64,000 bases of DNA from Paramecium tetraurelia. Lineage: Eukaryota; Ciliophora; Oligohymenophorea; Peniculida; Parameciidae. How positions within the stretch are numbered: the first letter of the stretch is position 1; every line of letters begins with the position of its first letter. The position numbers were made by a program, and so were the translations under genes. The notes beneath the pieces were generated by a model, which had not been told where the DNA came from, made no database searches, and saw only the letters and a list, made by a program, of their open reading frames with translations. The stretch is taken from contig NW_001799034.1 in the NCBI RefSeq assembly GCF_000165425.1, positions 62,001 through 126,000 on the forward strand, read 5' to 3'. Positions 1-64,000 of this stretch are shown one piece after another.

Positions 1-3000
1 CGGGTTTAGTATCCAATTCCCTTCCTTATTGTTTGAAGACGGATTTGTAATTCATAAGCAACTTAACATAGTTCTTAGCAATTGCTATGGCTGGTTTTTT
101 TCTTGTGCTCTTACGATATTAACTAAACCAAACTCCTTAGACTTTAAACACAACAGTCTTACGGCCATCAATCCATAAGTGCTTCTCCACATATTCTTCT
201 ATCTTTTTCAATATTTCCATCTTTTCAATGAAATTCGAATGGATATCAAGATTCTGATTCAGGATTGTCAACTACCTTCTATACTTCTCATGTTAACTCT
301 CCTTCAAACCATGTCTAAGTTTGTTTTGATTCTCCTAAAATACTATGGTTCTTCTCCAATCAAGATTTCTTATCAACACTAGATGTCTTCTTAAGAAGCA
401 TTTTCTGAAAGTGAAACGATCATCTGTCCACAACTTTTAATGAGGATTGAGTTCATTCAGCATTTTCAGAAATTTGAGAGTCTTAAAGAAGAAAGCCTTT
501 TGCTTTTGTTGTATTTCTGGGTCAGTAGAATCCTTCAATTTAAATTTCATAGCCCAATTAGAAGGTCTGCCAGCCAAATATTTCCTTAAAGTTTCAATGG
601 ATTCCTTTTTCTTTTTTGATTTGGCATCTTCATCTTCCATAGTAGTGGATGCACTTAATTTAGATTTCGATTTCTTTTTTGATGACTCTGATTTCAATGC
701 ACTCCTTGGTGATGATTTCATACTTTTAGGGGAATTATTATTTTATTATTATTTCTCCTTTTACTTCTACTTGTTCACAATATAATCTTCCACATCAGAA
801 TCTGAACTAATTTCTTCGTATTAACATGTCTTCTATTCTGATAATAAACAACCATAAATCTTTTGAGTCGGATATCTTTTGATATCATCGTCTCCTTGGT
901 TTTCTGATGATTACTTTTCACTTGAGCCCATAAACTTCTCAATAGTACTCTTGATCAAATATTAATGTCTTTGCATTAAATTCTATATTTCGTAAGGTAT
1001 CTCTCCAAATATTGAACCTTCAATATACCTTAAAAAGAAATTAGACAACAAGATGATTAGAAAGAAAGCGAGCAAACTTATTGTTGGATTGTAATCAACG
1101 ATTCTGTCTCTCGAATAAGAAATCAAACCACTATTCGAAACTAAGGATAGATATGCCAATCCTTCAAGCACATCATTCCACACTCCAATTGTAGATTCCC
1201 CTAGTGGCAATGGTCTTTACATATCATTCAACAATTTCAACTTGTCTGTCTGCAATTCCACCACGTTCCAAATGAAAGCAATGAAAAAACATAATGGAAA
1301 TGTCGTACCAAATAACACCAACATTGAATATTAGAGAGTGATTTCCATATATTCATCTACAGTACCATATCTTTCAGGACTGATAACGTAGGACTCTTTG
1401 TACAAGAATTCATTTTCAATAAAATTATTTATTTTTTCGAAGGGATTTGTCTCTCTTGTAATGGTTTCTTTCTTTTGAGTATCTTATTTCTCAGAAACAT
1501 TTTGTTCATTAGCCTATTTCGAAGATGCTCTATCAGGAGATAGACTTGGTGACTTTTGGGAATTCAAATCATCATGTCTCACATCCTCATCATCCTCTCT
1601 GATCTCATCAATCTGAGAAGTGAGTTTCTTGTTTTTTTAGACTTCCACATTTTCTTCTTTTTTCTCCCTCAATTATCGCAGAAATACTATCACTTTTGGT
1701 TTGATGATTTCCCAAATGTTCAATGAAAATTGTATTAAGAATATGGTCGAGAAATGATATTAAGCATGCTTCAAACAATCATCATTTATACAATGCAAAC
1801 CTACTTTCTAAAATATAAAAGCATATTACTTTATGTCCAAACATGATTTCAACCACTGGTCCACAGAGTGCAAAAAAAGATAGGAAATACTTCTTAAAAA
1901 CAAAATTGGTCTCATATTCTGTAATTGTTTTGTGATTCTCATAATCAGTCAATGACCCTGCTGTCTTGTCAAAAAAAGGATCCAAAATCAGAATCACTAT
2001 TAAATTGACTAAAGCTGGGATGGTTACTGACAGTTAAGCAACACCATTGCCAATCAAATTTTCAATTTCCTTTGTAGTTTGTAATTTCTCAGAAAAATAA
2101 AATATACCAATTACAATACCAACATAGACTCCCAAAATACCTATTTAAATCAAAAGAGTCAATAGAATTCTCATAAACTTTTTGAGATCCGAATAATTCA
2201 AAGTATTCAAATTATCATTCTCAATTGATCTTTCATAATTACCCACAAAGTCAGATCTCTATTAAGCCTACTCTCCTGATCCTCCTTCGCCTTAACCATA
2301 TTGTGCTGCAAACACTTTCTCTCTCTGCTACCATAAGTCATATATCAAATTAGCCCATTAGATTTAAATCATACCAAATATGATTTGAGGCATTATGTAA
2401 TTATAATCATTTTGATTCCAAACCAACAATTGAATTATACTAATTATCAAACCTATAAACCCGATAGGTAACAGCATCATCGTATAATAACCCAAAAATG
2501 TAAAATACAAAGCAATTTTCTCTCCATAATACTCTCGAATTTATTAAGTTGGAATGAACCAGGGTTATTTATACTCAAATCGCCAAATGAAGGCCAAATT
2601 CTCTAACTTAGGAGTCACGTAACTGTAATCATTTAGGATGTATTTATTAGGCCCTCTCTTATCTTGGGCCTCATGATGCTTGAGTTCTCGATAGAAATAC
2701 GTATATTAAGTTTCCTTTAATATAATTTCATTGTCGTATTCCTCTTCAAATAATGGATCGAATAGTTATTTATTTGACTTGCCAAACAGTTCAAAATCGT
2801 CACTTAAACAAAATGCTGAAATAGCAAGATTTCTAGAGAACAGAATTGAGAAATTGATTTTTTCACCCAAGGCCAAGTTATTCAGCTTCATTCTCTCCAT
2901 AGTAGAAAACAATGAGATCCTCCCTGTCTCAGTGACTCGATACTTCTTCCATATGGAATTCATTTTGATCTGTTGACTGAATGCAATGTTTTTAGGAGTA

Positions 3001-4864
3001 ATGCTATAGGGAATGAAAGGCTCAAAAGGTTGGATCCCAATAATATCCCAAATTGTAAATAACTACCTATTCTGATAGTTGGTGACTTCCAATCCCTCTT
3101 ACAGCAATTCAAGGTAATTCATTGCTAGCATCTCTCTTTTTGATGCTTTGATCTATCTGCTGGTGACTTTCTTGTAACTTGGCAAGTGGAAGTAACTTTT
3201 AATTAGACTGTACTTATTTTAGATCACTCTCTGTTCTAAGACTATTTTATAAATTCCCTTGAGAACTCGATAGATATCGTTGGGTCTGCCATGCAATTGA
3301 ATTTCTTGTTCAATCTGTTCTTCGGAGACAAATTCTTCTAATTTTTTGATTTCTGACATCTTGAGATTCTCCAACATCTAATCATTTGGAAATCTTTATT
3401 TATATAGATGATAGGGCGTTCTATTAATAGTCAATGCTCGGTCATTATCAATCTTGAATGCTTCTCTGAATTATTTGATTGGTTATTTGAGATACATAAG
3501 ATATGAGTAATATGCAGACCACATGGCGTCGGTTGGTCCATCAAATTCAATAATGTCTTCGGATCCTTCTTTGGAGAATAATTGCTGATTCAATTGTGAC
3601 AGATTCAATTCTCTGGCTATTTTTTTGAAGTTGATTTCTTAGAGTAACTCTTAGATTTTTGGTTTTAAATAGAGAAAGTTTTCTGAGAGTTATTCATTAG
3701 CATACTCTTCTGGATCTCTCCATAATCTATTGTTCAATCTCAAAGGCCGTAGATTTTTGTCCACAGGTTCCAAGGAGAGCAGGTCTGAGAATTGCAAGTA
3801 CAATTATTTAGTAATTTAATGTGTTTAGGCTACTATTCCCAAATTCTGGTCGCATTGATATAGGACAACGAAGATGATTGCCCCATTTTTAGATAGAAAC
3901 TGTCTCAAATTGAATCCAGTTTTAGATAATTGAATCATTACTATATGTCTAATAAGAGTGGTGAAGTCCTGTGTGTCATTTTTAGTACGAATCCACTCCT
4001 TTTTTGCATTGTCATATTGAAAGTAATTTCCCTTGGCCATTTTATACTTCGTTTTGCTCTTATTCAATTTGTCATAATCCAGATTGAAGATTTCCTTGAT
4101 TGCCTATAATTTATTGCCCTTAACGGTTTATTTAATAGCTCTTAGTTTATTATCGATTTTCATAGCAGCCAGAGCAAGTTTATCACTTTCACCTCCTGCA
4201 CGCATTAAGCCTTAAGTCTTCTTCTTCTTTTTGGACTTCAATTTCTCTTCGTCATCCTCGCTGTCCTAAACTATTTCTTCGATTGGAGCCTCATCATCAT
4301 CAAAGACTTAGGCCAACATAAACAAACTAGCCTCAATGGCTTTGAGAAAGACTAAGTTATCAATGACTTCAAAGTCTGTTCCACTATTTTTGAGATTGAA
4401 ACTATTCATACATAAAGTGATGGCTTCCATGGGAGACATCTAAGACACATATTCTACTTCGGGGGAATCTGGATTTGGGAAACTAGATTTAAATCTATAA
4501 ACAACCTTAAAACCACATCGCCCATATGATAATCGAATTCATCTACATATTCAAAACTACTCTTCATTTTGGTTATTCTCCCTTTTTCAGTTGATCTATG
4601 ATCTAAATATTCTAGAAATTCCTCATCCTCCTTCTCATCCAATTATCGACCCATAATCAATTTCAGATACAAATAATAAACTTTCGATAACTTCTCTGTA
4701 TATCTCACTCGATACTTTTATTCCTTCTGAGGTTCTTGCTCCTCATTCTATTTTTGCACATTGAAAATAGTCTCTATGAATTGATCATTCATCTAACCAG
4801 AAATCCGTTTTGTTCCCAGCTAGTCCAAATCATTGCTCTTACTTAATGGCAATGGGCTGTTCAT
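1..4864 (-). CDS. Anoctamin (TMEM16) family membrane protein with long C-terminal extension, partial
   Basis: Anoctamins are multi-pass membrane proteins acting as Ca2+-activated chloride channels or lipid scramblases. The family is recognised from the block around 1790-1990 (LTDYENHKTITEYE, matching the anoctamin LTDWENHRTQTEYE) and the block at 986-1210 (GVWNDVLEGLAYLSLVSNSG, then FGEIPYEI). Hydrophobic segments alternate through about 1000-2700. The start is the ATG at 4862-4864 (MNSPLPLSKS), and the N-terminal third is charged and presumably cytosolic. A clear 23-nt intron lies near 4473-4506 and another, about 36 nt, near 1745-1810. After the last membrane segment the frame does not meet TGA: it continues through a Q- and K-rich linker (about 720-780) into a lysine-rich region and off the left edge. 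It is open for about 240 codons beyond 721, so either the protein has a large cytosolic tail or an undetected intron hides a gene boundary. Confidence 0.85.
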
Positions 4865-5544
4865 CCTTTTTATTAATTAAAATTATATATAATTTAAATT
4901 TCTATTCTCAAAATTGACAAAACTATAGTGATCTGCACGCTCTAAATCATACCCTCACTTCTGAATACTGATGAAATACCTAAAAATACTCATTTTTTAA
5001 TTAGATGGGTACTATTATAATTGGATTTCTTATTGTAAATTCAGAATGATAAGTATATGATTTGGATAATCAAATCAATAAATATTAAAAACGATAAAGT
5101 TACATCTATACAACAGAATCAAAGCAGAAGGGTATTTTATATGAACATTATATCACAAAACTAATTCATTAAAAAACGAAAGATTTATTTAATTTAACCA
5201 TTCCATTTCAATTGAATTTGAATTCAGATTATTCTCTACTTTACTCTTCTCTTCCATAATAATTATTATTATCTAATAATATTGATACTCAAAATTAGAA
5301 TGAAATTAAGTTACCTCAATAAAGATTATATTTTTATTCAAAGTTATGAGAAGTAATTCAGATAACCAAGCATTATTGTATATGGTAATCGAAAGGTAGG
5401 TATTTATATATCTATCCAAAATTGAACTTAAAATGTATATCAATATTTTATGTTAAATTGATTTCTAGTATAAATAATACGGAATGAATTATATATAATG
5501 ACAACTTCTGTGTGCTGTATTATTTAAATAATAAAGATATCGAA
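4865..5544. other. Intergenic, divergent promoter region
   Basis: About 680 AT-rich bases between the divergent starts of the anoctamin and the Rab gene. No frame free of TGA looks coding and I see no repeat. Promoters of both genes presumably lie here. Confidence 0.6.
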
Positions 5545-6249
5545 ATGATCAAGGAATATGATTATTTGTTTAAGCTAGTGATCGTTGGCAATTCAGGAGT
5601 TGGCAAATCTTCACTTCTGTTAAGATTTTCAGATGACACATTCAGCGATTCCTATTTAACTACAATCGGTGTAGATTTCAGATTTAAAACTCTCGAAATT
5701 GATGGAAAAAAAGTCAAATTGCAAATCTGGGATACTGCTGGTTAAGAGAGGTTTAGAACTATTACAAGTGCATATTACAAAGTATCCAATTATTTATAAA
5801 ATAAGGGAGCTGATGGTATTGTTTTAGTCTATGATGTGTCTTCCCTTGCCACATTTGAAGATATTGACAAATTTTGGATCAATGAAGTGGACTCATATGC
5901 TGAAAAAAATGTCGAATTATTATTGCTGGGAAATAAAAGTGACATTGAGGAAAAAGTGTAATTGCCCATCTCCTCTATTATAGAGTAACTACACAAAAGG
6001 CCTTAGACTATGCTGGAATAAGGAAAATGGCACACATGGAAGTGAGTGCCAAGACTGCTGATTAAGTGTCTAAAGCCTTCCTTTCTTTAGCTAGAAAATT
6101 GATAGCCAAAAAGGATTCTCAAGGATCAAAAGGATCAGGGTATCAATTATCTCATTATTGCAAGGCCTCAAAAAACTCAGCAAACACCTGGATAGAAAAT
6201 TGGATAGCAGAGTGAAGAAAATAAAAAAGAAAAAGAAGGATGCTGTTGA
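5545..6249 (+). CDS. Rab-family small GTPase (Rab1-like)
   Basis: Membrane-traffic GTPase of 209 aa. It has the P-loop GNSGVGKS, switch I with TTIGVDF, switch [19 protein letters not shown], the NKSD base-recognition motif and VSAK near the end, followed by a C-terminal CC, the expected double geranylgeranylation signal that anchors it to membranes. The [20 protein letters not shown] opening and the ITSAYY region are closest to Rab1, which works in ER-to-Golgi transport, but the subfamily is a judgement by eye. Three introns of 24, 26 and 25 nt (5782-5805, 5958-5983, 6140-6164) restore one frame from ATG 5545 to TGA 6247-6249. The Q of the switch II GQE is encoded by TAA, direct evidence for the ciliate code. 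Its 3' end faces the SWIM gene 54 nt away. Confidence 0.93.
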
Positions 6250-6302
6250 ATGTATGAATACGTTTGAAGTATTTACTTATTTTAATAATCCTTAATTGGA
6301 AC

Positions 6303-6698
6303 TCAAAATGTGTTTATAAGTCCAAGGTATTCTTCGTCTGTAATTCTCACTTGAGATGTACAAATCTCTAATTCATCAGCTATCATGGCTGCTAAAATAT
6401 GAGGGCAAAATTAGAACTCACGAGCGTTGAATTTCTCACAATTGCAGATGTAGTTATTGGCCTTGTAGACTTTAATAACTTTTAAATTCAATTCTTTGAT
6501 AATATAAATAGCTTTGTTTGCTTAGATTGGAATTTTGGTGATGGGAATTTTGTTCTCAATCAAGTAAAATGCCTCTTCATAGTGTTTGTGGAGATCAAAT
6601 AAATTTTTATGGGCTTCCAAAGATTTATCATCAATTTGCCCCTTGAATAGCCCAACCACTCTTGAAACTTATTATTATGTTACTTACAATAATTCCAT
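6303..6698 (-). CDS. Small SWIM zinc-finger protein, ZSWIM7/SWS1-like
   Basis: Intronless 131-aa protein. Near the C-terminus it has a SWIM pattern C-x-C-x(10)-C-x-H (CNC...FCPH) followed by a short helix ILAAMIADE. The N-terminal half is helical (EAHKNLFDLHKHYEEAFYLI). A short helical region followed by a single SWIM finger is the architecture of SWS1/ZSWIM7 of the Shu complex, which assists Rad51 paralogues in homologous recombination. That assignment rests on domain order and length only. The start at 6696-6698 gives MELLQV; a possible 20-nt intron just after it was rejected because splicing it would put TGA in frame. Confidence 0.65.
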
Positions 6699-7032
6699 TG
6701 AAATTAATATTATTATATCAATCCTTTTTTGTAAGGGTATTATTCTTGAAAATAAATATACATAATCAATATTATCATCTTCATTACTTTCACTCAGAGA
6801 TTTTCAAGATTCTTTCAGTTTTTTTTTTTCTAAATTCGCAAGTACTTTTGTTTAAAGGTCATTTATAACTATTAATATAAAGAATTCAATACTTTAATTA
6901 ATCAATTGATGATCCTTCTACATCTTTTAATAAGATTTTGTAAAAGTATCCAATTTAGTATTTATTTCTGATAAAGTAGAGTCTAATGAATTAATTTAAT
7001 ATTAAAATTAAGAATTATCTTCATTATATTAT
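6699..7032. other. Intergenic, AT-rich
   Basis: About 330 bases between the start of the SWIM gene and the stop of the next minus-strand gene. I see only AT-rich sequence with a T-run near 6821-6830. Confidence 0.5.
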
Positions 7033-8235
7033 TCATTGTTAATTAGTGACTAATAATAAGTTGATAATTTTTACTGAATATGGAGTTTGTTTCTTTGTTA
7101 CTAGATTTTTCAAGATCACCAAAGAAAATAGAAATACATTAGCCAAAACACCAAAAAATTACATTGGATAATTCGTATAATATTATAAATAGGAATGAGT
7201 TAGAACATATTATAACAATTCTTCTTAATAAAGAGGTTTATTTTCTATCTCAATTCCTATATTATATAATGTATGAGTATAGTCTGAGCAAGAGAATTTA
7301 TTATCAAATGAGCATGATGGTTATTGTGATATTGAATTAATGGGATCGCTTGAATTACTATTATTTTAGATTTCATTTTGAAATTAATTATTTAATATTT
7401 CTTTACTAATATGTTGAGTATGGTCATGATGATTATCATGATCGTGATTTAAATGCCCATTACTTGCATATTCATTTGCATGAGGGTCAATCAAAGTATT
7501 TTCTTAATCTTATTAAATTTCTGCTTATATTTAATCATCATTTTAACCATTATTATTTATTTCATTTTATTATTCTAATTCTCGAATTTCTGGATTTTGA
7601 TCATAATTCTCTTCCCTCAATTATTCTGGAATGATTTAAATATCTTCATTAACTTCTGAATCTAAATTTTGATTAGATATTTATTCTGACTATTAATTTA
7701 ATAATTCATCTAAATTCACAATTATTTCTTCATTTTGCTACGATTACTCCTATTCCTATTATTGGATATCATCTTAATTTTGAATATTTTCATTATTTTC
7801 AACTATTGGTACATTCTCTTAAACTTATAATTATTCAACATTTTCTTATATAATTTCAGCAGTATATATATTATCTTCTATTACAAAATATTCTGGATCT
7901 TTGCTTTTTGGTTATTCTTAATATTGTGGAATCTCATCTTAAACTTGGATTTACTCATCAGTTTATTAAATTGTTGCTTGGTCACTTTATTATGAATTGA
8001 TCTAATCTACTTAAATAGTGATGTCTTATTATTATGTTTCAAGCTATTCAGATTATTTCACTTCTTCTTAATCTTATATTTATTCTTCAATTGATTCAAA
8101 ATCATTTTAAGCATTTGCATCATTAAATTATTCAATTTAATCTCTCTTATATTAATCCCCCTTGAAGTGTTGTTTGATGATTAACCTACTTTGAGAGACT
8201 ATAAACATTAATACTACAAGTTGAAATAACTTCAT
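7033..8235 (-). CDS. Secretory single-pass membrane protein with Q/E-rich lumenal domain and His cluster
   Basis: A single uninterrupted 400-aa frame in which dozens of glutamines are written TAA or TAG. The N-terminus MKLFQLVVLMFIVSQS is a signal peptide. It is followed by about 220 residues of low-complexity Q, E, D and N sequence, a histidine cluster (HLNHDHDNHHDHTQH, around residues 260-275), a short region with CSFDNKFSCSDY, and one membrane span FFGVLANVFLFSLVILKNLV about 25 residues from the C-terminus. The layout predicts a type I protein with an acidic lumenal or extracellular part. The His cluster could bind metal; that is inference. I do not recognise a family. Confidence 0.8.
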
Positions 8236-8707
8236 AAAAATTGCTCGTAACACAATGGTTTATAATCTTTATTAGTAATATGAATTGTTAATTTTATAAT
8301 GTATGTAAAAATATCATTTTTTATTTTTTATGTTTGAGCACACTTATTTTACCATCTATCAAACAATATTGATCCTTCTACTACTCTTAACCTTGGTCAA
8401 GGTATTGAGTTTGGAAGGTTTCTCAATTCTTCCTACTTGTAATGTATTTATGAGAATGATAATTATTTTTATAAAGAACTCTAGTGTTTAAGTTTATCAT
8501 ATAACTAAAGGCTATTGTAAGATCATTGTGATTACTGTAGTTATTAGTACGATAGATCATATTAGATGGCTAGGATTAATATTAAAAAATATATAACTGA
8601 TCATCATATTGCGTTTGAAAAAATAATGGTTCGTATTAATAAGGGTTTGATAAGTGATTCTGAGTTTGAAGCAATTGTAATAATAAAAACATCTTAGGAA
8701 CTTCAAC
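8236..8707. other. Intergenic, divergent promoter region
   Basis: About 470 bases between two divergent genes. A stretch near 8625-8700 reads as an open frame with a possible 21-nt intron, but it is not in frame with the following gene and ends in TGA, so I do not call it. Confidence 0.45.
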
Positions 8708-9263
8708 ATGTATAGATACATCTCAGAACTTGGATTTAGAACACCAGCAATCATTAATTCTCTCAAAATATTCATTAGAGATTTCAAAGATGTGCCATCT
8801 GTCTCAGTAACCAGATTAAATTCCGAACAAATCTACTCTGCTCTTGAGATCCATTCTCTACCCTGGCAGCCATCAAGTGACTCTTCAAAGCTTGTCAAAG
8901 AATTCAAATTCAACTCATTCAAGGAAACTTTTGCATTCATGGGATCAATTTCCACAATCGCCGATGAAATGCATCGTAATATTTTAAAATCTATAATTAT
9001 TAGATTATCCAAAGTGGACATAAAAAGAAAACGTAGTTACTGTAGAGATAACAACACCTGAGTGTTCCGGAGTTTCTGTAAAAGACATTCTTTTGGCTTA
9101 CTCAATGGAATAATTGGCAAATGAAGTCTCATCTACCTAAATTGCAACTGTATGCGACGGGCCAAAGGTTATTGACACTTAAATACTACAAAATTGGAAT
9201 TCAAACTTCTCTAAGACTGAGGAAATGCTCCAAAGTTTTTAGAAGACTACAGCTCAACTTTGA
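8708..9263 (+). CDS. Pterin-4a-carbinolamine dehydratase-like protein, copy 1
   Basis: 175 aa after removing one 28-nt intron (8976-9003). The PCD/DCoH fold is recognised from LVKEFKFNSFKETFAFMGSI, ADEMHHYPKW, and TPECSGVSVKDILLAYSMEQ, matching the order helix, HHP loop, strand, GLT.KD. of the family. PCD recycles tetrahydrobiopterin for aromatic amino acid hydroxylases. In the canonical enzyme the active site uses an H-H-P pair and a third His just before the GG(L)T turn; here the pair reads H-Y-P and the third position is Pro, so classical activity is doubtful. The N-terminal 27 residues (MYRYISELGFRTPAII...) are basic and hydrophobic and could be a mitochondrial presequence. The next gene is a paralogue of equal length. 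Confidence 0.85.
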
Positions 9264-9673
9264 TTTTATACCCAATATATAATAATTTCTTTAGATTATT
9301 TACATAATTAATATAAGATACAATAGAAATTATTATAAAATTATATAATTATAATAATTTTTCAGTTTTTTCAACAACATAATTAACGCAACATAATATA
9401 ATTGTTATCTTTCGCAACGTGTTAAATCTGAACAGTATAAGTGAGAAGGTCTAGTTTAATACAAATGGACAGTGTATTTAGAGAAATGATTCCTTAAAAC
9501 TGAAAATTGATTTTTCTCTTAAAATGAGATTAATGGAGGGTAAGATGAATGTTGTTCAATTTAATTATAAATTGAAATTAAGAGATATTAAGATGACAAA
9601 TTATTAATTTAATTACATACTTAAAATTGATTTAAATACTTTAAAGAAAATCGTTTTAGTATTATTAAAATCT
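9264..9673. other. Intergenic between tandem PCD-like genes
   Basis: About 410 AT-rich bases with no convincing coding frame, presumably holding the promoter of the second copy. Confidence 0.5.
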
Positions 9674-10248
9674 ATGTACAGAAAGTTGACCTCTAATAGC
9701 AATCAAGCAATTGCCAATGTCTTAGGATTAAAGTTTTTGCTAAGAGACTATTCTGAGATTGCTTAGAAGCAATTCACAAAATTAAGTCAAGATGAGGTCA
9801 ACTAACTTTTGATCATCTAAGAGTTAGATGAGAATTGGAATTTGGTATTTAATTAAAATTGATGATAGAATGTAAATAGCTTGAGTAGAAAGTACTAGTT
9901 CTTGAAGTTTCAGGACTCGTTTAGTTTCATGAGCCAAATATCATAGATAGCCGATTAGATGAAACGTATTAATTATTAAAAAATTTAGATTATCCAAAAT
10001 GGTTCAATAAGAACGGACTTGTTTAAATGGATCTGATGAGTCCAGAGGCACAAGGAGTAACTTTTAAGGATGTTATTCTTGCTCACTCAGCTGAACACAT
10101 CGCTTAAGTGATCATGAGTTAGCCAAAGACTTCAATATTCGACAACTGTGACATTCACCTGGAGAATCTTATATCCTCCTGGAACAACAATTATTAGAGA
10201 ATTCAAGGACTCAACCATGTCTTTGAAAGATCTGTAAATTACATTTGA
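9674..10248 (+). CDS. Pterin-4a-carbinolamine dehydratase-like protein, copy 2
   Basis: 175 aa, exactly the length of copy 1, after removing introns of 24 nt (9845-9868) and 23 nt (9966-9988). Key segments are FQDSFSFMSQISQIADQM, KHYPKW, and SPEAQGVTFKDVILAHSAEH. The second intron interrupts the same histidine codon, in the same phase, as the single intron of copy 1, proving shared ancestry. The family's H-H-P reads H-Y-P with K before it, and the third active-site His is again Pro (TPEC in copy 1, SPEA here), so both copies share the same departures. A role as a structural or partner-binding DCoH-type protein, or a different reaction, is possible; this is inference. The first intron has no counterpart in copy 1. 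Confidence 0.82.
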
Positions 10249-10723
10249 TTAAATATAATGATAATTTCTTAAAAATTCATTATCAATTCAGTTTCCTCTG
10301 AAGAAGATATCGGAAGAACTACATAATATAAATCATCTCAATCAGATTTATGATTAGATTATGATGATATATATATTGGTGGTGTTTCTAGAAGATGAAA
10401 TGTTTGTAAAAATAAATTGGTTCATTTTTTTCGAAAATAATTAAAGCAATTAAATGCTAAAGGGCAATAATAATATATTTAAAATATTAAGTTATTGAGT
10501 GTTTATGCTTGTGTTGGATACATTTGCTATCTGATAAACCATTTACTTGTAAAGTAGATGCCTTAAGATTTGATAATTAAGTAAATTATGAGTGCAATCT
10601 CTTTTGTATGAGTATTTGATAAGCTGTGGTAATGGGATTATAGGAAAATCAAAGGAAATTTGTTGGATTTTGTAGATAAGATGTGTGGAAGCAACTTTCG
10701 ATTATTATTAGATTTAATATTTA
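10249..10723. other. Intergenic, AT-rich
   Basis: About 475 bases. An upstream exon carrying an organelle-targeting sequence for the following gene could hide here, but I could not join any ATG to it in frame. Confidence 0.4.
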
Positions 10724-12366
10724 ATGAAATAAGCTACGATTTTCTTGTCTGCAGCTTGTCCTTCAACAGATGTGCACTTGGCACGTGTGATGTCAACCAT
10801 TAAGGTAGCCAAACCAGATACTGAATTCCGTTTTGTTGGAATCGGAGGTCCTTAAATGGGTCATGAGGGATTAGAAACGATTGGAGTAGATTATCATGAA
10901 TTCCAATACAAACCATTCTTCCCCTTCAGAAATTTCTATAGATTGGCGTACACTCTATTGCTAAGTTAGTACTGAGAATGCAATGCATCCAGTCCATATG
11001 TACAAGAGATGGATCAATAAAAAAGCTTTTGAATAAACTTGATAAGTAATACTTCGAAATCGTTTAACATTACCAACCATCAGCATTCTTGAATTTCGAA
11101 AATGAATTCTTCATGATTCAATTCTACAAGAAATTAAGAGACTCCTATCGTCACTTCAATCGCATTTGTCCTCCTACATTCCAATATGGTTTGACCCATA
11201 AAGATTAACCTCAATATGGTTAAAAGTACGTAGATCATTGGTTCACCAGAACCCCATTGAGACAAGTACAATATCATTAATATCTAATCAAAGAGCAATT
11301 GGGAGAAATTCACGTTCCCTCACACATAAGTTGGACCAGATGGACTTTATAGAGCATTCAGACATCTCCTGTCCAACAGTCCTCAATACAAGGATTTAGT
11401 CACAAATGATACCATCTATCTCCCAGGAGGTGAATTCTTCAGATTTGATGACTTCCTTGCCGATAGAGTCAATGAATAAAGAAAGAAATATAGATAATAA
11501 TAAAACATTGGAGATCAGGAATTACTCATTTTTGTTGCAGGTGGTAATACATCCAAAGAAATACCATTCTGTCTCAAAACTGTAGCTGAGGGTATCTCAA
11601 GATTCCTCAAACTTGATGAAATGAAGAACTATCCAGCTGATCAAATCAAAATCATAGTGTCAGTCCCAGAGTTTGTTGAACACAAAGACAAAACCATCAA
11701 AGCAATCAATTCCTTAAAATGGCCTGCCAAAGTTATCCAAGTCGAAACTGAATCTGAAAAATTCTCAGCCCTTGCTGCCTCTGATATCGGTTTAGCTTGT
11801 AATGGTTAAATTGTTGCTGAATGTGCTGCATTCCAATTACCAACTGTAAACATTATATCACTATGCATATTAGATCATCCTTGATCCCAAACCCACTATC
11901 TAAATGTATTACACATCCCTCTACAATGGTATTGACAACGACCTCAATATCGCTTACAATGGAATCGTCTATCCGTAATTATCATCTATATTATAATTAG
12001 AGAATTGGTCATGTCCACAATCCCAAATAAAATTGCTTACTCTTTATTAGAACACTATCAAGATCCAAAACTCAGATATTTCTATGCTAAACAATATGCT
12101 CCCATCTTACAAAAGACCTTAGCCAAAAGCCAATCTTCAGTCCCAACAGAAATAGTATCTCATTCATCAAATATTTCTAGGCAAATAGATTCAATAGTGT
12201 CTAATTAACTGGCTACAGCTCGGCCTATCAAGTCATTGCCGATACAGTCTTGAAAGCAGCTCAAGTCTATGAACACATTCATCAATAAAGTAATTTTACT
12301 ACTTAGTAAAATGAAAACTTAAGAATTGAAGCTTTGTAAGGTTTGGGATGGGCTAAAGGATTATGA
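10724..12366 (+). CDS. Lipid-A-disaccharide synthase-like glycosyltransferase (LpxB, GT19)
   Basis: 492 aa on a six-intron model (22, 34, 28, 28, 26 and 26 nt; the first two are the least certain). The N-terminus MKQATIFLSAACPSTDVHLA and FRFVGIGGPQMGHEGLE match the LpxB start (GE.SGD.H.A and FVGIGGP.M...G). The C-terminal half has FVAGGNTSKEIPF, IIVSVPEF, AASDIGLACNGQIVAECAAF and PELVMSTIPNKIA, in the order expected for this GT-B enzyme. In bacteria LpxB joins two acylated glucosamines in lipid A synthesis; plants carry mitochondrial homologues. Ciliate-length introns and TAA/TAG glutamine codons show it is a resident nuclear gene, not bacterial contamination. No separate presequence is seen with this start. 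Substrate in a ciliate is unknown. Confidence 0.82.
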
Positions 12367-12417
12367 AAAATATATAGTCACATTTATAAATCAAAACAAT
12401 ACAATATAAAATATAGT

Positions 12418-13857
12418 TCACATAATATTACTGAATGTTACTAATTAATCATTTTTTGGAGTCATTTCTAATTGATTAACTAAAATCAAAGAACAAAACT
12501 CCATTTGATAGTTGCAATTGTTCTATCCTATTTAACATAGTAAATTGCTGATTATCTTCTCATAAGCTTTTTATATGTGTATTGGAAAATCCATTTCTCG
12601 TCCATATATTATTAATTGAATGTTATTAATGCTCTCTTATTTTAAGCAGATCTCATTTGTATTGTAAATCTTGATTAAACAGGAAATTAGCGTAAAAAAT
12701 AAAGGGAGAACTGTGAAAAATTTATTTATTTGAAAATTGATTTGAATGTTGCCTTTTTTTAAAATTTGATCTAGGAATAATCTCAACTTCTAATATTTCA
12801 ACACCTCTACTTATTCAATTATCCTTTCTTTAATATAATAGGAAGTGTAAAGCAGATTTCTCAAAGTCTCCTTATAATATAGTACTTGATTGGTCTTTTT
12901 AATTCTTTATAATACTTTTAGATAAGAGTTATTATTCCACTACTAAGTCACAAAGGTTTAGCCTTCAGAAAATTTTATTGTAATTTTAATATCTATTAAT
13001 TTTTTTATTAGACCTTTCACTATGAATCGCTCTCTCAGTTATGTGTGTATAACCTTTATCTTAAAATTACTGGATTTATCCCTGACCTTCTCCAGTAGAT
13101 ATTAATTAAGACTTATTTTAGTGTTAATCACCTTAAAATCCTTCAGAAAATCTTTATTTTCGACTTAAATAAATTTATGCATTGATTAGTTAGCATGGAG
13201 CAATTCAACTCTCTCCCATTGCTCATTATACGTTAATAAAACTATTTTTTCATCAATTAATTCATCCCAAATTGAAAATGAGGATTTTTACTGCTCATTT
13301 AGTAAAAACAGTGACCTGTTGTGTTTTTATCGAAAATATTCCTTTTACCAAAACAGTATTAAGTAGAGCAGGAAAATGAATGTGTAAGAATGAAAGTTTT
13401 TATAGTTATGCATAAACAATCTTAAAAATGCATAAGTCATCTATAATAGTTAATTTAAAACAAAATTAGGGGTTAAAGCAAAATTCAAACCCAAAATCTA
13501 GGAAATATCGAAAATCCATTCATACTATTCATCCTTGAAATCAGGGTAATATATAGGAATCAGATGATAAAAGGAAGCCAATAAACTGAAGGCTGAAATC
13601 AAGTACCCAACTGCAGACGTAAGTTATTATTTCAACCTTATATAATAAAAGGTTATTGTCCACAAACAGCTGAATGCTACTAACATAGAGCCTATCAGTA
13701 TTTCATTTCTTTCGATCCAAAAAATACTCAAAGTAATATTTGAAATTGACATTAATGCAATCGTATATTTGAATGCATTGGATAACTCAAGTGAATAACT
13801 CTCTTTATATTTCTTCTCTAGATTTTTGTCTAAAAAAGTTAATGTAAAAGGATTCAT
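12418..13857 (-). CDS. Multi-pass membrane protein, family not recognised
   Basis: One uninterrupted frame of 479 aa from ATG 13855-13857 to TGA 12418-12420, with many TAA/TAG glutamines and no intron. The first third has several hydrophobic stretches (YTIALMSISNITLSIFW, ILIGSMLVAFSCLWTITFYY, SAVGYLISAFSLLASFY, FIFLLYLILFW), then about 230 charged, helical residues, then one more span FFTVLPLFFTLISCLIKIY. A bundle of N-terminal membrane helices followed by a cytosolic helical region recalls ciliate sensor-type membrane proteins, but I find no histidine-kinase, cyclase or channel motif. Its 3' end faces LpxB 52 nt away. Confidence 0.7.
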
Positions 13858-14499
13858 TTTTATTTATTATAATATGATAACAATCAAGAATATGAAATAA
13901 TTAATTTGTTAATAACTAGATACTCTAAAATAATTATATCATTATTATTATTATTACAAATAATTTTAGGAACTCACATAAACTCAGAAGCTTATAGATA
14001 GAAAAAAGTTTATTAGAAGGATCATAAATCATTATTTAAGATATTATTCTTAAGGAAAATTAAACATTCAACTTTCTATTTAAGCTTAGTAATATTAAGT
14101 GAATTTTCCAAAAAGACTTAGATTAATATTAATAAATCAGATAACTTAAATCTATCTATTAAATAAAACAATTCAATTTCAATTGTATTAACAAATCCGC
14201 TTAATTCATTCTTAAAAAATAATTTGTAAAATAGTTTAGGTAATATTGAATATATTTGAAATACAAGCTTTATTTGTATTTAATAAATAGAAATCCCACT
14301 ATATTTTCTAATTCATAAAATTAATTCAAGATTTTTTTCAAAATATCTTTTCTTAATTAGAAAGCGTTACTAGTTATCCTATTTGTTTCTCTTATCCTAA
14401 GTATTAGAAGTAATACAATAATAAAAGAAATTTTATAAATTCAGTTCCTTTTGATAATAATTTATATATATATATCACAATTTAAATAAATAGTAAATT
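13858..14499. other. Intergenic, AT-rich
   Basis: About 640 bases, very AT-rich, with no frame that looks coding. It lies upstream of the membrane-protein gene and downstream of the thioredoxin gene. Confidence 0.55.
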
Positions 14500-14883
14500 T
14501 CAGCCTCTAATCTTTTCTAAAAATGACTTCATCTTTCGTTCGCTATAGCCTTTCATTGAGTCTGTTTGAGTTCCCATGTTAAATAGACAAACCGAGGGAA
14601 CTTAAGCCATCTAATAATAATCAAATAACACATGTACCGCAAATTATTGCACTACGTCATAAAGTTCATCGTTGTTCACATTAACTAAAGCAAGCTACCA
14701 TTTTTCTGGATTCTTTTCCACCTCCTAAATTAATTAAGGATTAAGCTTTTGACAGGGGGCACACCTAAATTTTATTTGTTAAACAATCTACCATTCAGCA
14801 AAAAAGCTAACCACCACAGGTCTTTAATTATTAACCACGTATTCCTACCAATCCTTTTGAGTGTTTATCTCTAAGCAATTCAT
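14500..14883 (-). CDS. Thioredoxin
   Basis: 109 aa after two 27-nt introns. The first intron splits the active-site tryptophan codon just before CAPC, giving the W-C-A-P-C motif; flanking VVVSFFAEW and QKLNPQLIQE fit the thioredoxin fold, and MAQVPSVCLFNMG supplies the conserved cis-proline region. The second 27-nt intron is a multiple of three and has no in-frame TGA, so retaining it would insert nine residues (a 118-aa product); removing it gives the usual FA-MAQVPS spacing. It acts as a general protein disulfide reductase, probably cytosolic because there is no signal sequence. The C-terminal half is somewhat divergent. Confidence 0.88.
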
Positions 14884-15421
14884 AAATATATAAAATAATG
14901 CTTTGTCTTCAAAAAATTAGCACCAGTTTATAGTATTAGATAATATGTAATATTAATGATTTAATTAACAAAATACTGTATATTTAAATAAATGTATGGC
15001 AAAAAAAATTTGAATCCAAATTAAAAAAAATAAACCACCTTCACTTCTATCTTTGATAATTCAGTAACTCTTTGGTATAAGGCCAATAAAGGTCATTCAT
15101 TATTATAGATTTCATTCTAATGATAATAAACTAACTCTTTTAATACCCAATTTCTGTTTATTGGTTTAATATCGATTTTAAAATTAAACGAAGTCTTTTG
15201 AAAAATATAATTAAATTTTATCAATTTCTTATAATTATTTGTCTTATATTTAATTTTAAATTGATATAAAAAAAATGAGAATAGATATTCTAAGTTCTTT
15301 AATTGCTATTGATTCCAACTTGGAATACTTATTAGTTTTATGTGAAGACCCTTTTTTAATGAAATGTTGTTGTAACTTATATTTTGATACTTATTTTATA
15401 AATTCTCAATGTTTCATTCTT
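14884..15421 (-). pseudogene. Possible gene relic upstream of thioredoxin
   Basis: Between the thioredoxin start and the cullin stop, the minus strand from about 15200 to 15000 reads like protein (FQKTSFNFKIDIKPINRNW, VLKELVYYHQNEIYNNE, then after one TGA PLLALYQRVTELSKIEVK). The TGA interrupts the frame, no start codon precedes it and no intron fits. It may be the remnant of a duplicated gene or a mis-read exon. I do not recognise the family. Confidence 0.3.
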
Positions 15422-17815
15422 TCAAACGTACTTCAATAGTTCTGGATTAGTTTCATCTTTTTCTAAATAACCTTTTTCGTACAAATCTTGAACAATAGAT
15501 GTTATTTGATCTGATTAAACCCTCTCATTAAAGGTGTGTTTTATAAAATTTTCAATAATAGGAACCAAGTCTTAAAATAAAATTTTTTTTTAGTTCTTCA
15601 AGGTTCTAATAATAAAGGCTTCTATGGGTGAATATAGATTTTTTCTTTATTTTGCTATTATGCTAAAAAAAAATTGTACATTTTTTTAAATATAAAAAAG
15701 GGATTTAGGCAGTTGCGATCACTAGTTTTCTCATTTATGTTACTTCTTAGTCCTTCAATTCCTCATTAAATCTATATAGTTTAACGTCGTCCTGGATGAC
15801 TTCTTCCAAAATTTTTGCATCTTTCATCTCTGCACAGTTTTATAAAATAAAGTATTCCTATAGCTTTGTGATTTATGATATTCTCTTAATACTCATCAAC
15901 TCATTTTAGAATTAATATGAAAATAAGATTATTGCTTAAGGGATACTGATACGGAATGTTATTTACAGCTTTGAACATTCAATATCAACATAAGATATCA
16001 GATCTAACCAATTAATGAATTTTTAATCTTATTATTATTCAAATTGCAATTTTAGCTAATTAACTGTTTAAAGTTCTTAATTTAATTCTATTTGCTATTA
16101 TTAGAATTTAGGCCAATCTTGATATCTTAATAATAAAGGATATTGCGCAATCAATAACTTATGATTTTCTGTTCGAAATTCAAAAGTTGTGTCACTATTT
16201 TTTTAGAATTCTTCTATCATTAATTGTAGAGGGTAGATATTCTAATTTCCCATTAGGCTAGACATCTTTTAGATTATTAATGATTCAGTCCTCAAATAGA
16301 TTTAAAAAGACTCATGATTGGTTAATATTCGATAGTATTTCAATAATCTTTACGCTAACCGACTTTGATAATACTAAAATCATTTCATATATATATACTA
16401 AAGTGAAATCTTGATTTTCAGATATAAACAACAATAATTGAATTGAATCAATTAATTATTCCTTGTTAATTTAGCTATTGATCACATTCTCTATTTCTAC
16501 TTCTATGTACAAGACAAAGTATTCTTGAAAATCTATATTCTAGAAGACTATAATCATTTAGAGATACCTAATTTTAACAATTAAGTAATTCTTCGAATGC
16601 ACTTGTTAATAAAGATGAAATATTTGTATTATGACACAAACAGATTTCTATCATTTTAAGATATTTCTGAAATAACTAAAACAAGGAAATTATAAAACGA
16701 TGAGCCAATTTTTAATTTATTTCTTCATTTATTATCATTTCTAAAATTTGGTTACCTTCTTATATGATCTTCTGCTTGATTTTCATTTTTATCTCTTAAT
16801 CATCAGGATCATGAGTTAAATATAACTCATTGAATAGTTCTAAATCGTTTTGATATTACTATGCCTCATATTGAAAATTCTAAAGAAGATATCCTAAATT
16901 AAAGGGCTTTTTTTCAGATAGAATAACATCTTTATAATTTTTAAGGAGGTGGTCTTCTAAAAGAGAATTAACTTTTTATTTGATTGAATTGCTTTAAAAA
17001 TTTAGTATTTAGTCATTCAATTCCTTTTCCCTTTTAACTCTTCTCAAATAAAGTGGAATTTCACATTGGTCTATCCAACTATTAAACAGTCCCTAATATT
17101 TATTTTTAAAATGAGACAAAATTTGATCTGGAAAATCTAGAATAATCTCGATATTTGGCTATCCCTATTGTAAATTAATTAAAATGTCTCCAAACTTATT
17201 CAGGACCAGAGTAAGATTCTTCCAGGAATCTTAACTATGATCTACTTGAGTATATGCAACATCCAATTGCTAAAAAAAGCAACAATATAATGATTTAGGA
17301 ATATGAGTTGAGCTTAATCTCTCAAATAATAGATAGCTTAAATAATTTTATAGAGTTTCCAACAGATTATTCTGATGTAGGAGGTTAATCTTAACATATA
17401 AATTAATTTACTGCAAAATAGAACGAAGTCAAGAGATATTTCGATCTTTATATATAATTCTCATAAATTTTTATAAAAACTTCAAGGTTCTAGCACCCTT
17501 TTCTTTAATCATCAAATTTCAGACAACCTAAAGAAGGAATGATCTATTATAATCATCATAATATTCTACATAATCATAGATATGATTCTTAAGATTCTTT
17601 GTTAGTAGTCTAAAAAAGTTTATAGCCATTTCTATTTGTTCATCATTGTGAAATTTTAAAATAAAATTCATCATCTCACCATTCAATTAGATATCACTTT
17701 TTGAATGTTCTTTGCTACGCACAGTGTTTGCTTTAAAGATATTATTAAAGGAGATTTGAATTTTCTTTTCTAACTCTTAAAACTACTTTTTAGTTAAATT
17801 TTATGATTATTCCAT
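15422..17815 (-). CDS. Cullin, scaffold of a cullin-RING ubiquitin ligase
   Basis: Cullins hold a RING protein at the C-terminus and a substrate adaptor at the N-terminus. Signatures are LLTSAFEELLN (family FEELLN), DFTLYYQSRLAQRLLKYYRI (family F..YY...LA+RLL), and the winged-helix end IEAFIIRTLKNQK...DLYEKGYLEKDE, matching family IVRIMKMRK...LIE.EYLERD. The lysine in IIRTLKNQK (codon 15596-15598) sits at the neddylation position. The final YLA of most cullins is replaced by LLKYV. Frames switch several times through small introns, for example 25 nt just before YYQSRLA. The subfamily is not clear; the N-terminal repeats are divergent. About 700 aa, a usual length. Confidence 0.85.
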
Positions 17816-18140
17816 GGATTATATTTTAATTATTGATATTTTCCATAATGCTCTTCAACCACTATGAAAACCATGAGAAGAGATATTATAAATTTATATT
17901 TTCTATTATATGAGGAAATTCTTTACTAAATTTAGGTATTGAGTTTTGATAAATATTATTAAATTCTATTCTACTCTATTGTTTTTGTTCTATAGGAAAA
18001 TCTAATCCAGAGTGATATAAAGCAGTTAGCATGTGTTTACGTATATTTATTAGCCTTATGTTGGTGAGCTAAATTGTTTATGAGGTACTTGTTAAAAAAT
18101 TGATATTTGGTGTTCGTTAGGATGCTTATTGACTGTATTT
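17816..18140. other. Intergenic, divergent promoter region
   Basis: About 325 AT-rich bases between the cullin start and the next plus-strand start. Nothing coding is seen. Confidence 0.5.
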
Positions 18141-19586
18141 ATGGAGGATAAAGGAATCATTAATGCTGTCGTAAAGATTTAAGACTTACATCCAAAATAC
18201 TTACTTAATACGAGAAAATTCTATCTGGAGAATTTTCAATCATCGTTTTAGAAAATTAGGGGACTTCTAATTTTGTAAAAAAAACATAGGAGTTTAGATT
18301 GAATTTGATCCATAATAATATTACTCTATAATAAATAATTTAATTTTTACTATTGATTATAAATATGATCAATAAGATGAAGGAAAAGAGAAGCAGGATG
18401 TTGAATGAGTAGAACCAATAGAACCCGAATAGCCAGATGTGTACAAGAAGAGTACTATACTCCAGAGTCATTCTAAATTTAAAGTTACATAATGATATTA
18501 AAGAGGGACTAAAGAGATTTGTAAAACTAACAATCTAAGTGGGTAAGCATTTGTGGAATTAATATGTGAAAATAAGGTACAAATGCAGTAAAGCATTTTA
18601 GAAAATAGATAGATTGCTTAATTAAATGTAGGACTATGTGCATTTGAGAAAAATTAGTTTTGCAAATAATCAATTACTTGAGGTGAATAGTTTGTAGACC
18701 ATTAATTACTTAATGAATTTGCATTCGTCATTCAATTAAATTACTAATTTGGATTGCATCAATGTTCAAAACACATTTGAGTTCTTGGAAGAATTAAATT
18801 TGGACAATAATAAAATTAAAACTTTGGATAAATCAATATACCCAAGATTGAAGATGTTATCATAGAAAATATTCTGATTAAAAGTGCATAAGGTTTTAAT
18901 AGGTATAATACAGTTGGAATTCTTGAATTTAGAAACAATAAATTGGAGTCATTTGTGGGTAAAATTAATATATTATATGTTTTAGATTTTAGAATTTATT
19001 GAAGCTTAAGCAAATATGGGCTGCCTAAAATGCCATCATTTCGATTGGTCATTTGAATTAATTACCTGAAATGCATATATTACATTTGAGAGCAAACAAA
19101 ATTGTTGTCTTAACAGATATTCCGAATTTGCCAAAATTACATCACCTTAATCTTAGATCAAATTTGATTGAGAAATTGGATGAATTCAATAACCTTAAAT
19201 CATTGGAGACTCTTAAATTGATTATTATGCACGAAAACCAAATAGCATCTAAAATTGGGGATGGAATAAGAAAGGAAATCATAATGATACTACAATAAAT
19301 TGAAAGAATTAATAAAGATCCTGTTCCCCCAGAAGAAAATACAGATGCTCTGGTAGAATTGAAAGAGAGAATTGCTGCTGTTATTTAAAAGAAAAGAGGA
19401 GAAAGGATACGCTGCAAGATTAGCTTAAGAAGCTAGATTAGCAAAAGAGGGAGCCAAAGCCACACAGAATTGGCAGCTGAACAAGCTGCTGCTAAATAAA
19501 AGGCAGCAGTTACAGCAGTTAAAGCATCTGCAGAAGGAAGGACCAATTAGCCTAAAGTGAAGTAAGAAGATGAAGAGGAAGCTTGA
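18141..19586 (+). CDS. Leucine-rich-repeat protein, LRRC23-like
   Basis: Several LRRs are visible: LRKISFANNQL, LEELNLDNNKIKTLD, VGILEFRNNKLESF, MHILHLRANKIVVL, LHHLNLRSNLIEKL. They are preceded by CKTNNLSGQAFVEL, which resembles LLCKT.....AYVKL of LRRC23, a radial-spoke protein of cilia, and followed by an Ala-, Glu- and Lys-rich tail (LAAEQAAAKQKAAVTAVKA) ending at TGA 19584-19586. Recognisable introns include 25 nt near 18577-18601 and 29 nt near 18859-18887. The 5' end is unclear: the first ATG (18141) opens a 51-codon frame not smoothly joined to the repeats, and TGA codons near 18405 and 18493 must lie in 33-nt introns for the model to hold. Near 19410-19465 a second frame reads more naturally (YAARLAQEARLAKEG), which hints at two compensating indels. 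Confidence 0.7.
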
Positions 19587-19614
19587 TTATTAAAATTAAA
19601 TAAATTTTCAATAA

Positions 19615-21462
<1,848 letters not shown>

Positions 21463-21622
21463 TCAGAATTAATATTCTAATTTCAGTTTTATTTTACCGA
21501 ATTTATTTAATTTATAATTGTCATTATAAATTATACATTCACATTATTATTATTAATTATTTAAGGATTCGAATTACAAATTAAGCAAATATGCTCCTCT
21601 ATACATAAACAAAAATATTAAA

Positions 21623-23696
21623 TCAACTGGATCGACTGATAATATCTTCAGGTTTTGGATCATCCTCGTTAGAATCATCTTCAGAAGCTTATGCTAATTC
21701 CTTCTCCAATAAATGTGGTAATTTTTATCCCAAAAGTGATATTAATCTCTAATTGAATCGAATTTGTTCATCTGACAATACTTAATCATCCAATCCTACC
21801 AATTTTTAATATGAATTAACAAGATCAGTAAATAGTTGAGATAAAACTATTTCATGACTGGGACTATCCAATATTTGTTTGAGTCTAAAAGTTATTATAG
21901 TATTTACACTGTCGATTTTCTATTTCTCTTATCTCTAATCAAACTGATTGTTGGTCTATGACTAAAATTAAACAATGTAATTTAATCAGAATTGAAAATA
22001 ACTCTCTTTAACTTTACCATCTCATGCAACTACCTAATGATGTATTATATATCTAATTCTTTATTCACTTAAGCTCTATTAATAGATCATAAATATATAT
22101 ATACATAGCTTTCTTTAATACCACGCACTCATCTGATTAAATGCATTCAAAGGGCATAATTTGACTCAATATCAACTTTATACTAATCCCAATATGTTAA
22201 CTAGCAACCATTAATTATTTGAATTAGTCAAAAATAGCAGAGCATTGAACCTTTAATTAACTTACTCTTTTTAGTTTACTTGATCGATGAGAAGTTATGC
22301 CTTCCTTCAATTTGAGACTCTCCTGTTTCTCAATACTTCTTGGAGATAAAAACTATCCCATCATAGGTTTCTAATTAAAAGTTGACATACTCTTAATTTA
22401 AATAGAAGAATCCCCTTTGATTTTATGCATTGATCGTTTTAAGGCTTCCCTTCCTCTTTAAGTGGATGCTAATAAAGCGTTGTTTGCTTCCATAGTGTTA
22501 TTTCTTTTTTTGTTAAGATCAAATTCATATAGGTCGTTTGCCATTTCTATGACCATGTGTTCACGATTGTAAATTTTAATTAGAACGCCGATTACTGCAA
22601 TCATAAATTGTGAAAACCCCCCTAAATTACTTAGAAGTTCATCCAATCTCATAAAATTTCTAGTAATATCATAAGAGTATGGACTCCTATTAAAATAGAA
22701 AGCACCATAATATCCAGGCACTAAATTTGAAATTGCTTATTGCTCTCTGTTATCCATATAATCTCTGGTTATATATGTTTAAGTGGATTTCTAGGGATAC
22801 ATCAGTATTCCATCGTCTGTTGTGATTGTTCTAGGCCGAAGGAAAATATCTGATTGAACAAACATAGCATTCGGAACAAATGAATAAAATTATTCTATGG
22901 CTATGTAAGGTTGAATAAAATGCTTTGGTGATCCAGGATTAATTAACTATTACTATATATTAATTAATTTACATAATTGGTGGTATATACCTAAAATCTA
23001 AAGCTGCCAACAGATTTTAATAATTATAACATTTCCTCTTCAGTCTTACATTCTGGTTTCCAGGAAAAGTTATTTCCGGAATTGCTCTTACATTTGGTAA
23101 CAGAAAATTTTAAGAACGAATATTCTTTACCTAATAATATATTTTAATATAGTGTTACTTGTCCATGCCCCTCCAACTGTCAAATTAGATGTCAAAGGAT
23201 GATCTAAATTTGGACACAAGAAATTGTTTAAATTATATTGCTTAAACTGATCTTCAAATGACGCATTGTATTAATCGAATATAGGCTTAAAATGTTCAAT
23301 CGTACAAGGGACTAAATCCACATAAACAGAAGGCATCTTTTTCTAGGTCCCATTTTCATCTCTGATATATGCCCTCTATTCCACAGTGATATTAAAATAA
23401 GGGGTTGTAGTAAAATTGTCTTATTCAATTTGAACAGCGAACATAAAATTATTTGGTAATAGCTTAATTGCGCTTGGATCTTCACTAAATTACTGTTCTG
23501 ATTCAGATGATACTGTGTTTTTTTAAAAAAAGTCAATAATATTCGAGTAAAAAAAACTGATAATAGTGCCAATAATGCATAAAGAAAGTATTCCACCTAA
23601 ACTAGTTCTGTATTCTTCCTCTTAACGAAAGCTGAGTGTTATGGATTATCCAAAAATATCTATCTTTCTTAGATTCTCTTTAAATTTTGTAAACAT
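21623..23696 (-). CDS. Two-TM ciliate membrane protein with large exoplasmic domain
   Basis: It starts MFTKFKENLRKIDIFGQSIT (23694-23696). A first membrane span GGILSLCIIGTIISFFYSNI follows, then about 300 residues with N-glycosylation sites (NITV, NGT, NLT) and cysteines, then a second span within LGGFSQFMIAVIGVLIKIY, then a long charged, serine-rich cytosolic tail ending near SEDDSNEDDPKPED at TGA 21623-21625. The layout (short N-terminus, TM, exoplasmic domain, TM after an LGG turn, tail) belongs to a large ciliate-specific family of unknown role. Introns are present (for example 26 nt near 23126-23151), and those in the tail (about 22250-21950) are not all resolved, so its middle is tentative. 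Confidence 0.7.
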
Positions 23697-24240
23697 TTTA
23701 CTAATAATCAAAAATTCGTTCTTATAATATTTATATATGAAGTAAGATCAATTTAATGAACGCACCATTTAATTTTAGAACTCTTTTTTCGATTTAGTAT
23801 TTTTAATTATTAACAACATGTTCAATACTATAGATTAGAAAAAGTCTATATTTATTAATTTAATATTCAATATCTTGGAATATATAATATTAATATATAA
23901 CTATAATTTTTACCTAATTATAATGTGGAAAATGCTTTACAAATAATCGTAAATCTAATTATGATATTGCAATGCACAATTTTCTCAAATTTATCTTATT
24001 CAAACTTAGTTTTCTCAATGTTCAATAATTATTTTATATTTTGGTTATATTCATCCATCAATTCTCAAATTTAATATAATTTACATTATTCTTTTATTAT
24101 TTTTGATTCCAAAATTATTTAATCTTAATGGATTTGATAGTTATGTAAAATAGAACATGGAATTTAAGAAAATAAACGAATCCATTTTGCAACATTAAAT
24201 TTAATTTATAATAAAATTATCTAACTTATTGTAAACTTAA
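23697..24240. other. Intergenic, very AT-rich
   Basis: About 540 bases upstream of both neighbours. I see nothing beyond AT-rich sequence. Confidence 0.5.
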
Positions 24241-24895
24241 ATGGCTTTTGAAGTTTCTTAAATTTTTCAAAATAGTTATAAGTTTGATAATCAAGCCTTA
24301 AATCCAGAATAAATTTTGAATAAATTATTCTGAAGTTAAATACAAATTTTTTATTTATAGATTTTGGACTCTATTTTTAAATAATGTAAAACTAATTTAA
24401 ATTTAAATACTATAAGTCAAATTCTCTTCTAAAGGGGAAATCAATAACATCATTAAAGCTTATATGAATTTGATTTAAATTTTGTATACTAGAGGTGATA
24501 CCTTATGTTTAAACAACAAAATCATGGTAATAGTAAAGGTTCAAATAGGATAAAGTTAAAAGAATCATAAATTTATGAGTGGGGTTATATTCTTAAATAA
24601 ACTTATCTTTCTTCTTACATAGGAATATATATATTATAAAACTAATTCAAATATAATAGAAATAATAGATGGCTTGGGTCTATTAATATCAATTCTCAGA
24701 AATAAATAATTTTTGTTTGATCTCTTAAAGTCTTAGGTTTCTTCATTTATAGACGAAGTAAATTTAGAGAAAAAGTTGTTTTATTCTTATCTTTCTTAGA
24801 ATAACATCTTATTAGTGAAGGATACCAAGTATATAAGATATTTGTAAATATTTTATTATGATTAATTTTATTATATTAATCATTCAATTCTTTGA
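24241..24895 (+). CDS. Small hypothetical protein, 5' structure uncertain
   Basis: A coding-like frame runs from about 24350 to TGA 24893-24895. After a 31-nt intron (near 24385-24415) it reads GEINNIIKAYMNLIQILY, IEIIDGLGLLISILRNK, LEKKLFYSYLSQNNILLVKD and IRYLQIFYYDQFYYINH. A plausible first exon begins at ATG 24241 (MAFEVSQIFQNSYKF), but it meets TGA before the next splice site, so the start is not secured. Helical, about 200 aa, no family recognised. Its stop overlaps the 3' end of the convergent gene on the other strand by about 12 nt. Confidence 0.45.
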
Positions 24896-27800
24896 TTTGT
24901 TTCAGTTGAATTTAGATTGTCTTATTAATTTTAAAGTGTATTTGAAACAATCTTAATGTTGTATATTTGGGAATCAGAGCAAAGATCATTTGACAATTCT
25001 AAAGCTACCTTTTATTCATACAATTTTCCATTTTGATCATCAACTTACAAAGCATACCTCAAGTCAACATCATAATATTTAAGAGTAAAATCTTTTTCTA
25101 AATAGTTTTTGGTTAAACCAACTAGGAACATCTAAAATATTAATTGTTAAAAATACATTGTTATATATTGAAAAGGCTACTTAGTTGGGATTACGAAAAT
25201 CATGGTATTCGGATACACCACCATAAGAATAGACCATGCGTTGATCACTTACACTAATATCAGGAAGTAAATATGTTGAAATCACTATTTTATCATTATA
25301 TCTGTAAGGAATTGCAGCTTAAAACAGCTAACGATCAATAAATATTCCAGGCAAGATTTCAGCATCTAAATATCTACTCAACGCATAATTATATTTAAAT
25401 GATTAAAGTTTCTAATTGTACCAATCGTAAACCAACTAAAACTTGTAATTCAAAGATTAAGAAGTAAACACTATATCAACAGTAGCAATATAACTGCCAC
25501 TACCAGTATAAGTTGGGTTTTAAACTAAAGCAAAATCAACAAATTGAGATGAGATTATTTCCCCTCCACTTTGAGTTATGATATCAGATAAAATATAAGT
25601 TCCAAGTAAAGTTAGACCATTGTTATATATTCTAAACCTTCCTTCTGCAGTTAATGCCATAATATATAAATAATTAGAGGAACTATAAATGTTTTATACC
25701 ATTACTTTAACAAAGCGTTCATTATATAGTTAAACAGAACTTATTTATTTGCTAAACGAAAAGGTTGTTACATAGGTTGAATTATTGAAAGATATTGTGT
25801 AGTAATGTAATTAAGTATCATTGCTCTTGATGTTCAAAGGATAAGTATTAATAAAAACCAGATAATTATCATTAAAATGGGCTTGTGGAATGTGACTAAC
25901 ATCTGATTTCAAGGGTGAAAATGTAATTTTATCTCCGCAAGTAAAATAACTTGAACATTAAATAGTTGCTACCTAGTATTAAACAACATCAATACAAGTA
26001 ACTAGAATATAAATCCAATTCATTAATATTCTTTAACAACGAGCGTTAGGGTTTGAGGTTAAGAGGATATCTTTTACAAATTGATTATTCTTATTAAAAA
26101 CTCTAACAAAATGAATAACATTAGTCGACATTAAAACTACTCTAGTATCTTAATTTGTCTAACCTTATAGAACATACTAATCAACTACATTCAAAGTGTC
26201 TCCTGATTCTTAGTTAAATAATTTTAATGGTTATACTAAATCAATATTTTTACCCTCTCCGCATTATTAACATTGGAGTAAATAGTCGATTATTGTTCCT
26301 GTCATATTGATAGGAATTTCTGTTTACTTCCACTTTTCAATCTAAAGATCTTAATTTGGATTGAAGAATTTGATTTAAGTTTTAGTTTAATATAAAACAA
26401 TAGCTTGACTTAATTAAACAGTAGGGTTATTTTTTAGATTCCACATAGTTATATTTAACCTGAATTTATTCACCCATTGATTTGTCTAATAAGTAGGTAC
26501 AATCTAATATGAAGTAACTCTGTCCATCCATCCCATATTATGATTTACCCCATCGTTCTAATAAAATATGAAATGCTTATATCCAGCAGCTGCCATTTAG
26601 GTATCGTAAATATAAATTGAGGATCTCTTTGGAGCCAACACTTCCACCAAAGAATCTCTTAATGGTTATCTAGGTCTATAAGCCAAAATGACAGCTAAAT
26701 CTTCATTTTCTGGATCACTTGCTGCAATGTACAATAATCCTGAATCTTAGTTGATTGTGACTGCCAATGTAAGTTAAATTTTGTACTTATATATAGGAAG
26801 TTCTTTCATTTAAAAGATATTACAATAGTTTGAAATATCATACTCTATTATTTAAGATTTTGCATTGGTATGTACTACAACAAAGAAGGAATCCTTACCA
26901 ATAGCAACATTTATAGTAGAATCCGTATAGGTTAATACCTTAATAATGGTAGGTTCTTTGTGAAAATCTGCAATTATGACGTTATCATTATTGATAATAA
27001 AGAATAAGTTTGGATGATATCTAGAATTGCCAACAATTCTCTAAAGTTTCCAACTTCCATAAAATCCTAATGCTCTTACTATTGCTTCTGTAATTGAATT
27101 TTATTATTTATTGTTAATGTTCCAAATGTCTAATTATTGATTACTGAGGATAACATATAATCTATTAGAAACAACATGGATAGATTTTATAGTTGGTGAC
27201 ATAAATGAACTATAGGTAAATTGTTATTATTATTGAATTTCCAATTAAGAAATTGAGTACAGTGTTACAGTGTATTTATTTTCAACAAGCAAAATATACA
27301 AATATTCTTCTTAAAAGAAACATTAGAAATTTGTGTTGTCCAAATCAATGGTTGTTGCAAATTTCTTATAATTGATACATTGCAAGTTTACTTGACCATT
27401 ATTATATGAATCTGTTGAACATATGTAGGTTAAGACATCTTTGGTCGATGCTTCTTAGAAGATGATTAATATTCTTGAGTCTTCATCATCTAAACTAATC
27501 AATTTCACATATTTTGAGGCTTTAGCCGATGGAATTTTAGAATATATAGATTCAGCATTAATATAACCTCCTTATTTTATATTTAGGGTTACTGCATTTG
27601 CACCAGAAAGAGTTTGAGAAGTTTGATTATATCTAATATTTGGTCCAGAAACTGGAATTTAAAATGCAGTCATTACAGGATAGTCATGATGTACATCAGG
27701 TAATTCTAAATCAGATAATGGGTATATTTTTGAATCTGATGAATTTATAATTCCATATACAACAGTTGAATAGCATGATTTATCAAATTAATCCTTTGCA

Positions 27801-29174
27801 GTAATAGTTAATACTGACTTTGATGCTGTCAATTCTCCAGATAAAAATCTTAACTTGCCACTAGATAAAGTAAATCTTCTGGCATCAACTTAAGTAACAT
27901 AAATCAGTTCCTATAAGTACTAATTGATTAAGAGTCCTTAAATTCCTTCAAGAACTTCCTTGTGAATCAAATCATGAGTTTATATGTTGATTAAGAATGT
28001 TTTTCCCTTATTTTATATTATCAATAATTCTTATGATATCTTCAATAAAGTAGAATAAACTGGAATAAAATCTAAGGAATATGAACTCTTGAAATTTCTA
28101 TTCTCATAAATTTCTGCTCTACTGTTTGTAAATAACACTCCGATTACTTCTTAAATAGAGCCATCCTGAGATATAAAATGACCAACATCAAATTCTCTTA
28201 CATCATTTACTAATTCTATCTTGTCTACTAAGCTGAAGCCATACCATTAATCCATCTATAATATTATGATGCCATCAAATGCAGTTAAGATGTAAATTTT
28301 TCCGTCTGAAAATACCTCAAAATCAATCAAACTGAACTCGTAATCGAAAGGTTCATCAACTTCTAATAATGTTCCTATGATGAATGAATTTAATGAATCG
28401 ATTAATTTCTATGTTGATGCGTTAAAAATCTCAATTACTGAATTTTTTTTCAGATCTGATCCAGTGGCATAAGCTGGAGTTGATCGGAAAAGCATTTTAA
28501 CTTGACTTTTCTTGCTATCAACAAAAGTGATCATTCTAGTGATTCTTTTTGTGATTATGTTTTATACGTCAAAATTAGTATTTGTGACATTTTTAACAGA
28601 ACCTGATTTATCAACAATAAAGAAATAATTTTGAATAGGATTCTATCCTCCATTGTAGCAATCGGCCAAAAACTAAGTCTCATTCAAATATTCCAAATTT
28701 AAGCATTAAATATCTTAATTCAAGGAAAAAACAATTTTTTTATTAAAATATGGTGGTTTAAAATCTCCTTGTAATCTAATTTATAATTCAAAAAAGCATA
28801 CCCTTCAGCATAATAAATTGACAATTGGTTTAAATTTTTCTCCAAAAAGGCAAAGTGGTTTAGCCAAACGTTTTAGCTTTATTCTGTTCTTGCTTAGATG
28901 GCAACAATTTTTGATATACCTAAGAATTAATGAAAATTATACCTTCAATGAGTAATTTTGGTGCATATTCTTGATGTAGAGGTTTCTTTATGGTAAAGAA
29001 GGATTGCTTTGGTGAAAGAGTGTAATTCAGGTAGGATCCTGAAAATAGGTCTTTTAGATTCCATTCAAAGGTTTCCTATGTTGAAAAGTAGGCTTTTATT
29101 TATTCTTGCTTGACAGAGCAAGGCTCTAGCGCTAATCCCAAGTATACTATGGGTAATAGAACCAATATTAACAT
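24884..29174 (-). CDS. Large secreted protein, about 1,400 aa, family not recognised
   Basis: The start MLILVLLPIVYLGLA (29172-29174) is a signal peptide; the frame, with several small introns, ends at TGA 24884-24886. The body is rich in beta-strand-like sequence with many N-glycosylation sites (NYT, NVT, NIT, NNST) and repeated phrases such as SIHVVSNRLYVILSNQQLD, GLLYIAASDPENEDLAVI and DGKIYILTAFDGIIILQ that resemble blades of a beta-propeller. No membrane span or GPI signal is clear near the C-terminus (NSTETNQRIE). The role is probably extracellular or surface-associated. A 23-nt intron near the N-terminus follows PKLLIE. Confidence 0.7.
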
Positions 29175-29679
29175 TTTATTAAATTATACCTAAAAAGGAG
29201 GTCGTAATATATTTATATCACTTTTAATGCGTCATTATGAAATATAGAATTAAATAAACCTATAGATCACAAATTAATTTTAGTAGACTTAAATAAAAAT
29301 AAAATTTTAATGTCTTGACCTTCTGTTGGGTTCTATAGACATTAGAATCTTATTTTTTTCATTAAAACTTTATAATAATTTTTATTTTAATATTGAATTT
29401 TTAGATTTTTATTTGAGGAATTTTTTCATTAGATTAATCTAATAAACCCTTATTTTATTTAATAAGAGCCAATCAAACTCATCGTTATTTATTAATATCC
29501 ATTTTCTCTCCCCTAATATTATAGAAAAGAATAAAATAATTATATCTCAGTTAACTGTTTATAATTCAAATCGCAATCAAGATTATATTTATTTAAATAC
29601 TGCTTGAACAAATTTGTTGAAAAATACTTACATGCAAGGTTTTCAATAAATATATTTTTTTTAAAACAGAATTCAATCT
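29175..29679. other. Intergenic, AT-rich
   Basis: About 500 bases upstream of the secreted-protein gene. No coding frame is seen. Confidence 0.45.
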
Positions 29680-29862
29680 ATGTTACAAAGTACAAGGCCT
29701 TAATTAGTTATCATCAACAACTCACTTTCTGATTACTTATTAATTGAAAAAGTTATGGCTAACATTTTCAAAGTTGAATAACCAGAATTATATTTTAAAT
29801 ACCTTTAAATTAGTGATTGTATCATTCAAAGCATCTAGTAACACTCCTTTAAATGTAAATGA
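29680..29862 (+). CDS. Candidate small ORF, 60 aa
   Basis: ATG 29680 to TGA 29860-29862, open with four TAA/TAG glutamines. The product (MLQSTRPQLVIINNSL..., EKVMANIFKVEQPELYFKYL) has a helical, protein-like composition and no family I recognise. It stands alone between a promoter region and a gene relic, so it could be an orphan exon or chance. Confidence 0.3.
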
Positions 29863-30030
29863 TAGTATTACCTTTATTCATCCCTTTTCTAGAATATATA
29901 TAGTGAAAAATGAAGGTTAATTAATAATAATATATATATTTTTTTTTGAATAAACTAAAAAAAAGAATGAATTTATTTCAAATTCACTTTTGTAATAATT
30001 TTATTATTAATCTGAGAATCAAAATCGGTT

Positions 30031-30740
30031 TCAAAAATGTTAAGGAATTTTTAAGCAAATTTAAATGAAATTTAGAGTATGATTTTAAGAAGGAGAGTCA
30101 GCAAACTTAAGAAAATGCGCATCTTGAAAATTATAAAAATGGAGAATAGCAGTATAATTAGAATAATATAGATATTTTGTATTGTTGATAAAAGTAATGG
30201 GTCTAGTATATAACTTATAATTCTGCATTATATTATTTTTCTTCTTTATTCCAAAATTACTCATATGAGGAGTGCTGTTTCTTCTGAAAGTCGTAGATTT
30301 TTTTCCTAAAGAAATCTAAAATTCTTTTTGCTTGATGGTTAATTGATAATCAAGAACTTACTAGCTTTCTTCATTAGTATCATCTAGGAGTTGAGAATAG
30401 ATTACATTTAATGTTAATAACTTTGGAGATTTAAATAAGTTAATCCTATAAGTTGGTGGGTGTAATTCTTTTTGGTTGTTAATTAATCATCAATAATCTC
30501 TTGTATGTACGTATCATCTATAATGTCAAGCTTTGTTATATCAATAGGGATGACTTTTTGAATGCCCTTCGTTTTTTAATATCATTAATTGTCATATTTT
30601 TGGACATGCACAATCTCATAAAAGAGTTGCTAAGTAGGGAGATGCAAATTTTTACGTTAAATTAATAATGTGTAATTGAATGGTTACTTTGAGTTGTGCC
30701 AAATAATGGGTAGATATCAGAAGTTACTGAGTATTATCAA
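30031..30740 (-). pseudogene. Probable decayed host gene lacking a start
   Basis: The minus strand reads as protein: YPLFGTTQSNHSITHYQFN, a 26-nt intron, LFYEIVHVQKYDNQ, one TGA (30582-30584), then YQKTKGIQKVIPIDITKL, DDTYIQEIIDDQLTTKK and, after a 38-nt intron, KQKEFQISLGKKSTTFRR, ending at TGA 30031-30033. No in-frame ATG exists upstream before the promoter of the divergent gene at 30827, and the TGA must either be a disabling stop or lie in an unusual 39-nt intron. A truncated copy is the simplest reading. The family is not recognised. Confidence 0.5.
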
Positions 30741-30826
30741 AATCTGTACTTAATTACCCTTATATACGCTATGGCAGAAAAGGGGATCGGATATTAAATC
30801 CGTTTTTATTTTATAATTAAATAATT

Positions 30827-33800
30827 ATGACAAACAGAGTTGCTGTCTTGCTGGCACTTGTAGGGCTTATAAGCTGTAAGAATTGAATGTTATCTTTAGT
30901 TGCCAGTGCCTCTTTGATAAATGTGCAATCATTGGCTCAGATTGACGTAGAGTCTTACGGATGTGACAAGTCAAAGCTGTATGATGCCGAAGAAGGTCTC
31001 CAGAAACTTGGTGAGGCCCTCGCTTTTGCTTAGACAGGAAAATTAGATCAAGACATCAAGGAATTGAGAGAATTGTAAATGTTAGCAAAGAAGGGAATGG
31101 AAGAACAAGTGCAGGTCTCATTTGTTTAAGTTCACAATCTTCAATACCTTTACATGTTAAAACATAAATTTGACTCCTTGGCACTTATCGAAATGCCAAA
31201 CACATTCGCTCGTCCTCATATTGATGGAATGAAATCATAGATTAACTTAGTTTTGGCAGCTACCGACACTCAAACCAGAAAAGCCTGTTGTGAGATGTTG
31301 TTCAAAATGATCGAAGTCTTACTTTTAGATCTCCTCGAATTAGAAGAAGAATGCTAGAAACCTATCACAATAAATATTGAGGGAGAAATCAGAAAAATTT
31401 AAATTATCAGAGGACACTGTGATAATACACCTACTCCAGAAAGACCAATAATCCCTCCTGTTGATCCTAAACCAATCGAACCCTAACCCAAAACTCCTAT
31501 CATAATCATCCCTCCAAAACCCAGGGATCCAACTCCAAAACCCAAAGATCCAACTACATAACCTCCTAAACCAAAGGATCCAACACCCAAGCCAGGAGAT
31601 CCAACACCTAAACCAAAGGATCCAACACCAAAGCCAGGAGATCCAACTAAACCTAAGGATCCAACACCTAAACCAAAGGATCCAACACCAAAACCAGGAG
31701 ATCCAACTAAACCTAAGGATCCAACTCCTAAGCCAAGAGACCCAACAGCTAAGCCACCTCCTAAACCAAAAACTCCAAGTCCTACACCTTAAGTTGTCAT
31801 TGATTGTGTGAAAGGAGCTAATGTTGTTGGTGATATGAGTGCAAGTTAAGATTAAGCTGTGGCTGATTCAGTGATCGAAGGCAAAGACCTTGCTGGAGCC
31901 ACCGATTATGGTTATGGTTTCTGGTTGAGATGGTTGAGCAGATATCCAGATGAATTGATCTCAGGAAGAACAAAGAATACATATTACTTTGTATCCAGAT
32001 TGACAACCAATCAAAAATTCAATGATGCAGAAATGGGAGATAGAGTTCTAGCCATCTGGCATTATGACACAGCCTTCCATTTCACAACATTAGACAAAGC
32101 ATCTCGTAATCCAAATGTAAATCAAAACGTCCCAACTGGAGACATTGAAGGATTATGGAGTTATGTCTACTACTCATATAGTGGAAGATTAAAGAAGGCC
32201 GTTGGTTTATTGAAATTCGGAGCTAGTGGAAAGGTACAATAAGTCTCATTAGATGTCACTCACGATATCCCAACATATCTGAGATTAATTGTAGGAGGTA
32301 GATAGTTTAGTTATCCTGGATTCAATGGGTAATTCACTAATCCAGTCTTCAAGATTGGTGAAGGATCTTATGTTAATTCCGAATTAGAATTATTCGATTA
32401 CAATCTTAAATGCAATCCTTATCCAAAATTAGATTGTACCGACAGAGCTAAGCAAACCTTAATCCACAAGGCTGTTAGATACAGTGTGTAAACTGCAAAA
32501 GTACAAACAGTCAAAACTAGTCTCGAAACACCATTCCCTGAAGAATACTCAGTTAGTGGTTGGTTCAAATGGAAGTAAGTAGAGAATCAAGAACCATGGC
32601 ATTTAATGTTCAGAGTGTTTTCCACAAAGGAGAATAATAATGCAAAGAATTTGGGAGATAGAGATTTGGCTGGTTGGATTGGTACTGCAAATGATGGTAT
32701 TGTCTTGTTGTCCACTTATTCATATAATAACTTATTTGGAGAAGGTAACCCAAATATCATGAATCAAATCCAACACAAGAATAGAATCAAGAATGGACAT
32801 TTGTCTACTTCGGATATTCATTTAAATAAAAGACTGCTCATTCAATCGTTCACTTCAAGGAAGCTAGAGAAGAGAGAACATTTGAGAATGTTAACCATTT
32901 CTTGGTCCAAAGACTCTCAATCAATTTGGCAAAGGATGACCATTATCCTTCTTGGAATGGTATCATCGGCAAATTCAGAATCGATTTGTGTAATGGTGCT
33001 TATGATCCTAAATTCCCAAGAACTGCAACACCAGTTCCAAGTCCATCACCATTAGGTCCAACTCCACCACCTTCAAAGACTGTTGAACCACCCCCCAAGA
33101 CTCCAACCATCAAACCACCTCCTAAACCAGTCAAACCACCCACTCCAGAAGTTGTAGTGTCACCACCTCCTCCCATCATTAAAACACCAGAAGTTATGCA
33201 AAAATGTATTGAAGGTCAAGCTGCAATCGGAGATTCTTCCTCAGCCCCAGATGTTAAACCAGTTGCTGATATCTAAGTACCAGAAGAAGCCTTAAAGGAT
33301 GTAACAGAATATGGTTATGGATTCTGGAGCAGATGGTTGACTAGACATCCAGAATAATTATTTGAAGGAATGAGTGAACCATGGTATTTCGTATCAAGAT
33401 TGACATCAAATGATCCATATGACAATATTAGAATGGGAGACAGATTGTTGGCAATCTTCTTAAGTAAAGATGGATACACATTCATCACAAATGATAAAGG
33501 AACTTCTAATCCAAATCTCTATAAGTAATAACCATACAAAGACATTGAAGGTGTTTGGACATACATTCATTTCAGTTTCAGTCCATTGAAAAAGAAGGCT
33601 GTTGCTTTTGTTCATGCTAACAAAGAAACCTCATTAATTGAATTGGCAGGAATCACACATGAAGCTCCAAAGAAATTAAGATTCATCTTGGGAGGTAATG
33701 ATCTCAAACTCTATCCTGGATTCAATGGTTAATTCACAAGACCAGTATTGAAGATCGGTCCAGGTTCATTCATTGGTTCTCCTGAAGATGTTCAAAAGTA

Positions 33801-36800
33801 TGCCTTATCATGCAACCCATTACCAGAACCAGATTGCAAGAAGGGAAGAGGAGTCAGCAATTTGATTGAATCAACAAAAGAATTTAACAAGGGAAGCGAA
33901 GTCACTTTGTTTGTTGCTGATAATGAAAGACCATTCCCAGATAATTATGCCGTTGGAGGTTGGTTCTTGTGGACACCAACAGAATAGGAAGACTGGCATT
34001 TAGCTTTCAGAGTTACAATTAATGGATAAAAACACAACAAGAACGATTAGTTATTGGGAGACAGAGATCTCACAACCTTTTTGAGCAAATCAGGTAGTTA
34101 TCACTTTGCTACCTATACCTACACTGATAACTTCGGCAAGGGAATTCCCAACAAGTACATTAATACTGAACATTAAAACAAACACACTGAATGGCATTAC
34201 ATTTACATGGCATATTCAAGAGTGTAAAAGAGAGTATTGACTATTCTAGTAACAAAAGGAGATAGACAAGTCAAATACATCGATGAAGTCAATCATTATC
34301 TTGCTCCATTGTACAAGATTTTCTTAGGAAAGGATCAATTCTACCCAGCTTATAATGGTTATTTGGCTAATGTCCAATTCTTTGCTTGTGAAGGTGCCTA
34401 TGATCCCGATTACAAACCACCTGGATAACCAGAAGTTCCTAAGTAACCTGAAGTTCCAGTTAAGCCACCTGAGCCATAAAAGGAACCAACATGTTTGAAG
34501 GGTGACACAACCATTGGGGATAGTGCTTTTGATTCATAAAAACCATTGGTAGATTTTGTGTTAGACAAACCAGAATAATTGTAAGATGTTAGAGAATATG
34601 GATATCAATTCTGGATGAGATACATGACTCGTCATCCTGTACCAATGTATCAAGGCAAAAGAGCTCCTTGGTATTTCGTTGCCAGATTATCAGGCAGAAA
34701 AGACTTTGAAGATGTTGGAAAAGGTGATAGATTATTGGCAATCTATTAAGGTTAATCAGAATATACATTTGCTACTAATGATCACAAGAATAACAACTTC
34801 AATACAATTGCTGGTCGTTTTGAATTTGGAGATATTGAAGCAGTTTGGACCTTTGTTCAATTCTCATATACTTCAGCAGGTAAGGTAGTTTCATGGATTT
34901 AATATGACAACAGTGAACCAAAGACTTTTTCAGTTGCTGTTACACATGACAAACCTGAATATTTGGAATTTGTATTAGGAGGTACACAAGGCAGTACTTA
35001 TCCAGGATTCAACGGTCAATTCACATCTGTTGTTGTCAAAGTTGGATAAGGCTCATTCATAGAAACAGCCGAATAATTCCGTAAGTTTGCCATCAATTGC
35101 AATCCTAAACCACTCCCAGTTTGTAATAAAGCTAAGGAAGTTGTGTTGATTGAAAAGTCTAAGAGATTTGAAGCTTAAAGCAGTTGAAGTTAATCGAAAT
35201 CACATCTCCAGATAGAGTAAGCATTCCCAGATGAATACTCCGTTAGTGGTTGGTTCAAATGGAGATCAACAGTCATGGAACCATGGCATTTAGCTATTCG
35301 TCTTCATCAAAATAAGGGTATGGAGAATGCCAATGCTGCCAAGTTGGGAGATAGAACCATAGGTGCATTTGTTGGAAACAATGGAAACTATGCAATCACA
35401 ACCTATACATACACTAACTTGAATGGAGAAGGTGATCCCAATAAATATGTTTAAGTGCCCTATAAGGATCAATTAGCCTAATGGCATTTCGTATTCCTCG
35501 GATACAGCAGAGCTAAGAGATAAGTTGTTGGTTTCTTGTAATGGAAGGATAGAAAGGAAAATGTTAACTTGGAAAACATCAATCATTATTTAACCAATTC
35601 AGTTTATGTGAATGTAGGAAAGGATAGATTCTACCCAGCATTTAATGGTCATATTGGTTCTTTGAAATTGCAATTGTGCAGTGGAGCATTCACACCAGTA
35701 TTCCCAGAAGATCCTTAACCACCTTAAGTACCATCTACTCCACCTCCTCCCAAACCAGTTGACCCAACAAAACCAGGTGATCCTACTAAACCAAGTGATC
35801 CAACTAAACCAGAAGATCCAGTTCAACCACCCAGACCTGCAGATCCTGAAGTTGTCAGAAAGTGTGTTAGTGGTTAAGTTTAAATTGGAGACATGCCTTC
35901 TAGTGGTGATAAAGTTGTTGACCTCAAGGTTACTGAAGACAAATTGGGAAGTGCAATTGAATACGGATATGGATTTTGGACCAGATGGCTCACAAGATGG
36001 CCAGATAATCTCATTAAAGGAGCCAGTGAACCATGGTATTTCATTTCTAGATTGACTAATAATGATCCATATGACAACATTAGAATGGGAGACAGATTAT
36101 TGGCTATTTGGTTAGGTTAAGCTGGTTATACATTCATCACCAATGATGTTGCTTCAGGCAATCCTAATCTTAATAAATAAATTCCTTATGGAGACATTGA
36201 AGGTGTTTGGACCTATATTCATTTCAGTTATAAATCAGGATAAGCTGTTGGTGCTATTAGAATTGGAGACAAGACTCAATTCACAGTTCTTGATGCCAAA
36301 CACGACTAACCTAAATTCTTAAGATTGATTGTCGGTGGTTCTGATCTCAAATAATATCCAGGATTCAATGGTCAAATCTCATCACCAATTCTTAAATTAG
36401 GTGCTGGTTCATTTGTAAATACTGAAGATGATTTCAATAAATTCGTGTTAGCATGCAATCCAAGACCTGAACCAGATTGCAAGGGTAAGACTGAAAGCAA
36501 ATTGATTGAGGGTATCAAGAAATATGAATCCGCTCAGCCAGAGTTTTATGAACATGTTAGAGACGAGAAATCTCTCTTCCCAACCATGTATGGTATTGGT
36601 GGTTGGTATAAATGGGAACCAACAAAGTAGGAACCATGGCATTTGGCATTTAGAATTACAACAAATGATTAGAAGACCAACAAGAATGCTGAAATATTGG
36701 GAGATAGAACACTTGCAGTTTGGTTAAGTGATCAATAATTGTATGCATTTGCCACATATACTTATACAAACATGTTTGGAGCTGGATAACCAAATGCAGC

Positions 36801-38703
36801 CTAAGTCATTAAACACTAAGATAAACACACTGAATGGCATTATATTACATTCTAATACAACAGAGAGACCAGAGAAGCATATGGATCCATTGTATTCAAG
36901 GATGGTAAATTAGACTTGAAATTCCCCAATACAAATCATTACTTGGTTCCAGTGTTGAGAATTTTGATAGGAAAGGATCAATTCTACCCAGCATTCAATG
37001 GATACATTGCTGATGTGACATTTGTTAATTGCCAAGATCCATACAATCCACAATTCACTCCAGGAAACCCACCTGAATTACCAAAACCACCTGTTATTCC
37101 AGTTGAACCACCTTAGCCATTCCCAGAACCTAAATGCTAGATGGGTGATGAAACTATTGTAGATTCTGCATTCGATGATGTCAAACCATTGGCTGATATT
37201 GAAGCAACTCCAGAGAATTTGAAAGACATCAGAGAATACGGATACTCATTTTGGGTTAGATATTTAAGCAGACATCCTAAACCAATGTATTAGGGCAAGA
37301 GTGAACCATGGTATTTCATGAGTAGATTGACAGTCAATAAGGAATATTAGAATGTTGAGAAGGGAGACAGATTGTTGGCCATCTGGTAAGGTCAAGGAGC
37401 ATACACATTTATTACTAATGATTATAAGACCAGTAATTGGAACGCAGCCAAAAACATTGAATATGGAGACATTGAAGGAGTTTGGACATATATTCATTTC
37501 AGTTACAGCAGTGTTACAAGTCAATCAGTTGGTTTTGTTAAGTACACAGGCAAAGAACCATAATCAGTCACATTTGATGTCACTCATGATAAACCAACAT
37601 TCTTAAGACTAGTCATAGGAGGATCAGATCTCAAATTATATCCAGCCATCAATGGTCAATTAACAAGAGCTGTCTTTAAGATTGGTGCTGGTGCTCATCT
37701 TGACAATGTTGATGAATTGAATAAGTTTGCCTTGGCTTGCAATCCTCAACCAAAAGAAGTCTGCTCCAAGGCCTTTGAATAAGTTCTCATTCAAGAATCC
37801 AAGAAGTTTGAATTAGCCAAGGCTACAGTGTTGGGAAATCCCATCTGATCCTGAAGCTGCTTTCCCATCTGAATACAGTGTCTCTGGTTGGTTCAAGTGG
37901 AAAGAGACAGCTATGGAATAATGGCATTTAGCATTCCGTCTCCACATCAATAAAGAAGAAGCAAACAAGAATGCTGAGAGATTGGGAGATAGAACTTTGG
38001 CTGCCTGGGTGTCACCTGCTCAAGATGGTATTTATGCCTTCGCCACCTACACCTACAAGAATTTGAATGGAGCTGGAGAACCAAATCTGGCCAAGGTTGT
38101 CCCACAAAAACAACAATAAACCAATTGGCATTTCATCTTCTATGGTTACAACAGAGATACCAGAAAGGTAGAGGGATACGTTCAATTCAAAGACAGAAAG
38201 GAAACCTTACTCTTCGAGAATGTCAACCATTTCTTGGTACCATAAGTCTACTTGAATATCGGTAAGGATCGTTTCTATCCTTCATGGAATGGTCACATTG
38301 GTAAATTCAGAATGAATCTATGTGGTGGAGCTTCCAGACCAGTTTTCCCCAAAGGTACTCTATTCTCATTATTATCCCTTAGATATTGATGTCCCTCCTC
38401 CCGTGACTCCAACTCCAAAACCACCAGTCTCTGAAACTAAAGAGTAATTTATATTTAATATCTTTTAGAATCTGTCTTATCAATACTAAATTGGTTGAAG
38501 TAACTAAGAATAACTTCAAAGATGTCATCAAATAACTTGAAGCTCTTGAAAACTCAGAGCCTACTGAAAAGACATGTTATTGCACTGTCCCAAGAAAAGC
38601 TTCAATGTTTATTGAATTGTATGGAGAAGAATTGTCTAATCATGTCGACAACCCAGTTATCTAAAGATTGATAGCTCAAAATCAGGTGCGTTTGAGGATA
38701 TGA
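30827..38703 (+). CDS. Giant secreted surface protein with five tandem two-part lectin-like units
   Basis: Signal peptide MTNRVAVLLALVGLIS (24-nt intron 30876-30899), a helical N-terminal domain of about 170 aa, a repetitive TPKPKDP/TPKPGDP linker, then five units of about 400 aa joined by Pro-rich linkers. Each unit opens with C-x(2)-G...IGD, has half A (EYGYGFWxRWL, PWYF, GDRLLAIW, GDIEGVWTYIHFSYS, LRLIVGG, YPGFNGQ) and half B (VSGWFKW, EPWHLAFR, LGDRTLA, FATYTYTN, EWHY, IGKDxFYPAFNG), each like a laminin-G/concanavalin-type jellyroll. It ends, after introns 38355-38382 and 38444-38468, in a Cys-containing helical tail at TGA 38701-38703. About 2,500 aa. Three frame changes not explained by good introns occur (about 32772, 35176-35215, 37829). 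Confidence 0.85.
31480..31795 (+). repeat. Minisatellite-like Pro-rich linker
   Basis: Tandem 18-21 nt units encoding DPTPKP(K/G) variants, inside the giant surface protein. The unit is written almost identically at the DNA level, suggesting recent expansion by slippage or unequal exchange. Such linkers usually form stiff, extended, protease-resistant stalks. Confidence 0.85.
31803..38360 (+). repeat. Five tandem protein-coding units of about 1.2 kb
   Basis: Units run approximately 31803-33015, 33203-34428, 34489-35706, 35861-37066 and 37134-38355, separated by Pro-rich linkers. Units 2 and 4 are especially alike at DNA level around the PWYF...GDRLLAI segment, and units 3 and 5 share their opening (IGDSAFD and IVDSAFD) and the HPxPMYQGK segment. 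This suggests duplication of a two-unit block rather than one unit at a time. Confidence 0.8.
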
Positions 38704-38719
38704 TTTATCAAATTATGTA

Positions 38720-39361
38720 TCATTCTGCAAAAGAACATGCCTTACTCTAGTACTTCAGTTATTGGTATGTCTGGTATTTTCCCCCTTCGTTCAGATCCGG
38801 CATAAAACTCTATAATTATGGACTCGATTGTTTCTTAGGGGCACTGATATGCTTTGTGAAGTCACTCTGTCTTAACTTCATCGTTTGGGTTAATTATTAT
38901 AATTTTGTGTTGTTTGACATCATGTACTTAACACAGTCAGGCTGAGAGTATTCTCTTCCATACTATCGTAATTGAGCAGGGAATGCTGAATCCGGATGAT
39001 CTTTCCAACTCTTTAATTACACTTATCCACCATCATTAATCGTTACGAAATAATCTCGTCCTTTTCCATCCCCAAAATAATGTTGAATTCTTTAATGTTA
39101 AGGAGGAAGCAATCCCCTGCTTCGAGAACTAACCTATTAAAATACATTTTACTTAGTTGCACTCTTTGGAAATATCATCTTTGTGAAATCAGCCTTCGGA
39201 GACAAATCGAGCGAGCTAAGCATTTTTTAAGACATAAGACCACCATTTGTATGTTTTACATACTGATCCCTAATAATGATACATCAATCTTACCTTCCAG
39301 TCCCATCATTGTGATAATGAAAATGCTTGGCGTCAATCTTTGGATACTTATAATCTTGCAT
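38720..39361 (-). CDS. Protein with two GDGxGRDxY-type motifs, possibly cilium-associated
   Basis: 205 aa after one 24-nt intron. It begins MQDYKYPKIDAKHFHYH, followed by motif copy 1 DGTGRDQYVKHTNGG (the intron splits the Arg codon); after a Ser-rich linker copy 2 reads FGDGKGRDYFVTINDGG, preceded by RGLLPPQHQRIQHY. The C-terminal half is basic and ends ACSFAE. I recall GDGxGRDxYI motifs in flagellar and apicomplexan cytoskeletal proteins, so a role on axonemal or cortical microtubules is plausible, but that is memory plus inference. It is convergent with the giant surface gene, with only 16 nt between the stops. Its base composition is less AT-rich than its neighbours' flanks. Confidence 0.75.
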
Positions 39362-40118
39362 TATTTTATTATTGTTCTTTATAAAAATAGTTTTATAATT
39401 ATATATATATATACTCAATAACTTAACATGTAATGGTCATATAAATAATCATATTAAAAATACTTCATGAATTGATTATTCAACATATATTAGAATTCAC
39501 TATTACTCAAGCATGTAATCTGAATATTTAGACTAGAGCTAAACTTTTCTCATTCCATTTTATATAGATATAATGTTGAATTAATTTCTCTTTAAATAGC
39601 TACATTATTCAATTTTCAGCTTTATTAAAATACTTAAATGTTTTGATTTTAAATTATTTGGAAATTTTGTGTTTTCCAGATAAAATACTCTCATATTCTT
39701 AAATATTATTTATAATATCCTGTATTGAATCTGCTCTCCATTAAAATAACTTTATGAGCTTTCAATAGGTGTTGTTCTCGAAACCTTTGTGACAGAGAAG
39801 GCTGAATTACATAAATCAGCTTGCTAATATATCTTTAATCATATTAGCAATCACTTATTAATAATTACAAATAATTGCCAAATCAGGTTCATCCTGCATT
39901 TCAAACTAATGAATATGTCCTATAATATTGCTAATTATTTTTTAATCAATCCATAGCTTGTTATATTTAAACATAATCTTTAAAATAGTTTTTATGTATC
40001 AAACTTTCCTTTTGAATCAATTACTCACAATTAACCAATATATATCACTTTGGGAAAATTAAACAATTCGCTAAGAATATCATTAGTTTTCATATTATTA
40101 ATATACAAAAAGGAATAA
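39362..40118. other. Intergenic, AT-rich
   Basis: About 760 bases. No coding frame or repeat is recognised. It contains the promoter of the gene at 39361 and the 3' flank of the next one. Confidence 0.5.
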
Positions 40119-40937
40119 TCAAATTTCGTCTGTAAATTGATCGTTAATAGGTTCAAATGTATAAGATTGTAAGTGGCTGCCTTTCAATCTTAAGTATTCA
40201 TTAAAAAGTCCTCCTAGACAACCTAATACAACAATAAAAGGAGATAATAACAATTCCTCAAACAAAACAAGGTTGAATGATGTGGTTTTATTTTCGACAT
40301 CCTGAATTTAATTAATGAATATACCTCAATATCCAAAACGCTAAATATTAACCCTTAAAGAAATCCAATAGTGGTACTTATTACAATGAATGATACAATC
40401 TAATTGGGGGTTTCCATAATGGTTCTTTATTAGACTTTTTGAGTTAAACCAACTAAAAAATTGATTAGATCAACAATTAAATAGCATATAGTGGAACTCA
40501 AAGACATTCCCAAAATCACAAATAAAGGAATTTTGCTATAAAAACTCAATCCTTAATGCCTAATCATATACTACTACTTTATTACCATTCTTGATCAAAG
40601 TATAAATAGAAGCATGTAAAACCTGATAGAATTATAACAATCGCAAATGATAATACAAATTTTTGTTTTAAAGTCCATTGAGTAAAAATTCTATAATTTA
40701 CTAACATTTTAGTTTTCACCAAAATATAACAACCTGTTAATATGAATATTAATCCAAAATACTTCCTACATAACATAAATTATTTACAGCTGAAAATAAA
40801 ATATTGAATCGAATCTCAATCAATATAAAATTCCCTAGAGTTGTTGAGAAAAAAAATAAGATTGCACCAAGCACTCCAGAAATAACCAATTGAGCTTGTT
40901 CTTTTTTGGTGATTTTCCACCAAAAATTAGATTGCAT
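40119..40937 (-). CDS. Multi-pass membrane protein of 248 aa, family not recognised
   Basis: Three introns (26, 23 and 23 nt) give a 248-aa protein starting MQSNFWWKITKKEQAQ and ending FEPINDQFTDEI. About six hydrophobic segments are visible: LVISGVLGAILFFFST, YFGLIFILTGCYILV, FVLSFAIVIILSGFTCF, PLFVILGMSLSSTICYLIV, IVSFIVISTTIGFLQGLIF, LLSPFIVVLGCLGGLF. Size and helix number are compatible with several ER or Golgi families (INSIG was considered), but no signature motif is present. Confidence 0.75.
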
Positions 40938-41363
40938 TTAATAAAATAATCTAATTTTATTAAAACTAATTCACAAAATAATTTCTAATAATATATCTGT
41001 ACTTTTCTCCTTTTATCTTCTTAAAGACCACCACTTTAATGCTACAAACATCTTGGAGTGGAATGACATACTAAATATCAAACCCCTCCTAATTTGAGGT
41101 GTTTCACTACTGTTCACTTTTTTAAATGCCTTGAATTAAGTTGCACATGATCAAAATAACATTGCGTATTATTTGAATTTAGATTCTTGTACTTCCCATA
41201 AAATAAAAATAATTCCCTTTATTTTAAAGAACATTTATTTAAATAGAAGGAGAAACTTGCTAAAAATGATGAATCAAAGCTTTGGTTTATTTATAATTCT
41301 TTAAGGATAAATAAGTAAAATGAATCATTTATCATCGAATTATTATGTCTCTTTAGCTTGGGT
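40938..41363. other. Intergenic
   Basis: About 425 bases, upstream of the membrane protein and downstream of the MGTC protein. Nothing coding is supported. Confidence 0.4.
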
Positions 41364-41733
41364 TCAAATAATCATCTCTTTGAATTTGGCATTTAGATTT
41401 TTATTTTTCCTTGGTTGCTTCATTATCTCTTAAAATTGATCCGATTAGAGAGAGGGAGAATCATTGTGAGTTAAATATAATTTTGAGGAGATGTTGAGTT
41501 GATTGATACCAACTTTTTCTTTTTCCTAGTATAATTAGGAATTATACTTATTTTATAGAGATTTATTTTTCAATATCATAGTATATTTCATCCATTCTAT
41601 CATCATCACCAGTTATGTTACTAACAATAGGAGTAAGTTTCAATTAAACGATATAAGGTTAGAATGATGCTTCAATATCGCTTATACTGTGTTGTTTGTA
41701 TTGTTTCTCGGCTATGAATTAACATGTTCCCAT
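41364..41733 (-). CDS. Small hypothetical protein with N-terminal MGTC
   Basis: 115 aa after one 22-nt intron. It starts MGTCQFIAEKQYKQHSISDI; the Gly-2/Cys-4 pattern would permit N-myristoylation and palmitoylation, suggesting attachment to a membrane. The rest is polar (TGDDDRMDEIYYDIEKQ, basic tail KQPRKNKNLNAKFKEM). No domain is recognised. The start is chosen because it is the first ATG in frame and is followed by an uninterrupted exon. Confidence 0.6.
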
Positions 41734-41938
41734 ATTGATTTCTTTGGAATTATTATTATTAGGGATTTAGCTTTATGAAATCCAGATAAATCCACAATCA
41801 ATTATATTTATTTGATTTACAATATTACAATAGGAAATTAAATTATAAATTGTTATAATTAACACTTTTCAGTAACTGCGTTCTTTGTGAATTATATAAA
41901 TATGAAAATGCGTATATAAATAATCACCATTCTCGCTT

Positions 41939-44245
41939 TCAAAATGTGGCTTGTCTAACTTATAAGCATTTTGACTTTTCATCCCATATAACCAAAAATT
42001 AACCATCATTAGTCAATGAACCATAATTACAATAATGACCTATGTCTATAACTTGGGAGATCTCCAAACTGTGGGACACGTTCATTTTCATGATGTAAAC
42101 GAACTAGCCATGCTTATTTATAAGAACCTACTTTTATTCATTGTAAATTGAAGGAAAAAAGTTTTAGTATCCCTCACTTGAATGTTGCAATGTTATATGA
42201 TGTTTATCCAACTCAAATTGATTTGTTTTTGTATCATACTCATAGAAATACGTTTTGTTTTAACTTCGCGGTTACCAAGCTATTTTTATTTCATCTATAA
42301 AGCAAATCCTATAACCAAAATCGTCATTCTTTATGCTTTGTTTTAAGTTCCATACCTTTGACTTGTTCAATTCCCATATCAAAATCATCTTATCTTCCCC
42401 GCAAGAAACAAGCAAATTCTGGGATTTGCTCAGACTTATGCACCTGACATAAGCAGAATGATTTGTTAGAGTCTGAACTTGGAACCATTAGGACTATTGG
42501 TTCTTTATCCAAATCCTTATTGTCTTGTCACAACTACAAGATATTATTTGGTTATTATTATTGCTCATCAATAAACAGTCAATCTATCTCTTATGTCCTA
42601 AGAGTACTTATTTGCATAGCCAGATACTATTAATTAATTGCCAATATCGAATTGATTTATCAGTACTACCAGAAATAAATTCATTCTTATCAGCACTAAA
42701 TTAAAGTGATATAACTTGATTCGAATGACCCTAAAGATTTTGGATATGTTTAATCTTCCCATTATTGAACTCCCAAATAGCTATGTCGTTTGAACATCCG
42801 CTAATCATTATGGTTTAATCAAAATTAACAGATATTGCATAGCAATTTTAGACTTATTAATACTTACTAATAATTTGGTATTATATTGATTGCTTTTCTT
42901 CAAAATCCATATCTATTTGTACATCTTCAAAACCATTATTTTTTGGGGATGAAAAAGCACTATCAGTCTCCTTTCTTTGATTTTTCTTTATCAAATCAGA
43001 TCCAATGTCATAAGATTGAATTTATGTTAATTCATACAGTTTTTGAGTATTTTTGGATGAGCTCCCATTTTCATTTATTTGATAATAGATATCATTTAAA
43101 CAATTTTGATCTGAAGAGCTAGCTGATTTACTAATTTCCTAAGAATGACACAAAGTAGATCTTAAATTGTCGTATAAATTTTATTATTAAACTTTCAACT
43201 CTTTTACTTATTCTTATAATAATTTCAAAGCAAAATCCGAAAATTACTAATATTCACTATGAATCATTTGATTTTGAGACTCTTCAGTTTTTATCAGTAT
43301 TTCCACTCTCTCCAAAATGTCATCTTAAGATAAATTTATCCAATCCTCATTAACCATATTAATGTTAGATAAGATTTTTCGTTTGTTTATAGCCAACGCA
43401 TTTTCAAATTATACTCTTACTCCTTTTAACTATTCTATAATTTGCTACTCAATTTTCTTATTTTGCTCTCTTATTTACTCATATTAAGCTTCCATATCAA
43501 AGATTTACTACTAAAGATAGGCTCTCTTTTTTTATTCAAATGTCTTCCATTTTTCTTTACATTTTGTTAATGACCAATATGTTTCTGGCATACATTCTAT
43601 GCAGCACAATCTCATTGATTTTTCAATATTTTCATTCATATCTATCATTATAATTTCCTTTTGATGCTATTAACAAACTATATTTAATTTTGGTGTTTCA
43701 CTTGAACTTCCTCTCAATATTTCTGGATCAGATTCATTCAGCAGTAATTTACCAACAATATTAATCTCATTTTTCATTTAATACTCGTTTTTGAAATCAC
43801 GCAATAGATCTAAACAATTTTAAATTCCTTCGAAATTATTGATCTATTGAAGCACCTCAGAAAGGGATTGTGCCCAGTTCAAATCATTTAATATCTTTTA
43901 CTGCTAACAGTAACTGTATTAATACTCTATAATCTATTTGACCTGTTAATCGATGCCTGTAACTCCAAATTCCCTTTCTTTCATCACTCCCTCTTCTTCT
44001 CGTTTATCAAATTATAATTGAGTTTGTATAATATTGATTCCATTGTCGATAAAGTCATTGACCTCTTATTTCATTTTACATAAATTGTCCAATAGTTACA
44101 TCAAGTAAGTTCTTTTGAGTTGATTAATTTCATCGCTCTTCTATTATTGAAGAGTGATGAAATTCTCAAATATGTTTTTGATGTCTCTTATGGGTACTAT
44201 TGATCGATATGTGCTTCCAACGAGGCAGTATATACATTACATCAT
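41939..44245 (-). CDS. WD40-repeat protein with coiled-coil N-terminal half
   Basis: It starts MMQCIYCLVGSTYRSIVPIR (44243-44245). About 350 residues of charged helical sequence follow (FENFITLQQQKSDEINQLK, KQEVNDFIDNGINIIQ), then a C-terminal WD40 propeller: blades include GHSNQVISLQFSADKNEFIS, SCSCDKTIRIWI, CISLSKSQNLLVSCGEDKM and NDIAIWEFNNGKI, and the last strand is FLVIWDEKSKCLQ before TGA 41939-41941. The order resembles TRIM-like or motile-cilium WD proteins that ciliates have in large numbers. No RING is present; the N-terminal CxxC pair alone is not enough for a zinc finger. Introns are present but were not all traced. Confidence 0.8.
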
Positions 44246-44831
44246 TTCTGGCAATTATATGTTAGGATCTAAATTAATTGCTATTGCCTCAGAATTGTGT
44301 ATGGGACACTCTACTTTAATTAACTAGGATGACATTTATGCAAAGAAGAATAAATTATCAAAATTTATGGTTTAAGAATTCACTTTCAGTCCATACAAAT
44401 AATTAAAATGAATAAATACCTTAATAAGATTCAATTATTAAGGTTTATCCAACAGGTGTATATCTATTTTAAGAAAATATTATATAAATTTAGTCCATTA
44501 ATATTATTAATTACGAAGTAAATGAATTTTAGTAAATAAAATATTTAAAAGCACTTTACACAAACACCCATTCCTAATTAGAGTGTAAGCATCGTTGAAT
44601 TTGTTATTTATTTTCTACCGAAAGGTGATGAACGAGAAATAAACTATAAGTATTTTAATTTATTTATGTATTGATTTAGAAAGTATTATGTATGATAATT
44701 ATATTATAATTAAAGATGTATCTGTCAGAATTGATTATATTTTTATAATAGATAATAATAAATACCAAAAATGATTGGCTTTAGCTTGTATTATTTTATT
44801 TATATATCTATTTATTATATCAAATCTGGAG
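44246..44831. other. Intergenic with one small candidate ORF
   Basis: About 590 bases between divergent genes. Within it, 44301-44411 (+) encodes a 36-aa frame MGHSTLINQDDIYAKKNK... with protein-like codon use, ended by TGA. It is too short to call and could be chance. Confidence 0.35.
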
Positions 44832-45188
44832 ATGAGTATCTTTTCTAAATTATAGATTATAGGAATTGGAATGCTTTTAGCAGCAGTAATCTATGCGTTT
44901 AAAAACAATTAAGTTAATGGATAGGTTATTGGAGAACTATAGATTTAAATAAATATTCTTAAAGCTGCAAACGAAGCCCTTCAAAATAAATTAAATGAAT
45001 TTGAATAAGAGGGATCGAAGTTTCAGATTTATAAACAGAACTTAAGCCAATCAAGAGAAGAGAGATAATCTTTAGTAAATACCATGAGAAATAATTTGTA
45101 AGTTGTGAAAGAAAGCATGAATGGATTAAAAGATGTAATTTTAGAACTAGATAATTACCTTTTATAATTGGAAGATAAGGATAAATGA
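44832..45188 (+). CDS. Membrane-anchored coiled-coil protein
   Basis: Intronless, 118 aa. An N-terminal signal anchor IIGIGMLLAAVIYAF is followed by an uninterrupted amphipathic coiled coil (QVIGELQIQINILKAANEAL, LVNTMRNNLQVVKESMNG) up to the end. The topology suggests a tether or SNARE-like/tail-in-cytosol helper, but no family motif is seen. It is convergent with SRP72, stops 61 nt apart. Confidence 0.65.
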
Positions 45189-45249
45189 TTAATTCTTTTT
45201 CTATTTTGATAGAATTTTGTAATTATAACGATAATATAATATTAACTTA

Positions 45250-46955
45250 TCATTTTCTATACTTATTTGTTTTTTTCTAAGCTGCACTAACTTATGCAGT
45301 GGAAGCTCCGCTCGCTTTGAATGTATTTACTGTTTCATTTCCTGCATTACCTCCTTAAGTTCTGCTATGTATTTATTTCTTCTTTTTCCACTCTTTTCTG
45401 TCATATTTAGGTAACCATCTCTCTGGATTCGGCAATGGTCCAGGGTTGGTCTTGTCAAAGTTTTTGGGATATCGAATTCTCTTCTTCTTCTTCTTTTGAA
45501 TCTTCTTCACCTAAACTTCCACCTTTTTTGATAATCCTATGTTCCTCTCTAAATTTTCAATCTCATTCATATCTGTTATTCCGTCATATTGTAAAGAATC
45601 AATAAATTTAGCTCCTTATTCAAGCTACCCCTTTTCAATACAAAGCAAGGCCAATTGACTCTTGATTTGTTGGTCATCAGTATAATATTACAAAGCTTTT
45701 TGAAGATTGCTTCTTTTAATATAGTAATTGCAAACCAAGGACTTATGAAATTGAGCAATCAATTAAATTTATTTATCATAAGGAGAATCATCAGGCAATT
45801 TGAGGATATGAGCCAAGATAAAAGTACTCAAGACTTTATTCTGGTTCCAATTTTTGACATTGCACAATTCAATTATTTTGTTGGTGTTATCATTGTTAGT
45901 AGCAAATATTAAATATTGATATGGATCCTCGATTGGTTATTCCCATTTTTATCTGTTAATTGCAATTTGAACAGAAAGAGGCAAACCGTGTTCCTTTGTT
46001 GGTCTATTCTTAATAATTTGTAGAATTGCTTTATTAATTTTTAACACATTAAGTTATGAAGGTGTAAATTTGTAATCTGATGACAATGCTTCTTCAACTC
46101 TTTTTAATGAGTCATGATGTGGATGTATAAATTCTTAAAACACTGCCAAATTATTCAAAAGCACTGCTTATTCTGAAGTCTTCTCTAAAAGTTCATATCT
46201 ACAATTAGATGGATAATTACTATTTAACTTTGCTTTTGTAATCCCCTGGATTTATAACATCTAAAATTAATTGAGCTAAAAATAGATCCTCGTCCTATTC
46301 ATTTTCAACCTTCACCATGTTTTCAAACCTAATAGTCAACTCTTTAGCAGTCTTTACACTAATTTGATATTATGTTAAATTTACTCATTCAATTATAAAT
46401 TAAGCAAAGCATGGTTAAGTAATAGCTCTCTGGCATACTGATTTTTATTCTTTTTAATGAATTCTGTAATCTATGAATTAATTTGTCTCATCTAATTCTC
46501 GTCATTTTATTGAATAGCTGCATTGGCGATATTTGTTAAAATATCTTGGGAGTCCTTTTGAAATTTGCTCTTGATAGATATATATACTATTGTACATCTT
46601 TAAGCAATTTCTAAAACAGCTAAATAGCTTGTTCGAACTCTCCTAACTTCAAAAAGGCCTATCCCAATAATAGTTGATCTTCTGGGATATTTTTTCTAGA
46701 TTCTGTCACAACCAATTGATATTATCCTTCTGCATAGAGTTGATAGAGTCTTGTGAATGGATAAAGGGGATGATCTTTCAGTCCCTTCAAAAGTTATTAG
46801 GCTTCTTAATAATTCTTATTGTTTAATAGCAAGATTGCTTTTGTTATTTAGATGTTTGGTGTTTATTCACATTGATTTGCCACTTCTAACAACTAGGCAG
46901 GTGATCCTGTGTGCAATTCTTCCATTAACCTTTGTATTGGAGTTCTTTAGTCCAT
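45250..46955 (-). CDS. Signal recognition particle subunit SRP72
   Basis: SRP72 binds 7S RNA together with SRP68 and is part of the particle that targets secretory proteins to the ER. The diagnostic C-terminal RNA-binding region is present: KKKKRIRYPKNFDKT then NPGPLPNPERWLPKYDRKEW, close to the family's basic stretch and P.PERWLP motif. The N-terminal part is a helical TPR array (QLLEVANQCEQTPNIQITKA, NKNYQEAQQLLKGLKDHP, LLLGQAFLKLGEFEQAIQLF). It starts at MDQRTPIQRL (46953-46955) and ends at TGA 45250-45252. Several small introns shift the frame in the TPR region and were not all located, so the exact length (about 540 aa) is approximate. Confidence 0.9.
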
Positions 46956-46990
46956 AAACACGTGTTTACTAATATTAAATAATAAAATAT

Positions 46991-47912
46991 ATGGCAGAAG
47001 AATTAATTTTGAAAATTTTAGATGTCAATCCTTTTACCTCTTTATACGGTATTGGCAATGTCATCTTGGGAACAGGAGATTGGTTAACCACTGAGAAAGA
47101 AACCAAAATCATAATCGAATTTGGTAATGCTATCATCTCCAAATTATCTATCTGTATTTAAATTTAACTTAATTAGAAAAGAGAACTATAAGGCAGATTA
47201 AATTAATTTAACACTAAGGGGAGAAAATTGTGATGATCTTTATTTTGAAAAGGTAATTTGGAAGAAAAATGGCAATTGGAATGAAACAAGTACTATTGAA
47301 ATAGAGCCAGATTGTCAAGATGTATTCAATTAAATGATGGTTGAAGTCTTTAATTTTGGTTCCGCAGATTATAAGGGACTGAAAAGAATTAGGGTATATG
47401 GGATTCAGGATGGGTAATTGTATAGTTAGAGGAAAAATAATGTGAAATAATTGAAAAAGCAATCAAAGAGCAAGTAATAGCAGAAGGGCGATTCATAAGA
47501 GAAGAGTTAGCAAAGGGAGAAGATCTAAAAAATGAAAATAAATGAATCCTCTCTCAAAAAAAACAATCAATGGGGACTATATAATAGAGCCTAAAATCAA
47601 GTCAATAAAGAGTTTGTGTTTGTGGATCCAAGAGAGAAATTGAGGAATATTCACAAAAGCCCTTCTCCAATTAAGGAAGAAAGTCAGTAGTCTAGTTAAC
47701 ATACTTATCAAACGCCTAAGCGATCTGAAACACCAGTCAAAAAGGGGTGTAGCATTAATGAAAGGCATATGATAAGGTACAATCTTAATCAAATTGATAA
47801 ACAATTTTTGGAGCTGCATTAAGAATGTAACAATCCCATCTTTAATATAATTTATAGTATAAAAAAGCTCGGGTATTGGGAAAGAAATGTAACTAACCTT
47901 TGCTAATTTTGA
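46991..47912 (+). CDS. Protein with N-terminal beta-sandwich (F5/8C or XRCC1-N-like) domain
   Basis: 288 aa after introns of 27 and 28 nt. The first about 130 residues (LDVNPFTSLYGDWLTTEKET, KIIIEFGNAIISKLSI, GLKRIRVYGIQDG) look like a galactose-binding-type jellyroll such as the XRCC1 N-terminal or discoidin domain; this is a pattern impression, not a firm match. A basic, Q-rich linker follows, then a region ending RYNLNQIDKQFLELH. The first intron is a multiple of three with no TGA. It shares a short divergent promoter (35 nt between ATGs) with SRP72. Confidence 0.5.
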
Positions 47913-47985
47913 AGTCTACTGGCTTTAATGAACTTTGAATATTAATTCGTGTTATTATTATTTTAAGTAATTGATATTAGCTGGG

Positions 47986-48784
47986 TCATGCACCTAACTC
48001 ATTGAAAGCTTTTACAGATTTAAAAAGTTAAGATACTTCATTAACTCTGGTAAACTCTATGCAAAATGCTTGCAGCTTTTGTACTTATAAACAGCTTACT
48101 TCAGTCAGAAGATCTTTGGTCACTATGGCCTTCGTTTTTAAAAAGTGCCGAATAAAAATGCTGACATATTTAACTATTTTAGTTTAGGTGGGTTTTTCCT
48201 AATTGAATGTATAATATAATTTACTTTAATATTATTACAATATTAAATACAATAATACACATAATATGTAACGAAATCAGGAGGTATTTTCATTGAATGA
48301 TTTATCATAGCAATTAATTCAATAGTAGCAGGAGTGACATCAATATTTATAAAAACATCCAAATAACTTAAATAATTAAATGTTTTACTCTTAGAAATCA
48401 GAAGACTTCACATTTTTCATTAAGAAAAAGAGTACTAGGTTTGCATTATTTTCTATTAAATCAGGTAATTTTTAGGTTGTAAACCCACAATTCTTCAATA
48501 AATATTCATCATTTTCTAAAAAGTCTTAAATTAACTATGCTATAGATTTTTTGTACCTTGTATTCTTAATCGCTGACTTAAGTGCAACAGGCTTTCTATA
48601 TAATTTCCTTCACTTAACTCAATTTATCGCTATTAATTTAAAGAGTGTAATTCCATTATAAATTATTAAGCATGCCAATCTCATTCCAATATAATGTATT
48701 TGCTTTTACAAGTGCAGGAATAGGTCTTAGATGATCTATCTAAAATTAGTCTGAATCCAAGTTAAGCTTCTTTATTTTATCCAT
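47986..48784 (-). CDS. CNOT11: CCR4-NOT complex subunit 11
   Basis: 234 aa after four introns (22, 22, 26 and 24 nt). CNOT11 docks on the NOT1 scaffold with NOT10 in the mRNA deadenylation complex. Matches to the family are LRPIPALV near the start, TTQKLPDLIENNANLVLFFL (family PAKLPELVENNPLVAIE.L), YLDVFINIDVTPATIELI (family VLVNMDMSLHSMEVV), IPPDFVTYYVYYCIQYC (family LP.EFIHLYISNCISTC) and LQAFCIEFTRVNEVSQLFK at the C-terminus (family VQAFCIEFSRIREAAGLF.LLK). The intron-rich structure breaks it into pieces too short for ordinary ORF searches. It lies 36 nt downstream of the arrestin gene on the same strand. Confidence 0.92.
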
Positions 48785-48820
48785 TAAAAATCAAATAATA
48801 ATAATTAAAATATATAATCA

Positions 48821-50031
48821 TCAAGGTATATATGATTATTAGACTGAAACATTTGAAAATTCATTAACACTTACATTCAAATTTGAGACCAATTTCCAAC
48901 CATCCAGATTAACTTTCTATAGCATTTATTATTCTTGAATGTGTATGGGGATCTAGCATATTACAGGGACAGACAACCAAGTCAGGAATGAATCCTAATA
49001 TTAAAAAATTGAATTACAACTATTGCCTCTAATTAAAAAAAGTATTAATTCTTAATAGTATTGGTTTTCAGTGAGGCTTTTAATTCTTTTGGTAATTCCA
49101 AAAGAGACACTATTCTATCCTTACTTTATCCTGCTAAGAGACCATCCCAATTTTGTGAAACAACCACTTAATCCTCAATAACTCTCTCTACCTCGTCGTT
49201 GTCAATGAAAATCAATTTATGAATAACCCTCACTTCAATTCTATTAACTGGTCTCTACGATCGAGTATTATCGACAGAGTAATCGACAGATATCTTATCT
49301 CCAGGGAAAAATTTATTTGTCTTCAATCTCACTGACAATTCAACTGCTCCACTATTTAAACAAAGGAAATGAACGATATTCCCTTCTAACTATCTGAACT
49401 ATTCGCTTTCTTTGAATCTACCGTTGAGATAGACATCAGTACTTTCCATCATCACAGTTCTAGCTTCTTCTGTGGAATCAATTTTCAATGTAATCATGTA
49501 GCCACATTTTCCTTATTTCTGTCCTTTTAATATTTTTTGATATTAATACCATCAGCACTCTTGTAATAGAAACTTGATGGCATGTTGAATTGCGTTGGAA
49601 CAATAAAATTGAATTTATAATCTCCAGCCTTAACGCTACCATTATAGAGTTCCTGTGTGTATATAAAAGAGTCGTGAGTTCCATAGTGTCTAAAAACTCG
49701 AAATAATAGGTTTCCATTTAACTCATATTTCTTTTAAGTATATTTAGGTTATTTTAATGGAGAATCCAGAGTAATTTACACTTACTTCGCTTTCTCTATT
49801 AACTTATCAGGTATCATTTGGGGATTGCTTTCATCATAGGGAATCTAATTTAATCACTTAAACGTTTACTTGTTTTTTTTCTAAAACCTTCGAATATTCC
49901 TTAGTTTCAAATGTCAAAACAATTTAGACTTTCGGCATATCTTAAGGTATTCTAACATAACAACACCCTGTTATTTATTCACCAGCAAGAGTGACGGCGT
50001 CATTAAATTAAAATAAAATTGATTTGCTCAT
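48821..50031 (-). CDS. Arrestin-family protein (alpha-arrestin type)
   Basis: 377 aa after introns of 25, 26 and 26 nt. Arrestins are two-lobed beta-sandwich adaptors for membrane-protein sorting. The N-lobe has FNDAVTLAGEQITGCCYV (family pattern pGE.v.G.v.l) and GSVKAGDYKFNFIVPTQ (family PG.y.f.F...lP); the C-lobe has VELSVRLKTNKFFPGDKIS, VDNTRSQRPVNRIEVRVI and WLSVPVICQIPIHIQ. The third intron is needed to reach the conserved closing strand; without it the protein would end at 48982. No PPxY motif for NEDD4-type ligases was noticed. The start is MSKSILFQFND (50029-50031). Confidence 0.85.
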
Positions 50032-50420
50032 TAGAAATATAAATATTTTTTAGATACAATTAATCAAGTTTTTAATTAAGTTCTTATGTGCAAATAAAAA
50101 ACTTCATTAAATAAACAATATCAAATTAAATTTTATATCATTTGTAACTTTTCTAAATTCCCTCTTTTTTCAAATTCTATGCATGCAATCTTCCAAAAAT
50201 TGAATTCCAATTAAATTCAGAAATTTATAAATTGTCTAAAATTTTTGTTACTTAAAAATACTTTAAAGTTTACTTTTTTAGTCAAAAGAGTTATTTTAAT
50301 AATTTATATATGCTTTGTTCCTTAAAGGAATAATTGTGCCCGAGGTGTTTATTACTATTTATCCATAAATTTATCATTACTAATGAGAATATTTTAATAA
50401 TTATTTTAATTAAATTATCA
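50032..50420. other. Intergenic, divergent promoter region
   Basis: About 390 AT-rich bases between the arrestin and UBR-ligase starts. Nothing else is seen. Confidence 0.5.
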
Positions 50421-53400
50421 ATGTCCAAAACACCCAAACTTGAATAATTTTTGACCAATACTAATTAAGAAATTGATAATGATTACATCTTTCACCATTA
50501 CATCTCCTCAAACTAAGAGGATTTCAAAGAATTTAACTAATCCAAAAACCCATAGCAATCCCTTTGTGGAGCACATGTCCCTTAACAAACACTTTCATTT
50601 CAATGCTTTGATTGTGCTCCCGATCCTCATCACATGTACTGTGGAAACTGCTTTTAGTTGGAATTGCATCAAAGTATTAATTTTTATTATAGAAAAGACC
50701 ATAGAGCATTTTTTAAGAAAGAAGCAAATGGTTGTTGTGATTGCGGGGACCCTACTGCAATCGCTAACAGGGATTCATTTTGCAAATTACACAAAGAATA
50801 GAAAATTGATATCACATAAGAAATATCAAAGGTTAAACCAAATTTGAGAGAAGCAATATTAAGGTTTCTAAAAGACTCCTTTTAAATTTATTTTTCAAAA
50901 TGCGAAGAGGGTTTGAGTTTAGTATCCAATATTCCTAATCCATTTTTATTATAATGTCGTCACATTAGTCACATAATAAATTATAAGTAGGTTTATAAAT
51001 TATTAAACAATCATTACAATATAGGAAATATTTATTAAACTATTTTATCATCAATTCGTATTTCAGATATTATCATTGATTTTTTATGTTGGCTTTGTAA
51101 AGACAGGACTTGCTTTGCTTTACTAATAGCCGGGTTTCTGAAATCTCAATACACTGATGGGGTTACTTACTTCGAATAAATCATTCATTATTAATAATTA
51201 AAAATATTTTTAGATTTTGAGAATGACAGTAAGTTTGATAAATTGCTTTATAATTTGAATATAGATGAGAATTTTAGGTTGTTTACCCAAGAAGTTTTTT
51301 TGACGAGACAGGATGATTTATGGAAATCTTTTGAAATTGAAACTTTTGATGGAGCAGTAATTATTGAGGAGTTCATTTCATCATTTGAAAATTTTGTTTA
51401 AACTGGCGTATTTTATACCAAGGAGAAAAATTAGTTATTATTATTTGAGAATTATTTTAAAAAGTTGAACACTTGCAAAGAAAAATATATAGCGTATACT
51501 ATTAAAGCCGCTAAATTCTTTTCAATGTAATCTTAATTTGTTTCAGAAGAGTTTTAGGACATTCAATTCACATCTCCAAAAATAAAGAATTTATTAGATA
51601 TGAATACTAAACTATAAAACATATTAAATACTTGCCAATTGGGCAATTTAGACGATTGTTATTCAATGCTAGAATTCTTTTCTTTAAAATTTTAATACAA
51701 TTACTTTATAAAGAGTTTTAACAACACTTTATCTCAGTTGTTTCAAAATTATTAAACTTAACAGTTGACAATTGAAGAAATTGCTTCACTAAACCCTGAA
51801 CAATTTTTTTTAACAGCACTATTTAAGAGTTAAAGTCATACCAAAGGATTTTCTAATTCAAATAAACTTTACTAGCCACTTATATCAGAAACATAAATAT
51901 AACTTAATCTTTTATACTTGGAATCAAGATACTTAAACATCATGAAATAGTGTTTGGCAAAATATTTAGCATCTCCATAAACTACAACGGTGGCTAAATC
52001 AAACTTCATCAATATCTTATTCTATTGGTCTTATGAATTAATAAGGACAAATAAAAATAATAAAGAATAATACAATTATTTACCTGAATTCTATAAAAAT
52101 AATATTCAGACAAATACTGAGAAGGACCAATAGAATACTATTATTCGATTAAATTACTGTATTTATAGAAGTGGATCAATAATTGATAAATATTTCATCA
52201 TTCTTTTAACTTATTTATTTCAATAAAATGAATTTTAATCATCAAATTAATTTAGAAAGTATCTTTAAACAACTTTGAAATAAGATGAGTAAGAATTACA
52301 ATTCAATTTATCCAACATCTTTGAAAGATGTGTGCACAATTTCATAAGCCTTCTCTATACTCCTTTGCATGAGCAAGTTTCTAACACCTACTTTACCATA
52401 GGAAAAGAATAGCCGGAATCCTATGATATAGCTTTTATCAAATTCTATTTCATTCTTTATAAGGATTAGGCTTTAAGTTAAATGAGAAGCATTATCCAAT
52501 CCAGATAATACTTTAAGGATTACAGTTAAAATTAATACTTTATGTAATATTGATTCTCTATAATTAGATAAATTATTGCTAGAATCATCGCCTCCGATAA
52601 GAGTTTCTCCTGTGTATGTTAGGCTTTGTACAGCTAAACTAATCTACCTGAAGGCATGTCTTTTACTTTATTTTAAATCCTTTCAAACTTATTTATTCTC
52701 AATCATTATTAAGAGTATTCAGAAATTAAATCAACTTTTGAATAGGCTTCGTTTTCCGTTTCTAATTTGGAAATGTACATACTCAACTTTTGTGAACTGG
52801 ATGAAGACTTAAATAAACTAAAATTAAAGACACATTAATAGATTTAACAATATTTTAAAATGTAACCATCAAACTAAACAGATAATCCAAATAATCATAC
52901 TTATTTCCATCCCTTATTATTTTTAAATCATTAATCAACTGCCTAATCAATTGGAGAGCATTTAACTTCATAGAAACGATCAGACTATTTTATTTAATTT
53001 GGAAATTCAATTGAACAGCTTAGAGATTTTGGGTAACTAAAAGGAGTGAATTTGGAATTGATGGAGTTTTTTGCATTAGATACGAATATAAACCTAATTA
53101 TTTCAGAAATTCAACCATCTCTTAATTCAGCAACAGAAATCAAATTAATTGAAAGATTGATAAACATAAGTGCATATTTGAAAAAAGAAACATTATAAAT
53201 TTAAGAATCCTTAAAACAACTATAAATGAGCAAAGAGTAAGATTAATAAAGTATATAATTGATTTTGAATAAATATGGTAGCCCAAAACAAGTATTGGAG
53301 GAAGAAGCAGAAGTTTTATAACTAAAATCTCTATAAAGTGTTAAAATGAATAAGATGAAAGCTAAATTTAAATAAAAAATTGAGTCATTTTAACAAAATG

Positions 53401-54802
53401 ATATTGCGGCAACTGATAATCAAAAAGATGTATAACTATAACATGATACTTGTGCATTATGTAGATTAGATTTGGAGGATAATCAAAATAACTGCATTCC
53501 AATTTTGATTTAATCAAGTCCCTATTCAAAATACTATCCAATTTATCCAGCTGATTTAAGAAATGATATCATGAAGGATGAGTTAAATTTATTGAAAATT
53601 TCAATCGTTAGCTGCAAACACAAATTTCATGATAAGTGTTTAATTGCTACTTATTCATATTCATAAAAATAGAAACTTCTACCATTATGGTTTCAATTAT
53701 AATGTCCAGTTTGCAAATAGGCTAGTGAAACACGATTATCAATCAACAAAAATAAAAGCAATGAACAATATGATGAATTTAATAATTGGTTATTAATACA
53801 AAGTTAAAATTTTGGAATAAAGAACTACCTTAAAGAAAAGTATGGAGAATCTATTGAACATAAATTAAAAGAAATTTACCTCTCTTTATTAGTTGATCTC
53901 TTACTTTAATTATTTATGGATTCTTTAGAATTCATAAGACAAGATAAACATTTTGTATTTCTAAATATACTAGATTTTTTATTTTAAATTAGTAAAAACA
54001 TCACAATTAATCGTTTTGAATTCCAGAATTAATAGTCAATATTTTTAAATATACTCAACTTAATAATAGAATTATTAATATTGAATAACCAATAATAAAA
54101 ATCTCTAGCTCAATTTCTTGAGAACAATTAGAATTAAATAAAATCTTAAATCTTTTAATTTGATTTACCATTTTAAATTACAAATGAATTACTAAAATGT
54201 TTTGCAATAAATATTGAAAAAGAATAAAATTAAATCGTTTAAGTCAACTAATATATTGAATAATTTAATAGACATGTTATGATAAATATTGTGAAGAATT
54301 AGATTACTGATAAATTAGGATACAAATTTAAATAATTTTATGATCATTATTTTAATGAGCCATGTTCGTTTTGTAAAGGCTTTTCAAATGCATCTAAAAG
54401 TTCTGATTAATTTGTATGCTTACTCTGCTTTTAAAAGGTTTGTGATGTAGAATGCAAAGTAATAATTTATAATTATTTAAGAAATTGTTTTCTAAAAATG
54501 GGAATATGAATGTTCACGCGTAGCTCTATCATTAAGGAAATACTATATTTGCAAGTCTTAAGACAGGCCAACTCGCATTGTTGTCTTCACCATTAACTTG
54601 TTTTGGATACAAAAACTTATATCAAAATAAATTTGGATAATTAATAAAAATCACAAATATGGAGACCTAATGGGAAGATTATTATATCAATAATAAAGTC
54701 TTAACAGACACAGCTGAAATCATGATTTCAAATTCACTGAAGTAAATAATAAAAAATCACAAGTTAAATTATAACCAGTTAGATCTAAGGGGATTCTTTT
54801 GA
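50421..54802 (+). CDS. UBR-box E3 ubiquitin ligase (N-recognin, UBR1/2-like)
   Basis: About 1,400 aa. Near the N-terminus a UBR box has CGAHVPQQTLSFQCFDC, MYCGNCFQLELH and, after a 24-nt intron, CCDCGDPTAIA...FCKLH, the Cys/His pattern that binds basic N-terminal residues of N-degron substrates. A central RING-H2-like finger is at 53440-53720: CALCRLDLED...SCKHKFHDKC...CPVCKQA. The C-terminal region FVCLLCFQK, NVHAQLYHQGNTIFASL, GQLALLSSPLTCFGYKN matches the UBR1-type autoinhibitory module with its HC..G...FL signature. All three parts are in UBR1/UBR2 order, but the protein is shorter than animal UBR1 (about 1,750). Small introns recur; a 23-nt one precedes KLFSKNGN near the end. It converges with the OTU protease gene, 66 nt apart. 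Confidence 0.93.
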
Positions 54803-54868
54803 GATATTCTCTTATAAATTATATTATATTATATTAATGTAATGAATATTTATGTTTTGATATGCTAT

Positions 54869-56675
54869 TCAATATTAATTTTCTGATAATCCTTCTTTAA
54901 GTTTGCGCACTTCTATTTCAGATAATTATCCCTTTTACAATTAGTCTAATAAATTTGTGACTATGACTTATAAACTTGATGATTCTTAGATGTATTATTA
55001 ATAATTTTCTAAGTATTCTTTAGACTAGTTAATTATTGCATAAGATTCATTTTTAAGTGCGTTACTTTTCTTAATTAATTTGTCGCTTTGTGTTTCTTCC
55101 AACAATAATCCAATATTATAATGACCAGGTTTTATTAATAATATAATTTTCTACTTATCTCTATTTCCATATTCCCGATTCTAAAATACTTTATTTTCAA
55201 AAAATAATAGTTGCACAAATCTGAAAATAAATAAAAATAATAATTTACATATCCAAACTTTTAGCTAATTCTGAAATAACAAGCTCATTATTATTACACT
55301 CCATTTCCCATCTTAATAAATTTATTTTGTCATCAATTGCATCTTTTATCTCACTGTTTTCAATAACATAATTTGAATAATTTCTAAAGAATATAGTTGA
55401 TAGTCCATATAAACAACTATCAACTTCATCTGATTCGTATTCATAGGCTGCAAATTATTTCAGAAATGTTTCTGATCTTGTAGGAATATCTGTAATTGAC
55501 TTTAATTTAATTAATCTGAAAAGAAATTCTTATAACATTAATTTTTCTATTTCCTTATCATCAATGTTTGCATCTTGCTGCTCAGTCAGTATTTTCATCG
55601 GTAACTCAATTTTTTTAATCATCTCAATAAATTTAAGAAATTATTCAAAAGAATAATGAAATAGTAAAATGTGTAAGAATTAATATCCAAAAGCTGTGTA
55701 GAAACAATTACCATCACCTCTAACTTCTCTAAATGCATTACAATACTATGCTATATCACCGGCTGATTAAACTGTTAAACTATAGTTCCTTTTTAGATCT
55801 GATTTATCCTAAACTTGCCTTACATAGTATTTGTATTGATTTTCCACTTACCTTTTTTTATTTGTTTATTCATAAAGTTATATAAGGGTATCTCTAACCT
55901 TTTTCTAATTTTCTTAGTTGTTTTAATAAAGAGCCATAAAATTGTTTTTAAATGCTTCGAAGTTTTCTTCATATTTAGTCTCATATTTTTTAATTGAAAT
56001 CTTAACATAGGATAAAATAAATACTTTTATATTTTCTATTTAGTCATACATTGATTTGCAATCTCTTAATTTATCAATATTTTTCAATTTTTCATCAATA
56101 TTTTATATTTAAGCTTTTGCATCGATCATTTATTTGGAAATTTTTTCATCAATATCTAAATTTTGATTTTATATTTTTTCCTCAACCTCATTTTTTTGTG
56201 TTTTCAGCTTTTCATCAAAATCTTTTCTAAAGTGTTATAATTTTTCATCTAGCTCTTTATCATTTTATATTATTTCAATTAACTTGTCCCCGTTTTATTT
56301 TTCTATTTGTTTGTTTTATTCTTGTTAAGGATTTATGTGAATTACCATCTATTACCGATTTGCTAGTTCATCTTACTAAGAACCTTTCTATCCGTTTTAA
56401 TCTATCTTTCTTACATCTTCCTAATTATTTAATAACCTATCATTTAAAATAGGATGATATTCATACGGCTTATATTCTTCTGGAAACAAATTTAGTACAG
56501 CATCACCTTACACATCTATGTGTTCATTCAATTTTTCCCGACTTTTATTTTTACAATAAGTATAAAGTTGCATCCCAAATGTAATTATTGTTAACACAGT
56601 TGTTATGGGCAAAATTACTACAGCAATTTCTTAAATATATCCATAGAAGACGACTATGAATATTAAAAAATCCAT
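54869..56675 (-). CDS. OTU-family (OTUB-like) deubiquitinase with N-terminal TM and coiled coil
   Basis: 592 aa after a single 28-nt intron. The C-terminal half is an otubain-type OTU domain: REVRGDGNCFYTAFGYQFL carries the catalytic Cys (about 55700), LVISELAKSLDMQI precedes the last strands, and LLIKPGHYNIGLL carries the catalytic His (about 55115). The N-terminus is unlike otubains: a hydrophobic start (FLIFIVVFYGYIQEIAVVIL, then PITTVLTIITFGMQLYTY) forms one or two membrane spans, followed by about 230 residues of coiled coil (DEKLQHFRKDFDEKLKTQK, KISKQMIDAKAQIQ). Human OTUB1 has 271 aa and no membrane anchor, so this is a membrane-bound version that would trim ubiquitin at a membrane. 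Confidence 0.88.
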
Positions 56676-57063
56676 TATAAAATATAATTGATTTCTATTA
56701 CAATAAAGACTCAACTTTTATTTATTCCTATTATAATTGAGTATAAATAGTGGGTATTTAGAATCTTATTCAATTCAAGAAATCTTTAAATTGAAAATAA
56801 AACCGTTCAAAAATTACATTTACAATTTACTGCTATTTGTTTCCTCAAATCAACTAACTAAATCATGTTTGAGAATTTTAACTATATTATTTATTAAACT
56901 AAAAATGATAGCTTGAAAAATATAATTCTACTCTCTCAAAATACAAATATTAGATTATAATTCTTTCATTTTTATGAAATCCTTGAAATTTAAATCTATT
57001 TAATAAATAGAGTACATTATTATTATTTTAACAATATATTATTATATTCAATTTTCGACGAGT
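56676..57063. other. Intergenic, AT-rich
   Basis: About 390 bases with no coding frame seen. Confidence 0.5.
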
Positions 57064-58497
57064 TCATTTTAAAGATTTTTCTAGTTGTTTTTTCCATGCA
57101 ATTTCAATATCGGCTCTAGCCATTTTTATTTAGCCGACTTCAAATATGTTTTTGTAATCAGTTTCACCTTCTCTAAAACCTATTAATTATAAAATTTATC
57201 TTCCTTCCTCATATTATAGTATATTAAGATTGACAGTTTTATTTGATTTTTGAATAGTTCTGAATTTTTCATCGCTAGAGTTTTCAATAATGTTAGTGAT
57301 TAACTTTAAAAATAGGTTGTGGGAACTTTATAGTAATTATTAGGATTTAATCTTTTTCAACCAACTATCATAAAGATTGATTATTTCTTATTCTCTACTC
57401 AGTTGTATAACTTCCTATTATTACTTTTATCTACCAGTGTCTTGCTTTTGTAATTGCTAGGTTAATTATTCCGGTTTTATGTAGAGCGATCTTAATTAAT
57501 CATTATATTTTTGGATGTCTTCGGGATGAATTAGCAATCCTCTTGCCATATATTATTCAATAGTAAACCTAGCACTTTTCAATCCTTGCGGTTCTCTACT
57601 TGAATAAATCAACACAACATTGCTGCCCATTGATTATAAATTCTACAAGTAAGGTATCAATTCCTTAACCAATTGATGAGTATTTAATGATCCAGAAGGT
57701 TATTGTATTAGACTGTAGCAGCTTACTTTGTATAGGCTTTCTTCCAATTTTTTAATTCCACTAAAATTGACACATTGATAGAGAAATATGAGATTTCTGA
57801 TTTACAGATTTCTATTGTAGAGACTGATTTAGTTCTTTTTCATCAGTATTTCAAAGGCATCTTCACTATGCAAATAAATTCTGAAGGTATCATCTCCACG
57901 CTTTGTAGCATCTGAGACATCCTTGTAATCAAATATCAATAATGGATAATAACTATTCAAGATGTTGATCTCACTCAGCATCTAATATTGGTCCATGAAA
58001 GTGTTAAGAGGTTTTGTTAAAATATACACTTATTTGACCTTCACATTAATTTCCTTGAAAACATTTAAGACCGATTCTATTTTCTCGCCGTAATCTCTGA
58101 ATGCCCATAAGTTTTTGAAATCAAATAAGAATTTGTATTATTTTTTATCTTCAATTATTTTATTAGGTCTGCTAACATCTATTGGAGTGAATCCATATTC
58201 AAAAAAATTAGTTTTGGCTTTTTCAGAGAACAGGAAAACACCCTGATAATCCAAATCTTTTTACACTTACTTCTGCTGATTTACACCTAATCTAACAATA
58301 AAATTATAAGCCATCGATTCAGTTACTTCTATGATTTGAATCTATTCAAAGGATTTTATAACGCAAGGAAATCCCATACTCAACTTGGGTTTGGGCATGG
58401 GATATTAATCCTACAATACCTGGCTTGCATTTTATGAGATGTCGAGCATTTTAGGCTGATGAACATCTGTCATTTTTTTTGTTTAACACATTCCCAT
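57064..58497 (-). CDS. PUB-domain protein, possibly myristoylated, with unknown N-terminal domain
   Basis: 467 aa after one 30-nt intron. The C-terminus is a PUB domain: LFLKLITNIIENSSDEKFRT, IQKSNKTVN and LQLIGFREGET correspond to the family's N+L..P.eeKyR.i...N and GF.e. PUB domains bind the tail of the p97/VCP ATPase, for example in peptide N-glycanase and UBXN6. The first 300 residues hold a conserved-looking globular region (FLFDFKNLWAFRDYGEKIES, VKQVYILTKPLNTFMDQYQ, GSNVVLIYSSREPQGLK) that I do not recognise; no transglutaminase or UBX motif is present. MGMC at the start would allow N-myristoylation. It neighbours an OTU protease and a UBR ligase, both ubiquitin-pathway genes. Confidence 0.8.
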
Positions 58498-58709
58498 TAT
58501 AGTTTAATTAATAATAATATTAAATGCTCATTCTGGAAATAATTATATGAAAAAAGTGTCATAAGGATAAACCTACCGATCAGATCATGGCAAATCACTA
58601 ATTCATTTTGTTTAAGAATTTATATATTAAAAAATAAATTGAAAAATTTAAGCATTATAATAATCAATTTTATTTTGTTTAAAATAACAAATAAATATAA
58701 AGATTGATT

Positions 58710-59516
58710 TCATTAATTCAAAGATATTAATTTAATAGAGGATGATTTTTGAAACATTTTCGTTTTTCTCTGTTTCTTATAAAAATTATACATGCTTAAA
58801 ACCTAAGAATGTTCGGTCTTGCATATTCTATTTTACGAGTACAAGTCGGTATTCTATCTCACAATGAATTATTAGATAGGTCTCTTCATGAACATATCAA
58901 AACTGCCCATCGAGGAATGTTTTTACTTCATCTAACAAGGTGGTTCTCTTGATGTCATACTTTCATTCACTGTATTCGCCTTTTCTATTTGTAATAGTTG
59001 AGGCAATCTATCGATGATATTCCTACTGCGAAATATGGAAATGCGAGGTCTTGAGAGTCTCTGCATTTTTTTTCTTTGTGGGTTGTATCGAAAGTACGTA
59101 AGCAGAAGACATACAGCCAATACCAATTTTCTAAATCTTTTTCTTATGAGACGCCTATGCATTTTAATTTCGATGGTTCCGCGAGACATTAGTCGTTTGA
59201 ATTTTAAGCCTGCATCTCCAAATATGGAACCCTCTGTACTCTTGGCTCTTTATTGAGATTCAATATCCTGTTGCTTTTATTCAACATATGATCGATTCAA
59301 CTAATTCTTAAAAAGAGAACGCGCATAATGCTTACGATTTGGCTTAGAATTCAAAAGGGATTTCAGCAAGGGATCAAAATGAACTATTTTTTCGATTTAT
59401 AAACGAATGGCTTGCATTTTTAAATCATTCATATATTCTTCGCGATTCCTCACTGCGATCGGTAGAATATTAAGAGTAAATATCCCATTTCGTTTTAGTG
59501 TTACTTTCCTCTTCAT
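58710..59516 (-). CDS. Basic hypothetical protein with IQ-like helix
   Basis: Intronless, 268 aa, from MKRKVTLKRNGIFTLNILPI (59514-59516) to TGA 58710-58712. It is very basic; a central stretch IEIKMHRRLIRKRFRKLV has the spacing of a calmodulin-binding IQ-type or 1-10 motif and is followed by a hydrophobic stretch (LAVCLLLTYFRY). The rest is polar (SIFGDAGLKFKRLMSRG, DMFMKRPIQQFI). The base composition is a little richer in CG dinucleotides than neighbouring genes. No family is recognised; calmodulin binding is inference. Confidence 0.6.
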
Positions 59517-59990
59517 GCAATCAGCAAAATATTTGTTTATTATTTTAATTCTAATATTAACAAGAAATCTTGAATAATTATTACCAATTAAGCAATAACC
59601 AAATTAATATTTTATCAATATAATATTTCTGTTCTATTAATTCTCGAGTGTGAATGCATAATTTACAGAATTAGTTAAATATGGAAAAATCATTAAATGA
59701 GGACAACCTATAACCTCAAATTCACCATCCCCTGCCTAGAATAATTAGAATTATTAAGATTTCCAGAAAATTTAATATTATATAATGCAAATTATACTTA
59801 GTTGTAATTAGACATTTAAACTATCATGAATCATATGGAATAGGAAAAATTTATCTATAAAATTTGTAATAACCTTTAATTCTCAAACGATGGATCCATT
59901 TATTCAAGGCAGAAGGTGTTAATTCTTGTTTATTATATATAAACCTGTTAAAATAAATCAGAAATAAAGATTAAATATATAAATAATATT
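59517..59990. other. Intergenic, divergent promoter region
   Basis: About 475 AT-rich bases between divergent starts; nothing coding is seen. Confidence 0.5.
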
Positions 59991-61563
59991 ATGGATGAGC
60001 ATCTTGAGATGGAAGCAGAAAAACTTCGTATGTCAGGTTACTAGATTCTCTATATCTCATAGATAACATGGAAAATGAGGTCATGGGAGATCTGGAGAAA
60101 TATTTTTAATCTTCTCATGCAAATAGGAAGGAGCAGTTGCCTGTGATCCGAGTTTTCGAGGATTCATGCTCGGATTTACCACAATCAGACCAACCCTTCG
60201 AAAATCCAGGGGAATCAATTTTTGATGATTTGGGTCTTGAAAAGCTCTAAATTTAATCTGTTCACAGTGATGGAAGGGCAACCTCTTGGAGTCACACTGA
60301 TGACAACAATTCTTTGAATAAGCAATATTTGAAAAGACCCAGAACGAGACAACAATTAAGTAACAAAATTGTGGAGAGCAATCAGGATCTCTTTAATGTA
60401 CACTATGCTAAGAGTCTATACACGAGCAAAATCAGTTAATTGGTTGATAAAAAGATTACAACAAATCCAAAATCAAATCGAACTTCGTAATTTTCTAAAC
60501 ATTAATATTATAGGAAAAGTCAATAGAAGATAAAAAGAAAGTCATCGCATTAGCTAATTGAAACTTCTGATTAATCTGAGTAGAAAAGCTCGCTCCAATC
60601 AGGTGGGGAGATGTCAGAGGACAGATTAGCAAAAAATAGAGTTGCGGCTCGAAATTCAAGAGCAAGAAAGAGATTGTATTTTGAGCTGTTGGAAAACAAA
60701 GTTAAGGATTTACAAGATGAAATTGATAGATTGAATGAACTATGTTAGAATTAGGCCAAATAAATATAAAAATATAGAGAGTGTTAAGAAAAAGTAAAAA
60801 TATTTAAAAATTTTTAAAGTATTAGTTCTCCTTCGAGACCCAGAAAAAATTGATAGAGCAATTGGAGGTTTGTTAGATCAAGGATTAAGATTTACATTCA
60901 ACTAAATTTGTTTTAGAATAAATGAAAGAGTGCTAATTTAATTCTGATAAGAATATGGTTGGGGATCAATACATCGAAAACCTATTGGAGATTCTGTTAC
61001 CCATAGAATTAAAATACATAGTCTACAGTTATGATCAAAATAAGGATTTGTTATCCGATTTTCAGGGGTATTTAGATTTCAGTATATATTTAGTTCTTTT
61101 TTGGAATGGACCAAAGAGACATTCTAGCTAATGGACATAAAACAGGAGTAATTTAGAAAGATTAGGAAACACAAGGAGAAGTTAAATTGTGTCAAAAAAA
61201 CCATAACAAGGTAGGAATGTCTTTTGTATTGTTAATTTTAGTTGCGTAAATAATTTGTACACTTCAGTGAAGATGATAATTGGTGAGGCTTAAAAGGTCG
61301 ATTCTATTTGGAAGTCTATTTATGAGACATTGGAGCCATTGCAATTGAGATCTTTGTTTTTGACTATTTATCAAGTAAGAGTGAGCATTGATTAACTTTA
61401 GAATTAACATAGATCTGTTTTCGATTGTTGTAATCTATTTAGTGATTGTAAATATTTCAAGCAAAACCCATAGGTATTAAGTTTACATATATTTTAGAGT
61501 TAAACTGATTCAAACTGCTAACGGCCTGCAAATCTAAGATAATATGTGAAAAAAAATATTTGA
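59991..61563 (+). CDS. bZIP transcription factor, copy 1
   Basis: 475 aa on a five-intron model (35, 27, 26, 26 and 31 nt). The DNA-binding basic region RLAKNRVAARNSRARKRLYF has the invariant N-x7-R of bZIP proteins and is followed by a leucine zipper (LLENKVKDLQDEIDRLNELC). The N-terminal 180 residues are acidic and serine-rich and may form an activation region. After the zipper comes a helical region with QYIENLLEILLPIELKYI, FRKIRKHKEKLNCVKKTI and EAQKVDSIWKSIYETLEPL, which has a counterpart in the next gene. The gene lies head-to-tail with copy 2, 74 nt apart. It would bind DNA as a homodimer or with copy 2. Confidence 0.9.
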
Positions 61564-61637
61564 TTAATGATATATATATATATTTTTAAACTAATAATTT
61601 ATGTGTGATCCTATAATTAGTGAGCAATATTACTTCA

Positions 61638-63195
61638 ATGAGTAATTCAACGTATTTATCTTCATTTTAGTTCTTATGATGTCAATGCTAATCAAATTGA
61701 TTTTTCAGGAGTCTCAGATCCATTTTTGAAAAACTCACAACAATAACAGCAACAATTCCCTAAAATATAAATTTTTGAAGATGCTGACAATGAGACTAAT
61801 AATTTTGGAGCCAACGAAATTTAGATTGAAGAAATCAAAATGGATAGGCTTAAGATTATTAATGATAGCTCTGTTGAAGCCTAACCAAGGAGTGGAAGTG
61901 AAGGTGATTATTCGAGAGATGCAAGTCAGAATCAAAGCAGCAGAAGAGGATCAAGTATTTTTATCTTGTAAATATAGAAAAATGTACAAAAGAAGAATAA
62001 AAAAATTTAAAAGATTCTTTGTAATCCTAGATTCTTTTGAACCTGCGATATACAAAGAGCACATACACAAATAAAATTCAGAATTTGGTTAAGAAGGAGA
62101 ATAAGGACCAGTTAATAGTAACAACAAAAGCCAGACAATCGTATTGAAATATTTTGATTCATTTCTAGACGTAGCTAATAGAAGTTGGTAAGAAAAAACG
62201 AATAACAATTGTTAATGAACCTTGAACACACTGATTAGTCATCATCTGAAAACCCCGATTCGCTTAATGACCGAACCATGGATCCTAGTCGTCTCAAGTA
62301 AGTGAGGAACAGAGAATCTGCTAGAAATTCAAGAGCCAGAAAAAAGATATACTTCGAATTACTGGAGACCAGAGTTTAAGAGTTACAGGATGAAAATGAT
62401 AAATTGAGGGGACAATGTACTATTTTATCAAAATCAATTGAAAATTACAATAAACAGCAGGATAAAGTAAGTACTCATATAAATATGTAATAGTTTTCAC
62501 AGTTCTTGGAGTAGCAATAATAATTGTTTGGGAGATTGGAGGATTGCATTAATTAAGGGAAAGATGTAACAGAGATTGAGATATTGTTGGATGCACTCAA
62601 ATACAGAACATCCTCGAATAAATAGGAGAGGATTGATGCTGCAAAATCATACTTGTATTCAATATTGAATGTTTGTTTGCCTTTACAGACAAAATATTTG
62701 TTCAGTATATTGGATGACAAAGATTTCTTTTCTTAAAACTCAAGGTACGTTTTAATCTATGGAAGGAATTACACAGACTATTTGAGAGATGTTTTTAAGA
62801 AAGTGGATACGAGAAGTGATGACTTTGGGAACAATGAAAAAATAAAGCAAAAGTTAGGAGCTGCCAAGCAGAATATGTATGAGTAATAAATTTGATCTAA
62901 TTATGAACGCAGCTCATTCAAGAAGATAAGGAAGGAGATCAAATTGATATAGAGTGAAGCAGGAAAGGTTGATTTGCTGTGGGAATAGTTGAAGGAGAAA
63001 CTGTAACCTTAAGTCTTGGCTTAGTGTTTGTTGGCTTTGCATAAGGTATGAGTGTGAGTGAATGTGTAGAATGAGTTTAGAGCAGAGTTCTAAGCATTGA
63101 CTATATTTAAGAGACCGAAGGACTCAACAGAGTAGGTAGGGATGTTAATTGAATAATAATCGTTGCAAAGAAAATAAGTCAAAAAATGTAATTGA
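61638..63195 (+). CDS. bZIP transcription factor, copy 2
   Basis: About 466 aa on a six-intron model (19, 23, 28, 27, 36 and 24 nt; a further 21-nt multiple-of-three intron near 62743-62763 is possible). It starts MSNSTSYDVNANQIDFSGVS; the start was chosen because only this ATG joins in frame across the 19-nt intron. Basic region and zipper: RNRESARNSRARKKIYFELL and ETRVQELQDENDKL. The C-terminal helices SYLYSILNVCLPLQTKYLFS and EAGKVDLLWEQLKEKLQPQ align with copy 1 (EA.KVD..W....E.L.P). Sequence between conserved parts is very different, so the duplication is old. Confidence 0.9.
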
Positions 63196-63379
63196 TTTTA
63201 ATCTGTTAATATTAATCATTCAAATGTTTTATTTTGGAAACTGAAAACCCTAACTTTGCTTTGTTATTAGGAGGTTTTGGACAGATCAGAGCTGATTCTT
63301 AAAGAACTTTATTTTTTGGACAGACTAGATTGGCTGTTGTACAATAATGGATGATTGAGTGTGGGAGTTTGATCCATTA

Positions 63380-63760
63380 ATGAGCATTCCATTTAATTAG
63401 CGATGTTCTCTAATGAAACAATATTCAATTAAGCTATTTGTTGAAGAAACAGATTGATAGCAAAATCTAATTGAGTTTTAGTTTCCAAAGTTTTTTCAAT
63501 TAAAAGCATCGTTTTCTGCATTCCAATTTAAGTGATAACAGTATTAAGTAAATTCTTGAAATTTTAGACTTGCTAGTCTTCAAGATTAGGCTGATCTGCC
63601 AATAATTCTTTTAAATAGCAATTCTTAAGTTGTTCATTTAACAGTTCCTATAGTTGATATATAAAGTACTTCATCTTAGATAAATCCGATGTAGACGATT
63701 TAGCATAAAGGGAGACCACCAACATTGATTTTCTAGATTTCGATTTATCTGAAAATATGA
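63380..63760 (+). CDS. Hypothetical protein at right edge, 107 aa or longer
   Basis: Two introns (21 nt, with TGA inside, and 36 nt) give a 107-aa frame: MSIPFNQRCSLMKQYSIKLF, FPKFFQLKASFSAFQFKL, ADLPIILLNSNSQVVHLT and KGRPPTLIFQ, ending at TGA 63758-63760. The same frame is again protein-like after that stop (KAHKSLVQILDGRTITMFSD to about 63930), and just upstream of the ATG (VWEFDPL after a TGA at 63355-63357). The true gene may therefore be larger with introns I could not place, or be decaying. No family is recognised. Confidence 0.4.
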
Positions 63761-64000
63761 TTATGGTTATGTGAAAAGGGACTCAGGAAAGCACATAAAT
63801 CATTAGTCTAAATTTTGGATGGTAGGACGATAACGATGTTTTCTGATAGTTCCAACGCTTTTTATAAGTAATTCTTGAGATTTGAATCTAGGAGGAAGGA
63901 GTTGAGAAATTGATATTGTATTATGATTGCATCTGCCTTTTCTTGTCTTTCGAAAAAGGAAGTCAAATATATGTTCTACACTTGCGTTGAGTAATAGTGA

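What the first reader, a model, noticed from the sequence alone, without database searches (positions are those of the whole stretch)
8708..10248. Twin dehydratase-like genes of identical length that both lost the catalytic histidines
Two adjacent 175-aa PCD/DCoH-fold proteins share an intron inside the same His codon, same phase. In both, the family's H-H-P active-site pair reads H-Y-P and the third active-site His is Pro (TPEC/SPEA). Shared, conserved departures in diverged copies suggest selection for a different function, not decay.
Basis: partly seen in the sequence, partly recalled or inferred. Interest (0 to 1): 0.75.

Follow-up and report, generated by a model that had tools for sequence, protein, structure and literature searches.

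The report
Paramecium-like family of altered pterin dehydratases
Two neighbouring genes in a ciliate belong to a twelve-protein family that descends from an ordinary cofactor-recycling enzyme but has kept only one of its three active-site histidines while still being protected by selection, so it probably does a different, non-enzymatic job.

Summary
In detail: two adjacent 175-aa PCD/DCoH-fold genes (8708-9263, 9674-10248) share a phase-1 intron inside the same His codon, read H-Y-P for H-H-P, and have Pro at the third His. Corrections: one catalytic His (H61-equivalent) is kept, so two of three are lost. The intron is ancestral (16 of 16 intact family models in this genome). The shared Pro is not a conserved departure: its column is P, Q, S or N across the twelve relatives, S in g1's nearest copy and N in g2's. 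Conserved instead are Tyr/Phe at H62, Lys at E64 and Ser at a helix Ala (12 of 12 each). The twins are two branches of a well-supported 12-member clade spread by tandem and, by inference, whole-genome duplication. The genome also has a probable catalytic pair with the full triad (C178, C164) and an HHP/Asp pair (C89, C198). dN/dS of recent copies is 0.08-0.12 in the altered clade and 0.013 in the full-triad pair. Best reading: an old non-catalytic PCD-fold clade acting as oligomeric scaffold, assembly factor or regulatory subunit, analogous to Rubisco factor RAF2 but not nearest to it. No activity, partner or location was tested.

The parts
8708..9263 (+). Gene 1 (g1), PCD/DCoH-fold protein, 175 aa, two exons (8708-8975, 9004-9263 with stop)
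   Evidence: Splice model and translation under code 6; Pterin_4a 77.5 bits, residues 36-127; intact relatives C54 (92% identity) and C28 (77%)
8976..9003 (+). 28-nt intron splitting codon 90 (His, H61-equivalent) in phase 1
   Evidence: same column and phase in 16 of 16 family models
9006..9008 (+). g1 codon 91, Tyr where other PCDs have the second catalytic His (H62)
   Evidence: Y or F in 12 of 12 clade members, H in the 4 catalytic-type paralogues and in 80 of 80 bacterial relatives; H in 63 of 63 of a second set
9057..9059 (+). g1 codon 108, Pro where other PCDs have the third catalytic His (H79)
   Evidence: column is P (5), Q (4), S (2), N (1) in the altered clade, D in C89 and C198, H in C178, C164 and 80 of 80 bacteria
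9674..10248 (+). Gene 2 (g2), PCD/DCoH-fold protein, 175 aa, three exons (9674-9844, 9869-9965, 9989-10248 with stop)
   Evidence: Pterin_4a 76 bits, residues 36-126; intact copy C19b 63% identical
9845..9868 (+). 24-nt first intron of g2, phase 0, shared with C19b; a phase-0 intron two alignment columns away exists in C89, C198, C178, C164, C32 and C46
9966..9988 (+). 23-nt intron splitting codon 90 (His) of g2, phase 1
9991..9993 (+). g2 codon 91, Tyr at the H62 place
10042..10044 (+). g2 codon 108, Pro at the H79 place

Best explanation
The twins are two members of an old clade of altered PCD-fold proteins in a Paramecium-like ciliate. Shown: in this genome the PCD family splits into a catalytic-type branch (4 genes) and an altered branch (12 genes), all with a C-terminal extension; in the altered branch H62 is Tyr/Phe, E64 is Lys and a helix Ala is Ser, the H79 column varies freely, and the genes are under purifying selection. 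Inferred: the altered branch multiplied by tandem and whole-genome duplication; its proteins no longer do the dehydration step usefully, keep the PCD dimer/tetramer fold, and act through protein contacts, either as a scaffold or assembly factor like RAF2 or as regulatory subunits mixing with the catalytic PCD, possibly in an organelle. I put about 0.6 on non-catalytic action; which partner they bind is unknown.
For: Twelve altered members form one clade against the four catalytic-type members (100/99; same split 100/100). Y/F at H62, K at E64 and S at the helix Ala in 12 of 12 each, whereas the 4 catalytic-type paralogues and 80 of 80 bacterial relatives of set 1 have H, D/E and A. H79 free to vary: P, Q, S, N in the 12; 74% of 92 domain columns are less variable. 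Invariant in all 16: F68, F71, F75, F77, M78, H90, P92, W94, K116, D117, L120, A121 of the domain and W154, N155, N157 of the C-terminal extension. Purifying selection: dN/dS 0.079, 0.121, 0.100, 0.080 in four altered pairs. A catalytic role is covered elsewhere: C178 and C164 carry H-H-P and the third His, and the genome has aromatic amino acid hydroxylase matches on four contigs.
Against: No assay, localisation or partner. H61, an acidic residue at E57 and D88 are kept in 12 of 12 and could serve a residual or changed reaction. The diagnostic A and D/E are not universal among bacterial PCDs: in set 2 only 24 of 63 have A and 46 of 63 have D/E, with one K and one S. All within-ciliate comparison comes from this one genome. 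g1 and g2 are only 30% identical and may do different things. N-termini are only weakly presequence-like (6 of 16 lack acidic residues in the first 24, g1 does not).
Confidence: 0.6

Rival explanations
1. Reduced or stereospecific enzyme: the altered proteins still act on pterins using H61 and the acidic residue, perhaps on the 4a(R) isomer or another tetrahydropterin, with Tyr/Phe replacing H62 in substrate stacking.
For: H61, D/E at E57 and D88 each 12 of 12; H62 replaced only by aromatic residues (9 Y, 3 F). That H61 and H79 serve different stereoisomers and H62 mainly binding is recalled (work on rat DCoH by Rebrin and colleagues), not read here.
Against: H79 column drifts freely; the aromatic residue of the NVYN motif is lost in 10 of 12; a full-triad pair exists to do the reaction.
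Confidence: 0.22
2. Relaxed duplicates: extra PCD copies simply lost catalytic residues after duplication and are on the way out.
For: One copy (C19a) is degenerate; g2 is missing from C54, where only a 59-base stretch like the end of g2 remains, and no convincing trace was seen on C28.
Against: dN/dS 0.08-0.12 in four altered pairs; 12 intact models; residues K93 and S82 invariant in the 12.
Confidence: 0.08
3. Ordinary active PCDs in which a different His takes over.
For: g1 has an extra His (H89) next to H90; g2 has His at 122 and 126.
Against: Position 89 is His only in g1, C54 and C28 and K, Q, E, N, S or D in the others; no His lies within 10 residues of position 108 in g1 or g2.
Confidence: 0.05

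Closest known systems
PCD/DCoH (pterin-4a-carbinolamine dehydratase, Pfam PF01329; PDB 1dch, 4c45, 2v6u)
   Same: Domain match of 77.5 and 76 bits; H61, P63, W65, D88 kept
   Different: H62 is Tyr, H79 is Pro; about 35 residues before and 48 after the Pfam domain
RAF2/acRAF, Rubisco assembly factor with an inactive PCD domain (PDB 4low; Feiz 2014 and Wheatley 2014 as described in PMC5859369, passages seen)
   Same: PCD fold without PCD activity used in protein assembly, if our inference holds
   Different: Sequence nearer to true PCDs: profile E 0.001 for 4low against 6.3e-25 for 2v6u; no Rubisco is expected in a ciliate (general knowledge, not searched)
DCoH as coactivator of HNF-1 (PDB 1f93)
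   Same: A second, non-enzymatic role of the same fold
   Different: DCoH keeps the catalytic histidines (alignment); no HNF-1-like partner was looked for here

Membership tests
PCD fold family PF01329 | Match above curated cut-off over the domain | tested here: met
   77.5 and 76 bits against 26
Catalytic PCD | H61 present | tested here: met
   H90 in both
Catalytic PCD | H62 present (Asn also allowed in the motif of Naponelli 2008; motif recalled, paper not held) | tested here: not met
   Tyr in both
Catalytic PCD | H79 present (Trp also allowed, recalled) | tested here: not met
   Pro in both
Catalytic PCD | Dehydratase activity | not testable with these tools
   needs purified protein
RAF2 | Closest sequence kinship to RAF2/acRAF | tested here: not met
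   4low is 12th of 13 matches in the profile search, last of 12 with g1 alone and not among 12 with g2 alone
RAF2 | Promotes Rubisco assembly | not tested
   no Rubisco search was made
Mitochondrial protein | N-terminal targeting signal | tested here: inconclusive
   first 24 residues of g2, C19b, C89, C198, C178, C164 lack D/E and hold 4-5 K/R; the other 10, g1 among them, hold 1-2 acidic residues; no trained predictor was run

The most novel reading that the evidence does not exclude
The ciliate runs a mixed PCD system in which several different non-catalytic, Tyr/Phe-bearing PCD paralogues form hetero-oligomers with each other or with the catalytic subunit, helped by the C-terminal WNxN extension that all 16 share, giving a regulated or organelle-bound complex of a kind not known to me elsewhere; the tandem neighbours g1 and g2 would be partners.
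Probability: 0.17. Interest if true: 0.6.

Novelty: new variant of a known kind. Interest (0 to 1): 0.42.

Why it matters
Non-catalytic use of the PCD fold is known to me from few cases (RAF2; DCoH as coactivator). A twelve-member, selection-maintained altered clade beside an intact full-triad pair in one genome would be a good system to learn how the fold is turned from enzyme to scaffold. It also warns that annotation by domain match alone would name these genes dehydratases.

Tried and rejected
Rejected: Pro at the third His as a conserved departure. Rejected: shared intron and equal length as evidence special to the twins. Disfavoured: decay. Rejected: closest kinship to RAF2.

Tried without result: two scans of viral contigs gave 4 and 25 pattern matches, none confirmed as a relative. 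Nine paper searches. PCD with Paramecium, with Tetrahymena and with pseudoenzyme gave 0 papers each; Tetrahymena with pterin-4 and mitochondri gave 0; PCD with ciliate gave 2, each holding each term once, listing only. Broader searches gave 38, 49, 19 and 2 papers, of which 20, 10, 8 and 2 were listed; in the listed titles and abstract starts I saw nothing on ciliate PCD paralogues. Passages were seen in PMC3223725, PMC5859369 and PMC2653193; no paper was read whole, and Naponelli 2008 is not held. Structure prediction of g1 exon 2 alone (85 aa, single sequence) had mean pLDDT 43.7 and was not used. Solved structures: the profile matched chains labelled PCD/DCoH, two labelled HNF-1-alpha, acRAF and one acetyltransferase at E 0.22, 13 in all; I did not check that ciliate mitochondrial complexes are in that copy, so this says little about such complexes. 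Searches of the own genome for GTP cyclohydrolase I, PTPS and molybdenum oxidoreductase found nothing, with controls ringing in 11, 9 and 9 of 14 genomes; an exon-by-exon search can miss a split gene.

Dropped before counts: C19a (degenerate) and C36 (distant, weak) were left out of the 16 models. Bacterial set 1 is the best 80 of 534 confirmed relatives, itself a capped list, ranked by likeness to our profile; one of its two search patterns fixes H61, P63 and W65, allows H, Y or F at H62 and K, E or D at E64, so only H62 and H79 are free tests there. The tree used 16 of those 80. Set 2 is 63 loci (counted): the best-scoring 30 of 64 matches in one phylum, 30 of 49 in another, and five handles, two of which are among the 60; five of the 63 come from the same genomes and single matches as loci of set 1. 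Both sets lean to canonical PCDs. A regex count of the third His mis-read 13 rows and missed 3; it was replaced by the column count.

Full report
What is there. The window lies in a 69-Mb, 231-contig genome (G000, contig C81). Code 6 (TAA, TAG = Gln) and 20-29-nt introns suggest a Paramecium, perhaps of the aurelia group; this name is inferred from recall, not shown. Gene 1 (8708-9263) and gene 2 (9674-10248) each encode 175 aa and match Pfam Pterin_4a with 77.5 and 76 bits. Solved PCDs align over about residues 36-129. In both genes the first His of the pair (H90, H61 in rat numbering, numbering recalled) is present, the second is Tyr91 and the third is Pro108.

The family in this genome. A Pfam search found 22 exon matches on 14 contigs; a search with g2 found g2 itself and C19b as well. 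Splice models gave 16 intact genes of 173-178 aa; C19a is degenerate and C36 is a distant PCD-like protein, both left out. All 16 carry the phase-1 intron in the His-90 codon at the same alignment column, so the shared intron is ancestral. All 16 share a C-terminal extension with invariant W154, N155, N157, gapped in 80 of 80 bacterial relatives.

Which residues are conserved. At H62: H in C178, C164, C89, C198; Y (9) or F (3) in the other 12. At H79: H in C178 and C164, D in C89 and C198, and P (5), Q (4), S (2), N (1) in the 12. H62 and H79 are His in 80 of 80 bacteria of set 1 and 63 of 63 of set 2 (five of these repeat set 1, and both sets lean to canonical PCDs). Within the 12, 29% of 92 domain columns are less variable than the H62 column and 74% less variable than the H79 column; over the 16 the tree needs 2 changes for the first and 7 for the second. 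Two further changes mark the clade: D/E64 to K and a helix Ala to Ser, each 12 of 12 against 0 of 4 catalytic-type paralogues and 0 of 80 in set 1. Set 2 tempers this: there A is found in only 24 of 63 (G 20, V 17, S 1, T 1) and D/E in 46 of 63 (K 1), so both sites tolerate change elsewhere.

History. The 12 are one clade (100/99 with 16 bacteria in the tree; split 100/100 among the 16). The order of branches inside it is not settled. In one search one bacterial row with a long branch (L099) fell on the ciliate side with weak support. Among the stretches fetched, the window region is collinear with C54, C28 and C19, and its left part with C21, as expected from successive whole-genome duplications (inference). 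g1 is intact on C81, C54 and C28 and broken on C19; g2 is intact on C81 and C19. On C54 a 59-base stretch, 81% identical to the end of g2 (E 3e-10), lies between g1 and the next gene; no convincing trace was seen on C28. The pair is therefore older than the duplication that separates C81 from C19. A second tandem pair (a and b on C193 and C204) lies elsewhere.

Selection. Nei-Gojobori dN/dS: g1/C54 0.079, C193a/C204a 0.121, C193b/C204b 0.100, C32/C46 0.080, C89/C198 0.023, C178/C164 0.013; C54/C28 0.056 at near-saturated dS. For g1/C28 and g2/C19b synonymous change is saturated (dN 0.142 and 0.249). The altered genes are constrained, but less than the catalytic-type ones.

Pathway setting. The genome has aromatic amino acid hydroxylase matches on four contigs; these enzymes use PCD for cofactor recycling (general knowledge). 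No GTP cyclohydrolase I, PTPS or molybdenum oxidoreductase was detected, so pterin may be salvaged; split genes could have been missed. C178/C164 are the natural candidates for the enzyme (inference).

Mechanism. Shown: domain membership, loss of two of three histidines, shared ancestry, purifying selection, clade-specific residues. Inferred: that losing H79 and H62 abolishes useful dehydration (role of each His recalled from rat DCoH work, not read), and that the remaining conserved features serve protein contacts. RAF2 gives a precedent: an inactive PCD domain needed for Rubisco biogenesis, recombinant protein migrating as dimers and tetramers (passages of PMC5859369). The altered clade is not nearest to RAF2 by sequence. 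A residual or changed enzyme remains possible because H61, the acidic residue and D88 are kept. Mitochondrial location is a guess: 6 of 16 N-termini look presequence-like, g2 among them and g1 not.

Verdict. Observation right; interpretation right in direction but resting partly on features that are ancestral (intron, length) or unconstrained (Pro). The interesting unit is the 12-member clade, not the twin.

Noticed in passing
window ~10613-12200, +: Gene resembling lipid-A-disaccharide synthase (LpxB, 21.8 bits on one open frame, just under the 22.6 cut-off) directly downstream; similar sequence on C54 and partly on C28.
   Followed up: partly
L009 (C193) 3070-3093 and L010 (C204) 3086-3109: The His-codon intron is 24 nt, in frame and free of stops under code 6 in both copies, so unspliced mRNA would read through with 8 extra residues.
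   Followed up: partly
L013 (C19:127500-133000), about 2418-2945, - strand: Degenerate copy of g1 with in-frame stops.
   Followed up: partly
L021 (C36:203000-208500): Distant PCD-like protein without the H-H-P motif, weak match to Pterin_4a (25.3 bits, 27.7 with neighbours; model).
   Followed up: no
L011, L012 (C89, C198): Pair with H-H-P intact but Asp at the third His, slowly evolving (dN/dS 0.023).
   Followed up: partly
own genome, contigs C30, C177, C69, C3: Aromatic amino acid hydroxylase matches on four contigs, with no GTP cyclohydrolase I or PTPS detected.
   Followed up: partly
window 7036-8313, -: Open frame of 426 aa rich in Gln (17%) with no Pfam match at E 0.01.
   Followed up: no
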